Source: Chlorobiota bacterium
GTDB lineage: Bacteria > Bacteroidota > Chlorobiia > Chlorobiales > Chlorobiaceae
Assembly (NCBI GenBank): GCA_016868665.1
Contig: VGGK01000012.1
Coordinates: forward strand, 1 to 64,000
Direction of reading: 5' to 3'
DNA: 64,000 nucleotides
The notes below the pieces were generated by a model. That model was given only the letters and a program-made list of their open reading frames with translations, had not been told where the DNA came from and ran no database searches. Positions 1 to 64,000 of the stretch are shown one piece after another (position 1 is the first letter of the stretch; each line of letters starts with the position of its first letter). The position numbers and the translations under genes were made by a program.

Positions 1-95
1 TAGTCTTACGGGGATAAGCCGCTTTTCCGGCATCAGTAAATTCCCGATAAGGGGTGAACGTATGACGCGAAGGCACGACAGGTCGGCATCTCAGG

Positions 96-701
96 TTGGC
101 TTCGCCTATGGCAGGCTCACTTTTGGCACGAAATGCCTCTCTTTTGCGGTCTCATGAATTATTCAGGATAGGAGAGTTCGTGGGTTTCACGCTGATTATT
201 TTTGCAGTATCGGCTCTGTTTTCAAAATTCGGAACGTTCGGCTCGATTCTCGGTACGGCAGTAGCTGCTCCTTTTTCCGCAGGTTTTGCTATTGCAGCAT
301 TCAATCTGCTCACGGGCAAATCGCTGCAGTTCGGCGATTTTTTCAAAGGCTTCAACTATTTTCTTCCGCTGTTCCTTGCAGGTCTGGCAACAGGCATTCT
401 TGTCAGCATCGGTTTGTTCCTGCTTATCCTGCCCGGCATTTATCTTGCGGTCTGTTATATGTTTGTGATGCATCTCATTATCGATCACCGGATGGAGTTC
501 TGGGATGCCATGGAAACCAGCCGCAAGATCGTAACGAAAAACTGGTTTACGGTTTTCGGTCTCGCTTTTGCTCTTTTTGCAGTGAACCTGCTCGGCATGC
601 TGGCTATTGTGGTAGGTCTGCTGGTAACTATACCGGTTACTTCCTGTGCGGCCGCCGTTGCTTACAGGGAGATTATCGGATTGCATGCTTCGGAGTGGTA
701 G
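96..701 (+). CDS. integral membrane protein of unknown function
   Basis: I do not recognise a named family beyond a general resemblance to small multi-span DUF975-like membrane proteins. The 201-residue product has hydrophobic stretches near residues 25-45, 50-72, 88-128 and 150-185, so about four to six membrane segments, with a short charged loop (DHRMEFWDAMETSRK) between the two halves and a small-residue-rich end (GLLVTIPVTSCAAAVAYREI). The start is uncertain: the frame opens with TTG at 96, ATG at 108 is the first ATG, and a stop lies just upstream at 63-65. It stands 90 bp before the SIMPL-domain gene in the same direction. Confidence 0.7.
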   Translation: MASPMAGSLLARNASLLRSHELFRIGEFVGFTLIIFAVSALFSKFGTFGSILGTAVAAPFSAGFAIAAFNLLTGKSLQFGDFFKGFNYFLPLFLAGLATGILVSIGLFLLILPGIYLAVCYMFVMHLIIDHRMEFWDAMETSRKIVTKNWFTVFGLAFALFAVNLLGMLAIVVGLLVTIPVTSCAAAVAYREIIGLHASEW

Positions 702-791
702 CTGAATGGTTTTGTGAAGGTTGCGCCAGTAAGGAGCGTTATAGCGCAGTGAGACGGAAATGATAAGGATGTTAACAGGAGGGGGGCAATC

Positions 792-1523
792 ATGAAGTCG
801 TTCAGAGTGTTGTTTTTTGCTGTGTGCTGTTATGTGCTCCCGGCAGGGAGTGCATATGCAGCCCAGCCTGAAGAGAGCCAGGTCGTCGTATCGGCGACGG
901 GAAGGGTTTCGGTCAGACCAGATATGGCGGAGTTCGGCGTTCTGGTGAAGACGGTTGCTAAAAATGCCGATCAGGCGGCGGTTCGTACTGCCGAAAAATA
1001 CCGTACTGTGCAGCAGGCGTTTCGTGCCGCGGGTATTCCGGCGGAGGATGCTCCAACTGCGAGTTATACCGTCACTCCTCAGTGGGAATGGGTGCAATCG
1101 GAAAGCAGAAGCGTTCTGAAAGGGTACGTTGCCCGGCATCTTGTCATGGTAAAAGTGCGTAATCTCGCGCTTGCCGGCAAGGCGGTCGATGCTGCGGTGC
1201 AGGCTGGCGCCGATGAGGTGCATCAGATCACCTTCTCGTCGAGCCGGTATGACGAGCTGCGGCGACAGGCGCTTGCTGCAGCTGTGTCGAATGCCCGGAG
1301 TGATGCCGAAACAATGGCGAAAGCCGCCGGCGGGCGTCTTGGAGGAGTTATCGAGCTGACGGTCGGTCAGCCGCACTACAGGCCTGTACCTTCAATGGAT
1401 ATGATGTCATTGAAAGCAGCGGCTCCCGAGGCGGCTCCTCCTACGGAGATAGCTCCAGCAGAGCAGGATATAGAGGTTACAGTCAGCTCGCGGTGGCGAT
1501 TTCTTCGGGAGGCTGCAAAATAA
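792..1523 (+). CDS. SIMPL (DUF541) domain periplasmic protein
   Basis: A secreted protein of the SIMPL/DUF541 family, whose biochemical role in bacteria is poorly known. Residues 1-24 form a signal peptide ending in AYA, so the mature protein starts near AQPEES. The rest carries the family pattern: an N-terminal VVSATGRVSVRPDMAEF strand, a middle with repeated alanine-rich helices (KAVDAAVQAGADEV) and the late RRQALAAAVSNARSDAETMA helix. Its 243 residues are normal for the family. The ATG at 792 follows a GGAGGGGG ribosome site. Nothing nearby suggests a partner. Confidence 0.85.
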   Translation: MKSFRVLFFAVCCYVLPAGSAYAAQPEESQVVVSATGRVSVRPDMAEFGVLVKTVAKNADQAAVRTAEKYRTVQQAFRAAGIPAEDAPTASYTVTPQWEWVQSESRSVLKGYVARHLVMVKVRNLALAGKAVDAAVQAGADEVHQITFSSSRYDELRRQALAAAVSNARSDAETMAKAAGGRLGGVIELTVGQPHYRPVPSMDMMSLKAAAPEAAPPTEIAPAEQDIEVTVSSRWRFLREAAK

Positions 1524-1565
1524 CCGTTGGCTGTCATGCCCTTTTTTCTCTTTTAAAAGGAGCAG

Positions 1566-2147
1566 ATGGTGAAAAAGCGGATTCTCGATCGCTATGAAAC
1601 GATGCAGGATGGCAACGTCATAATCGATGTTGCAGCCCGTCGTATTGAGGAGCTCTACGACAACTTCGACAAACGTGCTCCCTATCATCGCAAGGACTTC
1701 GACGACGATCTTGTGGAGTATCTTACGGGGTGCGTGCGTGAAATCGGGCAACCTGCGTTTGTTGTACGTTTCACGATCGAACAGGGTCTTTCGAAGGAGC
1801 TTATGGAGATGGTGCGTTCCGGCATGCACTCTTTTTTCATGTACAGGATGGAAGTCGAGTATGCCGCATTGAAAAAAATGATCCGCACTTCATCACTGCT
1901 GCTCCTCTCAGGTGTTTTGATTCTTGCCCTATCCCTTTGGGTGAGCCGTTTTTTTTTATTGAACGGAGATGGTTCTTTTTCTGACAGATTTTTTGTTGAA
2001 GGTCTTACCATTATTGCCTGGGTCTCCATCTGGGAGGGTTTGGCCACTTTCCTTCTGAACTTTACTCCGCACCTTTACCGGATCCGAATTTTTCGCTGGC
2101 TTGCTGCAGCGCACGTGAGTTTCGGTCCACCCGGATATTCCGGTTGA
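1566..2147 (+). CDS. two-span membrane protein, unknown function
   Basis: The family is not recognised. The first 100 residues are soluble and charged (KKRILDRYETMQ, then an acidic-basic region), followed by two strong hydrophobic segments near residues 105-128 (SLLLLSGVLILALSLWV) and 140-166. The layout suggests a cytoplasmic N-terminal domain anchored by a membrane hairpin with a short tail. The ATG at 1566 lies after an AAAAGGAGCAG ribosome site. It lies 42 bp downstream of the SIMPL gene and may be co-transcribed. Codon use looks like that of the neighbours. Confidence 0.7.
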   Translation: MVKKRILDRYETMQDGNVIIDVAARRIEELYDNFDKRAPYHRKDFDDDLVEYLTGCVREIGQPAFVVRFTIEQGLSKELMEMVRSGMHSFFMYRMEVEYAALKKMIRTSSLLLLSGVLILALSLWVSRFFLLNGDGSFSDRFFVEGLTIIAWVSIWEGLATFLLNFTPHLYRIRIFRWLAAAHVSFGPPGYSG

Positions 2148-2405
2148 AATGCAGATGATCTTTTCCCCTGTGTTTGTCCTTTAAAAAAAAAGGTCTATCT
2201 TAACCAGTTGTTTTATATGTTACCGATTTAAATTAATCGGGCCGGATTCCAGTTTTTTTCCGTATTCCACCCTCTGATGCCTTGCTGGCGATTGACATCG
2301 ATCGCGTTGTTTTCGGGCTTCTTTTCCGGTTCCGTATCATGTGTTGTTTACATCTCAAGTGCCTATCGTTACTGTAACGGGGGCTAAAACCAGACGAGGT
2401 TGCTG

Positions 2406-3131
2406 ATGATTCGTTCGATTGTGATGCTTTTGTTTATTGTTACGCTGCTCCCGGTTCCCGGCCATGCATATCCTTTCCAGCAGCCTTCTCTTCGTAATCA
2501 GATTTCCACTCTTTCGCAGTCTCCGGAGATCAGGCATAAAATCGACCCCAAGGTGCTGAATATGGCGCTTGTCGGCTATCATTCGCTCAAAGAGAAGGGC
2601 AAGGTCAGTCGCGAGGGTATATTGACTGTGATCGATTTCAACAAGCCATCTATCGACGAACGCATGTTCATTATTGATCTTAAACGCGGCAGATTGCTCT
2701 ATTCCGGTCTCGTGGCTCATGGCAGCGGCAGCGGCGAGAATTATGCATACAGTTTTTCGAATACCCCGGGTTCTCATAAAAGCAGTCTCGGATTCTTCAC
2801 CACTGGCGTGACTTATGACGGAAAACACGGTTATTCGCTCAGGCTTCGGGGTATGGAACCCGGCATTAACGATAAAGCCGAATCGAGAAGCATTGTCATA
2901 CACGGAGCCAACTATGTTTCATACGATTTTATAAGGCAGCACGGCCGTCTTGGCAGAAGTCAGGGTTGTCCTGCACTTTCGTTCGACAGTTCACAGCATG
3001 TCATAGACCTTATCAAGGACGGAAGCTGCCTGTTCATCTATCACAGAAATACCGATTATTCATCCTCTTCCAGACTCGCCAATCCTGATTTTGCCGCGGC
3101 AGCTCGGGGGTTCGGACGATCGGCATCATAG
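2406..3131 (+). CDS. YkuD_2-type murein L,D-transpeptidase catalytic domain protein
   Basis: A probable exported enzyme that acts on peptidoglycan. After a signal peptide (residues 1-19, ending GHAYP) comes a domain of the YkuD_2 type, with the active-site pattern IVIHGANYVSYDF followed by RSQGCPAL, giving the histidine and the catalytic cysteine in the SxGCPA context. The frame is open from a TTG at 2400, but ATG at 2406 is better spaced from the GACGAGG site. It is followed after only 7 bp by a second, unrelated L,D-transpeptidase, so the two probably form one transcription unit. The reaction itself is inferred from the family. Confidence 0.85.
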   Translation: MIRSIVMLLFIVTLLPVPGHAYPFQQPSLRNQISTLSQSPEIRHKIDPKVLNMALVGYHSLKEKGKVSREGILTVIDFNKPSIDERMFIIDLKRGRLLYSGLVAHGSGSGENYAYSFSNTPGSHKSSLGFFTTGVTYDGKHGYSLRLRGMEPGINDKAESRSIVIHGANYVSYDFIRQHGRLGRSQGCPALSFDSSQHVIDLIKDGSCLFIYHRNTDYSSSSRLANPDFAAAARGFGRSAS

Positions 3132-3138
3132 CAATCCC

Positions 3139-4851
3139 ATGCGTTTTTTAACCGGCGCCGCTTCAAAGGCAATTATTTGTCTGCTGTTTCTCGTACTTGT
3201 TCCATTTTCTGCCATCCGGGCTGAGAGCGTAGCGGTCAACCAGGGGAAGGTCGGTACCACGGCCGTAAAGTCCTCCGTTGCAGCTTCCGCAATTTCCGAA
3301 TTGCTACGTTGCCATTTCGAGGATCCTGCCCTAAGCGCGGGGTCCGGCACAGCCGCTTCAAAGTCCTTCAAGAGCCAACTTGGGCGTTTTTACGCCGTTC
3401 GGCAATACATACCGGTATGGACCGACCAGCGCATGATAGTCGAACTGCTGCAGGCTGTTGAGGATGCCCGCGATGATGGCCTCAATCCTGATGATTATCA
3501 TATCGGAAGATTGCGCCGACTTTACGGGAACCCTTCCCGGACGCCCGCAGAGCAGGTTGGGGACGATCTGCTTCTGACCGATGCCTTTCTTACCCTGGCC
3601 TATCATCTTCGATTCGGAAAGGTCGATCCGGAAAGCATGGATCCTGACTGGAATCTCGATGTATCGGTACGTCGCAAAGCTATTGAATACAGGTTGCAGC
3701 AGGCGATAACTGCAGGACGCATCAGAGAGGCGCTCGACGAACTTCGCCCCCGGCATCCGGAATATACGCAGTTGAAAAAAGGCCTTGCCCTGTATCGCTC
3801 AATCGCGAAGGCAGGAGGCTGGCAGCGCATTCCCGAGGGAGCGTCGTTCAGGGAGGGAACAACTGACAGCCGCGTTCCTCTCCTGCGCAAGCGACTTCGG
3901 GCATCCGGCGACCTCTCGTCCGCTCTCGTCGATACATCGAACGTGTACAGCGCGGCGATGGTCGGTGCCGTCAAGCGTTTTCAGAAGCGCAACGGGCTTG
4001 AGGTTGACGGAATCGCCGGTCCTGCGACGGTACATGAACTGAATATTCCTGCCGCAGATCGTGTCGATCAGATCCGGCTCAATCTTGAGCGATACCGCTG
4101 GTTTATAGGCGATATCGCGTCGACCCATGTGCTGGTAAACATTCCGGCATTCACGCTGCAGTACGTCGAAAACGGACGTATTCGCTGGGCTACAAGGGTG
4201 ATTGTCGGACAGCCCTACAGGAAGACCCCCGTATTCAAGGCCGATATGCAGTACATCGTCTTTAATCCGCAGTGGGTCATTCCTCCAACCATTCTTGCCA
4301 AGGATGCTCTTCCTGCCATTCGCAGGAACCGCTCATATCTCGACAAAAAACGGCTGCAGGTAATCGATTCGAACGGAAGGGCAGTCAATCCCGCATCCAT
4401 CAACTGGTCGCAGTATACCGGCTCGAATTTTCCCTACCGTCTTCAGCAGTCGGCAGGAGATCATGGTGCGCTTGGCAGAATCAAGTTCATGATGCCTAAC
4501 AAACATATCATTTACCTGCACGATACGCCGACGAAGGATCTTTTCGAAAAAAGCAGCCGTACGTTCAGTTCCGGGTGTATCAGGGTCGAAAACCCGCTCG
4601 AACTCGCCGAGTTTGTGCTGCAGGACAGCGCGAAGTGGAGTCGATCGGCTATCGAGTCGGCCATTGCTTCAGGAAAAACCAGCACGGTCTGGCTGCCGCG
4701 CAGGATTCCGGTATTTCTTCTCTATCTTACAGCGGTCGCCGAGGGGGATTCCGTGCTGTTCCGCCAGGATGTCTACAGTCGCGACAGCAGACTTCTCAAT
4801 GCACTCGATAAGCCGGTACCTGAATATAAAATAGAAAGTTGCAGACTCTGA
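3139..4851 (+). CDS. L,D-transpeptidase of the YcbB/LdtD type
   Basis: A probable periplasmic enzyme that forms 3-3 cross-links in peptidoglycan. The 570-residue product starts with a signal-anchor-like hydrophobic segment, then the YcbB scaffold region (VWTDQRMIVELLQAVEDARD), a peptidoglycan-binding domain (around residues 245-300, RFQKRNGLEVDGIAGPAT) and a YkuD domain with KTPVFKADMQYIVFNPQW, a late HDTP motif and the catalytic SSGCIRVENP cysteine. I start it at ATG 3139, not the upstream TTG at 3091, because that ATG falls just after the stop of the previous gene and directly begins the signal segment. Length and domain order fit the family well. Confidence 0.92.
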   Translation: MRFLTGAASKAIICLLFLVLVPFSAIRAESVAVNQGKVGTTAVKSSVAASAISELLRCHFEDPALSAGSGTAASKSFKSQLGRFYAVRQYIPVWTDQRMIVELLQAVEDARDDGLNPDDYHIGRLRRLYGNPSRTPAEQVGDDLLLTDAFLTLAYHLRFGKVDPESMDPDWNLDVSVRRKAIEYRLQQAITAGRIREALDELRPRHPEYTQLKKGLALYRSIAKAGGWQRIPEGASFREGTTDSRVPLLRKRLRASGDLSSALVDTSNVYSAAMVGAVKRFQKRNGLEVDGIAGPATVHELNIPAADRVDQIRLNLERYRWFIGDIASTHVLVNIPAFTLQYVENGRIRWATRVIVGQPYRKTPVFKADMQYIVFNPQWVIPPTILAKDALPAIRRNRSYLDKKRLQVIDSNGRAVNPASINWSQYTGSNFPYRLQQSAGDHGALGRIKFMMPNKHIIYLHDTPTKDLFEKSSRTFSSGCIRVENPLELAEFVLQDSAKWSRSAIESAIASGKTSTVWLPRRIPVFLLYLTAVAEGDSVLFRQDVYSRDSRLLNALDKPVPEYKIESCRL

Positions 4852-4854
4852 GCC

Positions 4855-5325
4855 ATGGCATTTGCTGTTGACATAGCGCTCACGCGCGATATGACTGTTC
4901 CGGAAAGTCCGGATAGGGTGTTTTCGCTTCTGGCCGATGTCCCCCGATCAGCATCGCACTTTCCGAACGTTGACCGTCTGGTGGATCTTGGCGGGAATGC
5001 GTTTCGCTGGGAAATGCAGAAAATCGGCATCGCGGGATATACCCTTCAGCAGACGGTCTATGCCTGCCGGTACCGTGCTGACGAGGCTGCAGGCGTGGTC
5101 TCCTGGATTCCGGTAGACGGAGTCGGCAATGCCGCTGTCGATGGAGAGTGGATTGTTCAGTCCGATGGTGCGGGAACGGCGGTTACCCTGAAGACCAGAG
5201 GAGTTCTTTCCGTTGACTTTCCCTCTTTTCTGCAGTTTATGCTTTCTCCGCTTATTGTAATGGAATTTACCGGAATGGTCGACCGCTATATTGAAAACCT
5301 CAGGACAACTTTCTCTGCCGGATAG
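4855..5325 (+). CDS. SRPBCC/START-like domain protein
   Basis: A 156-residue single-domain protein of the polyketide cyclase/START-like (SRPBCC) fold. The typical opening is present: a strand ending in MTVPESPDRVFSLLADV, then the FPNVDRLVDLG segment and a run of beta-strands, and a C-terminal helix (MEFTGMVDRYIENLRTTF). Such domains bind hydrophobic ligands; the ligand here cannot be told. The start at 4855 is 3 bp after the stop of the transpeptidase gene, and its end overlaps the next gene by 35 bp, so the three are probably translated together. Confidence 0.8.
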   Translation: MAFAVDIALTRDMTVPESPDRVFSLLADVPRSASHFPNVDRLVDLGGNAFRWEMQKIGIAGYTLQQTVYACRYRADEAAGVVSWIPVDGVGNAAVDGEWIVQSDGAGTAVTLKTRGVLSVDFPSFLQFMLSPLIVMEFTGMVDRYIENLRTTFSAG

Positions 5326-5785
5326 TATTCTGCCGCGCAGGATCATTTCCGGAGGCCAGACCGGAGTTGATCGGGCGGCTCTCGATGCGGCTCTTGCGGC
5401 AGGTCTGCCTCATGGCGGCTGGTGCCCGAAAAACAGGCGGGCTGAGGATGGCCCGCTCCCGATGCGTTACCGTCTCAGGGAAACAGCCGCTGCGGCATAC
5501 CATGTAAGAACTTCAAAAAATGTGTGCGATTCGGACGGAACGCTCTTGATTCTGCGCAATCGCCTGCAGGGAGGAACGCTCTATACCGTCCGGTGTGCAG
5601 AAAAAGCCGGCAAGCCCTTTTTGATGGTCCGCCTGCCTGAAGCTTTGCCGGTCGATGCGGCTGTTGGCTGGATGCGCGACCATGCCATTACCGTTCTGAA
5701 TGTTGCCGGTCCGAGGGAGAGTTCGGAACCCGGCATTTACGAAGAATCCTTTCGCTGGATCAGCGATCTCTTCAGCAGGTTCTGA
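5291..5785 (+). CDS. YpsA-related putative molybdenum carrier protein
   Basis: The N-terminus shows the SLOG/YpsA nucleotide-binding pattern IISGGQTGVDRAALDAAL, followed by GLPHGGWCPKNRRAEDGP, which is the signature of the family annotated as putative molybdenum carrier. The 164 residues match that family's length. The true role is not established; the label comes from structural similarity to molybdenum-cofactor carriers. The likely start is TTG 5291, inside the end of the SRPBCC gene, because the homology begins within 20 codons of it. Confidence 0.75.
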   Translation: MKTSGQLSLPDSILPRRIISGGQTGVDRAALDAALAAGLPHGGWCPKNRRAEDGPLPMRYRLRETAAAAYHVRTSKNVCDSDGTLLILRNRLQGGTLYTVRCAEKAGKPFLMVRLPEALPVDAAVGWMRDHAITVLNVAGPRESSEPGIYEESFRWISDLFSRF

Positions 5786-5925
5786 TCCCTCAGCTCTTTT
5801 CTACGCCCGAAATTTACAGAAACGTAACTCGCCGCTTCTTTTTTTAACCCCTTTTAAATCCTAACATTCTGCCGGTCGTGCAATGGTATTTCCGGTGGTT
5901 GCTCAACAAAGAAAAGGGGTTTTCC

Positions 5926-8694
5926 ATGAAGAAAAAAATGCAAAAGGTTTTCGCCTTCTGTTTTCTGGCGCTTATCGGCGGTACTGTTAACGCAACGGCT
6001 CAGGCCGCGGAGCCGAAAACCGGTGTTGTATCGCGTCATGTGCTTACCGGCAGGGTGCTCGATCAGTTGGACGGTATGCCGCTTCCTGGGGTCAGCGTAT
6101 CGATAAAAGGAACAATGCAGGGCGCGGTCACCGATCAGGCGGGTTATTTCAGGATCGACAATATTGCAGGCGGTTCGGCCGTCATAGCGGTCTCCTGCCT
6201 TGGCTATGTTTCTGCGGAGTATCCGGTTTCTTTTCTTTCGGGCAAACCTTCGACGCTTGCTGTAGGCCTGAAACCCGGAGTGCTGATTGGCCGGGAGGTT
6301 GTTGTCATCGGCGAGCAGCTCAAGGGTCAGGCAAAGGCGCTTAACCAGCAGAAAAACAATGATAATATTTCAAATATTATTGCTGCCGACCAGATCGGAA
6401 AGTTTCCCGATTCCAATACAGGCGATGCCCTGAAAAGAATTCCGGGCATAAGCGTTTTCGGCGACCAGGGCGAAGCCCGGTTCGCTCATATCCGCGGTAC
6501 CGAACCCCGATTCAATTCGGTGATGATCAACGGCGAAAGAATTCCTTCGGCTGAAGCCGAAGGCCGAAGCGTACAGCTCGATCTGGTGCCTGCCGATATG
6601 ATTCAGACAATCGAAGTCAATAAAACATTAACGCCGGACATGGATGCCGATGCAATCGGCGGTTCGATCAATCTTGTCACCAAGGTTCCCGCAGCAAAAC
6701 GCATTTCAGTTCTTGCCGCAGGCGGCGCCAACCTGATCGAGGAAACCGGCGGAGGCCGCTACCAGTTTGCCGGCACCTACGGCGACCGTTTTCTCGACGG
6801 AAAGCTCGGCGTCGTGGTGAGCGCCTCGTATTACGACAACTCCTTCGGTTCGGACGATATCGAAGCGGTCTGGGACAGGGACGACGACGACAGGCCGGTT
6901 CTCGACGAATTCGAAATCCGTACCTACGAGATTCAGCGTATACGCAGGAGCCTCTCTGCCGGACTCGACTACCGCTTCAACGAAAACCATCTCCTGAAAT
7001 TTACCGGCATCTGGAACTGGCGCGAAGACTGGGAGAACCGGTATCGTGCAACCTACAAGGATCTTCTTGAAGACGAAGCGGAAATCGTTTATCAGGACAA
7101 GGCGGGAGTCGACAAGAACGCCCGACTCGAAGATCAGAAGATGATGTCGTTCGCTCTGGGCGGCGAACACGAATTCGGTCGCTTCTCACTCGATTGGTAG
7201 GCATCATATGCAAAGGCCTCCGAAGAGCGCCCGAACGAGCGATATATCGATGTCGCCGCGAAAAGCGGGGATTTCTCCGTCGATGCGTCGAACCCCCGAA
7301 AACCGTTCGTTTCCGTTTCCGATGCTGTTACCGGGGGCATTTCGGCAAATGGAGAGTGGAAGCTCGACGAACTGACGGAAGAGTACCAGTACACCGAGGA
7401 TATCGATACGAATTTCGCCCTGAATCTCAAGTACAAGGTATCCGATGCCCTGCAGCTGAAATTCGGCGGGCGTATACGGGACAAATCGAAGAAACGCGAT
7501 AACGAGTTTTTCGAGTATGAACCTGTTGATGATGCCGCATTCATGGATTCCGTCTATGACAATCTTTCCGATCTTGACAAAGATCATTTCCTGCCCGGAG
7601 AGATATACCAGCCAGGCAATTTTGTCAGCAGCGAGTTCGTTGGCTCCCTTGATCTCGATTCGGATGAATTTGAAAAAGAAGATGCTCCCGAAGAGCTTGC
7701 GGAAAACTTCAGGGCAAAAGAGCAGATCAAGGCGGCTTACGCCATGGCAACCTGGGACGCTACTGATAAGTTTCGCATTATCGGCGGCGTCAGGATGGAG
7801 CATACCCGCAACGAGTACGACGCGTTTTTTTACGATGACGAAGATGAATCGCTTACACCGGTTTCCGGGGTGCCGAAGGAGTATACCAGCGTTCTGCCCT
7901 ATATCCATTTTCTTTACCGTATCGACGATCGTACCAATATCCGGCTGGCTTACACGCATTCGCTGGCAAGGCCGGATTATTTCGATCTTGCCCCGTATCG
8001 TCAGCTTATAAGAGACGATGAGGAGATTTATATCGGCAATCCGTCGCTCGAACCGACGCTTTCGAAGAATATCGATGTTATGGTCGAACGGTACCTCGGT
8101 AATGTAGGCGTGCTTTCGGCGGGTCTGTTTTACAAGGATATATCCGATTTCATAGTTACCCGCAAAACAGAAGATACGGCAACCGGTTACGATCTCTATC
8201 AGCCGGTCAACGGCGGGGACGGATCGCTCACAGGCATCGAACTTGCGGCTCAGTTCCAGATGCCTTTTCTGAAAGGGCTCGGTCTTTACCTGAACTACAC
8301 CTGGACCCATTCGGAGATCGACAATTTCAATATCGATGGACGGGAGAATGACGATCTGCCGCTTCCCGGCAGTCCCGAGCATCTGTTCAACGCTTCGGTC
8401 TCCTACGAAACAGGCCCCTTGACCGTGAGGCTTTCTGGTAATTACCACAGCGATTTCATCGATTCCGAAGAGGGCTCGATCGGAGAGGAGAGCTGGGAAG
8501 ATCGCTACTGCGACAACTCGTTTACCCTTGATTTCAATGGTGCATATCGTCTCAGCAAGGAGTTGCAGCTGTTCTTTGAAATCAGTAATCTCACCAATCA
8601 GCCCATGCGTTTCTATCAGGGAGAGAAGCAGTATGTGGCTCAGGAAGAGTGGTATGACAGGAAATTCCTGCTTGGTCTGAAAGCCGATTTCTGA
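5926..8694 (+). pseudogene. TonB-dependent receptor interrupted by an in-frame TAG
   Basis: An outer-membrane receptor that would import a bound ligand with energy from TonB. ATG 5926 begins a signal peptide (MKKKMQKVFAFCFLALIGG), then a carboxypeptidase-regulatory-like domain (about residues 40-115, GRVLDQLDGMPLPGVSVSIK), the plug (NTGDALKRIPGISVFGDQ) and a long beta-barrel ending in aromatic F (LLGLKADF). The frame stops at TAG 7198-7200 (codon 425, after LDW), yet it continues in the same frame without another stop to TGA 8694, still reading barrel-like sequence (ASYAKASEERP). A single change from TCG (Ser) would explain it. It may be a real nonsense mutation, a sequencing error, or two half-genes. 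The neighbouring phytase suggests phytate or its breakdown products as ligand. Confidence 0.85.
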
Positions 8695-8715
8695 ACGGAG
8701 GCATTTGTTTGACTT

Positions 8716-8748
8716 AGGGTGGAACTGCCCCATGGTTCCGCCCTTTTT
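8716..8748 (+). terminator. rho-independent terminator after the TonB receptor
   Basis: GGGTGGAAC (8717-8725) pairs with GGTTCCGCCC (8734-8743) around a short loop and is followed by a run of T. It lies 22 bp after the receptor stop and 23 bp before the phytase start, so it probably attenuates read-through into the phytase gene. Confidence 0.7.
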
Positions 8749-8770
8749 ATAACGTTTTCTATTACTGTTT

Positions 8771-9829
8771 ATGACCGGAAATCAACGGAAAGCATGTCTT
8801 CTCGCTTTATTCTGCTGCATTGTTTCAGCTTGTTCCGGATCCGAGCGGGAAAAAAACGCAGGAGTCGTTCGACCTGTTGTCATAACAGAAAAAGTTGCTC
8901 ATGATTCGGACGATCCGGCTATCTGGATAGATTTCCGCGACCACAGCCAGAGTCTGATACTCGGAACGGACAAGGATGAGGATGGAGCCATCTGTGTATT
9001 TGATCTTCGGGGCCGTATGCTGAAGCATAAGTGTATTCATGGCATCAGACGTCCGAACAATATCGATGTCGAGTACGGCCTTCTGCTCGATGGCAAGCCT
9101 GTCGATATCGCTGTCTTTACCGAAAGGCTTACAGGCAAGCTGCGTGTGTTCACTGTGCCGGATATGACGGCTGTCGATACGGGAGGGATTCCGGTTTTTA
9201 CCGGAGAAAAGGATAATGCTCCGATGGGGGTGGCATTGTACAAACGTCAGAAGGATGGCGCGATCTATGCCGTCGTAAGTCGAAAACATGGGCCTGTCAA
9301 TGGGGGTTATCTCTGGCAGTACCAGCTTGAAGATAATGGAAGAGGGGGAGTCCGGGCCACTCTGGTGAGGAAATTCGGCAAATGGAGCGGTAAAAAGGAG
9401 ATCGAGGCAGTTGCCGTTGACGATAGTACCGGTTACGTCTATTATTCTGATGAAGGTTACGGCGTAAGGGTATATCATGCTGATCCGCAAAGTAACGATG
9501 CCGAGAGGGAGCTTGACCTGTTAGCCGAGAGGGGTTTTGACGCAGACCATGAAGGTATTGCCGTGTTTTCAGGAAACGACGGTAAACGGATTGTTGCGGT
9601 TTCCGATCAGGGTGCGGGAAAACTGCACTTTTTCAGCGGAGCCGGAAGTGTCGGGGATACCAGGGTGTTGCACCGTTTCATGCATGACGTGACGATAAGC
9701 GCAGGAAATACAGACGGAATCGATGCTACATCGATCATACGGACTGCAGATTTTCCCGATGGGCTGCTTGTTGCCATGTCGGATGACCGTACGTTTCACT
9801 ATTACTCGATCAGGGACCTGGGGTTATAA
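8771..9829 (+). CDS. beta-propeller phytase, lipoprotein
   Basis: A probable calcium-dependent phytase that releases phosphate from inositol hexakisphosphate. The signal peptide ends in a lipobox (IVSAC), so the protein is probably a lipid-anchored surface or periplasmic enzyme. The propeller blades show family motifs: HDSDDPAIWID near residue 43, RRPNNIDVEYGL, APMGVALYKRQKDGAIYAVV, KEIEAVAVDDSTGYVYYSDE and DADHEGIAVFSGNDGKRIVAVSDQ split over two blades, with acidic residues that bind calcium and phosphate in known enzymes. Its 352 residues are normal. It directly follows the TonB-dependent receptor, a pairing known for this phytase type. ATG 8771 is the only start ahead of the signal peptide. 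Confidence 0.9.
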   Translation: MTGNQRKACLLALFCCIVSACSGSEREKNAGVVRPVVITEKVAHDSDDPAIWIDFRDHSQSLILGTDKDEDGAICVFDLRGRMLKHKCIHGIRRPNNIDVEYGLLLDGKPVDIAVFTERLTGKLRVFTVPDMTAVDTGGIPVFTGEKDNAPMGVALYKRQKDGAIYAVVSRKHGPVNGGYLWQYQLEDNGRGGVRATLVRKFGKWSGKKEIEAVAVDDSTGYVYYSDEGYGVRVYHADPQSNDAERELDLLAERGFDADHEGIAVFSGNDGKRIVAVSDQGAGKLHFFSGAGSVGDTRVLHRFMHDVTISAGNTDGIDATSIIRTADFPDGLLVAMSDDRTFHYYSIRDLGL

Positions 9830-9840
9830 ACAGTTATCCT

Positions 9841-10446
9841 TCAGTCGTCAACCTCCTCCCAGCCGGTTACCATGGCCTTGATGTTTGACGTCAGGGTATG
9901 GCCAGTGGTTGTCATGTAGACGTGCATGATCACGAAACCTATCAGCATATAGGCAAGGAGGGTATGGATCAGGGCTATCGGTTCGAGCCAGCCCGGATTC
10001 ATGCCGAGCGCTACCAGTTCATTAAAGTAGTAATATGCGAACCCGAAAATGATCTGAAGCGGCAAACCGACAAGCGTGAGCATGAGATAGGTTATTCTCT
10101 GCAAAGGGTTGAGGCGCGATATCTCGTTTTTCTTGAAAGGGTGCGGTTCGTTCATAAAGATACCGACCATGTAGTAGCGAACCTGCATCATGATCTTTTC
10201 GAGCAGGTTTCCTTCGGTCAGGTACTGTCGGAAATCGCCGGTTGTTATATACCAGAAAAACGCCAGCAGGATGAATCCCATCAGCCCCCAGGCGAAGAAG
10301 TTATGGATATTGAAGGCGGTCTCGTAGCCCATGAGTTTGAAGAGTCCATGCACTTCGAGTCCTGTGAAGAGCAGTGCGAAGATGATGATCGCCTGCATCC
10401 AGTGCCAGAAGCGCTGAAATCGGGCATAGAGGTAGACTTTTCTCAT
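9841..10446 (-). CDS. di-haem cytochrome b membrane subunit
   Basis: A cytochrome b561/formate dehydrogenase gamma-type membrane protein. Four hydrophobic segments are visible; the first holds RFWHWMQAIIIFALLFTGL with a haem-ligand histidine, the second is AFNIHNFFAWGLMGFILL, and another (IALIHTLLAYMLIGFVIMH) supplies more histidines. Such subunits pass electrons between the quinone pool and a periplasmic cytochrome. Its start overlaps the end of the octaheme cytochrome gene by 4 bp, so the two make one operon and most likely one complex. Confidence 0.87.
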   Translation of the reverse strand: MRKVYLYARFQRFWHWMQAIIIFALLFTGLEVHGLFKLMGYETAFNIHNFFAWGLMGFILLAFFWYITTGDFRQYLTEGNLLEKIMMQVRYYMVGIFMNEPHPFKKNEISRLNPLQRITYLMLTLVGLPLQIIFGFAYYYFNELVALGMNPGWLEPIALIHTLLAYMLIGFVIMHVYMTTTGHTLTSNIKAMVTGWEEVDD

Positions 10447-12053
10447 GCTGCACCTCCGCTGGTGGTTTTTTTGTGGGCAAGATATCTCATGATCGCATGG
10501 GCCGAAACTCCGAAAAGCGAGCCCAGTATTACCAGAAAGCCGGTGATTTCAACGAACGGGTTTGTATCCCTGCCTGGAAGGTAGAAGCCACCGAGATTTT
10601 TGAGTCGGCCGTCGCGGGCATGGCACTCCACGCAGCCGAGGGCATTCTCTTTAGGCGAAACCATATGGGATATAGGCCAGTACATTTCGGTTTCCACGAA
10701 TTTGTATTTCCCGCTGTACTCCATTCCGGCATACTCCATTCCTTTCTGTATGGCAATTCCCCAGTTGAAATCCGACCAGTATGCACCGGAACCTTTCGGG
10801 CCGAACAGCTTGGGCTTGACGAACCGTTTAAGCACCGGATCATACGGCTGCAGACCGCGATGCACCTTGAAGGGCCATATTCTTGAGAGCGTATCGCCAG
10901 AGTGACCGTCCGGATGGTTGATAGCAACCACCCCCTTATCATCGATTTTCGTGAGGAAGGTGATATAATTCATTTCGCCATTGAACCATCGGTACTCCGG
11001 CGCTATGTTTTTCGCCCATCTGAACACCCCTTTCTTGGTAACGTAAAGAGGAGTTCCCGATGCATCCTTCAGAGTGATTTCCTTGCCGTTATTGTCGAAC
11101 TTGCCGGCTTTTGACCAGTCCCACCACATTTTAGTCGGTCTTTCCTTTGCGATGGCCGGTATATGGCAGGTCTGGCAGGCAACCTTGTCGATATGGTCGT
11201 CGAGCTTTTTGTTCTGTTTGTGCGGTTTCAGTCCGTGGCAAGAGCTGCATGTGGTCGGATAGTCATCGGGAAGAGGATAGTCGAACCCGTGCACGTCGCG
11301 GGCATGCGGTTCGTATCGGCTTCCGGGCACCTGATGTCCTTCGGTTTTGTGGCAGTCGGTGCAGGTCATGTTCAGTTCGTTCTTGCCGACGGCCATGTGC
11401 ACATCGAGTTTCTTGCCGGGTTTGAGCAGGGAGTTGTCGAGGTCGCCGTGCTTGACGGCATCGGCGCCGCCGCCCTCGAAATGGCAGATGCCGCAATTAT
11501 GCCTGTCGGGGTGGCCGACACGCTGAGCAACGAAGGAGAGATCGACTTTCGGAAAGGTTTTTTTCTCGAATACTGTAACCTCATAGGCGGGATGACCGGC
11601 TCCTGCGGGCAGCTTTTTGTAGGTTCCTGTCATATCATGGCATACGAGGCAGTCTACGTTGAGTTCGCTTCTGAAATCGAAGTTTTTATCCTTCCAGTTA
11701 TAGCCTATATGGCAGGAAGTGCATCTCGGCTCGTTGCCTTCCACTGAAATGCAGAAGTTGTTGACCACATGTTTTTTTCCCAGCCGCTTGCCGTCTTTCA
11801 TCGGCACGTCCCAGGTCCAGTGCTTGGTGCGATGCAACTGTTTCGAGGCTTCGGTATGGCAGGTGAGGCAGGCTTTGGTTACTTCCGGACCGCTTGTGAA
11901 TTCCTGTTGCAGTACCTTGAATTTTGTGTGATCCGCAGTTGAAATCATGAGTGAATCCACCTGGTGGTGGAATGTTTTTGCCGGGAGCGTTTGCGGCAAA
12001 GCAAAAACAGCGGCAATAAGCACAGCGATCCCTGAGAGCAGCAGTTTTTTCAT
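10443..12053 (-). CDS. octaheme tetrathionate reductase-family cytochrome c
   Basis: A periplasmic multihaem cytochrome. The 536-residue protein has a signal peptide (ending LPAKT), exactly eight CxxCH haem sites in order CLTCH, CTSCH, CLVCH, CGICH, CTDCH, CSSCH, CQTCH and CVECH, and a C-terminal membrane helix (FLVILGSLFGVSAHAIM). This spacing fits the octaheme tetrathionate reductase (OTR) family, whose members reduce tetrathionate, nitrite or hydroxylamine in vitro; the physiological substrate is usually unknown. With the cytochrome b downstream it would form a quinone-linked module, in a sulfur-oxidising organism perhaps handling sulfur compounds. The start at 12053 precedes the signal peptide. 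Confidence 0.88.
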   Translation of the reverse strand: MKKLLLSGIAVLIAAVFALPQTLPAKTFHHQVDSLMISTADHTKFKVLQQEFTSGPEVTKACLTCHTEASKQLHRTKHWTWDVPMKDGKRLGKKHVVNNFCISVEGNEPRCTSCHIGYNWKDKNFDFRSELNVDCLVCHDMTGTYKKLPAGAGHPAYEVTVFEKKTFPKVDLSFVAQRVGHPDRHNCGICHFEGGGADAVKHGDLDNSLLKPGKKLDVHMAVGKNELNMTCTDCHKTEGHQVPGSRYEPHARDVHGFDYPLPDDYPTTCSSCHGLKPHKQNKKLDDHIDKVACQTCHIPAIAKERPTKMWWDWSKAGKFDNNGKEITLKDASGTPLYVTKKGVFRWAKNIAPEYRWFNGEMNYITFLTKIDDKGVVAINHPDGHSGDTLSRIWPFKVHRGLQPYDPVLKRFVKPKLFGPKGSGAYWSDFNWGIAIQKGMEYAGMEYSGKYKFVETEMYWPISHMVSPKENALGCVECHARDGRLKNLGGFYLPGRDTNPFVEITGFLVILGSLFGVSAHAIMRYLAHKKTTSGGAA

Positions 12054-12177
12054 GGCACCAGGAGTCAGGTTTCAGAGAAGATAAACCGAACCTACTCCCG
12101 TAATGTACAATTAACTTTATAAAATATCGATATTTAACGATTGTTATGCCGCTGTTTTCCGATTATTGCCTGTATGG

Positions 12178-12633
12178 TTATTCCGGTTTCATCGCATCAA
12201 TTTTTGCCAGGAGGTCCCGGGTGGACTGGTAAAAAAGGGGCAAGAGGTCGTTGAACGCAAGACGTACAGTGCCATGTTCGTCAATTAAAACATATGCCCG
12301 TTTCGACATGCCGAGGAAATCCATTGCATCGTAGAGACGGCTTACCTGTTTACCGTGGTCGCTGAGCAGGGTGAACGGAAGGCTGTTCTTCTCGCCGAAC
12401 TTCCTGTGCGAATCGACGGTATCGGTGCTGATGGCGAGAATGGCGATGTCGCGTTTCGTGAACTCGGTATAGTTGTCGCGGTAGCTGCAGAGCTGCGTGG
12501 TGCAGACCGGCGTGTCGTCGCCGGGGTAGAAGACAAGCAGGACTTTCCTGCCTTTATTGTCGGAAAGCGAGACCATATTTCCTTCCGAATCGGGAAGGGT
12601 GAAATCCGGAGCCTTGGTGTTTTCGGCGATCAT
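12178..12633 (-). CDS. peroxiredoxin of the BCP/PrxQ type
   Basis: A thiol peroxidase that reduces hydrogen peroxide and organic peroxides. The 151-residue AhpC/TSA fold has the peroxidatic cysteine at residue 44 (DDTPVCTTQ) and a second cysteine at 49 (LCSYRD), the C-x4-C spacing typical of PrxQ enzymes, which form an internal disulfide. FTLPDSEGNMVSLSD near the start is also typical. No signal peptide, so cytoplasmic. It stands alone between the octaheme operon and metH on the same strand. Confidence 0.9.
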   Translation of the reverse strand: MIAENTKAPDFTLPDSEGNMVSLSDNKGRKVLLVFYPGDDTPVCTTQLCSYRDNYTEFTKRDIAILAISTDTVDSHRKFGEKNSLPFTLLSDHGKQVSRLYDAMDFLGMSKRAYVLIDEHGTVRLAFNDLLPLFYQSTRDLLAKIDAMKPE

Positions 12634-12738
12634 GGGTTTTCTCCTGTATTGGACGTGAATGATTTCAGTACAAACAGCATCGAGGGCTTCGGGGTTTCAG
12701 CGGCCGGTAAAAAGCGTGGAGGAAGGAGTGGGCCGGAT

Positions 12739-12770
12739 GGACAGGCAACGGAGGTTGTCCGTGCCTGTCC
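12739..12770 (-). terminator. hairpin after metH, possible terminator
   Basis: GGACAGGCA (12739-12747) pairs perfectly with TGCCTGTCC (12762-12770), with an inner CGGA/TCCG stem. It lies 20 bp past the metH stop in the direction of metH transcription. No clear U-run follows on the minus strand, so it may be a processing or rho-dependent site instead. Confidence 0.4.
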
Positions 12771-12789
12771 TGTGTCCGTGTTTTTTCCG

Positions 12790-16476
<3,687 letters not shown>

Positions 16477-16554
16477 TCGTTACGGCATGGCGGCGTTAAG
16501 AAAAAAAGAAGAATATACGATTCTCCCGGGAGAATCGGTTTTAAGGGAGCGCAT

Positions 16555-17232
16555 TCATGCTTCCCTGTTTGCTCTTCCGGCCCTTGCCCGGAGCCACTCC
16601 GAAGCGAGACTGAGTGCTGTGGGGCTGATTTCGTGTGCCATCGGGAACTCCCGATAGGTCAGGTCGGCGACGATTTCTTTCAGGAAGCGGTTAGCCTCTT
16701 CTCCTTTCGCAATGGGCAGCACATCGTCGAACAGGCCGTGCATCACGAGGAAAGGCAACTGCCGGAGTTGTTCGATGCTGCTTTCGGGAACCGTTTCGCG
16801 CCGGGGCAACTGGCCTGAACAGGCGATCACGCCGTGCAGCAGGTCGGGGCGTTCGAATGCCGCAAGATAGCTCATCACCGATCCCTGACTGAATCCCATG
16901 AGCCAGACGCGGTTGCCTTTCGGGCGGCATTCATCGAGAATCTCTTCGATAAAACCGATCAGTTGTTCCCGAGCCTCTCTGGCGGCGTCATAATCGACGG
17001 TAATACCGTTCGCCGTGAATTCGATGGGGAACCAGCCGAACATGCCGAAGTCAAGCGTGTGAGGCGCTCTTGCGCTGACGTAGCGGAATTTTTCGTTCAG
17101 TATCGGGCCGAGCTGAATGAGATCTTTTTCGTTGCTGCCGTAACCGTGCAGCATGATCATGATATCTGTGTTTTCGGGTTCGCGGGGGGCGAGATCGAGA
17201 CTGACGAGCGACCGCTGTTTTCTCTGGATCAT
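16555..17232 (-). CDS. phospholipase/carboxylesterase-family alpha/beta hydrolase
   Basis: A cytoplasmic serine hydrolase of the phospholipase/carboxylesterase (YpfH-like) family. The 225-residue product has the oxyanion segment IMLHGYGSNEKDL, the nucleophile GFSQGSVMS, and the late HGLFDDVLPI and MAHEISPTAL motifs that give the aspartate and histidine of the triad. The frame is open further upstream, but that part lies inside mnmA and does not look like this family, so I start at ATG 17232. It follows mnmA by 11 bp. The natural substrate is unknown. Confidence 0.85.
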   Translation of the reverse strand: MIQRKQRSLVSLDLAPREPENTDIMIMLHGYGSNEKDLIQLGPILNEKFRYVSARAPHTLDFGMFGWFPIEFTANGITVDYDAAREAREQLIGFIEEILDECRPKGNRVWLMGFSQGSVMSYLAAFERPDLLHGVIACSGQLPRRETVPESSIEQLRQLPFLVMHGLFDDVLPIAKGEEANRFLKEIVADLTYREFPMAHEISPTALSLASEWLRARAGRANREA

Positions 17233-17243
17233 AGGAGCGATGG

Positions 17244-18326
17244 TTATTTCAAGGGTTGATGGACATGGCTGATGAACCCTCCCCCGAGCACTTCGTCGGC
17301 ATGGTAGAAGACTACAGCCTGTCCCGGAGTTACGGCATATTTGGGTTCGAGGAAGGTGACGAGAGCCTGGTTTGTTTCCTGTGGTTGAATGATGCATGGG
17401 GCTTCCCGGTCGCGATACCGGATTCTTGCGAATGATTCGAACGATGCGGACGGGGGATCGATCCCTATCCAGTTGAGTCCGGCAGCCAGAAGACTGCGGC
17501 ATTCGAGATCGGATTTCGGGCCGACCGTGATGCGATTGCCGAGAGGATCGAGCCCCGTTACATAGAGCGGTTCCGGAGCGGAGATGCCGAGGCCCCGGCG
17601 CTGCCCGATTGTGTAGAACGGATAGCCGCGGTGCCGCCCGAGCACTTTGCCCTGCCGGTTTACGGTCTCGCCTCCCGCAACCTGTTGTTCAAGCCCTGGA
17701 ATCGAGTTGCAGAGGTAGCTGCAGTAGTCGTCGTGCGGTACGAAGCAGATCTCCTGGCTCTCCTTTTTTTCAGCTGCCCGAACTCCGAACTGCCGGGCAA
17801 GTTCGCGCACTTCCGGTTTGGTAAGTCCGCCGAGCGGGAGGAGGGTTTTCGAAAGCTCTTCCTGTGCAAGCATCCAGAGGAAGTAGCTCTGGTCTTTCTG
17901 ACGGTCGGTTCCCTTGAAAAGCCTGTGACGTCCCTGACTCGATGCTGTGCGGGCGTAGTGGCCGGTAGCGATGAATCCCGCGCCGAGCTTGCTGGCGCCT
18001 TCAAGCAGCCCATGCCATTTGACGCGTTTGTTGCAGACCATGCATGGGTTCGGCGTTCTTCCTTCAAGATATTCCGTGCGGAAATAACCGATGACCTCGT
18101 CGAAAAACCGGGCGCTCAGATTCAGGCTGAATACCGGAATCTGAAAGTCCGGGTGGTCGCTGATGACGAGCGGCGAGGGTTCGATGCATGGTTCCGCAAC
18201 AGGAGCGTCGAGCACCCTGATGTTCAGTCCGATGACTTTGTACCCCTGTTTTTTCAGGAGGCAGGCTGCTACGGCGGAATCGACTCCGCCGGATATTCCG
18301 GCTACGACGGTCTGTTCTTCTGACAT
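17244..18326 (-). CDS. mnmA: tRNA-specific 2-thiouridylase
   Basis: Installs the 2-thio group on wobble uridine of Lys, Glu and Gln tRNAs, using ATP to activate the base. Seen directly: the PP-loop SGGVDSAVAACLL near the start, the catalytic cysteine pair (NPCMVCNKRVKW early, SQEICFVPHDDY in the middle) and the C-terminal barrel domain. The 360-residue length is standard. It lies between the esterase and the ETF-QO gene, 3 bp after the latter's stop, so it is probably co-transcribed with it. Confidence 0.95.
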   Translation of the reverse strand: MSEEQTVVAGISGGVDSAVAACLLKKQGYKVIGLNIRVLDAPVAEPCIEPSPLVISDHPDFQIPVFSLNLSARFFDEVIGYFRTEYLEGRTPNPCMVCNKRVKWHGLLEGASKLGAGFIATGHYARTASSQGRHRLFKGTDRQKDQSYFLWMLAQEELSKTLLPLGGLTKPEVRELARQFGVRAAEKKESQEICFVPHDDYCSYLCNSIPGLEQQVAGGETVNRQGKVLGRHRGYPFYTIGQRRGLGISAPEPLYVTGLDPLGNRITVGPKSDLECRSLLAAGLNWIGIDPPSASFESFARIRYRDREAPCIIQPQETNQALVTFLEPKYAVTPGQAVVFYHADEVLGGGFISHVHQPLK

Positions 18327-18329
18327 GAT

Positions 18330-20006
18330 CTAACCAAGTTTGTAACCAGGTCCGCCTCCGCCTTCAGGGGGTATCCAGCTGATGATGCCGTAGGGGTCGG
18401 CAAGGGCGCAGGTTTTGCAATGCAGGCAGTTCGATGCGCTTATTCTGAGTGCCGGCTCCGGCGTTAGGGTGAATGCATAGACGTTTGCAGGGCAGAACCG
18501 GGTGCAGGGATTTCCGTATTCTTCCGTACACTTTCGAATGCATATCTCCGCAATATCAGCAGGGGCAATGCGCAGGTGGCAGGGCTGGTTCTCCTCGTGC
18601 ATGGTTCCGGAACGGAAGAGGCATTCCTCCTTGCCGAAGGAGAGCTGTCCGTCGGTACGAACAGGAGGTTGCGGGAGTTCCTGTCTTGTTTTTTTTGCGT
18701 GTCCGGACCGGGTGGAGTCGTTTTTTTTAAATAGAAAGGGAGATGCGAGAGACAGACCGGGAAATTTCAGCTGCATCCCTGTCTGCAGGAGTCCATGATA
18801 GAGACCTTTGTCGAAAGCCTGCCTGAAATGTCTTGCGGCATGCAGCTCGTCGTATGCCCAGGAGTTCCTGAAGCGCTCCTCGTAGCCCTGAAGCGAAGAA
18901 GCGGAAAAGTCGTCGCGGAGCAGCGCTTCGAAGATGGTATCGGCGGCCAGCATGCCTGACTTCATGGCAAGGTGTATACCCTTGAGCCGCTGCATGTTCA
19001 GCATTCCTGCGGATTCGCCGGTGAAAAGAAACCCTGGCCCGGAAATCCGTCCCATGGCATCGAGCCCGGCTGAAGTGATGGTTTTCGCACCATATTCAAG
19101 AAGCGAGCCGCCCTTGAGCACGGTGGCGATTGCCGGATGCTGTTTGAAGAGCTGGAGGTTTCCGTGCGGGTCGGCTTCCGGAGCTTGCGGGTCTATAGCC
19201 GTTACATGGCCGACAGAAACCTCCGTAGGGGAAAATGCGTAAAGCCAGCCTCCGCCATAGGTGTCAGGAGCGAGCGGATAGCCGAAGGTGTGCCATGCCT
19301 CGCCGGCTTCGATCGCGCCTTCCGGTATTCTCCATACCTCTTTCACTCCTGTTTCATAGTGTTGCGGCGCCGATCCGCTCCGCAGGGAAAATATGTTCTG
19401 CAGTTCCGTTGCGAGCGTTCCTGCAACCCCCTCTCCGATTACCGTCACCTTTGCTCTCAGTTCGGCGCCCGGCAGGTAATCCGGCTTCTGTTGTCCGAGA
19501 CGGTCGATGCCGAGGTCGCCGGTCAGCAGTCCGCATACAGAGCCGTTTTCAACGATCGGTTTCACGGCTGCCGTGTTCGTGAACAGCTCGATTCCCGCTG
19601 TTTCAGCCTCTCCCGCCATCCAGTAGCCGAGTCGGCTGAGCGAGACGAGAGGGTGGCCGCTGTTACGGAACGGTTCGGGAATTGCCGGAACAGAAAAAGA
19701 TCTTTTTGCGGTAAGGAAGAGGATCCTGTCCCTGGAAACGATCGTGTCGAGAGGACAATTTCTGTCGCGGAAATCCGGCATGAGTTCTTCCAGGGCCTTC
19801 GTATCGAGCACCGCTCCGGACAGCAGGTGAGCGCCTGCATGTCTGCCCTTTTCGACTACAGCGATTGACGGATCGAGCGGTTCTGCCGGGTGCTGCTCGT
19901 TATGAAGGGTAACGAGCTGTTTCAGGCGGATGGCCGAAGCGAGGTTTGCCGGGCCGCCGCCGGCAAATACAATGTCGAAGGCAAGTGATTCGCGTTCTTC
20001 TTTCAT
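18330..20006 (-). CDS. electron transfer flavoprotein-quinone oxidoreductase (ETF-QO/FixC type)
   Basis: A FAD and iron-sulfur enzyme that passes electrons from electron transfer flavoprotein to the quinone pool. Features of the 558-residue product: N-terminal dinucleotide fold (IVFAGGGPANLASAIRL), central sequences typical of ETF-QO (KEVWRIPEG, HTFGYPL, YGGGWLYAF, GESAGMLNMQRLKGIHLAM), and a C-terminal ferredoxin-like part with NCLHCKTCALADP and a further CTRFCPANVY cysteine group. I start at ATG 20006 because the upstream extension is non-homologous and overlaps mgtE. No etfAB genes are in this window, so the donor is not evident. Confidence 0.88.
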   Translation of the reverse strand: MKEERESLAFDIVFAGGGPANLASAIRLKQLVTLHNEQHPAEPLDPSIAVVEKGRHAGAHLLSGAVLDTKALEELMPDFRDRNCPLDTIVSRDRILFLTAKRSFSVPAIPEPFRNSGHPLVSLSRLGYWMAGEAETAGIELFTNTAAVKPIVENGSVCGLLTGDLGIDRLGQQKPDYLPGAELRAKVTVIGEGVAGTLATELQNIFSLRSGSAPQHYETGVKEVWRIPEGAIEAGEAWHTFGYPLAPDTYGGGWLYAFSPTEVSVGHVTAIDPQAPEADPHGNLQLFKQHPAIATVLKGGSLLEYGAKTITSAGLDAMGRISGPGFLFTGESAGMLNMQRLKGIHLAMKSGMLAADTIFEALLRDDFSASSLQGYEERFRNSWAYDELHAARHFRQAFDKGLYHGLLQTGMQLKFPGLSLASPFLFKKNDSTRSGHAKKTRQELPQPPVRTDGQLSFGKEECLFRSGTMHEENQPCHLRIAPADIAEICIRKCTEEYGNPCTRFCPANVYAFTLTPEPALRISASNCLHCKTCALADPYGIISWIPPEGGGGPGYKLG

Positions 20007-20044
20007 ATGGCAGCTCCGTTTTTTTTCAGCGGGTGTCGTCCCTT

Positions 20045-21436
20045 TTACAGCAGGATGCCGCGCAGGAGCATTGATGCGACGCTGAAATAGATGACGATTC
20101 CGGTCACATCGACAATGGTGGCTACGAACGGAGCCGAAGATGTTGCCGGATCGAGCCCGAGTCGCTGCAGGAGCAGCGGCAGCATCGATCCCGCAAGGGT
20201 TCCGAGCAGCACGATGCAGATAAGCGCGAGCCCGACTGTTATGCCTACGGCCAGCCACGAAGGGTCGTAGATGCCGAGGATATGAGACCATGTTATCACC
20301 CTGAAAAATCCGATGAGGCCGAGAATACTGCCGAGGGCAAGTCCCGAAACGATCTCTCTGCGCATGACGGCGAGCCAGTCGCGGATGGTGATTTCACCAA
20401 GCGCAAGTGAACGGATGATGAGCGTGGCCGTCTGGGAGCCGGAATTGCCGCCGCTGGAAATGATGAGCGGAATATAGGTGGCAAGCACGATTGCCTTGGA
20501 GAGTTCGTCCTCGAAGAAGGCCATGGCCGAAGCCGTGAGCATTTCGCCGATGAACAGCACCACAAGCCAGACCGCCCGTTTTCTGATGACTTCGTGCAGC
20601 GGCAGATCCATATAGGGTTCATCGAGGGCTTCGATACCGCCGAACTTCTGGATATCTTCGGTTTCTTCCTCTTCAGCCACATCGAGCATGTCGTCGACCG
20701 TTACCACGCCGATAAGGTATCCGTTCGAGTCCACAACGGGCAGCGCCACGTTGTCGTAACGCTTGAACGCTTCGAGAGCGTCCGACTGGTCCTGCGTTGC
20801 CGTAAGGGTGACGATTTTATCCTCGGATATGATATCGCGCACCTTCTTGTCCGGCTGCGAGAGCAGCAGTTCCCTTGCCAGCAGCTCTCCCTTGAGTTTT
20901 CCATGGTCATCGACCACGTAAATGACGTTCAGGGTTTCGCTCTCATGTCCGTAAGTGCGGATATACTCGAGCACCTGGTTCATGTCCCAGTCTTTCTTGA
21001 CGCTGAGGTAGTCCGGCGACATAAGCCTTCCCACGCTTCCTTCCGCGTAGGCCAGCAGGGTCTTGGCGATCTTGAACTCCTTGAACGAGAGCAGCTTGAG
21101 CAGTTCCTGGGCTACCGGACCGGGCAGTTCCTCGAGCAGGGCGGTGCGGTCGTCCGCCGACATGCTGTTGAGGATATGGGTGACATCTTTCTTCGTGAGC
21201 GCGGTGAGCAGGTTCTGCTGCGAATCGAAATCGAGGTACTCGAACGTCTCCGTTGCGAGTTCCTTGGGCAGCAGACGGTAGAGGATGGCCTGTTCGTTTT
21301 CCGGCAGGTCGGAGATCAGCTCCGCCAGATCGGCAGGCATCCAGTCATTGAAAATCCGCTGAAGCGCGCTGAAATTGCGACGCTCGATCAGTTCCCTGAT
21401 TTCCGGAAGTATAGGGGTCCCGATCATGCTGTACAT
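20045..21436 (-). CDS. mgtE: MgtE-family magnesium transporter
   Basis: A magnesium channel-type transporter. The 463-residue protein has the cytosolic N domain ([20 protein letters not shown]), a tandem CBS pair (around residues 135-260, [19 protein letters not shown] and [20 protein letters not shown]) and a C-terminal set of five membrane helices including the [20 protein letters not shown] pore segment and the late [13 protein letters not shown] helix. Regulation by the cytosolic domains sensing magnesium is known for the family. An alternative ATG lies three codons in. Confidence 0.95.
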
Positions 21437-21643
21437 GGTTTAGAGTTCAGCCGAAAAAAAGAAACTTTTTCCGAACTTTCCAACAGCAGAGGCTTCGATA
21501 CCGTAGTGTCTCTATTTATAGTGATTTATAATCGATTTTCAGAACGTTTTCACATTTTTTTCATAATACGCTGAACCTGTTTTTCCATGGCCAGTCTCCA
21601 AGCTGACGCCGGACGTATCGGGGGAGTCGATCGGACGGCTCCG

Positions 21644-22237
21644 TTATTCCATCACCTTCGCTTTCGAGACGTGCGGATTGCCGATGATGAATCTGCGCCA
21701 GGGCAGGTTGCGACTTCTCGTAATGCCTGTTCGCGTGCTTTTTCCTATGGCATCCTTCCGAAGTTCCGGAGCGTTCCCGATATGGAATTCTTCGCCGAAA
21801 AGCGAACTGCCGTTGCAGCTCAGATCGATTGCCATGGCCTGCGTCAGCTTGCCGGGACCGCTCATGAGGTTGGTTGCAAGCGAAGTTTTGCGTCGTTCCT
21901 GCATGAACGATTCTCCTGCAAGCGGTTCCATGGCACGAATCAGCACGGCGCCAGCGGTGTGCTCGGGTTCGCTGACGATGTTGAGCATGTAGTGGCAGCC
22001 GTAGGTAAAGTAGACGTAGAGTCTGCCGGGTTCTGCGAACATCATGCTGTTTCTTTTCGTCCGGCCCCGCCATGCATGGCAGGCTTCGTCTCCAGAGCCG
22101 AGGTAGGCTTCCGTTTCCACTATTCTGCCTCTGAGCTCGAATCCGGCTTTCATGCGGCGAACGAAAATTTTGCCGAGGAGCTTTTCTGCAAGGTCGAGAG
22201 TCGGACAATCGAAGAATGCTGGTTCAAGGCTTGTCAT
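21644..22237 (-). CDS. DNA-3-methyladenine glycosylase (AAG/MPG family)
   Basis: Removes alkylated purines from DNA as the first step of base excision repair. The 197-residue protein shows [24 protein letters not shown] with the catalytic glutamate, [22 protein letters not shown] and [15 protein letters not shown], all family hallmarks. I choose ATG 22237 (MTSLEPAFF) because the frame upstream of it is not homologous. It is divergent from parA, leaving about 180 bp for both promoters. Confidence 0.92.
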
Positions 22238-22413
22238 GCATCGGTTATTCCTGTTTGTAAAAGTGCGGGCAAGTATTATAATGTAACAAGTCATGACTGA
22301 TCTTCGGGGGATCCCCCGATGCTTTGTTTCATTGTCCGGCCTTTTGCGATGCCGCACAGATGAAAAAGCGGGAAGGGTTCCCTCTAACAGCTGTAAAATT
22401 CCCTGCTTGTTAC

Positions 22414-23211
22414 ATGGGCAGAGTTATTGCGATTGCAAACCAGAAAGGAGGGGTTGGTAAAACAACCACTGCTGTAAATATAGCCGCGTCGATTGCCATT
22501 TCCGAGTTCAGGACGCTTCTGATCGACATAGATCCCCAGGCAAACGCAACTTCCGGATTCGGCATCGAAACGGGGGACGAAATCGACAACACCTTTTATC
22601 AGGTGATGGTCAAGGGCGGCAATATCGAAGACGCCATCCATCAGTCGAGCCTGGAATATCTCGATGTGCTGCCCTCGAACGTGAATCTCGTCGGCATGGA
22701 GGTCGAACTGGTGAATATGCGGGAACGCGAATATGTGATGCAGAAAGCGCTCCGGGATGTACGGAGCCGGTATGATTACATCATTATCGACTGTCCTCCC
22801 TCGCTCGGCCTCATTACCCTGAACTCTCTTACGGCAGCGGACTCCGTACTCATTCCGGTGCAGGCTGAATACTATGCTCTCGAAGGGCTTGGCAAGCTGC
22901 TCAATACAATCAGCATCGTGCGCAAGCACCTGAATCCGAAGCTCGAGATCGAAGGAGTGCTGGTTACCATGTTCGACGCACGCCTGAGACTTGCGACGCA
23001 GGTGGCAGAAGAGGTGAAAAAGTACTTCAAGGACAAGGTCTACAAAACCTATATCCGCAGGAACGTGCGTCTTTCGGAAGCGCCGAGCCACGGAAAGCCG
23101 GCGCTGCTCTACGATGCGCAGAGCCTCGGTTCCAAGGATTACCTCGATCTGGCTCGCGAGATATTTGAAAGGGACGGCAATATTAAAAAATTCAAGGTAC
23201 GGAAGCAGTAG
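22414..23211 (+). CDS. parA: chromosome-partitioning ATPase ParA/Soj
   Basis: The DNA-segregation ATPase that works with ParB and parS sites. Residues from the start: deviant Walker [17 protein letters not shown], Walker A' [16 protein letters not shown], Walker [15 protein letters not shown], and the ending typical of Soj ([34 protein letters not shown]). I start at ATG 22414 ([11 protein letters not shown]) since the upstream extension is unrelated. 265 residues is normal. parB follows after a short gap in the same direction. Confidence 0.95.
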
Positions 23212-23237
23212 CCGGCCATGGAAGCATGATGGATGGT

Positions 23238-24122
23238 ATGTCAAAGAAAGCGTTAGGAAAAGGCCTCAAAGCCCTTATTCCGGATGAAGGGTTTGTCGCT
23301 TCCCCGAAGGAAGAAGCGGAAGAACCGGCAAGCGAGGGGGTTGTCGGCAGCCTTCCTGTCGAGAAAATCAGGGCGAACCCCTTCCAACCCCGTAAAGAGT
23401 TCGATGAAACCGCTCTGGAGGAACTGAAGAACTCCATTATCGAAAACGGGGTGATTCAGCCGGTGACGGTCTGCCGTGACGGCGACGCCTATCAGCTCAT
23501 CAGCGGCGAGCGGCGCCTCCGCGCGGTCACTCAGGCAGGGTTCAGGTATATACCCGCTTATATTATCGAAGTGCATGAGGATGCCAGCAAGCTGGAGCTT
23601 GCGCTCATCGAGAATATTCAGCGCGAGGATCTGAATGCCATCGAGGTGGCTCTTGCCCTGAAAAGCCTTACCACGAAATGTCGTCTTACCCAGGACGAGA
23701 TTGCTCAGAAAGTGGGCAAGAACCGTTCTACGGTGAGCAATTTTCTCAGGCTTCTGAAGCTGCCGATGGCTATCCAGGATAGTATCCGCAATCGGGATAT
23801 CTCTTCGGGTCATGCTCGCGCACTCGTGAATCTTCCGGGGGAACAGCAGCAGATCAGGGCGTGGAAGCAGATTCTCGCCCGTCAGCTTTCAGTCCGTCAG
23901 ACGGAACTGCTGGTGAACCGGATGTTCAAGGAGCAGTCGAAACTTCCACCGGCAGCTGCAGCGAGCTCGCCGCAGCTCGATCAGCTTGAATCGAGACTTC
24001 GTTCCCGGCTGGCGACCAAAGTGAAGATCGTCGAAAAAAAAGCCGGCAAAGGAGAGATACACATCCAGTATTTCTCCCATGAAGATCTTGAACGTATTCT
24101 CGACATCATGGGGGAAGGATAA
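23238..24122 (+). CDS. parB: chromosome-partitioning protein ParB
   Basis: The parS-binding CTP switch partner of ParA. N-terminal MSKKALGKGLKALIP is the usual ParA-interaction segment; then VEKIRANPFQPRKEFD, the SGERRLRAVTQAGF signature of the CTP-binding domain, ENIQREDLNAIEVALAL, a helix-turn-helix (LTQDEIAQKVGKNRSTVSNF) and a C-terminal dimer domain. Two other ATGs lie four and three codons earlier (23226, 23229) and cannot be excluded. I did not find a parS-like site nearby, though I did not search the window exhaustively. Confidence 0.94.
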   Translation: MSKKALGKGLKALIPDEGFVASPKEEAEEPASEGVVGSLPVEKIRANPFQPRKEFDETALEELKNSIIENGVIQPVTVCRDGDAYQLISGERRLRAVTQAGFRYIPAYIIEVHEDASKLELALIENIQREDLNAIEVALALKSLTTKCRLTQDEIAQKVGKNRSTVSNFLRLLKLPMAIQDSIRNRDISSGHARALVNLPGEQQQIRAWKQILARQLSVRQTELLVNRMFKEQSKLPPAAAASSPQLDQLESRLRSRLATKVKIVEKKAGKGEIHIQYFSHEDLERILDIMGEG

Positions 24123-24188
24123 CGTCATCCGGAAGGATTTCCGGATTTTCATTGCAAACAGTTCATACAAGGACGTTTCTCAGGTTAT

Positions 24189-24935
24189 ATGAAATTCACA
24201 TTGATAGGCAGCGGACGGATGGGGCAGCAGGTCGCCGGAGTGATCAGTCGCTCCGGAATCCATGAAATCGCTTCGATGCTTGATGACCGGAACAGCATCA
24301 CTGCAGAGAGTTTTCTTGGCAGCGACGCCATAATCGATTTTACCGTCAGGGATGCGTTTCTGCAGAACCTTCCGGCTATACTGCAGTCGCGCGTACCGGT
24401 TGTCGTGGGTACCACGGGATGGGACGACGTGATGGGGGATGTCAGACTCAGGGTGCAGGAAAGCGGTTCGTCGCTGCTGTATTCTGCAAATTTTTCGCTT
24501 GGCGTCAACATTTTCCTGCGGACGGTCAGGGAGGCGGCTCGACTGATCGCTCCCTTCGATCAGTTCGATATCGCATTTTCCGAGCATCATCATACCGGCA
24601 AGGCCGATTTTCCCAGCGGTACCGCGCTCAGGGCTGCGGATATGATTCTGTCCGTCAATCAGAGAAAGAAATCCGTTGTCCGCGAACTTTCCGACGACCG
24701 GAAAATAGCGCCCGAAGAGCTGCAGGTATCGGCTCTCCGTCTCGGCAGCGTTTTCGGCAAACATACGGCATATATCGATTCCGATATGGATGAAATCACC
24801 GTGTCGCATACCGCCAGGAATCGCGAGGGGTTCGCATCCGGGGCAGTGCAGACCGCGAAATGGCTAGCGGCTCGCCATACCACCTCGCCCGGATTCTACA
24901 CCATGGACGATTTTCTAAACGAGATGCTTGCATGA
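24189..24935 (+). CDS. dapB: 4-hydroxy-tetrahydrodipicolinate reductase
   Basis: Catalyses an NAD(P)H-dependent step of lysine and diaminopimelate synthesis. The 248-residue protein has the N-terminal nucleotide fold ([15 protein letters not shown]), the GTTGWDD motif and the substrate-binding, catalytic [16 protein letters not shown] sequence with the conserved histidines and lysine. The ending ([11 protein letters not shown]) is typical. The next gene starts within its stop codon (ATGA), so both are translated from one mRNA. Confidence 0.95.
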
Positions 24936-25501
24936 AGGAAAAGATTGGTACAGAGTCGGCGTCCGGTTCGTCTTTGCCGTTTTCGGGAAAACTGACCGCC
25001 ATCGCGATAGGAGCCGTACTGATCTCCCTGACGAGCACGGTGCCATATCTCACCCTGCTCAATGCGTTTTTCCTTTCCGGCGTTTTCATTGCCGGCATGG
25101 CGGCAATTTATTATGCGGTCATCCGATATCAGGTTCGGCTCTCCTACAGCGAGGCTTTTCTTCTCGGAAGTTACAGCGGTCTGGCAGGCGGCATGCTGTC
25201 GGAGGCCGTCAGTTATCTGCTTGTCGTACTGACGGGATACCGTCCGGGCACTGAAAGTCTGACGCTGCTGCTTGACTGGGCAAGGGGCATGGCGGCAGGC
25301 AAGCCTGAGCTGGCAGAGCAGATGCGGGTGCTTGCTGAAATGGAAGCGCTTGCCCTCGCTCCGGTGCAGCTTACTCCTGCCGACCTTCTGACCGGCATGT
25401 TTTTAGCCGCGATGTTCTACGCTCCGGTAGCCGGTCTGGGGGGTATTTTCATGGTGTTCAGGCTGAAGCGCAAGGCAGCGAAGAGCAGGAAGACCTCCTA
25501 A
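24932..25501 (+). CDS. DUF4199-like membrane protein
   Basis: A 189-residue protein with about four membrane segments ([38 protein letters not shown], the glycine-rich [19 protein letters not shown], and a C-terminal [19 protein letters not shown]) and a basic tail. It resembles DUF4199 proteins common in Bacteroidetes and Chlorobi, with no known function. It starts in the dapB stop (ATGA) and its end overlaps the convergent menE stop by 4 bp. The link to dapB is likely only translational. Confidence 0.75.
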
Positions 25502-26931
25502 CAGGAGTTTTCTTTGCCGATCTGCCCGATATACCATTTCCTGTCGATTTTCTGCGATCCCGGAAGCGTCACCCACTGGCAGATTCTCATATAGCGGACG
25601 GGCGTTTTCAGTTTGCCGACGGTTCTGAGCATGGTTTCGGTAATAACGCTGTCCGCAGGCTGTTCCGGCAGCGCTGTTTTAATGAATGCCGCAGGCTTCC
25701 AGCCGAATTCACTGTCGGCTACAGGGACCACAATGGCAGCTTCGATTCCCTCTATCGAGACAAGCGCGCGCTCTATATCCTCCGGATGGAGGTTTTCTCC
25801 CCCTGAAATGAACATGTTATCCTTGCGGCCGAGTACCGAGAGGTTTCCATGCCGGTCAAGGGCACCGGTGTCGCCTGTATGGAACCATCCATGAGCGTCA
25901 ACCGGCAGTACCGGTTTGCCTTCAACAAGATAGCCCTGAAAGAGGCATGGGCCCTTGACCAGAATTTCCCCGTCTTCGGCAATGGAAAGTTCACGGTGGG
26001 GAAGGAGTGCGACGCCGGTTTTCCGGTCTGCGCAATACGGCCTGTCAGCCGTTGCGGTCTGGGAGCTCATCTCGGTTGAGCCATAGGTAAGATAGAGGGG
26101 GATACCGAGACGAAGACCTTCTTCGAGCAGCGGCAGCGGCGCGGCACTGCCTCCGAGCAGAACGGCTTTGAGCTTTCTGAGCTGTGGAATTGCAGCCGGG
26201 ATGCGAAGCAGGCGGTGCAACTGTGTCGGAACGAGCGAGAGGTGGGTTACAGGAAATCGTTCGAGCGAGCGTTCCAGCGGTTCATCGGGTTCGGGAACCG
26301 CTACAGCGGATCCTGAAGCGAGAGCTCTGAAAAGGACGGCATATCCGCCGACATGAAAAAGAGGCAGCGACAGCAGCGAGCAGTCTCCGGGGCCGAGAGG
26401 CATGTTGCCCAGGGCTCCGAGAGCGTTGTACCAGTGGTTGCCGAAACTGTGTGCCGCAGCTTTCGCTTTTCCCGAACTGGCCGAGGTGTGGATGATGGTG
26501 AGGATCCGCTCCATGCGGCCGGATGTTGCGATCCGATCGGGGATGAAAGCATCAGGCTTACCGGTTACGACGGTATCGACGGACTCGGTTCTGAATGCAG
26601 GGTCGTTCGGCAGCATGGCAGGCAGAGAGGTCAGAACGAGATCCGGCCGGAGCATCTGCAGGGTCGAGAGCATCTGCTGAAAAGGGAAACGGTAGTTCAG
26701 GGGCGCGTATATCATTTCCGCATGGAACAATGCGATGCCGAGGAGCGCGATATCAGGGGAGTTCGGGGCAATAACGGCTACGGTGCTGCCCGGAGGCAGC
26801 CCCTTTTCAAGAAGCTTCCGAGCGGTATTCCTTGCCCTGGAGGCAAAGTTTCGGAACGAGAGCGTGCCTGCAGCGGAAAAGAGCGCCGGGGAATTGCCGT
26901 AGAGCAGCTCGGACCTGCTTACAAGGTCCAT
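25498..26931 (-). CDS. menE: o-succinylbenzoate-CoA ligase
   Basis: Activates o-succinylbenzoate as a CoA thioester in menaquinone synthesis, a member of the adenylate-forming superfamily. Seen: the P-loop-like IHTSASSGKAKAAAHSFGNH, a YLTYGSTEMSSQT segment, the WFHTGDTGALDRHGNLSVLGR motif and the hinge GRKDNMFISGGENLHPEDIE, with a late catalytic lysine (GSQKIDRKW). 477 residues fits. The serine-rich P-loop departs slightly from the usual TSGTTGxPK pattern. Last gene of the men operon; overlaps menC by 13 bp. Confidence 0.92.
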   Translation of the reverse strand: MDLVSRSELLYGNSPALFSAAGTLSFRNFASRARNTARKLLEKGLPPGSTVAVIAPNSPDIALLGIALFHAEMIYAPLNYRFPFQQMLSTLQMLRPDLVLTSLPAMLPNDPAFRTESVDTVVTGKPDAFIPDRIATSGRMERILTIIHTSASSGKAKAAAHSFGNHWYNALGALGNMPLGPGDCSLLSLPLFHVGGYAVLFRALASGSAVAVPEPDEPLERSLERFPVTHLSLVPTQLHRLLRIPAAIPQLRKLKAVLLGGSAAPLPLLEEGLRLGIPLYLTYGSTEMSSQTATADRPYCADRKTGVALLPHRELSIAEDGEILVKGPCLFQGYLVEGKPVLPVDAHGWFHTGDTGALDRHGNLSVLGRKDNMFISGGENLHPEDIERALVSIEGIEAAIVVPVADSEFGWKPAAFIKTALPEQPADSVITETMLRTVGKLKTPVRYMRICQWVTLPGSQKIDRKWYIGQIGKENSC

Positions 26932-27989
26932 ATCGAGGTGAGCCTGATACGGCGGGGGGAAACCTCCTGCCCGTTCCTGAAAAGCTGCCGGGGGTCGAGC
27001 ATGGCGTCATCGGGCCGGAATGGCTGCATGAGCAGGTCCTGTTTGAGAAAACGGATAGTATCGAGTCCGCATGGCGCAGGCGTTCCGGTGCTGCATGCGG
27101 CCATCCATACATAAAAGCCGAGACTTATGCCGCTTTCGTAAGCAGAGCTGAATACGCTTCGCAGGTTGCGCCGGCGGGCTTCCGATGCAAGTTCCATCGA
27201 TCTGCGGATTCCTCCGAGCCGGGCCGGTTTGAGAATGTAGGCGTCGAGGCAGCTGTCAGGTATACGGGCTGCAAGATCGGGGTTCTGCCAGAGGGTTTCG
27301 TCGAGGGCCGACAGAACACCGGTGCATGCATGGAACTTTTCGATATCCGCAGGGTTTGCGAGCGGTTCCTCGATATACCGTATGCTCCCTTCGGGCAGCA
27401 GATTGCAGAAACTGCAAGCCTCTTCGAGCATCATGGACTGGTTCGCATCGAGCCGGAGTTCAATGTTGTCTCCATGGATTGCATAGAGCGTATTGACGAT
27501 ATCAATAACCTCTCCTGCCGATGCGGGTGTCACTTTCAGCTTGAACGCCCGATATCCATGACGGTAGAGTGCAGCCGTTTTTGCGACTGCGGTATCGTGG
27601 CGTGCAGGAAGCAGGGCATTAACCGGTACGGCGTTTGCCGGTTCCTGTTCGGTGAGGTCGGGAAATGAGCCTTTTTCATTGGCCTCATAGCTCAGCATGG
27701 CCATTTCAAGGCCTGTTCTGACAGAGGGCAGAAGTGGCCCGGAAAGTGCCTTGCCGAGATCGGCCCGATACATGGTCAGCATCTCTATCGCTTGCTGTTC
27801 GGCAGCTTGAAGCGGCTCCGTGTGCAGTCCGGTCAGGGGGGCGATTTCCCCGTACCCGGTGACCGTCAGGTCGCTGTTTTTCAATGCGAGCACGAGCCCT
27901 TCCCGTTGCAGCAGCCGGCGTCCTCTGACGGTTACCGGCTCACTGAAGGGAATTGTATAGTGGTAGAGATGTGCGTATGCTGCGTTCAT
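26919..27989 (-). CDS. menC: o-succinylbenzoate synthase
   Basis: An enolase-superfamily enzyme that dehydrates SHCHC to o-succinylbenzoate. The 356-residue product shows the [15 protein letters not shown] lysine pair, the metal ligands in [16 protein letters not shown] (Asp), [13 protein letters not shown] (Glu) and SALDETLW (Asp), and the late [15 protein letters not shown] lysine. ATG 27989 lies in the menB stop (ATGA overlap); the longer frame upstream belongs to menB territory. Part of the men operon. Confidence 0.93.
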
Positions 27990-28807
27990 GGTCGTTTCGG
28001 GAATTTCGAGAAGTCCGGTTTCCGCTTTTCCACGAATGCGTTCTTGCCTTCCTGGGCCTCTTCGCACATGTAATAGAGCAGGGTTGCGTTGCCGGCGAGT
28101 TCCTGCAGACCCGCCTGGCCGTCGCAGTCGGCGTTGAGTGCCGATTTCAGGCAGCGGATGGCCAGCGGCGAGTTGGCCAGGATTTCGCGGCACCACTGAA
28201 CGGTCTCTTCCTCGAGGCGGTCAAGAGGTACGACCGTGTTGACCAGACCCATTGAAAGGGCTTCTTCTGCATTGTACTGGCGGCAGAGGAACCATATTTC
28301 GCGGGCTTTTTTCTGGCCGACCAGACGAGCCATGTAGCTTGCTCCCCATCCACCGTCGAATGATCCGACTTTCGGACCGGTCTGACCGAATATGGCGTTT
28401 TTCGCAGCGATGGTAAGGTCGCAGAGCATGTGCAGCACATGGCCTCCGCCGATTGCATAACCTGCCACCATGGCGATGACCGGTTTGGGGCAGGTGCGGA
28501 TATCGCGCTGGAAATCGAGCACGTTCAGCCGGTTGACCCCCTTTGCATCCGCATAGCCGGCGTCGCCACGGATTTTCTGGTCGCCTCCCGAGCAGAATGC
28601 CAGATCTCCGGCCCCGGTCAGGATCACTACGCCGATCTCCTGATCGTTGCGTGCGTCCGAGAGCGCTTCGATCATCTCTTCTACGGTCTGGGGCCTGAAG
28701 GCGTTGCGCACATCTGGACGGTTGATGGTGATTTTTGCTATTCCTTCGGCTTTATGGTAGAGAATATCGGTAAATTCGCCCGCAGGCATCCATTGTACAG
28801 TGCTCAT
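27986..28807 (-). CDS. menB: 1,4-dihydroxy-2-naphthoyl-CoA synthase
   Basis: Closes the naphthoquinone ring in menaquinone synthesis, a crotonase-family enzyme. The 273-residue protein has [20 protein letters not shown], the [17 protein letters not shown] loop specific for Men[15 protein letters not shown] in the oxyanion region, [20 protein letters not shown] and the C-terminal [19 protein letters not shown] helix. All key parts are intact. It overlaps menH upstream by 4 bp and menC downstream by 4 bp. Confidence 0.96.
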
Positions 28808-29598
28808 AACGATTGGTTTCCGGTTGACGATGACAGCAGGCGGTCGATAAACAGTGCGCGATTTTCAACGTGCAGGGTATGACCGCACTGTGGAAAGATT
28901 TCAAGATTGAAGCTAAAATATAAATTAACCATTTGACGCCCAATCTCCACATATTTGCGGTCTTTTTCCCCTGCAAAAAAGGTCAGCGGTATCCTGCCGG
29001 AGCCGAGTTCTTCCCAGAGCGAGGGCTGGCTTCCTGTACCGAGCGTACGGAGGGCAGCGGCAAGCTGGTCCGGCCGGTTGCGTTTTCTTGCTTCGAACAG
29101 TTCAGGGAAGGATGGATGGCGTCTGAGCGTCGAGAAGAGGGGTAGGTCGTACCAGTCCGTGAGGAATGATTCGAAATCCGTTTCGATAACCGATGCGAGC
29201 AGGGCGTCGCTATCCCTTCTGGCCTTTCTTTCCTCTTCTGTTTTCAGGCCGGGTGATGCCGAGATGATGACTGCATGTCTGAACAGGCCTGGATAGCGAA
29301 GGGCAAGATAGAGCGCGATGCGCCCTCCCATCGAGTAACCGGCAAGATATGATGGCGACTGCTGTCTGCTTTCGATTTCACCGGCGAGGATCTCCATCTG
29401 GTTTTCGAACGGCATGGTTGATGCCGGAGTCTTGCCGTGTCCGGGAAGATCGGGAAGAATGCAGTTATAGCGGCTGTCGATTGATTCTGCAACCGGCAGC
29501 CAGTCGAGAGATGATCCGAGAAACCCGTGAATGAGAATCATGCCGGGGTTTCCGGCAGATCCGCGGGTGCTTATATGGTAGTCGGAAGAGCCTGCCAT
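28804..29598 (-). CDS. menH: SHCHC synthase-type alpha/beta hydrolase
   Basis: The position in the operon and the fold mark it as MenH, which removes pyruvate from SEPHCHC to give SHCHC. The 264-residue protein has the early [13 protein letters not shown] oxyanion motif, PDLPGHGKT, the nucleophile elbow [32 protein letters not shown] with the aspartate, and a C-terminal CGHTLHVEN histidine. It starts one base past the menD stop codon (shared base). A general hydrolase cannot be excluded from sequence alone, but the neighbours make MenH the best call. Confidence 0.85.
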
Positions 29599-31352
29599 CA
29601 GAGCGTTTCAGGTGATGCCGCGGCAAGGGATGTTATGTCTGACTGAAGCGAGCGGTGCAGCTTCATGTTTTCTGTCCGGTTGCTTTGCAGTTCGACAATG
29701 CGGGTTGATTGATTTTGCTGCGGATCGAGCAGAGCCTTTCTGAAAGCCTCGTTCGTTTCAGGAAGAGAGTGAGCGATGCCGAATGCAGCCGCAGCCTGCC
29801 GTATGCTGTAGTTCTGCGGCGTGGCGAAATGCGTTTCGAAGATATCGGTTTCCGATGCAATCGGAAGAAACGAAAAAATGCCGCCGCCGTTGTTGTTTGT
29901 CACCACGATTCTCAGCGGCGTCTGCAGCGACTGCAGGAGAGAGAGCGCGTTGATGTCGTGAAGGAAGGCTATGTCGCCGATAAGAAGCGTTACGGGACGC
30001 CGAAGTCCGTATGCGTACCCTGCAGCGGTCGAGATGATTCCGTCGATGCCGCTGGCCCCCCGGTTCATGCCAACCATTACGAGCGGTGATGCGGTATTTG
30101 CGGCGAACATATCCATGTCCCTGACGGGCATGCTGTTGGAAAGAAACAGTCCTTCTTCTTCAGTCAGTATCGAGGAGACGATACGCGAGGCTGAAATCTC
30201 CGTTACCGGCAGATCCGGTCGGCATAAGGCGTCTATGGATGCCGATGCTTTCATGAAAAAGGAATCCGTAAACGGTAATCCGCCGGTGGCGAAAGGGGCT
30301 CGGCAATTTGCGAGCGACTCGGCGACAAGCGACGCAGAGGCCTCTATGCCGAGCGTGACGTTGTGGTCCGGTCCGTAACGGTTCGCATGAGGTTTGATGA
30401 CAACATGGTTTTCCGGATTCCACTGCCTTATGGCGGCCGAGGGCTGGCGGCCGATCAATGGTCCTCCGAAATGTATGACGGTATCGGGCAGGAACCGTTC
30501 AGAAAAAAGCGCCGACTGAAAGGCGAGCTGGAGCGGAGGGAATGACCGGTTGAACCGAAGACCCGAACCGAGATCCGCATAGAGCGGAACATTCAGCTTG
30601 CGGGCAAGATTTCCGACGGCCGCGGCATCTTCCCTGTTATGGAGCCGACCCGCAATGAAGAATGGCTGACGCGAGCGCGACAGGATATGCTCAAGTTCCG
30701 GGACAGTTGCCTGCCTTGAAAGGCTCGATAGGCATTCATCGCGCCTGAGAGGTTCTTGGCCGTCAATCCACGAGGCAACCGGAGCGAGCCAGGGGTCGTG
30801 CATGTCGGGCATGACCGGTTCGAAGGGCTCCCTGAAAGGGACGTTCAGATGCACCGGTCCCGGAAGTGAACCTGTCGCCTTCGATACCGCATGATCGATC
30901 GCTGTGATCACCGAGCGTAACGGTATGTCGGCGGATGGTTCGGGAAGCTGGAAGTTCCATCGGCTGTAGCTGCCGAACATGCCGGATTGACGGATGGTCT
31001 GGTTTGCTCCGGTTTCAAGCAGTTCGAAAGGCCTGTCGGCCGAGAGGATAAGCAGCGGCTGGCAGTCCATCGATGCTTCGACCACGGCCGGGTAATAATT
31101 TGCAACCGCCGTACCGGAGGTGCAGATAAGTACCGCCGGTTTTCCGGTCGCCCGTCCATAGCCGAGGCCGAAAAAACCGGCTGAACGTTCGTCCGGAAAT
31201 ATTTTCCATAATGCTCGCGGATGCCGTGCGGCAGCGACAGTCAACGGAGTTGATCGCGAGCCCGGCGAGATGCAGAAGAATGCCGCTCCGAGCCGGACAA
31301 GTTCTTCAATGACGATCCGGCTCCACAGCGATGTGATCTCCCTGTTGTTCAT
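29598..31352 (-). CDS. menD: SEPHCHC synthase
   Basis: A thiamine diphosphate enzyme that joins 2-oxoglutarate and isochorismate at the start of the menaquinone branch. The 584-residue protein shows the N-terminal pattern [56 protein letters not shown], and the C-terminal thiamine-binding [15 protein letters not shown] followed by [20 protein letters not shown] 31352 overlaps the menF stop (ATGA); the longer frame upstream lies in menF. Confidence 0.95.
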
Positions 31353-32776
31353 GCGCGCTGCCTGGTGATTGCCATGAGATCGCCGATTTTCTCTTCGATT
31401 TCCCTCCACTCGAGCTCCGGATTCGAGCCCTTGACAAGGCCGGCTCCGGAGTAAAGGCTGGTCGTCTCTTTGCTGATCAGTGCCGAGCGGATACCGACGG
31501 CAAATTCCGCTCCGTTACGGCTGATCCAGCCGACAGGCGCGGCATACCATCCCCGGCAGAAGGGCTCGAGCTCCGTGATCCGGGTTATTGCGGCTTCTTT
31601 CGGGACGCCTCCCACTGCCGGCGTGGGGTGGAGCAGGGAGAGCACGGTGCTGTCGCTGCTGAATTCCGGTTTCAGTATTGCCGTACAGCGTGAGTAGAGG
31701 TGGGCAAGGCGGTTCAGTTGCAGCACCCGCAGGTTTTCCTCCATTTCGATCGAGCTGGATACCGGCTGCAGTTCGCTGTAGATGGTGTCCTTGACGAACG
31801 CGTGCTCCCGTATGTCTTTCTCGGAACTGAGCAGCATCTCGGAAGCCATGGTGTCGCTGCCGTTGATGGTTTCTTTCATGCATGTGCCGGCAAGCGCTTC
31901 CGTCAGGATCGTCTGTCCGTCTCGGCGGTAGAGCCTTTCAGGAGTGAAACTTATGAATGCGATATTCTTTTCGGGCTCGAAGGCGAACCTGTAAGTGGCG
32001 TTCTGCGGATAGGGATAGTTGATAAGAAAGAGCAGGGGCGAAAAGGAGCTCTCGAATTCCAGTACCGTTCGCCTTGCGAGCATGATTTTCTGCATGATGC
32101 CCGAATCGAACAGTTCAAGCGCTTTATTGCACCGATCAGTCCACATCTCCCTGTCCGGAATGCAGGTGATTTTTTTCAGCGCGGGCAGCGTATTCTTCCC
32201 GTCGGGTTGCGTTTCTGCAATAACGGAGTCAAGGGCGGAAAGGAGAGCGCCGGCTTTATGCACGTCATCCTCCCCGGTTCCGATCCAGAGGTGAGCGCTC
32301 AGAATGCAGGAACCATCTTCGACGGTCAGTTGAACCAGCGGAAGCACGAAAGAGAAGGAAGGAAACGAATTCCATGTTTCGTCCTGTATTTCGAGGTTGT
32401 TGAAACGGAATCCTCCGATATACCGGGCAGAATGGTTTTTGTTCGAGAGTTTTCCGATGAGCAGTTCGAAACTGTCGGAATTCCTTCCGGGCTCGTCGTG
32501 CAGAATGCTGTCCGCAGCGCCGATGCCCGCGAACGTATGGTTCTTTTCGCGGTTTTTCCAGAAAGTTCTGGGGAAAAGCGTCTGGGATTGCAGCCACAGC
32601 AGAGGATCCGTCTGCTGAATAGGCTGAATGAACGTATAGAGTCCCTGTGCGAGAGGTAGCGGGGTTGTCCGCATAAACTCTTCAAGCGTATGCCGGAGAG
32701 AGGCAACCGCCATTGTTACGGGCAGAGGATCCTTATCGGAGACGATGATGTTGTTCTGCTGTTCACACATAAGCAA
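31349..32776 (-). CDS. menF: isochorismate synthase
   Basis: Converts chorismate to isochorismate, the first committed step toward menaquinone. The chorismate-binding domain fills the C-terminal two thirds of the 475 residues: [13 protein letters not shown] with the lysine, [49 protein letters not shown] and the late [21 protein letters not shown] (split motif). First gene of the men operon, with about 170 bp of open DNA upstream that may hold the promoter. An alternative ATG lies two codons in. Confidence 0.94.
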
Positions 32777-32948
32777 TACGTGCCGTTATACTGCGCTCTT
32801 AACGGATTTCCGTACCGGAGCTCACTGATGAAGCACCGGAAAACCGTCAGCCCGTCTGCTTTCAAACAGGTGCAGGACCCTGTGTGCCTGCAGGTATGTC
32901 AGGCAACAGTCAGACGGAATGCCATCCTTCGGCCGGTGATAACCGGAG

Positions 32949-33560
32949 TTACTCCCCTGCGGAGTCAGTTCTGTCGACATGGTTTTTCAGAGAGACGGCA
33001 AGATAATTGTTTTTCCTGACAAGCACTTCATAAATTTCTTTCGCTTCGGCACTCCTGCCGGTACGCGCATAACAGACTCCGAGATTGTAATATGCTTCGT
33101 TGAAGGATACGCTGTTGGCTATGGCTCGTTTGTAGGCGGCAATGGCTTCGGGGTATCTCTTCATCTGCATGAAGGCATTGCCGAGATCGTAATTCCTGAG
33201 CGAATCGTCCGGTGCCTGTTCCTGGTGTTTTTTGAAATAACCGAGAGCTTCGCTGTAGTTCCCCTGGTTGAAGCTTGCCGCTCCGAGAGCGGGCATGAGG
33301 TTCTCGAGGGCCGGATCGAGTTCGAGCGCTTTGCGGTAGGCCTCCTCAGCTTTGCGGTACTCCTGGTTCCGGGCGTGAGCATTGCCGAGACGGAACCACG
33401 AGGAGGCGTCGCCGGGTTGTTTCCATGCCTCGCGCTGCAATGACTCTATCTCCCTTGACTGCGGATCTCCGCAGGCGGATACGACCGCAAGCGAGGCGAT
33501 AATCGCGAGCAGGGTCAGCGGTTTTGCTGTTTTCCGGAAATGTTTTGGTATATGAATCAT
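32949..33560 (-). CDS. TPR-repeat lipoprotein
   Basis: A 203-residue exported protein: signal peptide with lipobox (LAVVSACGD), then four or five tetratricopeptide repeats of the usual pattern, for instance ASSWFRLGNAHARNQEYRKA, YSEALGYFKKHQEQAPDD and NEAYYNLGVCYARTGRSAEA. It probably acts as a protein-interaction scaffold at the outer or inner membrane. Partners are not indicated by the neighbours; it is divergent from the HMA gene. Confidence 0.85.
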   Translation of the reverse strand: MIHIPKHFRKTAKPLTLLAIIASLAVVSACGDPQSREIESLQREAWKQPGDASSWFRLGNAHARNQEYRKAEEAYRKALELDPALENLMPALGAASFNQGNYSEALGYFKKHQEQAPDDSLRNYDLGNAFMQMKRYPEAIAAYKRAIANSVSFNEAYYNLGVCYARTGRSAEAKEIYEVLVRKNNYLAVSLKNHVDRTDSAGE

Positions 33561-33665
33561 AGAAAATTAATATAATTACTCTTGCAGTCATCTGCCAATC
33601 CCTCATTGAACGCCTGCGGATGGCCAATCATTTCCAGGAATTCATATTAGTTGTCATTATCTGTT

Positions 33666-33872
33666 ATGAAAAAAGAATTCACGGTTTCCGGAATGCGCTG
33701 TACCGGATGTGAAACCCTCCTGAAGGAAGCACTTCAGGAACTCGAAGGAGTCGATGCAGTCAGCGTGTCTCATACCGGGGGGAGCGTCGCAGTCGAGTAT
33801 GATCCCGAGCTGATCAGTCCGGAAGCCATTGTCGCGGTGATAGGCGAGCAGGGATTCAGGGTGGTTTCATAA
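33666..33872 (+). CDS. heavy-metal-associated (HMA) domain protein
   Basis: A 68-residue single HMA domain, a copper-chaperone-like fold. It begins MKKEFTVSGMRCTGCETLL, so the GMxCxxC metal site is present as GMRCTGC, and the rest follows the fold (GVDAVSVSHTGGSVAVEYDP, ending QGFRVVS). No copper ATPase is adjacent, so it may serve a transporter elsewhere. I use ATG 33666 since the TTG at 33651 adds residues without homology. It stands 15 bp before the NYN gene. Confidence 0.85.
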   Translation: MKKEFTVSGMRCTGCETLLKEALQELEGVDAVSVSHTGGSVAVEYDPELISPEAIVAVIGEQGFRVVS

Positions 33873-33887
33873 AAACGGGGAACTCGC

Positions 33888-34637
33888 ATGGCATGTGAAA
33901 AATCAGGGAGGCTCGCTGTTCTTATCGACGCAGATAACACCCAGCCTTCGATCATCGAGGGAATCCTCTCGGAAATTGCCCAGTACGGTACGGCAAGCGT
34001 GCGCAGGATATACGGAGACTGGACGTCAACAGCGCTTAAAAGCTGGAAGGAGCTGCTTCTGCAGCATTCGATACAGCCGATTCAGCAGTTTGGCTATACC
34101 AAAGGCAAAAATGCTACCGACAGCGCCATGATCATCGATGCCATGGATCTGCTCTATACCGGAAAATTCGATGGTTTCTGCATCGTTTCAAGCGACAGTG
34201 ACTTTACAAAACTCGCATCGCGTCTGCGGGAGTCGGGGTTGACCGTTTACGGTTTCGGCGAGAAGAAAACCCCCTCGCCTTTTGTGTCGGCATGCGACAA
34301 GTTCATCTACACCGAACTGCTGCGCGCAAAGATCAACGACAACGAAGTGATCGTCAGAAAAACCGCCGCAGAGCTGAAAATGGACAGCAAACTGGTTCGG
34401 TTGCTTCGTAATGCGGTAGAGTCTTCTTCCGACGAGAGCGGGTGGGCGCACCTTGCGACGCTTGGCGCCACCATCGCAAAACAGCTGCCGGAATTCGATC
34501 CTCGCAACTACGGATACGGCAAGCTCGGAGAGCTGATCCGCGCTACGACGCTGTTCGAGGTGAACGAACGTGTGATCGGGGAAGGGCCGTCAAAAGCAGT
34601 CTACGTAAAGGATAAACGCAAAAAAAACGAACCATGA
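33888..34637 (+). CDS. NYN ribonuclease-like protein with C-terminal LOTUS/OST-HTH domain
   Basis: A 249-residue protein of the LabA/DUF88 type. The N-terminal NYN (PIN-like) domain, residues about 8-145, has the acidic LIDADNTQPSIIEG, NATDSAMIIDAMDLLY and CIVSSDSDFTKLASRLRE motifs expected at a metal-dependent RNase centre. The C-terminal 80 residues (SKLVRLLRNAVESSSDE, DPRNYGYGKLGELIRATTLF) match the LOTUS RNA-binding fold. Role in RNA turnover is inferred only. Its stop overlaps the next start (ATGA). Note that a second, broken NYN gene lies at 57.8 kb. Confidence 0.85.
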   Translation: MACEKSGRLAVLIDADNTQPSIIEGILSEIAQYGTASVRRIYGDWTSTALKSWKELLLQHSIQPIQQFGYTKGKNATDSAMIIDAMDLLYTGKFDGFCIVSSDSDFTKLASRLRESGLTVYGFGEKKTPSPFVSACDKFIYTELLRAKINDNEVIVRKTAAELKMDSKLVRLLRNAVESSSDESGWAHLATLGATIAKQLPEFDPRNYGYGKLGELIRATTLFEVNERVIGEGPSKAVYVKDKRKKNEP

Positions 34638-35683
34638 AACACTCTCGTTCACATTCGTTGTCCGCATTCGGCCGGATCGGCATGGTGCTGTTACTTCTGC
34701 CGCTCTTTCTGCTTTTCCGGGCAGGAACGGAGCTTTCCGCAGCTGATCTGCCGGGCTCGAAGGACAATCCGTTGCTGAAGCGGTTTGCCGGTTCGGAAAT
34801 TGTCGGCTATCAGGTCAAGAATTTCGACGAGTACGAACTGCAGACATCGACCTTCATGCGTTACAGTTTTGCTACCGGAAAGCGGGAGTTTGCAAAACCG
34901 CCGCTGAAGCCTGAAGGCAGGCTGACCAGGATATGGTACGAAGCCGCGGGCGATACGGGATCGCTCGAGGTTTACAGGAACTATCTCAATGAATTGCGTT
35001 CAAAAGGATTCGTCATTCTCTATGACTCCAGAAAAGACCCTGCCGCTACGAAATGGACGAATTATCTGGCTCCTTTCGGTGATCTGAAGCTCCAGACCAG
35101 TCGAAGTTATTACATATTTTATACGGCAGATAAGGAAGGTATCTGCGTTGCGAGCGCAAAAAAAAGTCGACCCGAAGGGGATGTCTACGTTTATCTGACG
35201 GTTGTGGAATGGGGCGAGAACAGGGAGGTTTATAAGGCGAAACGGGGCGCCTATGCTGCGGTGGACATTATAGAGACCCGTCCCATGCAGCAGAAGATGG
35301 TTACGGTCACGGCCGACCAGATGTCGCGCTCAATTGCCTCGACGGGCAGGGTTTCGCTGTACGGTATATACTTCGATACCAACCGTTCCGAAATCAAGCC
35401 TGCATCGAAGCCGGCTATGGCAGAGATTGCAAGATTGCTGAAGAGTCAGCCGGGACTGAAGCTTCATGTGGTCGGCCATACCGATAATGTCGGAGGATAT
35501 GAGTTTAATATAGCGCTTTCCAAACGAAGGGCAGACGCTGTCGTCGCTGCTTTGCAGAAAGAGTACGGCATTGCAGTCGGAAGGCTGACATCCAACGGAG
35601 TGGCCTATCTTGCTCCGATCGCGCCTAATACCACCGACGAAGGAAAGGCAAAAAACCGCAGGGTGGAACTGGTGCCGCGATAG
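34634..35683 (+). CDS. DUF4892/OmpA-domain outer-membrane-associated protein
   Basis: The 349-residue product has a signal peptide (residues 1-37), a central region of the DUF4892 type (EIVGYQVKNFDEYELQT, GRLTRIWYEAAGDTGS), and a C-terminal OmpA domain (about 240-349) with IYFDTNRSEIKPASKPAM, LHVVGHTDNVG and LSKRRADAVVAAL, the peptidoglycan-binding pattern. It probably ties the outer membrane to the cell wall. It overlaps the NYN gene by 4 bp although the functions seem unrelated. A terminator follows. Confidence 0.87.
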   Translation: MKHSRSHSLSAFGRIGMVLLLLPLFLLFRAGTELSAADLPGSKDNPLLKRFAGSEIVGYQVKNFDEYELQTSTFMRYSFATGKREFAKPPLKPEGRLTRIWYEAAGDTGSLEVYRNYLNELRSKGFVILYDSRKDPAATKWTNYLAPFGDLKLQTSRSYYIFYTADKEGICVASAKKSRPEGDVYVYLTVVEWGENREVYKAKRGAYAAVDIIETRPMQQKMVTVTADQMSRSIASTGRVSLYGIYFDTNRSEIKPASKPAMAEIARLLKSQPGLKLHVVGHTDNVGGYEFNIALSKRRADAVVAALQKEYGIAVGRLTSNGVAYLAPIAPNTTDEGKAKNRRVELVPR

Positions 35684-35747
35684 AATCCTCTCGGTCAGCT
35701 GCCGGTTCAGAGTGTATGGCGGCAGTCTGAAGCCTGAGCAATAAAAT

Positions 35748-35778
35748 AAAAAAAGCCCTGCAATACAGGGCTTTTTTT
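35748..35778. terminator. bidirectional rho-independent terminator
   Basis: GCCCTG (35755-35760) pairs with CAGGGC (35766-35771) around a CAATA loop, with an A-run on the left and a T-run on the right. It can end both the OmpA gene on the plus strand and the tRNA-Asp transcript on the minus strand, whose 3' end is at 35780. Confidence 0.85.
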
Positions 35779-35779
35779 G

Positions 35780-35854
35780 CGGAGCTGACGGGGCTCGAAC
35801 CCGCGACCTCCTGCGTGACAGGCAGGCGCTCTAACCAAACTGAGCTACAGCTCC
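35780..35854 (-). tRNA. tRNA-Asp (GTC)
   Basis: On the minus strand GGAGCTG at the 5' end pairs with CAGCTCC at the 3' end. The D arm is GCTC-GAGC, the anticodon arm CCTGC-GCAGG encloses the loop CTGTCAC with anticodon GTC (Asp), and the T arm has TTCGAGC. The discriminator base is G and the CCA end is not fully encoded. The 75-nt cloverleaf folds without mismatches in the arms. Confidence 0.97.
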
Positions 35855-35855
35855 T

Positions 35856-36062
35856 TCAGTGAGTTGTAAATGTAGATAACAGGATCTTTTTATCCAAAAA
35901 ATATTTTTTCTCCTGTTCGAAACGTTTCGGCATGTCTTCCGTTTCTTTCGCCATGCACCGGAACAATAGCTGTTTCTCTTCGGTGCCGTCACGATTGTTA
36001 TATTCCCGGCAGTAGGGATGATTATCGAATTTCGTACATTTATATATGCCGGTTTCGGTCAT
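35856..36062 (-). CDS. possible small cysteine-containing protein upstream of tRNA-Asp
   Basis: A 68-residue frame that ends one base before the tRNA 5' end. It starts with ATG after a CCGGAAAG site, and its codons look like those of real genes here (ACC GAA ACC GGC). Cysteines occur in IYKCTKFDNHPYCREY and LLFRCM, the second half is charged (EDMPKRFEQEKKYF). I know no family. If real, it could be transcribed together with the tRNA. It may also be a chance frame. Confidence 0.4.
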   Translation of the reverse strand: MTETGIYKCTKFDNHPYCREYNNRDGTEEKQLLFRCMAKETEDMPKRFEQEKKYFLDKKILLSTFTTH

Positions 36063-36125
36063 CTTTCCGGAAAGCCCGGCCAGTCCCGTTCACCGAGATT
36101 TTTTAATCCTTAACCCATAATTCTT

Positions 36126-37469
<1,344 letters not shown>

Positions 37470-37498
37470 GTTTTTTTATTTAAATCACATTTTTTCTT

Positions 37499-37783
37499 AT
37501 GTCCGTTACACGAGATGATGTCGCCTATATAGCCGGTCTCGCAAGATTGAGCTTTTCAGATGAAGAGATGGCGACCATGACCACCGAGATGAACAGTATT
37601 CTGCATTACGTGGAAAAACTCAATGAAATCGATACGGAGGGCGTCCAGCCGCTCAGCAGCATCCATGACCAGTCAAACGTGCTGCGGGAGGATGTTGCCG
37701 AAGGTTCGATTGCGACCGGCCTCGCCCTTCAGAATGCTCCCGACCGGCAGGACCGTTTTTTCAAGGTTCCGAAAGTGCTCTGA
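37499..37783 (+). CDS. gatC: Asp/Glu-tRNA amidotransferase subunit C
   Basis: A 94-residue subunit that helps fold and bind GatA in the GatCAB amidotransferase. Typical features are TRDDVAYIAGLARLSFSD, EMNSILHYVEKLNEIDTEGV and the C-terminal NAPDRQDRFFKVPKVL. GatCAB makes Gln-tRNA and/or Asn-tRNA by amidating misacylated tRNA. gatA and gatB are not in this window. The next gene begins 5 bp after its stop. Confidence 0.95.
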   Translation: MSVTRDDVAYIAGLARLSFSDEEMATMTTEMNSILHYVEKLNEIDTEGVQPLSSIHDQSNVLREDVAEGSIATGLALQNAPDRQDRFFKVPKVL

Positions 37784-37787
37784 ACGG

Positions 37788-38096
37788 GTGGCGGAACTCG
37801 AACTGCATGAAAAGGATGGAGGCGTTCTTCTGCAGGTGAGGGCGCAACCCCGTTCGTCGCGCAGCCGGCTTTGCGGCGAGTATGGCGGAAGCCTCAAGAT
37901 TGCCCTCAAGGCAGCTCCTGTAGACGATGCCGCAAACCGCGAGTGCTGTGTCCTGCTCGGTAAAGTGTTCGGCGTGCCCGCTTCGCGGCTCAGCGTGATT
38001 GCAGGCAGGAGTTCGCGGAACAAGACCGTCAGGATCGAGGGGCTCGGGGCCGCAGATGCTGCAAGGATTCTCGGCGAAGAGCTGGCTCGGGTATGA
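37788..38096 (+). CDS. DUF167 (YggU-like) protein
   Basis: A 102-residue protein of the YggU/DUF167 family. The hallmarks are VQVRAQPRSSRSR-type opening (here LLQVRAQPRSSRSRLCG), GSLKIALKAAPVDDAANRE and a late SRNKTVRIEG loop. The function in bacteria is unknown. I place the start at GTG 37788, the first in-frame start after gatC; a much longer frame upstream is only the shadow of gatC. Its stop overlaps dtd by 4 bp. Confidence 0.87.
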   Translation: MAELELHEKDGGVLLQVRAQPRSSRSRLCGEYGGSLKIALKAAPVDDAANRECCVLLGKVFGVPASRLSVIAGRSSRNKTVRIEGLGAADAARILGEELARV

Positions 38097-38542
38097 GGGC
38101 GGTCGTGCAGCGGGTTGTTTCGGCTTCGGTCAGTGCCGGAGGCGGACGTTGTGCCGGGATCGGACCTGGTCTGCTGGCGCTTGTCGGAGTCGCTCCGGGG
38201 GACGGTATACCGGAAGCGGAATGGATGAGTCGAAAACTGGTTCAGCTCAGGATTTTCGAGGATCCACAGGGCAAGATGAACCTTTCGGTATCCGATACCG
38301 GAGGAGAAATGCTGCTGGTATCGCAGTTTACCCTGTATGGTGATGCAAACAGGGGAAACCGTCCGGGATTTTCCGGGGCAGCCGGGTTCGACGAAGCCCG
38401 TCCGGTTTTCGATACCGTTCTTCGTCTCTCTGCAGAGCATCTGGGCAAGCCGGTCGCAAGCGGCTGGTATGGCGAAGCGATGCAGGTTTCCCTTGTGAAC
38501 GATGGTCCGGTAACACTGATACTCGATTCTCCTCAACGATGA
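38093..38542 (+). CDS. dtd: D-aminoacyl-tRNA deacylase
   Basis: Hydrolyses D-amino acids from mischarged tRNA. The 149-residue protein begins [17 protein letters not shown], has [50 protein letters not shown] and the C-terminal [11 protein letters not shown], which contains the GP motif of the active site. Overlaps the DUF167 gene and kdsB by 4 bp each. Confidence 0.95.
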
Positions 38543-39285
38543 TGCGTGCCGTAATCCTTATACCCGCCAGGCTCGAATCGAGCCGGCTGCCGAAAAAAAT
38601 GCTTGCCGATCTCTGCGGCGAGCCGCTGATCGTGCGCACCTGGCGCCAGGCGATGCGCTCGAAACTTGCTTCGCGGGTGGTCGTAGCGACCGACAGTACC
38701 GAGATTGCCGGCGTCCTCCGGGCTTACGGCGCGGAGGTGGCGATGACCTCTTCTGCCGCGCGCTGCGGAAGCGAGCGGATAGCCGAAGTTGCCCGGAATA
38801 TCGATGCCGATGTGTTTATGAACCTGCAGGGTGACGAACCGCTTATCGATCCGCAGAATATCGACCTTTGCCTTCAGCCGTTTCTCGGTACCGATCCTCC
38901 GGACTGTGCCACGCTTGTCTATCCGATGCTTCCGGAGGACTATCATCAGATTGACGATCCGAACGTAGTCAAGGTCGTTATGGACAGGAACGGCAATGCG
39001 CTCTATTTTTCCAGAAGCCCCTTGCCGTTTCAGCGCGAAGTCTACGCTTCGACAGGGTTCTACCGCCACATCGGTCTCTATGCCTATGCTGCAGACGTTC
39101 TGCAGCGGTATGCCGGGCTTCCCCCTTCGATGCTCGAGAAAGCCGAATCGCTCGAACAGTTGCGGTTGCTCGAGAACGGATTCAGGATTGCATGTGTCAG
39201 GACTACCGTCGATCATCCCGGCGTCAATACCCAGGCGGACCTTGAACTGGTTCGCAGGATGATCAGCGAACAGAAGTCCCGCTGA
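38539..39285 (+). CDS. kdsB: 3-deoxy-manno-octulosonate cytidylyltransferase
   Basis: Activates KDO with CTP for lipopolysaccharide core synthesis. The 248-residue protein has [44 protein letters not shown] with the metal-binding aspartate, [11 protein letters not shown] and a late [10 protein letters not shown]. It shows that the organism makes KDO-containing lipopolysaccharide. It overlaps the convergent xseA end by 23 bp. Confidence 0.95.
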
Positions 39286-40471
39286 CCGTTGCCGCAATCG
39301 TTCCGTCATGAAAGAGAAGTTCGGTTTCGTCGGAAGCTTTCAGTTCCGATGAACGGGTAATGAAACGTCCCTCTTTTTTCACCAGAGAGTATCCTCTTTC
39401 GAGCGTTTTCCGGTAGTCGAGCAGGGCAAGGTGCTGGTTTGCCGAGGCAAATGCCGTGGCTTTTTCTGTCCATTTCATCCTTATGGATCGCGCGAGCAGT
39501 TCGGGCGTCTCTTCAAGCTTCGCGGCAAGCTGCTGCAGCTGGAAAATCGGTCGGTTGAATGCGTAGCTGTTTATGAGCGAGTCAGTTTCCATCTGCGCTC
39601 CATCGAGCTTCGAAAGCAGGGCCGTGCTTTGACGCGACTGGAGGTTTTCTACGGTTTTCAGGAGATCGAGCCTGTCGGGAACTGCGAGTTCGGCGGCAAT
39701 GGAGGGTGTTCCCGCACGGAGGTCTGCTACCATGTCCGCAATGGTGATATCGGTTTCGTGTCCGATGGCGCTGATGACGGGAACCGATGACCGGTAAATG
39801 GCTTCAGCCACGATCTCCTCATTGAATGCCTGCAGGTCTTCCATGGAACCGCCGCCCCGGGCGACGATCAGCAGATCCGGCTTGTGCCGGGGATCTGCCG
39901 GATTGTTGAAATAGTCGATACCTTTGCGGACATCCAAAGCCGCATCGGCACCCTGGACTTTTACCGGATAGAGCAGTATGCGTACGGCAGGGAAACGGCG
40001 TTCGATCACATTCCCCATGTCTTCGATGACCGCGCCGGTAGGGGAGGTGACAATGCCTATGGTTTGCGGTATCTTCGGCAGCTTTCTTTTCCGTTCGGGT
40101 GTGAAATAGCCGGCTTTCGCAAGTTTCTGCAGGAGCAGGGCAAATGCCTGCTGCAGCAGGCCCTCTCCGGCCTGGGTAATGGAGGTGCAGATGAGCTGAT
40201 ACCGTCCCGCCGGCGGGTATACTTCGAGCCGCCCTTCGGCGATGACTTCCATACCGTCCCGCAGATCGATGCCGAGCCGGATTCCGGTGTTTTTCCAGAT
40301 CACGGCGGGAATCTGGGCCTGTTCATCCTTGAGAGTCAGGTAGCTGTGCCCGGAACTGTGCCGCTTGAAATTGGATATTTCACCCCTGACCCGCACCAGG
40401 GGAAAAAGGCTTTCAAGTCCGGTTTTGATCTGCAAGGTCAGTTCTGTGACCGATAGCGCACTGGTGCTCAT
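39263..40471 (-). CDS. xseA: exodeoxyribonuclease VII large subunit
   Basis: The catalytic subunit of a single-strand DNA exonuclease. N-terminal OB fold ([20 protein letters not shown]), [54 protein letters not shown] and [20 protein letters not shown] are clear, followed by the coiled-coil-rich C-terminus. I use the ATG giving [13 protein letters not shown] (40471); nine more codons upstream are open. xseB is not in the window. Confidence 0.94.
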
Positions 40472-40655
40472 TGTGGCAAGGTATGTGTGGAAAGGCATTT
40501 TTCAATAGATAAGAAAAAGCATTGAAAAACAGGAATTCCCGGACAAACCGCCATCGGCCGGGTTGAGCGTCGGGTGTGATTTACAGGGGATATATGTATA
40601 TTATCGCCTTTGGTTACATATCGAGTTCCGGACGAAACAGCATGCTTCTTCATGT

Positions 40656-41648
40656 ATGACACTCCGTACCAGAAACGATAGTTCGCCACCTGATGTCAGT
40701 CAATCGCAGGAAACTGTGGGGCGTTACCTCTCCACTCTTTCGGGGGCTCTGGCGGCGGAACTGCTCGAGAAACATACGGTCAGGGTTTGCGGACTGGGAG
40801 TATTCTCCGTGCGCCATGTTCCTGCAGAACGCCGTTCCGGGAAAGAGGGCGTCACCTATCATCCGCCTGTGAACAGGATCGTTTTTGAACGCCGTTCTGT
40901 TTCCCAGGCTGATTTTGCCGATATGTTATCGCAGCGCATGCATCTCAACGCTGCCGAAGCCGGTACTCTCCCGGAAATCTTTCAGGCATTCTTTGTCCGT
41001 AGCCTACAGAATGGCGAGGAAATCCTGCTTCCCGGATTCGGCAGGGTATACACACGGGAGAAGGTTCCTGATTTTGAACCCGACCGGTCGCTTGCCGGGA
41101 TACTCAACAGTGAGTACAGCAGCCTGGAAGCTATCGCGCTATCGGCTGAGGATCATGAAATCGGCAGATCCCGGCCGATGAAGGCTGTTTTATTGCCCGT
41201 TGTCGCGCTCATGCTGATCGCAGTCGCATATCTGTTCCTTTCCCCCGGGGTCAGGCACCCGAAAGCGGGTACATCCGAACAGACACCGGTGATTTCCCTG
41301 CCATTACAGCCGGTTTCTGAACTCCGGCATGAGGATTCAACTGCAGGCGTGCCGCTCCGAGGGCAGGTCTTGCTCGAAGAGGGAGAGTATTCGGTCGTTC
41401 TGGGCACTTTCAGAAAAAAAGAGACGGCGGAACGGGAGTCAGGCTCTTTTCGCTTTCCGGAAACCGGGGTGTTCATCTGGCCGGTTACCGGTAAAGGAGA
41501 ACGCTATTACCGGCTTGCCGCCGGAAGATTCAACAGTTTTGCTGCGGCCGAGGCGTGGATGGATTCCACAGGCCTCGGGCGTTCAGGCAAGGCAAATGTC
41601 CAACAAGCAAAGAGGAGGGTAGTACTGCATGGAGAAGAAGGGTTGTAA
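40656..41648 (+). CDS. HU-CCDC81-like N-terminus with a SPOR domain
   Basis: A 330-residue membrane protein with an unusual layout. Residues about 15-130 look like two HU-fold domains of the CCDC81-like type (YLSTLSGALAAELLEKHTV, LLPGFGRVYTREK); a single membrane helix follows (MKAVLLPVVALMLIAVAYLFL), then a linker and a C-terminal SPOR-like domain (YSVVLGTFRKKETAERE, YYRLAAGRFNSFAAAEAW), which binds denuded peptidoglycan in cell-division proteins. It would place a cytoplasmic HU-like region on one side of the membrane and a septal cell-wall binder on the other. Start at ATG 40656; the upstream extension is unrelated. It overlaps bchY by 20 bp. Confidence 0.75.
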   Translation: MTLRTRNDSSPPDVSQSQETVGRYLSTLSGALAAELLEKHTVRVCGLGVFSVRHVPAERRSGKEGVTYHPPVNRIVFERRSVSQADFADMLSQRMHLNAAEAGTLPEIFQAFFVRSLQNGEEILLPGFGRVYTREKVPDFEPDRSLAGILNSEYSSLEAIALSAEDHEIGRSRPMKAVLLPVVALMLIAVAYLFLSPGVRHPKAGTSEQTPVISLPLQPVSELRHEDSTAGVPLRGQVLLEEGEYSVVLGTFRKKETAERESGSFRFPETGVFIWPVTGKGERYYRLAAGRFNSFAAAEAWMDSTGLGRSGKANVQQAKRRVVLHGEEGL

Positions 41649-42897
41649 CAATCTGCATCCGCAGTCAATGTGCCCGGCATTCGGCGGGTTGCGGGTGCTG
41701 ATGCGGATCGACGGTGTACAGGTATGTCTCGTTGCCGATCAGGGGTGCGCGTATGGACTGACCTTCGTTTCGCATTTTTATGCGGCTCGCAAGTCGATCG
41801 TTACGCCGGAACTGATGAATGTGCAGATATCCGGCGGAACCATGATCGACGATGTTCGAAAAACGATCGAGGAAATCGCTCTTGATCCGGCCGTGAAATT
41901 CATTCCTGTCGTCAGCACCTGTGTTGCCGAAACTGCCGGGATCGCCGAGGAACTGCTGCCTTCAAAAGCGGGCAATGCCGATGTATTGCTGGTGCGGCTG
42001 CCGGCGTTCCAGCTGCGCACCCATCCGGAGGCGAAAGATGTCACGGTTGCGACCCTGCTGAACCGTTTTGCCGGGGCGAACAGGGAGAAAAAGAAAAAAT
42101 CGCTGGCGATACTCGGCGAAATATTTCCTGTCGATGCCATGACTATCGGCAGCATTCTGCAGAAAATAGGAGTTGAGTCCGTTATCGTGCTTCCGGGAAC
42201 ATCGCTTGAGGACTACGGTGAGGCTGGTTGCGTCGAAGCCTGTGCCGTGCTTCATCCGTTCTATGAACGGAGTGCGCAGTTTTTCGAGGAAAACGGAGCG
42301 AAAATCGTCAGAGGCAATCCTATCGGCGCAAACGGAACCGGCGAGTGGATTCGGCGCGTCGGAGAGGCGCTCGATCTCGACCGGGAGCTGGTTGCAGAAG
42401 TCGCCGATGAGGAGCGCCGTAAAGTCCGCGAGGCGATGTCGCGTTTCGGAGCTCTTGAGGGAAGCGTTATCGTTGCCGGCTACGAAGGCAACGAATTGCC
42501 TGTCGTCCGGCTGCTGCTCGAAGCCGGCCTCGACGTGCCCTACGCCTCCACCTCCATAGCCCGCATGCCGCTTGGCGAAGAAGATCACAAGGTGCTCACC
42601 GCGCTCGGCACCGAAATCCGCTACCGTAAATATCTCGAAGAGGATATGGACGCGGTGATGCGCTACAAACCCGATCTGGTGATCGGTACCACCTCGCTCG
42701 ACAGTTTCGCAAAAGAGCAGGGCATACCCGCAATCTACTACACCAACAACATCTCGGCCCGCCCCCTCTTTTTCGCTGCCGGAGCAGCCACGGTGCTCGG
42801 CATGATAAGCGGGCTGCTTGCCCGGAAGGATGTGTTCCGCTCGATGAAGGAGTATTTCACGTCACCTCCCAAAAACCCCCAACCAATTCATGGATAA
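41629..42897 (+). CDS. bchY: chlorophyllide a reductase subunit Y
   Basis: A nitrogenase-like component that, with BchX and BchZ, reduces ring B of chlorophyllide on the way to bacteriochlorophyll a. The 422-residue protein opens with MCPAFGGLRVLMRIDG and YGLTFVSHFYAARK, both typical of BchY, and contains FIPVVSTCVAETAG and VLPGTSLEDYGEAGCVE, with cysteines able to bind a bridging iron-sulfur cluster. This is the strongest organism marker in the window. bchX and bchZ are not adjacent. The start lies inside the SPOR gene, behind a GAGGAGGG site. Confidence 0.92.
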   Translation: MEKKGCNNLHPQSMCPAFGGLRVLMRIDGVQVCLVADQGCAYGLTFVSHFYAARKSIVTPELMNVQISGGTMIDDVRKTIEEIALDPAVKFIPVVSTCVAETAGIAEELLPSKAGNADVLLVRLPAFQLRTHPEAKDVTVATLLNRFAGANREKKKKSLAILGEIFPVDAMTIGSILQKIGVESVIVLPGTSLEDYGEAGCVEACAVLHPFYERSAQFFEENGAKIVRGNPIGANGTGEWIRRVGEALDLDRELVAEVADEERRKVREAMSRFGALEGSVIVAGYEGNELPVVRLLLEAGLDVPYASTSIARMPLGEEDHKVLTALGTEIRYRKYLEEDMDAVMRYKPDLVIGTTSLDSFAKEQGIPAIYYTNNISARPLFFAAGAATVLGMISGLLARKDVFRSMKEYFTSPPKNPQPIHG

Positions 42898-42994
42898 CAA
42901 AAGGGAAAAAGGTTATGATGAAAAAACAGACCTCTGCTTCACCTTAAACGGTTATACATTTTGATAATAAGAGGTGCACTGAAAAGAAAATCGC

Positions 42995-44290
42995 TTAGTA
43001 TGAATCGGAAAGTTCCTTTTTTCTGAATACCCCTTTATTGACCAGCGTCGATTCTACAAGCAATGGAGATACATTGAAATAACTTGCTGCATCTTCGATT
43101 TTTTCATCACTCAGGTCACCATTGATGAACCCGATTAATTGGTCGGCAGGGCATAAAAAAGCCTGCGCAAAAGCTCGCTGGTACTTTTGTCGCGCAGTTT
43201 TTGCAGTGGTTACTGGCAACAGTCGATCCAAATCCGAAGAATACAGGTGATCGGCAACAACACGAAGCAGCGCAAATCGACGGTTTACTTCGATAGGAGA
43301 GCCGAGAGTAGCATCGATATGATCGACATGACCATTACGAAAACCGATACTCATCGGAGCCTTCATGTCGGCTTTTGTCAAAGCATCGCTCTTCATTGAA
43401 AACAGATCGGTCAACTGACGGGTGCTTACAGGAGCCGGAGCAATCGACCAATGTTGCTTCACCATGCTCGCCGCCTTTTCAGCCCGTTGCCATGGCAGTA
43501 ATGATGGATCAATCTGGCTGGTTTGTTCTCTCAGAATATCATTATCAGGAACGAATACAGAAATTGAAGCTTTAGAGGCATCTTCCGTTAACCAGTTCAT
43601 AATTGGTCTGATTTCCTGTCCGCCAAATGCAATCAATTCATCGATTGCAGCACTTCCATACATATCCGATTTAGCAATCATTTCCTGCACAAGCTCTTCA
43701 GGTGCGAAATCAGGATCATAGCCAAGCAATGCTTCTACCGTTCGCCAACGCTTCATATCGGGATCCGTCAACTCCAGCATAAGATCCCGATGCAGATCAT
43801 GAAGAAGAGTTGAGGAGAAACCGGTTTCCTGCAATCTTCCGATCACGGCATCAGCAAACGCGAAAACCTCGTTGGCAAAAGCATCGACAGGAAACTGCGC
43901 ATGAATCTCGTTGAGATAACGAACCATCTGTTTGCTGTCACGAGGCGTCGGAAATGAATGAACCGTCATTTCCAGGCTGTCACTGAGAAAACAGGCTTCG
44001 GGCCACAAAAACCCTTGGCCTATCGCTCCCATGCAATGACTCATTTTCCAGTCAAGAGTATTTCTTTCAGGCTCGGCAACAAGACGCCACCAGTTTTGCA
44101 GGAGCCAGACTGCCAGATCATAAGCCGATCCACGCATCGATGAACGAACCGTTCTCGAATTGAGGTCTTCAAGCTCGGTCAGAATCTGATCGGCGACAAA
44201 AACCGTCAGGGACGAAAACGCAGAACGCTCGACTCCTTCAGCAGTCGGACGGTCAAGCCACTCGAAATCTATAGCGAAAGGCCTATCCAT
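42995..44290 (-). CDS. large protein with a degenerate ImmA/IrrE-like C-terminus
   Basis: The family of the N-terminal 300 residues is not recognised. The C-terminal third resembles an ImmA/IrrE region: RRFALLRVVADHLYS where the family has a zinc HExxH helix, then YQRAFAQAFLCPADQLIG and the late helix DAASYFNVSPLLVESTLVNKG. The HExxH motif is not there, so it cannot be the usual metallopeptidase; it may be a sensor or binding domain. I start at ATG 44290 behind a GGAGAG site, because the longer frame lies within the gene upstream. It overlaps that 142-residue gene by 8 bp, and the two look like a transferred module. Confidence 0.65.
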   Translation of the reverse strand: MDRPFAIDFEWLDRPTAEGVERSAFSSLTVFVADQILTELEDLNSRTVRSSMRGSAYDLAVWLLQNWWRLVAEPERNTLDWKMSHCMGAIGQGFLWPEACFLSDSLEMTVHSFPTPRDSKQMVRYLNEIHAQFPVDAFANEVFAFADAVIGRLQETGFSSTLLHDLHRDLMLELTDPDMKRWRTVEALLGYDPDFAPEELVQEMIAKSDMYGSAAIDELIAFGGQEIRPIMNWLTEDASKASISVFVPDNDILREQTSQIDPSLLPWQRAEKAASMVKQHWSIAPAPVSTRQLTDLFSMKSDALTKADMKAPMSIGFRNGHVDHIDATLGSPIEVNRRFALLRVVADHLYSSDLDRLLPVTTAKTARQKYQRAFAQAFLCPADQLIGFINGDLSDEKIEDAASYFNVSPLLVESTLVNKGVFRKKELSDSY

Positions 44291-44711
44291 CTGTTTCTCT
44301 CCATCGTTGAAGAACTGCCTGTGCAAAATAATCGGAACGAGGCATGGGATAGCCGTTATAAACACCTGAGGCTGCGTTTTCAAGTTGAGCTTCAACCGGT
44401 TTGCCATCGGCAGTGACCGACCAGATATTCCGGGGAAATCCCTGACGCCAGTGCTCGCTCACCATACCTCGTTTGAGGCCATCCCGCAACAGTCGCTCGG
44501 CTTCAGCTCTCCGAAAAACACCGATTTCGTCACACAACGATTTATCCGGTCGAGGCTGAGCCGGAGGGGTCAACCCGAAATCTCCCGGATTTCGTTTGTG
44601 CTCGGGGTTGCCACCATAGCTGACACGACTCACAATCTCATTGAGAACCTCCGGATCTGCAGGCCCCATAAAACGCCGTTTATCGTTGAATGAGCCTCTT
44701 TTTCTCATCAT
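44283..44711 (-). CDS. small basic protein paired with the ImmA/IrrE-like gene
   Basis: A 142-residue protein of no family I can name. It is rich in Arg and Pro at the N-terminus (NPEHKRNPGDFGLTPPAQPR), has a predicted helix (EAERLLRDGLKRGMVSEHW) and ends in the motif NGYPMPRSDYFAQAVLQRW. The block FPRNIWSVTADGKPVEAQ looks like a conserved beta-hairpin. Its direct 8-bp overlap with the next gene suggests the two products act together, for example as a toxin-antitoxin-like or defence pair; this is inference. AT-rich DNA lies just upstream. Confidence 0.6.
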   Translation of the reverse strand: MMRKRGSFNDKRRFMGPADPEVLNEIVSRVSYGGNPEHKRNPGDFGLTPPAQPRPDKSLCDEIGVFRRAEAERLLRDGLKRGMVSEHWRQGFPRNIWSVTADGKPVEAQLENAASGVYNGYPMPRSDYFAQAVLQRWRETDG

Positions 44712-45123
44712 TGCATATTTGCTTGATAAAAAAATGAAAAGGATACACGGTGTAAAACAAGCAGTATTTCCACACGTCCAAATGTAATATAACGAACGGC
44801 AATCTAAATCATTACATCATCCTCACAAGGCAAACCGATCCATTCGCCCAACCCTCGCCCCCGATTGCCGAAAAATCCTCATAATCACTGTTTCAGTGCG
44901 GGAATACGCAATTTAGCGCATGTCGATTCAGCTCGAAAGCCTGGAGTTTCGACATCGGCGGTCAGCCGCATTCTGAAGCGACACTGAGTTTATGTCGGTG
45001 TCTTTGGTGTGTAATTCCAATTCTGTTTCAATAATGCACGTATAATCCAGTACCAGGCGAAGAGGGAATGGGAAGAAGAAGATCGTGTTACGGGTTAAGT
45101 GATACGTGTTAAGTTTGGGGAGA

Positions 45124-45213
45124 GGAGTATCGTTCGCGGGGCGAACGGGAGTATGCTCGCTGTCGCATCGCGGAGCATAGCTCGCTTCGCATTGCTGGAG
45201 TATCGCTTCGCGG
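45124..45213. repeat. hairpin repeat cluster A (GGGAGTATC type)
   Basis: Three copies of GGAGTATC or a one-base variant (45124, 45147, 45197) alternate with palindromes: GTTCGC-GGG-GCGAAC follows the first copy, and a longer imperfect hairpin (GCTCGC to TAGCTCGC) follows the second. The seed motif is the complement of that in cluster B, so the two clusters face each other. This resembles REP or BIME clusters. Confidence 0.75.
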
Positions 45214-45333
45214 TAGAAGATAGGGGAATTGGTTCCAGGTTCTGAGTGGAGATCGGAAGAACGTGCTGAGTGCCAAGGGTCAGGTTGAAGAGGCTGGAGT
45301 TGAAAAAACATAATTTTATGCCGCGCGGCGCGC

Positions 45334-45404
45334 AATACTCCCATTCGCGGAGCGAATGATACTCCCGGTCGTACCCGACCGATACTCCCGCGAAGCGATA
45401 CTCC
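45334..45404. repeat. hairpin repeat cluster B (GATACTCCC type)
   Basis: Four copies of GATACTCCC or near copies begin at 45334, 45358, 45381 and 45397. Between them are three unrelated short palindromes: ATTCGC-GGA-GCGAAT, GGTCG-TACC-CGACC and CGC-GAA-GCG. The seed is constant while stems differ, so it is the seed and the ability to form a hairpin that are kept. A decayed transposase-like fragment lies 140 bp to the right. Confidence 0.78.
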
Positions 45405-45539
45405 TTTTCCTCTGGTTAATGGGAAGGAATTTCAGGATTGTCGCGGTGACTATAGAGGTACCCTATAACCGCATGGTTGTATTGGAAATGGAATAAATCC
45501 TCCCAACGTCTTTATGTGCTTTCTGCATGAAGCCGAAGG

Positions 45540-45899
45540 AAGAAAAGATGTTATAGTTCCGGAGCGCGAACGCCAGGAACAGTTTATCGCAGCGATCGAA
45601 AAGAGTAGCGAGGCAGCCGGAGTCACAATGCTCTTTCTGCGTCACGCAGCAAAAGCGGAGTTCTGCCGTCGTTGAGAAGAGAGCTTGCAAAGAAGGCAGT
45701 AAATGAATACGGAATATCGCTGTCAGAGACAGCCAGACAACCGGGCGTTACCGCCAATGCCGTGAGCTATATGCTGAATCAGGGAAATGAATTCCTGACA
45801 GGAGCTGCAGCTGATGACAATTTGCGGGAACAGAACAGCGTCCCCGAAGTTGCTTCCGGTGCTTTTGTTTGGTGCGTTCTACCTGTTAACCGTCAATGA
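45540..45899 (+). pseudogene. decayed C-terminal fragment, probably REP-associated (RAYT) transposase
   Basis: No intact gene. In one plus frame (45540-45635) I read PERERQEQFIAAIEKSSEAA GVT, then after a frame change near 45636 the sequence SASRSKSGVLPSLRRELAKK continuing as AVNEYGISLSETARQPGVTA and NAVSYML. The second part fits the C-terminal helix-turn-helix of many RAYT/Y1 transposase-like proteins (arginine-led helix, then ARxLGVs). The catalytic part with the HUH motif and tyrosine is absent. The nearby palindromic repeats are what such enzymes mobilise. Confidence 0.55.
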
Positions 45900-46641
45900 A
45901 CTGGGCGTATTTGTTCCAGTTAACTGCGGGAACTGTTCCGAGTGATTGCAGTTTTTGCAGCAGTCGAAAGATGAAATAGGCAAAGCAGTTGATGGTTTGA
46001 TTGATTGTCAATACTCCGTTATCGTATGTGTCGAACGATTTATCCGACAAGGCAACTCCACAGTCGAGTTTCTGTTCGCCAATCAAAGTGTTTAGGTTGC
46101 TCAGGAATGCCGTACTATTCATTCCTTCAGACCAATCGATATCTGCAGCGACAATTCCTGCAATTATCGGGAACAAAGGTTTTGCCGGGTATTCCCCTCC
46201 AGCATGAGGTATCGGGACAGTTGTGCGCTCCAATGTTCTTACAGATTTCGCCTTTTTTGCGGCATATTCGAGATATACCCTATTGATGGTCGGTTTTGCT
46301 TCGAGAACGCAATAGACCGCTTCGGCCGGGATGAACCTGTGGTCGTGCTGGTCGAGCAAGGTAGGCGTGTACTGATTGTCATAGATCACGATATCTATCT
46401 GGTCGCTGGTTGTTCCGTTGCTGTCGATGACTATACCGTGATCGACAGCATAGCGTTTCGGCAGGTATTTCCGTAGCACATGAATGAAATGTTGTTCATT
46501 TACTTCGCCCATTACTCCGTCATGGGTGATCGATGTTTCCGAAAACTTCAACTGAATCTTAAGCAATTCCTGTTCAGCTGAAAACGCTGACCGGAGAAAG
46601 GCTTTTCCGTCCTTTATAGTTTCTGATTTTGCCTTGTTCAT
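45886..46641 (-). CDS. DUF6602-like putative PD-(D/E)xK nuclease
   Basis: A 251-residue cytoplasmic protein. The central part reads VIDSNGTTSDQIDIVIYDNQ followed by FIPAEAVYCVLEAKPTINRV, which matches a restriction-endonuclease fold: an Asp before a strand and a Glu-x-Lys 25-30 residues later (CVLEAKP). This pattern and the conserved QHFIHVLRKYLPKRYAV before it resemble DUF6602 proteins found near defence loci. It stands divergently 175 bp from the csm operon. It may be an accessory nuclease of the system or an independent defence gene; the link is by position only. Its C-terminus holds INQTINCFAYFIFRLLQKL. Confidence 0.65.
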   Translation of the reverse strand: MNKAKSETIKDGKAFLRSAFSAEQELLKIQLKFSETSITHDGVMGEVNEQHFIHVLRKYLPKRYAVDHGIVIDSNGTTSDQIDIVIYDNQYTPTLLDQHDHRFIPAEAVYCVLEAKPTINRVYLEYAAKKAKSVRTLERTTVPIPHAGGEYPAKPLFPIIAGIVAADIDWSEGMNSTAFLSNLNTLIGEQKLDCGVALSDKSFDTYDNGVLTINQTINCFAYFIFRLLQKLQSLGTVPAVNWNKYAQFIDG

Positions 46642-46816
46642 TGGATATCTGATAAGGTTTTGTTTACAATCTATATACTTTTAATATAGCTACTATTTAC
46701 TGATCTTTGATCTGCTTGGCCGGATTATGTTGTTTTATTGCAGTTTCTTTTTTGTATAATAAATAAACTATTCTGTTACGCTTCTCTTCTTTCTGATGTA
46801 ATCCCGATTACCGAGT

Positions 46817-49363
46817 ATGTCCGATTCCCAAAGAGACTCTTTTTACCTCGGTGCTTTGCTGCATGACGTTGGCAAGTTCATCCAACGCGCACAGCTGACA
46901 CAATGGACTCGTGCAGCACGTGTTTATGTCAGTCGTGCCGGGAGAAGTCATGCGCATAAACGATATTCAGCAGCATTTCTAAAGCTGTTCCGTGACCAGG
47001 GTTGGCTCGCTGAAGCAAACATTGAACACATTGAACATTATGTGTTGCATCATCATGCCGCCTGGGATAGAGGATACACTGATTTATGCAGAAAAAACGT
47101 TCCGGTCAAACTTATCCGGATTGCCGATATCTGGGCATCAAAAGAACGGATAAAAGTCGATTTTCTTGAGCCTGTATCGTATTCAAGAGCAAGGCTGCAA
47201 TCGATATTTTCAAGTATCAGGTTAACCGACAAAACTGGAGATGACTATGTTCCTGACCTTGAATATCACGATCTGACACCGCTTTCCATGAAACCGGAGG
47301 CGCTGTTTCCGGCAGGTCAGTCTCCAAGGTTTCCTCAGCAGGCATACACGCCGATCATCAATCAATTCAAGGAGTCATTCGGAAAGATTCGAAATGATGA
47401 AGAGTTGTTGCCACTGCTCTGGAAGTACTTCAATGCCGTTCCAGCCCAGACTCCGAACAGAAAGCAGGGGCCACTTCTTGACAGACCGGATATCAATCTT
47501 TTCGACCATTCAAGGGTTACTGCGGCCATAGCGCTCTGCCTGTATGACGAGTGGCAACAGGGCAACTGGCAGGGTGAAGATCGTAAAATTATCGGCTATA
47601 AGCCCGGGGGACAAGAGAAAACCAGTTTGTCGGTGCCCTGTATCCTGATTGGCGGGGATATTTCAGGAATCCAGAAATTCATTTTCCATGTCCCTTCAAA
47701 AAAAGCAGCCAAAACACTCAAGGCACGGTCATTTTACGTACAGCTTTTTGCAGATGTTTGCGCAAGAAAGGTTCTTGATTTCCTGAAGCTTAAACCGGCA
47801 AACCTTCTGTACACCGGTGGTGGCAGGTTTTACATTCTCGCTCCAAAATATCGGGATCCTCAGCTCGATGACTGCCGGAAAGAGATTATGCAGAGTTTGC
47901 TTAACCGTGACTTCATCGACGACGAACTGTACCTTTCTCTTGCTTCTGTTGATGTTGCTCCCGGCGACTTCATGAGCGAGTTCGGCCGGAAATGGGCTGA
48001 CGTGAACAAACTGCTTGAGGATGCAAAACTGCAGAAATTCAGGCAATTGGGATGTGAGGAGATATTTAAACCCAGAACACAACGTTCAGCAGGCGAAAAG
48101 CCGAAAAAAGGCGACCTGTATACGGATATTACCGGATTATTGAGATGCAAAACCTACAAGGTTTCAAGTTTCGGGAATTCCACCCCGGAATCGGAAGGTG
48201 ATGCGTGGAAAAAGCTTTTCAGGTCGATCGGATATGACGTGAATTTTACCAATGGCAGTACAGCCGACAGCAGCGAAAAAACAGTTCGATTCAACTCAAC
48301 GGACTTCGAAGGTAGCTATTCAGACTACCGATTTGCCGTTAAGGACCTGCCACGTTGGGATGCTGAAACCATCAAGCGGTTCAGAGAGCATCTTGAACTG
48401 TATGGACGCAGCATGGAGGATTATCTGGACGATGATGAAAAAACAGGAGAAAAACGTCCTTTAAAGGATGACGATATCATCACCTATTCACAGCTTGCTT
48501 TCAAGGCTTTTCATGAAACCGGAACGGAAAAACTCGGCATTCTGAAAATGGATGTCGATGATCTCGGAAAAGTGTTTGCTGATGGTTTTGAACGGGATAT
48601 CAGAACACCATCTCGGATGATGTCGTTATCGCGGTCATTGCAGTGGTTTTTCGAGGGCTATATGAACACGGTTCTTCAGGAAGACCAATTCAAGGATTAC
48701 ATCTATCCGATATTTTCCGGTGGTGATGACCTGTTCATGGTAGGGGCATGGCACAAGGTTTTTGACCTGGCACTGAGAATACAGGAAGAGTTTCAGCGTT
48801 TTGTCTGCAACAATCCCTCGTTGACACTCTCGGCAAGTCTGCTGGTTGTCGATGAGCATTACCCGGTATCGCGGTTTGCCGTGCTTGCCGAGGAGCGGTT
48901 GCACAGGGCCAAATACGAGACGGGTAGCAAGAAGAATGCCATTAATGTTCTTGGTCATACCCTGACCTGGCAGGAGTTCCGCGAGGCGCAAAAGGTCAGG
49001 GATGCGTTGCTGGAGATCGTCGGGTACGAGAACTCCCGTGCAGTTATACGGAAAGTGCTCAGGGGATGCACCGGCCTTCAGGTGCTTCACGAACGGGCGG
49101 CTCGCCAGAACAGTATCACCGTGGAAACAGAAAACAGCCTTCAGGTTGCCGCCTTGTTTGCCAATGAGCCGGTTTACGGCGAAAAGGTCTGGAGGATGGC
49201 TTACTTCCTTCGTGATCTCGAACAACCCGAAGCAAAAGAATGTGCCGGGAAGATTCTTGAGATGTATGAAAATGTCATTGGTCAGGCCATGCAAAAAAAA
49301 TTGGTCAACCCCATGAAGATTGCTGTCGGGGCACGCTGGGCTGAATTTGCATCACGGACATGA
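46817..49363 (+). CDS. csm1: type III-A CRISPR protein Cas10/Csm1
   Basis: The large subunit of the Csm complex, which on target RNA binding cuts single-stranded DNA and makes cyclic oligoadenylate. The 848-residue protein has the HD nuclease residues His16-Asp17 (LGALLHDVGKFIQRA) and a further HHHAAWD pair, the first palm domain (ILIGGDISGIQKFIFHVPS), the second palm (LGILKMDVDDLGKVFADGF) and an intact GGDD at residues 635-638 (FSGGDDLFMVG). The C-terminal helical bundle follows. Both catalytic centres look intact. It heads the operon, 175 bp from the divergent DUF6602-like gene. Confidence 0.96.
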   Translation: MSDSQRDSFYLGALLHDVGKFIQRAQLTQWTRAARVYVSRAGRSHAHKRYSAAFLKLFRDQGWLAEANIEHIEHYVLHHHAAWDRGYTDLCRKNVPVKLIRIADIWASKERIKVDFLEPVSYSRARLQSIFSSIRLTDKTGDDYVPDLEYHDLTPLSMKPEALFPAGQSPRFPQQAYTPIINQFKESFGKIRNDEELLPLLWKYFNAVPAQTPNRKQGPLLDRPDINLFDHSRVTAAIALCLYDEWQQGNWQGEDRKIIGYKPGGQEKTSLSVPCILIGGDISGIQKFIFHVPSKKAAKTLKARSFYVQLFADVCARKVLDFLKLKPANLLYTGGGRFYILAPKYRDPQLDDCRKEIMQSLLNRDFIDDELYLSLASVDVAPGDFMSEFGRKWADVNKLLEDAKLQKFRQLGCEEIFKPRTQRSAGEKPKKGDLYTDITGLLRCKTYKVSSFGNSTPESEGDAWKKLFRSIGYDVNFTNGSTADSSEKTVRFNSTDFEGSYSDYRFAVKDLPRWDAETIKRFREHLELYGRSMEDYLDDDEKTGEKRPLKDDDIITYSQLAFKAFHETGTEKLGILKMDVDDLGKVFADGFERDIRTPSRMMSLSRSLQWFFEGYMNTVLQEDQFKDYIYPIFSGGDDLFMVGAWHKVFDLALRIQEEFQRFVCNNPSLTLSASLLVVDEHYPVSRFAVLAEERLHRAKYETGSKKNAINVLGHTLTWQEFREAQKVRDALLEIVGYENSRAVIRKVLRGCTGLQVLHERAARQNSITVETENSLQVAALFANEPVYGEKVWRMAYFLRDLEQPEAKECAGKILEMYENVIGQAMQKKLVNPMKIAVGARWAEFASRT

Positions 49364-49396
49364 CGGCTATTTTGATTAACGTAACCGGATAAAGCA

Positions 49397-49876
49397 GTGA
49401 CGGAAACAAAAAATGTATATCATGAGGGGGTGCCGGCAACCGATAAGATGCCGGATGTCCAGAAAGCTTTGGAATTGAATGAACGGGAAAAGGGATACGA
49501 GAAATTGATAAAGGATTCTTTTGTGGAAGATTATGTTGCATACATTTTCAGTGACCACACGAGCGACTATAATGAATATATCGATAAAGTCAAGCGGTAT
49601 GTTTCTTACAAGTGTAAAGATGTCACCACGGCACAGTTGAGAAACGTCTATGCCCGTATCCAGAAAGCGCCAACACCGTTTGCATTGCAAATGTTACGCC
49701 CAAAAATCGCTTATGTTGCCGGAAGGACAGAGGTGTATCAGTTGAAAGTGGTGATGTTTCTGCTTGAGCAGTTGATTGTCAGGGTTGACGGGCCTGAGAA
49801 GCTTGACCGTTTTAAGGCTTTTTACGAGGCGATTGTCGCGTATCATAAATATTATCATGGACGGAGACAAACGTGA
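49397..49876 (+). CDS. csm2: type III-A CRISPR small subunit Csm2
   Basis: The small helical subunit of the Csm complex that lines the RNA filament. The 159-residue protein is alpha-helical with the family motif VTTAQLRNVYARIQKAP and a helical C-terminal half that is tyrosine-rich (AIVAYHKYYHGRR). The N-terminal 40 residues are low-complexity. The apparent start is GTG 49397. The csm3 ATG lies inside the end of this gene. Confidence 0.92.
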   Translation: MTETKNVYHEGVPATDKMPDVQKALELNEREKGYEKLIKDSFVEDYVAYIFSDHTSDYNEYIDKVKRYVSYKCKDVTTAQLRNVYARIQKAPTPFALQMLRPKIAYVAGRTEVYQLKVVMFLLEQLIVRVDGPEKLDRFKAFYEAIVAYHKYYHGRRQT

Positions 49877-50595
49877 TGTCAAAATTTACCGGAAAAGTTT
49901 TTATCAGGGGCCGTATCGTCGCTAAAACCGGTTTGCATATCGGCGGCTCAAAGACGACGCTTGACATAGGCGCCGTTGATCTGAATGTCATCAAAACAGC
50001 GGAAGGGCTTCCGTTCATACCCGGCAGCTCCCTGAAAGGAAAATTGCGTTCGATTCTTGCCCGCGAAGAGGGCAGTGAAAGGGTGGAAGACGATAGCGTC
50101 ATTATCAAACGGATATTCGGCAGCGCAAAAGATAAGGTTAGTGGCGATTCAGCCCGTTTGATTGTCAGGGACGCTTTTATTGCAGGTGATGCAAGAGAGG
50201 GGGATGAAGGGCTCTGTACTGAAACCAAGTGGGAAAATACGATCGATCGTACAACAGGGGCCGCCAGGCATCCCCGCCAGGTTGAGCGGGTTTTGGCCGG
50301 TACCGAGTTCGATTTTGAGATGGTGTACAACATCTATGACGATATTAAAGAAGAACGCGAATTGAAAGGCGATCTCGATGCTGTTTTCAGGGCGATGCAT
50401 ATTCTCGAGGATGATTACCTTGGCGGGCAGGGATCACGAGGTTACGGGAGGGTCTGCTTCAGGAACGTATCCGTTACAAGGAAACTGATTTCGGATTATT
50501 CCGGCGGGAATCAGGATTCCCCGTTGGTATTGGAAGGTCGTGACAGCGTCAGCTTTATATCGGGGTGTCATGAAAGCGATTCTGCTGATTCCTGA
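49876..50595 (+). CDS. csm3: type III-A CRISPR RAMP protein Csm3
   Basis: The backbone subunit that cuts target RNA at 6-nt steps. The 239-residue RAMP has GRIVAKTGLHIGGSKTTLDI, GAVDLNVIKTAEGLPFIPGS followed by SLKGKLRSILA, and a glycine-rich loop GGQGSRGYGRV. The aspartate in IGAVD (residue 35) lies at the site that is catalytic in characterised Csm3 proteins, so RNase activity should be kept. I use ATG 49876; an in-frame GTG lies one codon earlier. It overlaps csm4 by 26 bp. Confidence 0.95.
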   Translation: MSKFTGKVFIRGRIVAKTGLHIGGSKTTLDIGAVDLNVIKTAEGLPFIPGSSLKGKLRSILAREEGSERVEDDSVIIKRIFGSAKDKVSGDSARLIVRDAFIAGDAREGDEGLCTETKWENTIDRTTGAARHPRQVERVLAGTEFDFEMVYNIYDDIKEERELKGDLDAVFRAMHILEDDYLGGQGSRGYGRVCFRNVSVTRKLISDYSGGNQDSPLVLEGRDSVSFISGCHESDSADS

Positions 50596-51604
50596 CCATG
50601 GATCTCGCTTTCATCTTGGCGAAACGAGCCTCGATGATACGAGCGATCTGTTGCATGCCGATACCCTGTTTTCGGCCTTGACGACCGTTTATGCACTGGC
50701 ATTCGATTCCGGGGCGCAACGCTTTATAGGGTTTGTCAGGAGCGGAAAACTGCGGTTTTCATCCGGCTTGTATGCCGTACGGAGTTTTTCTGCCGCGGGG
50801 CCGAACGGAGCATGGAAACTGTTTTTTCCCAAGCCTTTGGTGAACTATCCCGAAACATGCGATGCAAGGCGCCTGAAAAAGATACGCTATGTCTCCGGTG
50901 CGGTGCTGAAGGCGATGAATGTGCAATGGGACGGGGAGAATTGTTTTACAGATTTCAACGTGCTGGATTGTCCTTCTGTCGGCGGTGAGTTTATTTTTCA
51001 TCGTGATGAGCTGAACGATTTCGGCGTGTCTCCGGATGGCTTGTCGTTCCGGCATGTGGTCACTGCACCGAAGGTTAAAGTTCATACGACGGATGACAAG
51101 GACAGGTTGTACCATGTCACTTCTGTTCAGTTCAATGACATCCAGTGCGGTGTGTCACGGCTGCGAGGAGCTTATTGCGTGCTGCTGCACAGTGAGCTTC
51201 TGCCCGAGGAGGAGAAAGAGCTCATGGTCGCCTTTCGCATTCTTGCCGACGAAGGGGTTGGCGGTGAGCGCTCTTCAGGTTGCGGTCAGTTCAGGACAGT
51301 GGAGATGACCGACATCGGGTTGCCCGAAGCTCCGCCTGATCCGTCTTGTCATCTTGTCCTGTCGCCTGTTTCACCGGCAGACGATGCCGAATTCCAACAG
51401 ATGCACCGGTATGAACTATTCGTTCGTGGCGGCGGTTCAGCAGGCTTGCACGCAGACCCCGAAACTGTTCGCAAGCAGGCACGTTTCATCAGGGAAGGAG
51501 CTGTGTCGAGACGACCGATTGACGGACGTCTTCTCGATATTTCGCCGCAAAAGGATGAACGCATCTTACGGTATGGCATGAATTTTTCCATTTCCCTGGC
51601 ATGA
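50570..51604 (+). CDS. csm4: type III-A CRISPR RAMP protein Csm4
   Basis: Binds the 5' tag of the crRNA and joins Cas10. The 344-residue protein starts MKAILLIPDHGSRFHLGETS, keeps the ADTLFSALTTVYALAFDSG helix and a later ADEGVGGERSSGCGQFRTV glycine-rich loop typical of RAMP proteins. I use ATG 50570, since the frame upstream lies inside csm3. It overlaps csm5 by ATGA. Confidence 0.93.
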   Translation: MKAILLIPDHGSRFHLGETSLDDTSDLLHADTLFSALTTVYALAFDSGAQRFIGFVRSGKLRFSSGLYAVRSFSAAGPNGAWKLFFPKPLVNYPETCDARRLKKIRYVSGAVLKAMNVQWDGENCFTDFNVLDCPSVGGEFIFHRDELNDFGVSPDGLSFRHVVTAPKVKVHTTDDKDRLYHVTSVQFNDIQCGVSRLRGAYCVLLHSELLPEEEKELMVAFRILADEGVGGERSSGCGQFRTVEMTDIGLPEAPPDPSCHLVLSPVSPADDAEFQQMHRYELFVRGGGSAGLHADPETVRKQARFIREGAVSRRPIDGRLLDISPQKDERILRYGMNFSISLA

Positions 51605-52827
51605 CAGACAAGCTGATTCAGAAAAGGATGACCCTTGAGGCTATTTCCCCGATTTTTATCGGGGCTGGCAAGGAAGCAGTCTTTTCGCCCTGTACGGATT
51701 TTGTCCAGGAGGGAAATGAACTGATCTGTCTTGATGAACGGAAACTGCAATCATTACTGATGAGCAGGCCTGAACTCGTCGACCGGTTTGTCGAACACGT
51801 TCGTCAAGAGGGTATGCTGGAGGATTTTCTGACATACCATTGCAACAGTTCCGTTGCCTCGCTTGCAAAACAGCGGATTCCGGTCGACGGTGAGGTCAGA
51901 AGAAAACACATCCAGCGCTTTCTTGAAACGCAAGGAGCTCCCTTTGTACCCGGAAGCACCATCAAGGGTGCCATGGCAACGGCCGTCTTGTGGGACTGGC
52001 TGCTCAATAACGAGTCGGGTCTGCAAATGCTTCAACACATTCAGGGCTATGTCGGCAAAGGAGACCGGAATTCCATGAAAAGCTGTAAGGTGACTGACCG
52101 GTGTTTCAACCGCCGGCTGGATAACACTTTTTCGCTCGAAGATCGAAATGATGCCGAAACGCCTGCCGAACTGCCCACTTATCATGCGTTCCGTTTTTTG
52201 CAGATCAGTGATGCAAGGCCGTTTTCACCGGAAACCTTGCAGGTCAGCCAGGTTGAACGGTTGCGCATAGTGCCGTTACCGGAAGAGAAGAGCGGTAAGG
52301 ATGAAACCTCTATCCCACAGTGGCGTCAAACCGTTCGTTCCGGTGCGAGCACATTGTTTTCATTGTCGTTGCTGCACTCGGAACAGAAAAACGGGTTTCA
52401 GTTCGTCAAACATCAATCGGTAAAACAGCTATTCCTGATCATCAATTCTTTTTCAAAGGCCTCGTGCGAGCGGGAACTGGCGATGCTCAAACACCGTCAC
52501 CCGGCAAGTCCTTCTGACGTTTCAAGGCTGATCTCGTTTTATGAAACACTACTCAATAACTTTCCCCGACCCCAAGCCAACGAGGCTATCCTCAGGATTG
52601 GCGGCGGAAAGACCTGGTTCGACAATTCCATCGGCCTGGCGATCGGTCAACTCCATTCAAAGAAGCCTGGGCGGGAGAGCGAATCGTTACTTGGCGATTA
52701 CCTGAAAACTGTTCTGAACATCGACATCGCTGACGACTGCTTCCCGCAAACCCGTTCCGTACTGCTCAAGGATGGCACTCCTTATCAACCGCTTGGATGG
52801 GTCAGGCTCAAATTGCTCCCGAACTGA
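51601..52827 (+). CDS. csm5: type III-A CRISPR RAMP protein Csm5
   Basis: Caps the 3' end of the complex and recruits nucleases for crRNA trimming. The 408-residue protein opens RMTLEAISPIFIGAGKEAVF, includes GAPFVPGSTIKGAMATAVLW, the RAMP loop that mirrors the Csm3 motif, and a late LRIGGGKTWFDNSIGLAIGQ. The central part is variable, as usual. The stop is 5 bp before cas6. Confidence 0.93.
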   Translation: MTDKLIQKRMTLEAISPIFIGAGKEAVFSPCTDFVQEGNELICLDERKLQSLLMSRPELVDRFVEHVRQEGMLEDFLTYHCNSSVASLAKQRIPVDGEVRRKHIQRFLETQGAPFVPGSTIKGAMATAVLWDWLLNNESGLQMLQHIQGYVGKGDRNSMKSCKVTDRCFNRRLDNTFSLEDRNDAETPAELPTYHAFRFLQISDARPFSPETLQVSQVERLRIVPLPEEKSGKDETSIPQWRQTVRSGASTLFSLSLLHSEQKNGFQFVKHQSVKQLFLIINSFSKASCERELAMLKHRHPASPSDVSRLISFYETLLNNFPRPQANEAILRIGGGKTWFDNSIGLAIGQLHSKKPGRESESLLGDYLKTVLNIDIADDCFPQTRSVLLKDGTPYQPLGWVRLKLLPN

Positions 52828-52832
52828 TCAGT

Positions 52833-53834
52833 ATGTACACACCCCTCTCTTCTCTCCGCATCGCGCGGTTCAGGTTTACCATCGAGCCGACGGAACTGGT
52901 GCAGTTGCCGGATTACAAGGGTTCGGCGCTGCGGGGCGGGTTCGGGCATGCGTTCAAGCGAGCGACGTGCCTGAGTCGTGACCGTCGGTGCGAGCAGTGT
53001 ATTCTGAAATCGGCGTGCGCCTACTATACCGTTTTTGAAACAAAGGTGTCGCAGGAGATCGCCGACCGGTTACGGATCGGGGCTGATGCGCCGCATCCAT
53101 TCCTGATCGAACCGCCGATGACGGGGCAGCACACGTTCAGGCCGGGTGATTCGATACGGTATGGACTGACCCTCTTCGGTACGGCCATCGACAAACTGCC
53201 GTTTTTCATCTACGCATTTATGATTCTCGGCGAGAACCTCGGCTTGGGAAAAGGCAGAGGGCGTTTCAGGCTGGTGAGCGTCGAGGATGATGCGGGCCGG
53301 AATATCTATGACAACGGTAATCTTGTCGGCCCTGCCACAGTGACGCAATCGAAAGATATTCTCGAAGCGGCCGGTACGTGTGACCGTGACCTCAGCCTCG
53401 AATTCCTTACCCCCCTTCGCATCAGGACTTCCTGGAAACGTCAGGAACAGGAGTTGCTCACCGGCATCGCGAGTGACGATGATTTCCGGCTCCTGCTCAA
53501 GTCGCTCTATCACCGGGCGTTCGTGCTCTCACAGCTATACGGAGATCATCAGGAGCAGGAGCCGTTTGACAGCCGCAATTTGCCGCTTTTCGATGGCGAT
53601 GTGCGTCTTGTTGAGTCAAAAACCCGCTGGCTTGACTGGACGCGCTATTCCCAGCGCCAGCAGCAGTCGATGCAGCTCGGCGGCATCATGGGGCGCGTCA
53701 CTTTTACCGGAAAAACCGGCCAGTACATACCATTGTTCCGGCTTGGCGAATATCTGCATATCGGAAAAGGAACCGGTTTCGGACTTGGCAAGTACCGGAT
53801 ACTTGAATCTGTAACCACTACTGCTGATGAGTGA
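52833..53834 (+). CDS. cas6: crRNA-processing endoribonuclease Cas6
   Basis: Cuts the long CRISPR transcript within each repeat. The 333-residue protein is of the PF10040-type Cas6: TELVQLPDYKGSALRGGFGH at the start, then a four-cysteine patch (CEQCILKSAC), GENLGLGKGRGRFRLVSV in the middle and GRVTFTGKTGQYIPLFRLGE with a late HIGKGTGFGLGKY glycine-rich loop. ATG 52833 is chosen over the upstream frame in csm5. The overlap with cas1 is 8 bp. Catalytic residues vary in this family and cannot be named. Confidence 0.92.
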   Translation: MYTPLSSLRIARFRFTIEPTELVQLPDYKGSALRGGFGHAFKRATCLSRDRRCEQCILKSACAYYTVFETKVSQEIADRLRIGADAPHPFLIEPPMTGQHTFRPGDSIRYGLTLFGTAIDKLPFFIYAFMILGENLGLGKGRGRFRLVSVEDDAGRNIYDNGNLVGPATVTQSKDILEAAGTCDRDLSLEFLTPLRIRTSWKRQEQELLTGIASDDDFRLLLKSLYHRAFVLSQLYGDHQEQEPFDSRNLPLFDGDVRLVESKTRWLDWTRYSQRQQQSMQLGGIMGRVTFTGKTGQYIPLFRLGEYLHIGKGTGFGLGKYRILESVTTTADE

Positions 53835-54870
53835 CGACGCGCTGTTTCTCCGGACGCTCTACATTCAGGAACAGGGATCGATGCTCCGGATTGATAACGA
53901 ATGTTTCAGGGTAACCCTCAACCGGAACGGGGATGAGGAGGAGCTGCTCGATATTCAGTGTATCAAGGTTGGTCAGATCGTTATTTTCGGAGCGTGTATG
54001 ATCACTCCGGCGGCAATGCGCCACTGCTTGTGCAACCGGATTCCTGTGATTCTGCTCTCGCAGCATGGCGAGTATTTCAGCCGCATCGAATCGACCGACG
54101 ATGTCAATATCAAACTTGAACGGCTGCAGTTCCAGCGATCCACCGAAAACGCCTTTCCGCTGGAGTGTGCGCGATGCTTTGTCCGGGCGAAATTGCACAA
54201 TTCAGGCGTGATGCTTAAAAGGCATTATGAGAAATCTCGATCACCTTCGCTTGGCAAGGCAATTGAAACATTGCGACAGATCGAAGCACACACCGACAGG
54301 GCTGAAACAATCGATGCCGTGCGTGGTTATGAAGGGAGTGGTGCTGCTGCGTACTTCGGTGTGTTCGAAGAGCTGTTCGAGGCAGAGGGGTTCAGTTTTC
54401 GGCAGCGGATCAAGCGTCCGCCGACGGATCCGGTCAATGCCATGCTGAGTTTCGGGTACAGCCTGCTTTTCAATAATATTTTTTCAATGGCCCGTCTGCA
54501 CCGGCTCCACCCCTATGTCGGGTTTCTTCATGCCGACAAGCCGGCACACCCGGCTCTCATCAGCGACATGATCGAAGAGTTCCGTACCGTTGTGGATGGT
54601 CTCGTCATCGGGCTTATCAACAAACATCTGATCAGCCCGAGGGAGTTTACTCTTGCGCGACATGACGATGGCAGGGCAAAGGGATGTTATCTTTCCGATG
54701 CTGCCCGAAAAGTCTTTCTTCGTGAGTTCGAAAATCTCATGCACCGCAACACTACACATCCCGGAACAGGATATGAAGTGACCTATCGCCGTTGTCTCGA
54801 TCTGCAGGCCGGGCAGTTCGCCCTCTACCTGAAAGGAGAAAAGCAATACATGCCGTATCTCAGGAGGTGA
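53827..54870 (+). CDS. cas1: CRISPR adaptation integrase Cas1
   Basis: The integrase that inserts new spacers. The 347-residue protein contains the N-terminal beta part (LRIDNECFRVTLNRNGDEEE), a middle with FGVFEELFEAEGF, and the catalytic C-terminal region: DPVNAMLSFGYSLLFNNI, LHPYVGFLHADKPAHPALIS with the histidine, and DMIEEFR with the acidic pair. It reads as a type III-A/I-A-like Cas1, not fused to a reverse transcriptase. The stop overlaps the ribosome site of cas2. Confidence 0.95.
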   Translation: MSDDALFLRTLYIQEQGSMLRIDNECFRVTLNRNGDEEELLDIQCIKVGQIVIFGACMITPAAMRHCLCNRIPVILLSQHGEYFSRIESTDDVNIKLERLQFQRSTENAFPLECARCFVRAKLHNSGVMLKRHYEKSRSPSLGKAIETLRQIEAHTDRAETIDAVRGYEGSGAAAYFGVFEELFEAEGFSFRQRIKRPPTDPVNAMLSFGYSLLFNNIFSMARLHRLHPYVGFLHADKPAHPALISDMIEEFRTVVDGLVIGLINKHLISPREFTLARHDDGRAKGCYLSDAARKVFLREFENLMHRNTTHPGTGYEVTYRRCLDLQAGQFALYLKGEKQYMPYLRR

Positions 54871-54873
54871 TAA

Positions 54874-55149
54874 ATGTTTTTTCTTGTTTCGTATGACATC
54901 TGTGATCACAAACGGCTGCCGAAAGTGGCAAAACTCATGGAGGGATATGGCGTTCGCGTCCAATACAGCGTTTTCGAATGTATCCTGACCGAACGACAGT
55001 ATCAGGAACTGCAACGACGATTAAAACGGTTGATCAGAGTCGAAACAGACAGTGTTCGCTTTTACCGGCTCTGCGACTCCTGCCAGGGAGAGATAACCAT
55101 AATGGGTCAGGGCACGATAAGCGGTAATGAACTCTATTTCATTGCCTGA
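54874..55149 (+). CDS. cas2: CRISPR adaptation protein Cas2
   Basis: The dimer partner of Cas1. The 91-residue ferredoxin-fold protein begins FFLVSYDICDHKRLPKVAKL with the conserved Asp at residue 8, has the middle GYGVRVQYSVFECILTERQY and a C-terminal FYRLCDSC. The start is preceded by a near-perfect ribosome site, AGGAGGTGAT (54862-54871), in which the cas1 stop codon is embedded, so translation is probably coupled and strong. Confidence 0.96.
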   Translation: MFFLVSYDICDHKRLPKVAKLMEGYGVRVQYSVFECILTERQYQELQRRLKRLIRVETDSVRFYRLCDSCQGEITIMGQGTISGNELYFIA

Positions 55150-55416
55150 AAAGAGTATATGGCTTTTTGTACACGGAGCTTTGTGCAGGGAGCGATGTAA
55201 GGCCGTTACTATTCATAACAGCATGAAATATATGCCGATACGGTGACAACGCCGTTAAAAGCTCCGTGCAAGGCCTCAAAATGATTGTGAAAAAAGAAGT
55301 TACCGGAAATGATCACTGTCGTTTATTTGCCTGATATGCATTATTATAAAATGTTGAACGACCTCCGTGTAAATCGGCCCGCCGAAGCCCGTCTGAACAG
55401 GGTTTCACAGGGTACA
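55150..55416 (+). promoter_or_regulatory. probable CRISPR leader
   Basis: The stretch between cas2 and the first repeat, moderately AT-rich. It is taken as the leader since the repeats are perfect at this end while the far end degenerates, and cas1-cas2 abut it. It contains the inverted pair CACGGAGCTTT (55172-55182) and AAAGCTCCGTG (55258-55268), 75 nt apart. No coding frame is convincing. Confidence 0.65.
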
Positions 55417-56826
55417 GTAGATGAAGACCTGACGTAATAAGAGGGATTGAAACTAAAGCATAGCAAAGCGTCTCCAGATCCCGAGTAACAGTAGGTAGAT
55501 GAAGACCTGACGTAATAAGAGGGATTGAAACAAATAGTTGTCGTGATACTCGAAATCACCTTGATTGGTAGATGAAGACCTGACGTAATAAGAGGGATTG
55601 AAACAGGGTGTAAGCAGCTCTATAAACATGAAATAAGGGATACGTAGATGAAGACCTGACGTAATAAGAGGGATTGAAACCGACTCGAAGACTGCCCTTT
55701 AGTAAGGAATAAAATAGCGTGTAGATGAAGACCTGACGTAATAAGAGGGATTGAAACTTTACCAGAGTGTGCTAATGCTGCAAGAGTGGCTTCAAAAGCT
55801 GTAGATGAAGACCTGACGTAATAAGAGGGATTGAAACGGAAATTTCCGGAAGGTACGTGAAATCCCTTTTTCTCTCGTAGATGAAGACCTGACGTAATAA
55901 GAGGGATTGAAACACACCTAATGCATTGAATAGAGTTTTGTACGCTTTTATATTTGTAGATGAAGACCTGACGTAATAAGAGGGATTGAAACGGATAATC
56001 ATCGTGTTCCTTTTTGGGAATACGCTTCTCCGTAGATGAAGACCTGACGTAATAAGAGGGATTGAAACATATATCACCACTCTTCCCTCCCAAGGAGTCT
56101 CTCAGCAAGTAGATGAAGACCTGACGTAATAAGAGGGATTGAAACTCCTCAGGATAAGTTGCTCGTATGGCGTTTTTCTCACGTAGATGAAGACCTGACG
56201 TAATAAGAGGGATTGAAACATGGCGTAGTCGGTTGCGCCGATGCCGGGGCCGGTACGGGTAGATGAAGACCTGACGTAATAAGAGGGATTGAAACTTCAA
56301 GTCTCTACGTTGGTTAGACCCGATTCGCTCATAGTAAGTAGATGAAGACCTGACGTAATAAGAGGGATTGAAACTTCTCACTCGCCGTCAGGGCTTTTTT
56401 TTTAGCGCGGTGGTAGATGAAGGCCTGACGTAATAAGAGGGATTGAAACTCTTTTTTACTACCACAATATTGACAAGTGTTTTTATCTGTAGATGAAGAC
56501 CTGACGTAATAAGAGGGATTGAAACATCATCTCTTCAGGCAACCCCACAGCGTTTAACTCTTTCTTGTAGATGAAGACCTGACGTAATAAGAGGGATTGA
56601 AACATCAAGCGCGCCGGCCAACCCGCCGCCCGTCTTGATCAGTAGATGAAGACCTGACGTAATAAGAGGGATTGAAACTCTTTATCCAGTATTGCAATTT
56701 GATATACAGGCAGCGTAGATGAAGACCTGACGTAATAAGAGGGATTGAAACACTCTCAATATAACCTTTACCGTAACCCGGCTGTTCGAGTAGATGAAGA
56801 CCTGACGTAATAAGAGGGATTGCAAA
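55417..56826 (+). CRISPR. CRISPR array, 19 repeats of 37 nt, 18 spacers
   Basis: The repeat begins GTAGATGAAGACCTGACG and ends AAGAGGGATTGAAAC; the ATTGAAAC 3' end suits the crRNA tag of type III systems and places transcription on the plus strand. Repeats begin at 55417, 55495, 55568, 55644, 55721, 55801, 55877, 55956, 56032, 56109, 56183, 56259, 56338, 56413, 56489, 56567, 56642, 56715 and 56790. Spacers range from 36 to 43 nt. Repeat 14 has one A-to-G change (AGGCCTG), and the last copy ends in TTGCAAAG instead of TTGAAAC. All spacers are different, so the array has been active. The repeat has no stop codon in its reverse frames, which creates long open minus-strand frames; these are not genes. 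Confidence 0.97.
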
Positions 56827-56987
56827 GGGGGGCGGACATTCCTGTCCGCCATTCAGGCAGCAAGCCGCGAAACACCCTCCGGGCGAGGTCAAACGACCTG
56901 TAGGTCATTCGGAAAAGGATTGCTGCGGTTTCGGGATCTGGCGGCGTGTCGTAAAAAACCAATGGCGGACAGGAAAGTCCGCCCCCC
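56827..56987. mobile_element. MITE-like hairpin element, copy 1
   Basis: A 161-bp element with hairpin ends. The left end holds GGCGGACATTCCTGTCCGCC (a hairpin itself) and the right end the near complement with GGCGGACAGGAAAGTCC; both sides finish in G or C runs. The ends are inverted repeats of each other. No protein is coded. It abuts the degenerate last CRISPR repeat. Right after it lies GTTAGATC followed by AAGAGGGATTGAAA, the latter identical to the repeat's 3' end. Confidence 0.75.
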
Positions 56988-57010
56988 GTTAGATCAAGAG
57001 GGATTGAAAA

Positions 57011-57171
57011 GGAGGGCGGACATTCCTGTCCGCCATTCAGGCAACGAGCTTCGAAACACCCGCCGAGCGAGGTATAACAACCACTACGTCATTCGGAAAC
57101 GGATTGCTGCGGTTTCGGGATCTGGCGGCGTATCGAAAAAAACCAATGGCGGACAGGAATGTCCGCCCCCC
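57011..57171. mobile_element. MITE-like hairpin element, copy 2
   Basis: Nearly identical to copy 1 and placed exactly 184 bp further on, so the unit repeats as element plus 23-bp linker. The hairpin ends are complete (GGCGGACAGGAATGTCCGCC at the right). The linker after it reads GTTAGATCAAGATGGATTGG, again resembling the CRISPR repeat 3' end. Differences between copies are single bases. Confidence 0.75.
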
Positions 57172-57194
57172 GTTAGATCAAGATGGATTGGAAA

Positions 57195-57275
57195 GGAGGG
57201 CGGACATTCCTGTCCGCCATTCAGGTAACGAGCCGCGAAACACCCGCCGAGCGAGGTAATACAACCTGTACGTCA
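57195..57275. mobile_element. MITE-like element, truncated copy 3
   Basis: It starts at the same phase (184 bp after copy 2) with the left hairpin and the next 60 bp, then diverges from the other copies after about CTGTACGTCA. The right end is missing, so this copy is cut off. Confidence 0.7.
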
Positions 57276-57766
57276 CCCTGTACCATGTTATCCAACGGGG
57301 TCTTTCGCCACCATAAGGGAGCCGGTCGCTCCCTTCAGTGATTTTGGTAAAAAAAAGAGTTTCTGATTTAATGAGCAGCACGGCGGTCTTTGCTTGTGAT
57401 CCGGAATACTCTCGAAAAGCCAGACTCTTTGATATATTCAATGTTACGTCACTTTTTCCGGGCAGGAACCAAAATACTCAACCTTTACAGGGTTTTGTTA
57501 TTTGAAACAGCTGGCGACAGGATGGGGCGTTAAGAGGAAAGAATACAGGCGGCAATAAAAAAGGAAACGCCCCCTGCAAGTGGAGGCGTCGGGCCGGGGA
57601 TGCTATCTCCGGGGATGTTATTCCAATTTGCGATCAAGATGACTTTAAAGGTCACATTTTCGTCATTATTTAATACAGTGCGTTTGAGAATTTAAGACCA
57701 TTATGAATGCAAACTGGAATTACAGTTGAAATATATGCATTTTGATATGGGAACGGCAAATGATAA
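57276..57766. other. gap without a recognisable gene
   Basis: About 490 bp. The composition is mixed and no frame looks coding. A hairpin with a U-run on the minus strand lies near 57556-57589 (ACGCCTCC pairing with GGGGGCGT, then TTTCCTTTTTT), a possible leftward terminator that now serves no visible gene. Confidence 0.5.
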
Positions 57767-58290
57767 GCCTCAGATAGAGTTCTGGTACACATTGACGGAT
57801 TCACCCTCTGTTTTGGAATGCTTGAAGCGAAGCCTGACAACTGTAAATGGCTGAATTTTAAGAGCTTGGCAATCCGGCTTTTAAACCGAATCAAACCCTT
57901 GTTGGTATAAAATATTTTACCAGCAGAGTAAGCAACAATTCCGATAGGCAAAAAAGGCAGACGACATACATCGAAGCGCTCGATACTATCGGTGTTAAAA
58001 TTTATTACGGTAAGTACCAGAGTGCTATTTTGGAATGTCATCGTTGCGGGAATGTATGCGCAGGCTATAATGAGAAAATGAGATGCGTTAATCGTGCAGC
58101 TCAGATGCTTGTTGGCGCTTGTCAGGATCAGTACGATATGGCCATGCTTATCTCCGGCGACAGCGATCCGGTGCCGCCAATACGAGAAATGCACTCTTTA
58201 TTTTCGGTTAAAAAAGTCTTTGTCGCTTTTCCGCCAAAAAGGCATAGCAAGTCAATGGCTTCGGTTGCAATTCAAGCGCTCATGCGGTAA
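57767..58290 (+). pseudogene. NYN-domain protein, frameshifted remnant
   Basis: Read in two frames, the region gives a typical NYN ribonuclease-like domain. Frame 2 (from about 57767) reads RVLVHIDGFTLCFGMLEAKP, then NCKWLNFKSLAIRLL; near 57883 it breaks, and frame 1 continues with KPNQTLVGIKYFTSRVSNNS, QKRQTTYIEALD, a zinc-like CHRCGNVCAGYNEKM block and the acidic MAMLISGDSDPVPPI. The stop at 58288-58290 follows soon after. No start codon precedes frame 2 and a stop sits just upstream, so the gene is broken at both its start and its middle. The minus-strand frame here is only a shadow. Confidence 0.72.
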
Positions 58291-58408
58291 AATCGATAAT
58301 GTTTTGTGCCTCAAACTCAATCTCGACATCGTTGAACAGCGGTTCAGGCAAACCGTCGAAAAAAAACCATATTCCCCATTCGCTGGTCGATGAACTAAAA
58401 CCTATACA

Positions 58409-60364
58409 ATGAGTACTATGGCAGAGATCCGGTCCGAAAACATGAAAGGAACCTCGCTCGACATCGCCGCTGAAAACCGCGCCCGGCTGAAACAGCTCTT
58501 CCCGACGGTCTTTACCGAAACTCGCAACGAGCAGGGCGAGCTCTGCGAATCCATCGACTTTGAAAAACTCAAAGCCGAGCTCGGTACCTACAGCGACCTC
58601 TTCGAATCACGCCGTGAGCGGTACGGTATGGAGTGGCCCGGCAAAAAAGAGGCCCTGCACCTCATCCAGACCATAAGCTCCGCCACGCTCAAACCATGCC
58701 GCGCAGAATCGGTCAACTTCGACACCACCCAAAACCTCTTTATCGAAGGCGACAACCTCGAAGTGCTCAAGCTGCTCCAGACCAGTTACTACGGCAAGGT
58801 GAAAATGATCTACATCGACCCGCCCTACAACACCGGCAAGGAGTTCATCTACCCCGACAACTTCAGCGAAAGCCTTGAAACCTATCTGGAGTATGCCGGG
58901 CAGGACGGACGATGGAAAGACAGTCAATCCGCAAACGCAAAAGAAAATCCCCGCTACCACACCCGATGGCTGAACATGATGTACTCTCGCCTCTATCTGG
59001 CAAGGAACCTGCTCCGCGATGATGGTGTGATCTTTATCAGCATTGACGATAACGAGGTGAGCAATCTGCGGAAGCTGTGCGACGAGATTTTCGGAGAGGA
59101 GAATTTTGTGGCGAATATCGTATGGGAAAAAAAATATTCACCTCAAAATGACGCTAAATATTTTTCTGACAGTCATGAACACATACTTTTGTTTTCAAAA
59201 AATAAAAGTGTTTTTACGATTGGTTTATTACCAAGAACTGATGAAGCAAATGAGCGATACAAAAATCCAGATAATGATCCACGAGGTCCATGGAAATCAA
59301 GTGATTTAACAAGGCAAGAGTACCGATCTAATGATGATTATGAAATCATCAACCCTTTAACGGGAAAAGGATTTAGGCCACCAACAGGTAATAGTTGGGG
59401 TAGACCAAAAACAAATATTGAAGAACTTATTCGTGATAATCGCATTTGGTTTGGTTCTGATGGAAACAGTATGCCCTCACTAAAAAGGTTTTTATCCGAG
59501 GTAAAACAAGGGATAACACCTCAAACAATTTGGATGAGAAAAGATGTTGGTGACACACAAGAAGGCAAAAAAATAATTATAGATATTTTTGGTAATGCTA
59601 CTATTTATGAGACACCTAAACCACCCCGTTTAGTTATTAAGCAATTGGTTACGGCTAATTTTTCAAAAGACGACATCATTCTCGACTTCTTCGCCGGTTC
59701 AGCCACCACCGCCCATGCCGTCCTCGACCTGAACAAACAGGACAAAGGCAACCGCAAATTCATACTCGTTCAGCTTCCTGAACCCTGCGCGCCTGAGAGC
59801 GAAGCCTTCAAGGCAGGGTATAAAACCATAGCCGATATCGGCAAGGAGCGCATCCGCCGGGTCATCAGCAAGCTCAACACCGAAGAGGAGGGCAAGCTTG
59901 ATCTCGACAATGCCGGCAGGCAGGATAGGGGCTTCAAGGTGCTCAAGCTCGACAAGTCCAACTTCCGCCAGTGGCAGAAGCTTGACCCGTCAGCATCGAA
60001 AGAGCGGATTCTTGAGCAGCTTACCCTGCACATCGACCATATCGACCATCAGGCAACACCCGAAGACCTGCTTTACGAAATTCTCCTCAAGGCCGGATTC
60101 AGCCTGACCGGCAACATTGAAACCGGAACCATCACCGGAAAAAAGATTTTCTCCGTCTCCGGAGGAGCACTCCTGCTCTGCCTTGAAGAGAGCGTCAACA
60201 AGGAACTGATCGATGCGGTCATCGAGCTCAACCCCCAGCAGTTCATCTGCCTCGACTCCGCCTTCCACGGCAACGACCAGCTCAAAGCCAATGCCGTGCA
60301 GACCTTCAACGCCCACAACATGCAAAAGGAAAAGCACAACCAGATTCTCTTTAAAACGGTATAA
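58409..60364 (+). CDS. mod: type III restriction-modification system DNA methyltransferase (Mod)
   Basis: Adds methyl groups to adenine and gives sequence specificity to the type III complex. The 651-residue protein has the catalytic DPPYN at residues 137-141 (MIYIDPPYNTGKEF) and the AdoMet site FFAGSATTAHAVLDL near residue 427, i.e. the beta-type order. Between them lies the target recognition region (about 235-415), coded by strikingly AT-rich DNA (roughly 59120-59660), unlike the flanks. The start is ATG 58409 or 58418. It heads the operon mod, DNA-binding gene, doc, res. Confidence 0.95.
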   Translation: MSTMAEIRSENMKGTSLDIAAENRARLKQLFPTVFTETRNEQGELCESIDFEKLKAELGTYSDLFESRRERYGMEWPGKKEALHLIQTISSATLKPCRAESVNFDTTQNLFIEGDNLEVLKLLQTSYYGKVKMIYIDPPYNTGKEFIYPDNFSESLETYLEYAGQDGRWKDSQSANAKENPRYHTRWLNMMYSRLYLARNLLRDDGVIFISIDDNEVSNLRKLCDEIFGEENFVANIVWEKKYSPQNDAKYFSDSHEHILLFSKNKSVFTIGLLPRTDEANERYKNPDNDPRGPWKSSDLTRQEYRSNDDYEIINPLTGKGFRPPTGNSWGRPKTNIEELIRDNRIWFGSDGNSMPSLKRFLSEVKQGITPQTIWMRKDVGDTQEGKKIIIDIFGNATIYETPKPPRLVIKQLVTANFSKDDIILDFFAGSATTAHAVLDLNKQDKGNRKFILVQLPEPCAPESEAFKAGYKTIADIGKERIRRVISKLNTEEEGKLDLDNAGRQDRGFKVLKLDKSNFRQWQKLDPSASKERILEQLTLHIDHIDHQATPEDLLYEILLKAGFSLTGNIETGTITGKKIFSVSGGALLLCLEESVNKELIDAVIELNPQQFICLDSAFHGNDQLKANAVQTFNAHNMQKEKHNQILFKTV

Positions 60365-60373
60365 GGCACTGCC

Positions 60374-61399
60374 ATGGCAAAAAACTTGACAGATTCTGCC
60401 ATTGACCGGCAGAACATTCTCAACAACCCCTTCGCTGTTGCCGAAATCCAGAAAAGCATCGGCCTGAAAGGAATCGAGTTCAAAGGGCGCAAGGTTCTCC
60501 TGAAAGAGCAAGTTGCGGTTTTTTTTGAAGTTACCCTTCGTACCATTGAAAATTATCTGGCAAGCAACGAGAATGAGCTTCACCGGAACGGTTACGAGGT
60601 GTTGCGCGGTAAATCATTAAAAGAATTTAAGTTAGCTATTTCCGAACAGGATGTTCCCGAAACAGATTTCGGGAACATCCTGAAAACTCCTCAACTTGGC
60701 ATTCTCGACTTCAGAGCTTTTCTCAATCTGGCAATGCTCATCACCGAAAGTGAACGAGCGAGGCTGCTGCGGCAAGCCATTCTTGATATTGTCATCGACA
60801 CCATCAACAGCCGCACGGGAGGAGGCACCAAATACATCAACCAGCAAGATGAAGATTTTGTAGTCTCCTATTTCAGGGAAGAGAATTACCGGAAACAGTT
60901 CACCGATGCACTTCGGGACTGCGTCGATATGGGAAATTTCAAGTACCCCATGTACACCGATAAAATCTATGTGAGCATATTCAAAGAGAACGCAAGGGAA
61001 TACCGCAAAATCCTGCAACTCCACGAGAACGATAAAGTCAGGGATACGTTTTATAGTGAAATTCTTGATTTGATTGCATCTTATGAGTGTGGCTTTGCCG
61101 ATTTACTTCAGCAAGAGTATCTGCAAAAAGGAAGACAACTCGTTTCATCAGAAGTAGATATTCTCTTCCGGCAATTCGAAATACAGGCGCACTGGAAACC
61201 CTTGATCGAAAAAGCAAGGATGAAAATGGCCAGCCGTGATCTTGCTTTCCGTGATGCGCTTCATGAACAATTGAAAGAGTATGTTACCCCGTTACAAGCC
61301 GAAGAGTTTGAACGGTTCATTGGTGCACAGAGTGCTGAGCTGAATAAGCGTATCGAAGAAGCTAAAGATGTCATGAAACGCCTCAAGGAGCGGGAGTGA
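60374..61399 (+). CDS. RhuM-like DNA-binding protein
   Basis: A 341-residue protein placed between mod and the Doc gene. The N-terminal part has helix-turn-helix-like sequence (LKEQVAVFFEVTLRTIENYL), then LDFRAFLNLAMLITESERAR and a long helical C-terminus with a coiled-coil-like end (LNKRIEEAKDVMKRLKERE). It resembles the RhuM/virulence-protein family often found beside Doc-type toxins and type III RM genes. It may be the antitoxin or a regulator of Doc, but the role is inferred. It ends in the first base of the doc start (TGATG). Confidence 0.7.
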   Translation: MAKNLTDSAIDRQNILNNPFAVAEIQKSIGLKGIEFKGRKVLLKEQVAVFFEVTLRTIENYLASNENELHRNGYEVLRGKSLKEFKLAISEQDVPETDFGNILKTPQLGILDFRAFLNLAMLITESERARLLRQAILDIVIDTINSRTGGGTKYINQQDEDFVVSYFREENYRKQFTDALRDCVDMGNFKYPMYTDKIYVSIFKENAREYRKILQLHENDKVRDTFYSEILDLIASYECGFADLLQQEYLQKGRQLVSSEVDILFRQFEIQAHWKPLIEKARMKMASRDLAFRDALHEQLKEYVTPLQAEEFERFIGAQSAELNKRIEEAKDVMKRLKERE

Positions 61400-61848
61400 T
61401 GGATGTTATCTACATATCGGTAGAGCAGGTACCTGCCATTCATGCAAAAACTGTTGAGGTCTCAGGTGGTGGAGTATTTGGTTGGGCTGATCAAGGCGAA
61501 GGAAAACTCGGAAGTGTTCTTGAGCACATTCAGAATGATATCTATTATCCAACCTTCCTTGATAAAATTACTCATCTGTTTTTCTGCGCTAACAAATTCC
61601 ATTGTTTTCAAGATGGCAACAAACGGATTGCCATTGCTCTTTCAGCTCAGTTCCTATTGCTCAATGGTCATGTGCTCTGTGCATCCAATTTTATACGAGA
61701 AATGGAAAACATCAGCTATCACCTTGCCGCAGGCAAAATAGATAAAGAGTTTCTCCGTGACATTATCGAGGCTGTTATCAATGAGAGCTATGATGACAAC
61801 GAAGAGTTGAAACTAAGGCTCTTGAATGCAATACAGGGCGATTTATGA
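61399..61848 (+). CDS. doc: Doc-type Fic domain protein
   Basis: A 149-residue Fic-family protein of the death-on-curing type. The core motif reads FHCFQDGNKRIAIALSAQFL, close to the HxFxDGNKR active site of Doc, which phosphorylates elongation factor Tu in the P1 phage system. YISVEQVPAIHAKTVEVSGG at the N-terminus is typical. The catalytic histidine, lysine and arginine are all present. It overlaps res by ATGA and its partner could be the DNA-binding protein before it. Cargo or toxin status cannot be told from sequence. Confidence 0.87.
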   Translation: MDVIYISVEQVPAIHAKTVEVSGGGVFGWADQGEGKLGSVLEHIQNDIYYPTFLDKITHLFFCANKFHCFQDGNKRIAIALSAQFLLLNGHVLCASNFIREMENISYHLAAGKIDKEFLRDIIEAVINESYDDNEELKLRLLNAIQGDL

Positions 61849-64000
61849 AACTGAAATTCGACTCAACCCTCGACTACCAGATCGAAGCCATAAAAAGCGT
61901 TACCGACCTGTTTGAAGGTCTGCCGTCACGCAGTTCAGGATTTCAGATCGATCTGGGTTCATCGGGCAGCATCTATAACGATCTCGGCATTGGCAACGAC
62001 CTGATGCTTTCAGCAGATCAGATCCTGAAAAATCTGCACCTTGTTCAATCCCGCAACAACGTGCCGAAATCGCGCTGCCTTACAGAAGAAGCCGGGCCAT
62101 ATACTTTCCCGAACTTCTCCGTCGAAATGGAAACCGGAACAGGTAAAACCTATGTTTATCTGCGCACCATATTTGAGCTGAACAAGCTTTACGGATTCAG
62201 GAAGTTCATCATCGTAGTGCCTTCGGTTGCCATCCGCGAAGGAGTAACCAGCTCCATCAAGCTGATGCGCGACCACTTCAGGGGGCTCTACAACAACGTT
62301 GCCTTCGATCACTTCGTCTATCAGTCAAAAGACCTCAGCCGTGTTCGCCAGTTTGCGGTAAACAACGAAGTACAGATCATGGTCATCAACATTCAGGCAT
62401 TCATGAAAGATGCAGGGGAGAATGTCGATTATGCATCGCTCACCGATGAACAGAAAAAGCGACTCAACGTTATCCACCAGGAACAGGACAGAATGTCAGG
62501 CCGCCGGCCCATTGAATATGTGCAGGCAACCCGGCCCATTCTCATTATCGACGAGCCCCAAAGTGTGGACAATACCGAAAAGTCGCAAAAAGCGATCCGC
62601 AACCTCCAGCCGCTCTTCTGCCTGCGCTACTCGGCCACCCATACCAACCCCTGGAATCTGCTCTACCAGCTCGATCCCGTCCGTGCATACGACCTTCGTC
62701 TCGTCAAACAGATCGAAGTTATTGACGCATCAGGAACCCAGGACTACAACCAGACCTTTGTCAGGCTCGACGCCGTAGGCTACTGGCCAAAAACAGCCAA
62801 AACCCCTCAGGCGAAAGTCACCGTTTTTGAAGACCAACCAACCGGCCCTCGCGAAAAGCAGATAAAAATCAAGCACGGCACCAACCTTGCAAGCCACACC
62901 AACCGAACCGATTACGAAGGCTGGCTCGTAACCAACATCAATGCCGAACCGGGCAATGAATATGTTGAGTTTCAGAACGGCATCATCATAGAGCGTTTTC
63001 AGGAATCCGGCGGCATGTCGGACGAACGCATCAGAAGCCAGATCGAACAAACCGTTGAAGCCCACTTTGCCAAAGAGAAAAAGCTCAAAGGCAAGGGGAT
63101 AAAAGTGCTCTCCCTCTTCTTTATCGACCATGTCAAAAGCTACCGATCCTACGATGACGACGGCAGGCCATGTAAAGAAAAAATCGCCAGATGGTTTGAA
63201 GAGGCCTACACGGCAGCATCCGGTAAATCAATTTACTCGGGCCTCATTCCATACCGGGCAGAAGAAGTTCATGACGGATACTTTTCAGCCGACAGAAAAA
63301 AAGGCAAAATTGTAGACCTGCTTGACACCAGCGGCAGTACGGCAAAAGACGACGAGACCTACGAGCTCATCATGAAAGACAAGGAGCGCCTGCTCTCTCC
63401 GGATGTGCCACTTCGCTTTATTTTCAGCCACTCGGCCCTCAAAGAAGGGTGGGATAACCCCAACGTCTTCCAGATCTGTACGCTTCGTGAAATGGGTACC
63501 GATCGTGAACGCCGCCAGACCATTGGCCGAGGTCTTCGTTTGCCGGTAAATCTTGATGGCGACCGGGTCTATGATGACCAGGTCAATCGCCTCACCGTCG
63601 TAGCAAACGAAACATTTGAAAACTTCGCCAAAGGGTTGCAGACCGAAATAGAAGCCGCCATCGACCCAACCGGCAACTTCAAATTCGGTCGTCTTCCTCA
63701 AATTGCGTTCACTCCCGTGCTCAATAAAGAAGGATCCGACTACCTGTCGCAGGATGAGTCATCTGAAATCTGGCAATGCGTTGCCGAACACGGGCTGATT
63801 GACAGCTATGGCGATATAACCACCGACTTCACGCCCGACAAGCCGGATTTCACCTTCAATCTTCCGGAAAAATATGCCGGTCTTGAAGATGCCGTTCTTG
63901 GGCGCATGCAGAAGTTCCTTCCACGTGATTTTGTTCGCGATGGCCGTAAACGGGAAAAAGTCCTCTATAACAAGCGGGTTGAACTGAATGATGATTTCCG
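61845..64000 (+). CDS. res: type III restriction endonuclease (Res), partial
   Basis: The helicase and cleavage subunit that acts with Mod; it runs off the right edge, so only the first about 718 codons are seen. The frame opens with ATG 61845 in the doc stop. Visible motifs are the Walker A site VEMETGTGKTYVYLRTIFEL, DEAD-like ILIIDEPQSVD, SATH, then the second RecA half with FSHSALKEGWDNPNVFQICT and RRQTIGRGLRLPVN. The C-terminal PD-(D/E)xK nuclease domain is beyond the window. No frameshift is seen in the part shown. Confidence 0.94.
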   Translation, partial: MKLKFDSTLDYQIEAIKSVTDLFEGLPSRSSGFQIDLGSSGSIYNDLGIGNDLMLSADQILKNLHLVQSRNNVPKSRCLTEEAGPYTFPNFSVEMETGTGKTYVYLRTIFELNKLYGFRKFIIVVPSVAIREGVTSSIKLMRDHFRGLYNNVAFDHFVYQSKDLSRVRQFAVNNEVQIMVINIQAFMKDAGENVDYASLTDEQKKRLNVIHQEQDRMSGRRPIEYVQATRPILIIDEPQSVDNTEKSQKAIRNLQPLFCLRYSATHTNPWNLLYQLDPVRAYDLRLVKQIEVIDASGTQDYNQTFVRLDAVGYWPKTAKTPQAKVTVFEDQPTGPREKQIKIKHGTNLASHTNRTDYEGWLVTNINAEPGNEYVEFQNGIIIERFQESGGMSDERIRSQIEQTVEAHFAKEKKLKGKGIKVLSLFFIDHVKSYRSYDDDGRPCKEKIARWFEEAYTAASGKSIYSGLIPYRAEEVHDGYFSADRKKGKIVDLLDTSGSTAKDDETYELIMKDKERLLSPDVPLRFIFSHSALKEGWDNPNVFQICTLREMGTDRERRQTIGRGLRLPVNLDGDRVYDDQVNRLTVVANETFENFAKGLQTEIEAAIDPTGNFKFGRLPQIAFTPVLNKEGSDYLSQDESSEIWQCVAEHGLIDSYGDITTDFTPDKPDFTFNLPEKYAGLEDAVLGRMQKFLPRDFVRDGRKREKVLYNKRVELNDDF

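Follow-up and report, generated by a model that had tools for sequence, protein, structure and literature searches.

REPINs, inverted pairs of REP sequences that fold as one hairpin, have been described in Pseudomonas fluorescens SBW25, where they are dispersed and also form ordered tandem clusters that include flanking sequence (PMC3116915); BIMEs are comparable, and elements of this kind are associated with RAYT (TnpA-REP) transposases. The CGTC- and GTAG-tagged REPs, among them CGTC repeats reported from Chlorobi, are likewise short palindromes tagged at one end, and tandem dimers that take flanking DNA along have been described for them (PMC3733652). The terminal repeats of CRISPR arrays, for their part, are degenerate yet conserved: the last repeat is altered on its 3' side, the trailer is conserved among strains while the spacers turn over, and duplication of spacers mediated by the repeats is known; why last repeats so often have an altered 3' end, and why the trailer is fixed amid spacer turnover, is an open question (PMC8047081). 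A miniature mobile element, the MITE HqIRS37, interrupts a CRISPR array in Haloquadratum walsbyi (PMC3119063).

The locus described here combines these features at the far end of a CRISPR array in a Chlorobium genome. It resembles the SBW25 clusters, but the repeated flank is a CRISPR repeat, the copy number is low, and no RAYT with flanking copies of this REP turned up in the genome of the window, by which we mean the whole stretch of 64,000 nucleotides that was analysed. It resembles the degenerate trailers, but in this case a mobile hairpin joined to the repeat is what alters it. HqIRS37 differs in that it is a single insertion within a spacer, in an archaeal strain without cas genes, with neither a fusion to the terminal repeat nor a tandem. 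The tag of the REP is GG[AG]G, different from CGTC and GTAG, and for those REPs no association with CRISPR is reported in the accessible part of the source. Both tandem REPIN clusters and degenerate CRISPR trailers are thus kinds already known, and REP-capped arrays are a variant of these; we found no report of such arrays in the literature searched, which covers few subscription journals. Chlorobium shows one physical cause of an altered last repeat, a mobile hairpin fused to it, in several species and with different repeats. Moreover, the target choice of RAYT and REP is poorly known, and array ends give a defined, recurrent landing place. With a small construct, both the trailer question and the RAYT-target question become testable.

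The window belongs to contig C12 of a 2.4-Mb draft genome (G000), whose closest named relative, judged by Cas1, is Pelodictyon luteolum. The features are as follows, with L105 denoting the corresponding locus of a second strain.

46817..55149, + strand: type III-A module csm1/cas10, csm2, csm3, csm4, csm5, cas6, cas1, cas2, from Pfam and NCBIfam matches
55150..55416, + strand: leader, from cas2 to the first repeat; it adjoins cas2 and is conserved in L105
55417..56826, + strand: CRISPR array with 19 repeats GTAGATGAAGACCTGACGTAATAAGAGGGATTGAAAC and 18 spacers of 36-43 nt
56790..56822, + strand: terminal repeat; positions 1-33 are intact, and where the final four bases AAAC should stand the element's CAAAGG begins; identical junction at L105:10684
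56824..56990, + strand: U1, complete REPIN (REP 56824-56853, core, inverted REP 56961-56990)
56991..57007, + strand: linker 1 (AGATCAAGAGGGATTGA), between REPIN arms; the same linker stands in L105 between REPINs c and d
57008..57174, + strand: U2, complete REPIN
57175..57191, + strand: linker 2 (AGATCAAGATGGATTGG)
57192..57275, + strand: U3, truncated REPIN of which 84 bp are present and the right hairpin is missing

The module was recognized by its profile matches (TIGR02578, E 3e-151; TIGR02582, E 7e-57; Cas1 PF01867, E 4e-85; Cas2 PF09827, E 5e-27), and the array has regular repeats and spacers and a leader beside csm, cas6, cas1 and cas2, as a type III-A array should. Within the module, the end of cas6, cas1, cas2 and the leader are near-identical between the window and L105, whereas an upstream segment is only 71% identical and the remaining csm genes (within 46817-55149) have no match: the adaptation and effector parts differ in history. 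Three features place the REPIN fusion at the leader-distal end: the repeats end in ATTGAAAC, the leader adjoins cas2, and it is the last repeat that is altered.

The first-pass annotation had called the last repeat degenerate. We found instead that it is intact to position 33 (GGGATTG), where the junction reads GGGATTG/CAAAGG. The CAAAGG is the left end of the element and not decay of the repeat, because a solitary copy of the element at G000:C12:65083 (hereafter S) also starts with TGCAAAGG. The elements form a 184-bp tandem of 2.5 copies (56812-57275; TRF score 774), the first and second copies being 90% identical. The three elements at 184-bp steps that had been noticed before were confirmed as to the step, which is exact, and as to the first two elements, which are complete; the third stops short at 57275, without a right hairpin. 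The full units are bounded by 30-nt hairpin arms that are 90-97% complementary, and U2 folds with a z of -6.6. In a terminator scan the REP hairpins scored on the minus strand only, close to the shuffle background, and RNA folding of the CRISPR repeat and the repeat relics described below, examined for Cas6 sites, gave weak structures that were not informative.

Each element is a REPIN, made of two inverted copies of a dispersed REP, AAAGGAGGGCGGACATTCCTGTCCGCCATT, and not a MITE with a visible target duplication. This REP consists of GG[AG]G, then GGCGGACA-NNNN-TGTCCGCC, then ATT, that is, a short imperfect palindrome tagged on one side, and it occurs at many unrelated sites. The REP and its inverse were found both single and paired, with unrelated flanks, in the genome of the window and in other Chlorobium genomes. 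The 61 Chlorobium genomes sampled contain 68 sites with its exact core, spread over 9 genomes, and a reversed control gave 0. REPs are commonly high-copy sequences, often with more than 100 copies per genome. The exact-core copies here number 1-18 per genome, fewer than is typical, so that the family is REPIN in structure only and, given this low copy number, is kept apart from the classic, abundant REPINs. The solitary copy S is 94% identical to U2 and has the same left end, with different flanks. No target-site duplication was visible at S or at another solitary copy, C13:16410, and no insertion motif ATTG shared by all REP copies was seen. Thus the description of the elements as MITE-like gave way to REP/REPIN, which their ends and their dispersal fit. 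A search of viral contigs for the junction pattern and the CRISPR repeat gave no match, and a search of plasmids found nothing.

We then considered the linkers, which had been proposed to end like the 3' end of the CRISPR repeat. In the first linker, AAGAGGGATTGAAA, 14 of 14 positions agree with the 3' portion of the repeat, so the proposal stood for this linker; the second has 2 mismatches (AAGATGGATTGGAA). Outside the array, AAGAGGGATTG is found within the 64 kb only at this tandem, and the motif together with AAAGG, at 0-1 mismatch, is found genome-wide only inside this array or directly 3' of it. Together with the adjoining GTT and AAA, linker 1 reads GTTAGATCAAGAGGGATTGAAA. It makes better sense as a whole repeat that has shrunk, GTTAGAT...AAGAGGGATTG, than as the 3' end of a repeat alone, which keeps the CRISPR origin proposed earlier and changes its extent. 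Most simply, the linker GTTAGATCAAGAGGGATTG of the window would be a CRISPR repeat that lost its middle. GTTAGAT as the 5' end of the repeat is a weak match when taken alone, since 7.6% of random 8-mers align equally well. The linker derives from the CRISPR repeat, because it is missing from the element's other copies in the genome. That the linker could be part of the element was rejected: it is absent from solitary and foreign copies, and no copies with the linker turned up far from arrays. A near-match GGGGGTATTGAAAGG at G004:C59, where there is no array, is a single case that we took as chance.

The second strain, Pelodictyon luteolum SulCav (L105), has a Cas1 that is 97% identical to that of the window. 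The genome of this strain is G041, with which G057 is evidently identical, because the array has the same coordinates on contig C103 in both. The L105 array has the same repeat as the window and 14 spacers, none of which is among the 18 of the window, and its last repeat is fused to a REPIN at the very same junction. After the trailer REPIN, at L105:10881, there is a full-length decayed repeat with 10 mismatches in 37, 8 of them in positions 1-33. The linker of the window recurs 0.7 kb downstream of the L105 array, at the site that matches S, which holds four REPINs (a to d), the second of them truncated. Between the first two stands a 37-nt repeat (L105:11706; 7 mismatches in 37, 5 in positions 1-33), and the last two are separated by the window's very linker. 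As a baseline for these relics at positions 1-33, the best found elsewhere had 10 mismatches in 33 in L105 and 14 in 33 in the window. The right flank of the S site lies on contig C14 in the window's genome (99% identical), where a repeat relic and the right half of a REPIN are fused (G000:C14:57954-57983). A search of both genomes for degenerate repeats returned the array repeats and three relics only, all three of which abut REPINs, and the reversed control gave 0. Given the relics between the REPINs of L105, the linker of the window is most simply a decayed repeat, and the amplified unit is [repeat + REPIN]. In two more distant loci, L106 and L107 (Cas1 71-73%), no REP was found; L106 has a different array, and no array was detected in L107.

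We also noted that a segment of ~7.7 kb (57276-64961 of the window's contig), with a DNA methyltransferase gene (58409-60364) and a gene for a Doc-like toxin, exactly fills the gap from the trailer REPINs to the next REPIN site. At its place L105 has only ~0.5 kb of other sequence.

CRISPR arrays with REP hairpins of this family at their ends occur in four related Chlorobium genomes, which makes the arrangement a recurring one and no one-off accident; the first-pass annotation had missed that other Chlorobium genomes share it. Among the 61 Chlorobium genomes sampled, 5 of the 9 that bear the REP have a REP-capped array end. In G008, the terminal repeat (CTTCATATCTTATTGCACGCATAGCGTATTGCGAC) runs into the REP at 3 array ends; G076, with a related repeat, has 5 such ends with two kinds of junction; and G065 has 1, with the repeat ATAGATAAGACCTGAAGCTATAAGAGGGATTGAGAC. 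The repeat is cut after TTG, four bases before its end, in the window, in L105, in G065 and at three of the G076 ends. The share of exact-core REPs that are sited at array ends is 3 of 7 in G008 and 2 of 4 in G076. Some 20 further array ends in Chlorobium carry no such REP, most of them belonging to genomes from which the family is absent. The probability that a genome has at least one capped end is 0.005-0.02, assuming uniform insertion and a generous 20 array ends per genome; REPs avoid genes, and the estimate of enrichment is several-fold weaker when insertion is confined to intergenic DNA. The enrichment of REPs at array ends is suggestive and not proven. The recurrence may represent few independent events, of which G008 and G076 may share one, given a common junction type and similar repeats, and the genomes that matter most are drafts made up of many contigs. 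A separate observation concerns L253 (G076:C76, 10487-14900), where five CRISPR sub-arrays follow one another in a row, some hundreds of bases apart, each with a truncated repeat and a REP at its end.

Taken together, these data support the earlier idea of a CRISPR-hairpin hybrid that was joined at the terminal repeat and grew by tandem multiplication. The structure is real and shared by the two strains: at the distal end of a type III-A array, a REPIN is fused after the GGGATTG of the terminal repeat and multiplied as [CRISPR repeat + REPIN]. In the most likely history, a RAYT would have placed the REPIN at the terminal repeat; the units would have multiplied when unequal exchange or slippage during replication took place either between CRISPR repeats, in the way spacers are duplicated, or between REPs; and the linker repeats, released from selection, would have shrunk. 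Divergence between complete units is 6-14%. In the unit alignment, columns 77 and 105 show a four-gamete pattern (U2, A and G; U1, T and G; L105 REPIN a, A and C; c, T and C), and of the allele pairs of U2, one is common to L105 a, b and d, and another to U1, S and the trailer copy of L105. Such combinations of alleles across sites, as they appear in the alignment, would require recombination or recurrent change. Alleles are shuffled among units and between the trailer and the downstream site, which fits copying of units together with exchange by recombination, in line with what is known of spacers (PMC8047081) and of tandem REPIN clusters with their flanks (PMC3116915).

Two other routes to the same anatomy were weighed. 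A MITE mobilized by a DDE transposase could have hit the terminal repeat and left a target duplication of 9-11 bp (AAGAGGGAT[TG]), with [duplication + element] amplified later. The linker's AAGAGGGATTG does duplicate the sequence to the left of the first element, and the terminal inverted repeats are long, but the repeat relics beside the L105 REPINs are full repeats of 37 nt and not 11 bp, the solitary copies S and C13 have no target duplication, and the REP halves occur single or otherwise paired, which is typical of REPs and not of MITEs; we regard this route as quite unlikely. Still less probable, to a degree that we would give it only a slight chance, is that Cas1-Cas2 took a REPIN, for example folded from a single strand, as a spacer of excessive length, and that [repeat + REPIN] was duplicated afterwards. 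A REPIN of L105 does sit between two repeats without leftover spacer, at the oldest position, and in G008 the REP falls within a 71-nt period from the terminal repeat to a decayed repeat. However, the insert of ~165 bp far exceeds the spacers of 36-47 nt, it is leader-distal, and a folded hairpin has one pair of ends and not two. Cas1-Cas2 also joins new DNA precisely at the boundary of a repeat, yet here four bases are missing from the end of the left repeat. The integration of a long hairpin suggested by the first-pass annotation is thus unlikely.

The cause of the recurrence is a different matter. REPINs might simply pile up in neutral DNA, the far end of an array included, with neither targeting nor function; this reading is compatible with the [repeat + REPIN] anatomy, and we hold it to be a serious possibility, somewhat short of an even chance. 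The array ends without this REP, most of them in genomes that lack the family, and the ordinary flanks of REPINs elsewhere speak for it. The presence of at least one capped array in more than half of the REP-bearing genomes, the share of exact-core REPs at array ends in G008 and G076, and the low per-genome probability under uniform insertion at 20 array ends speak against it. It is doubtful, though less so than either of the other two routes above, that REP/RAYT elements prefer terminal CRISPR repeats after TTG, that the cap is retained because it defines the array end, and that the repeats travel as cargo of a REPIN composite that spreads locally. Speculatively, such a cap might make the 3' end of the terminal repeat different and so guard the array from collapse by recombination, or else its hairpin might end or protect the pre-crRNA.

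With regard to the transposase, we infer that the REPINs are mobilized by a RAYT. A RAYT (Y1_Tnp) domain flanked on both sides by this REP is found at G004:C44 and at G041/G057:C40, inside the hsdR frame. At both places (L079:187-3414 in G004:C44; L176 in G057/G041:C40) the domain is in frame within the ORF of a type I restriction HsdR, and the REPs around it translate as peptides like GGQECPP and GGLENPP. Long open frames carrying the same RAYT domain are present in G006, G010 and G033. The sole Y1_Tnp ORF in the window's genome, at C28, has no such REP beside it. At that place (L101, G000:C28, 993-3632) there are two RAYT-like frames with identical starts, one of them filled by about ten tandem copies of a short unit that reads KEEEAELGLRDPG, which is a different palindrome family. 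Finally, in G001 (L238, G001:C15, 11996-12329 and 13080-14209) two successive array ends are each followed at ~150 bp by a RAYT gene or fragment (92% identical).
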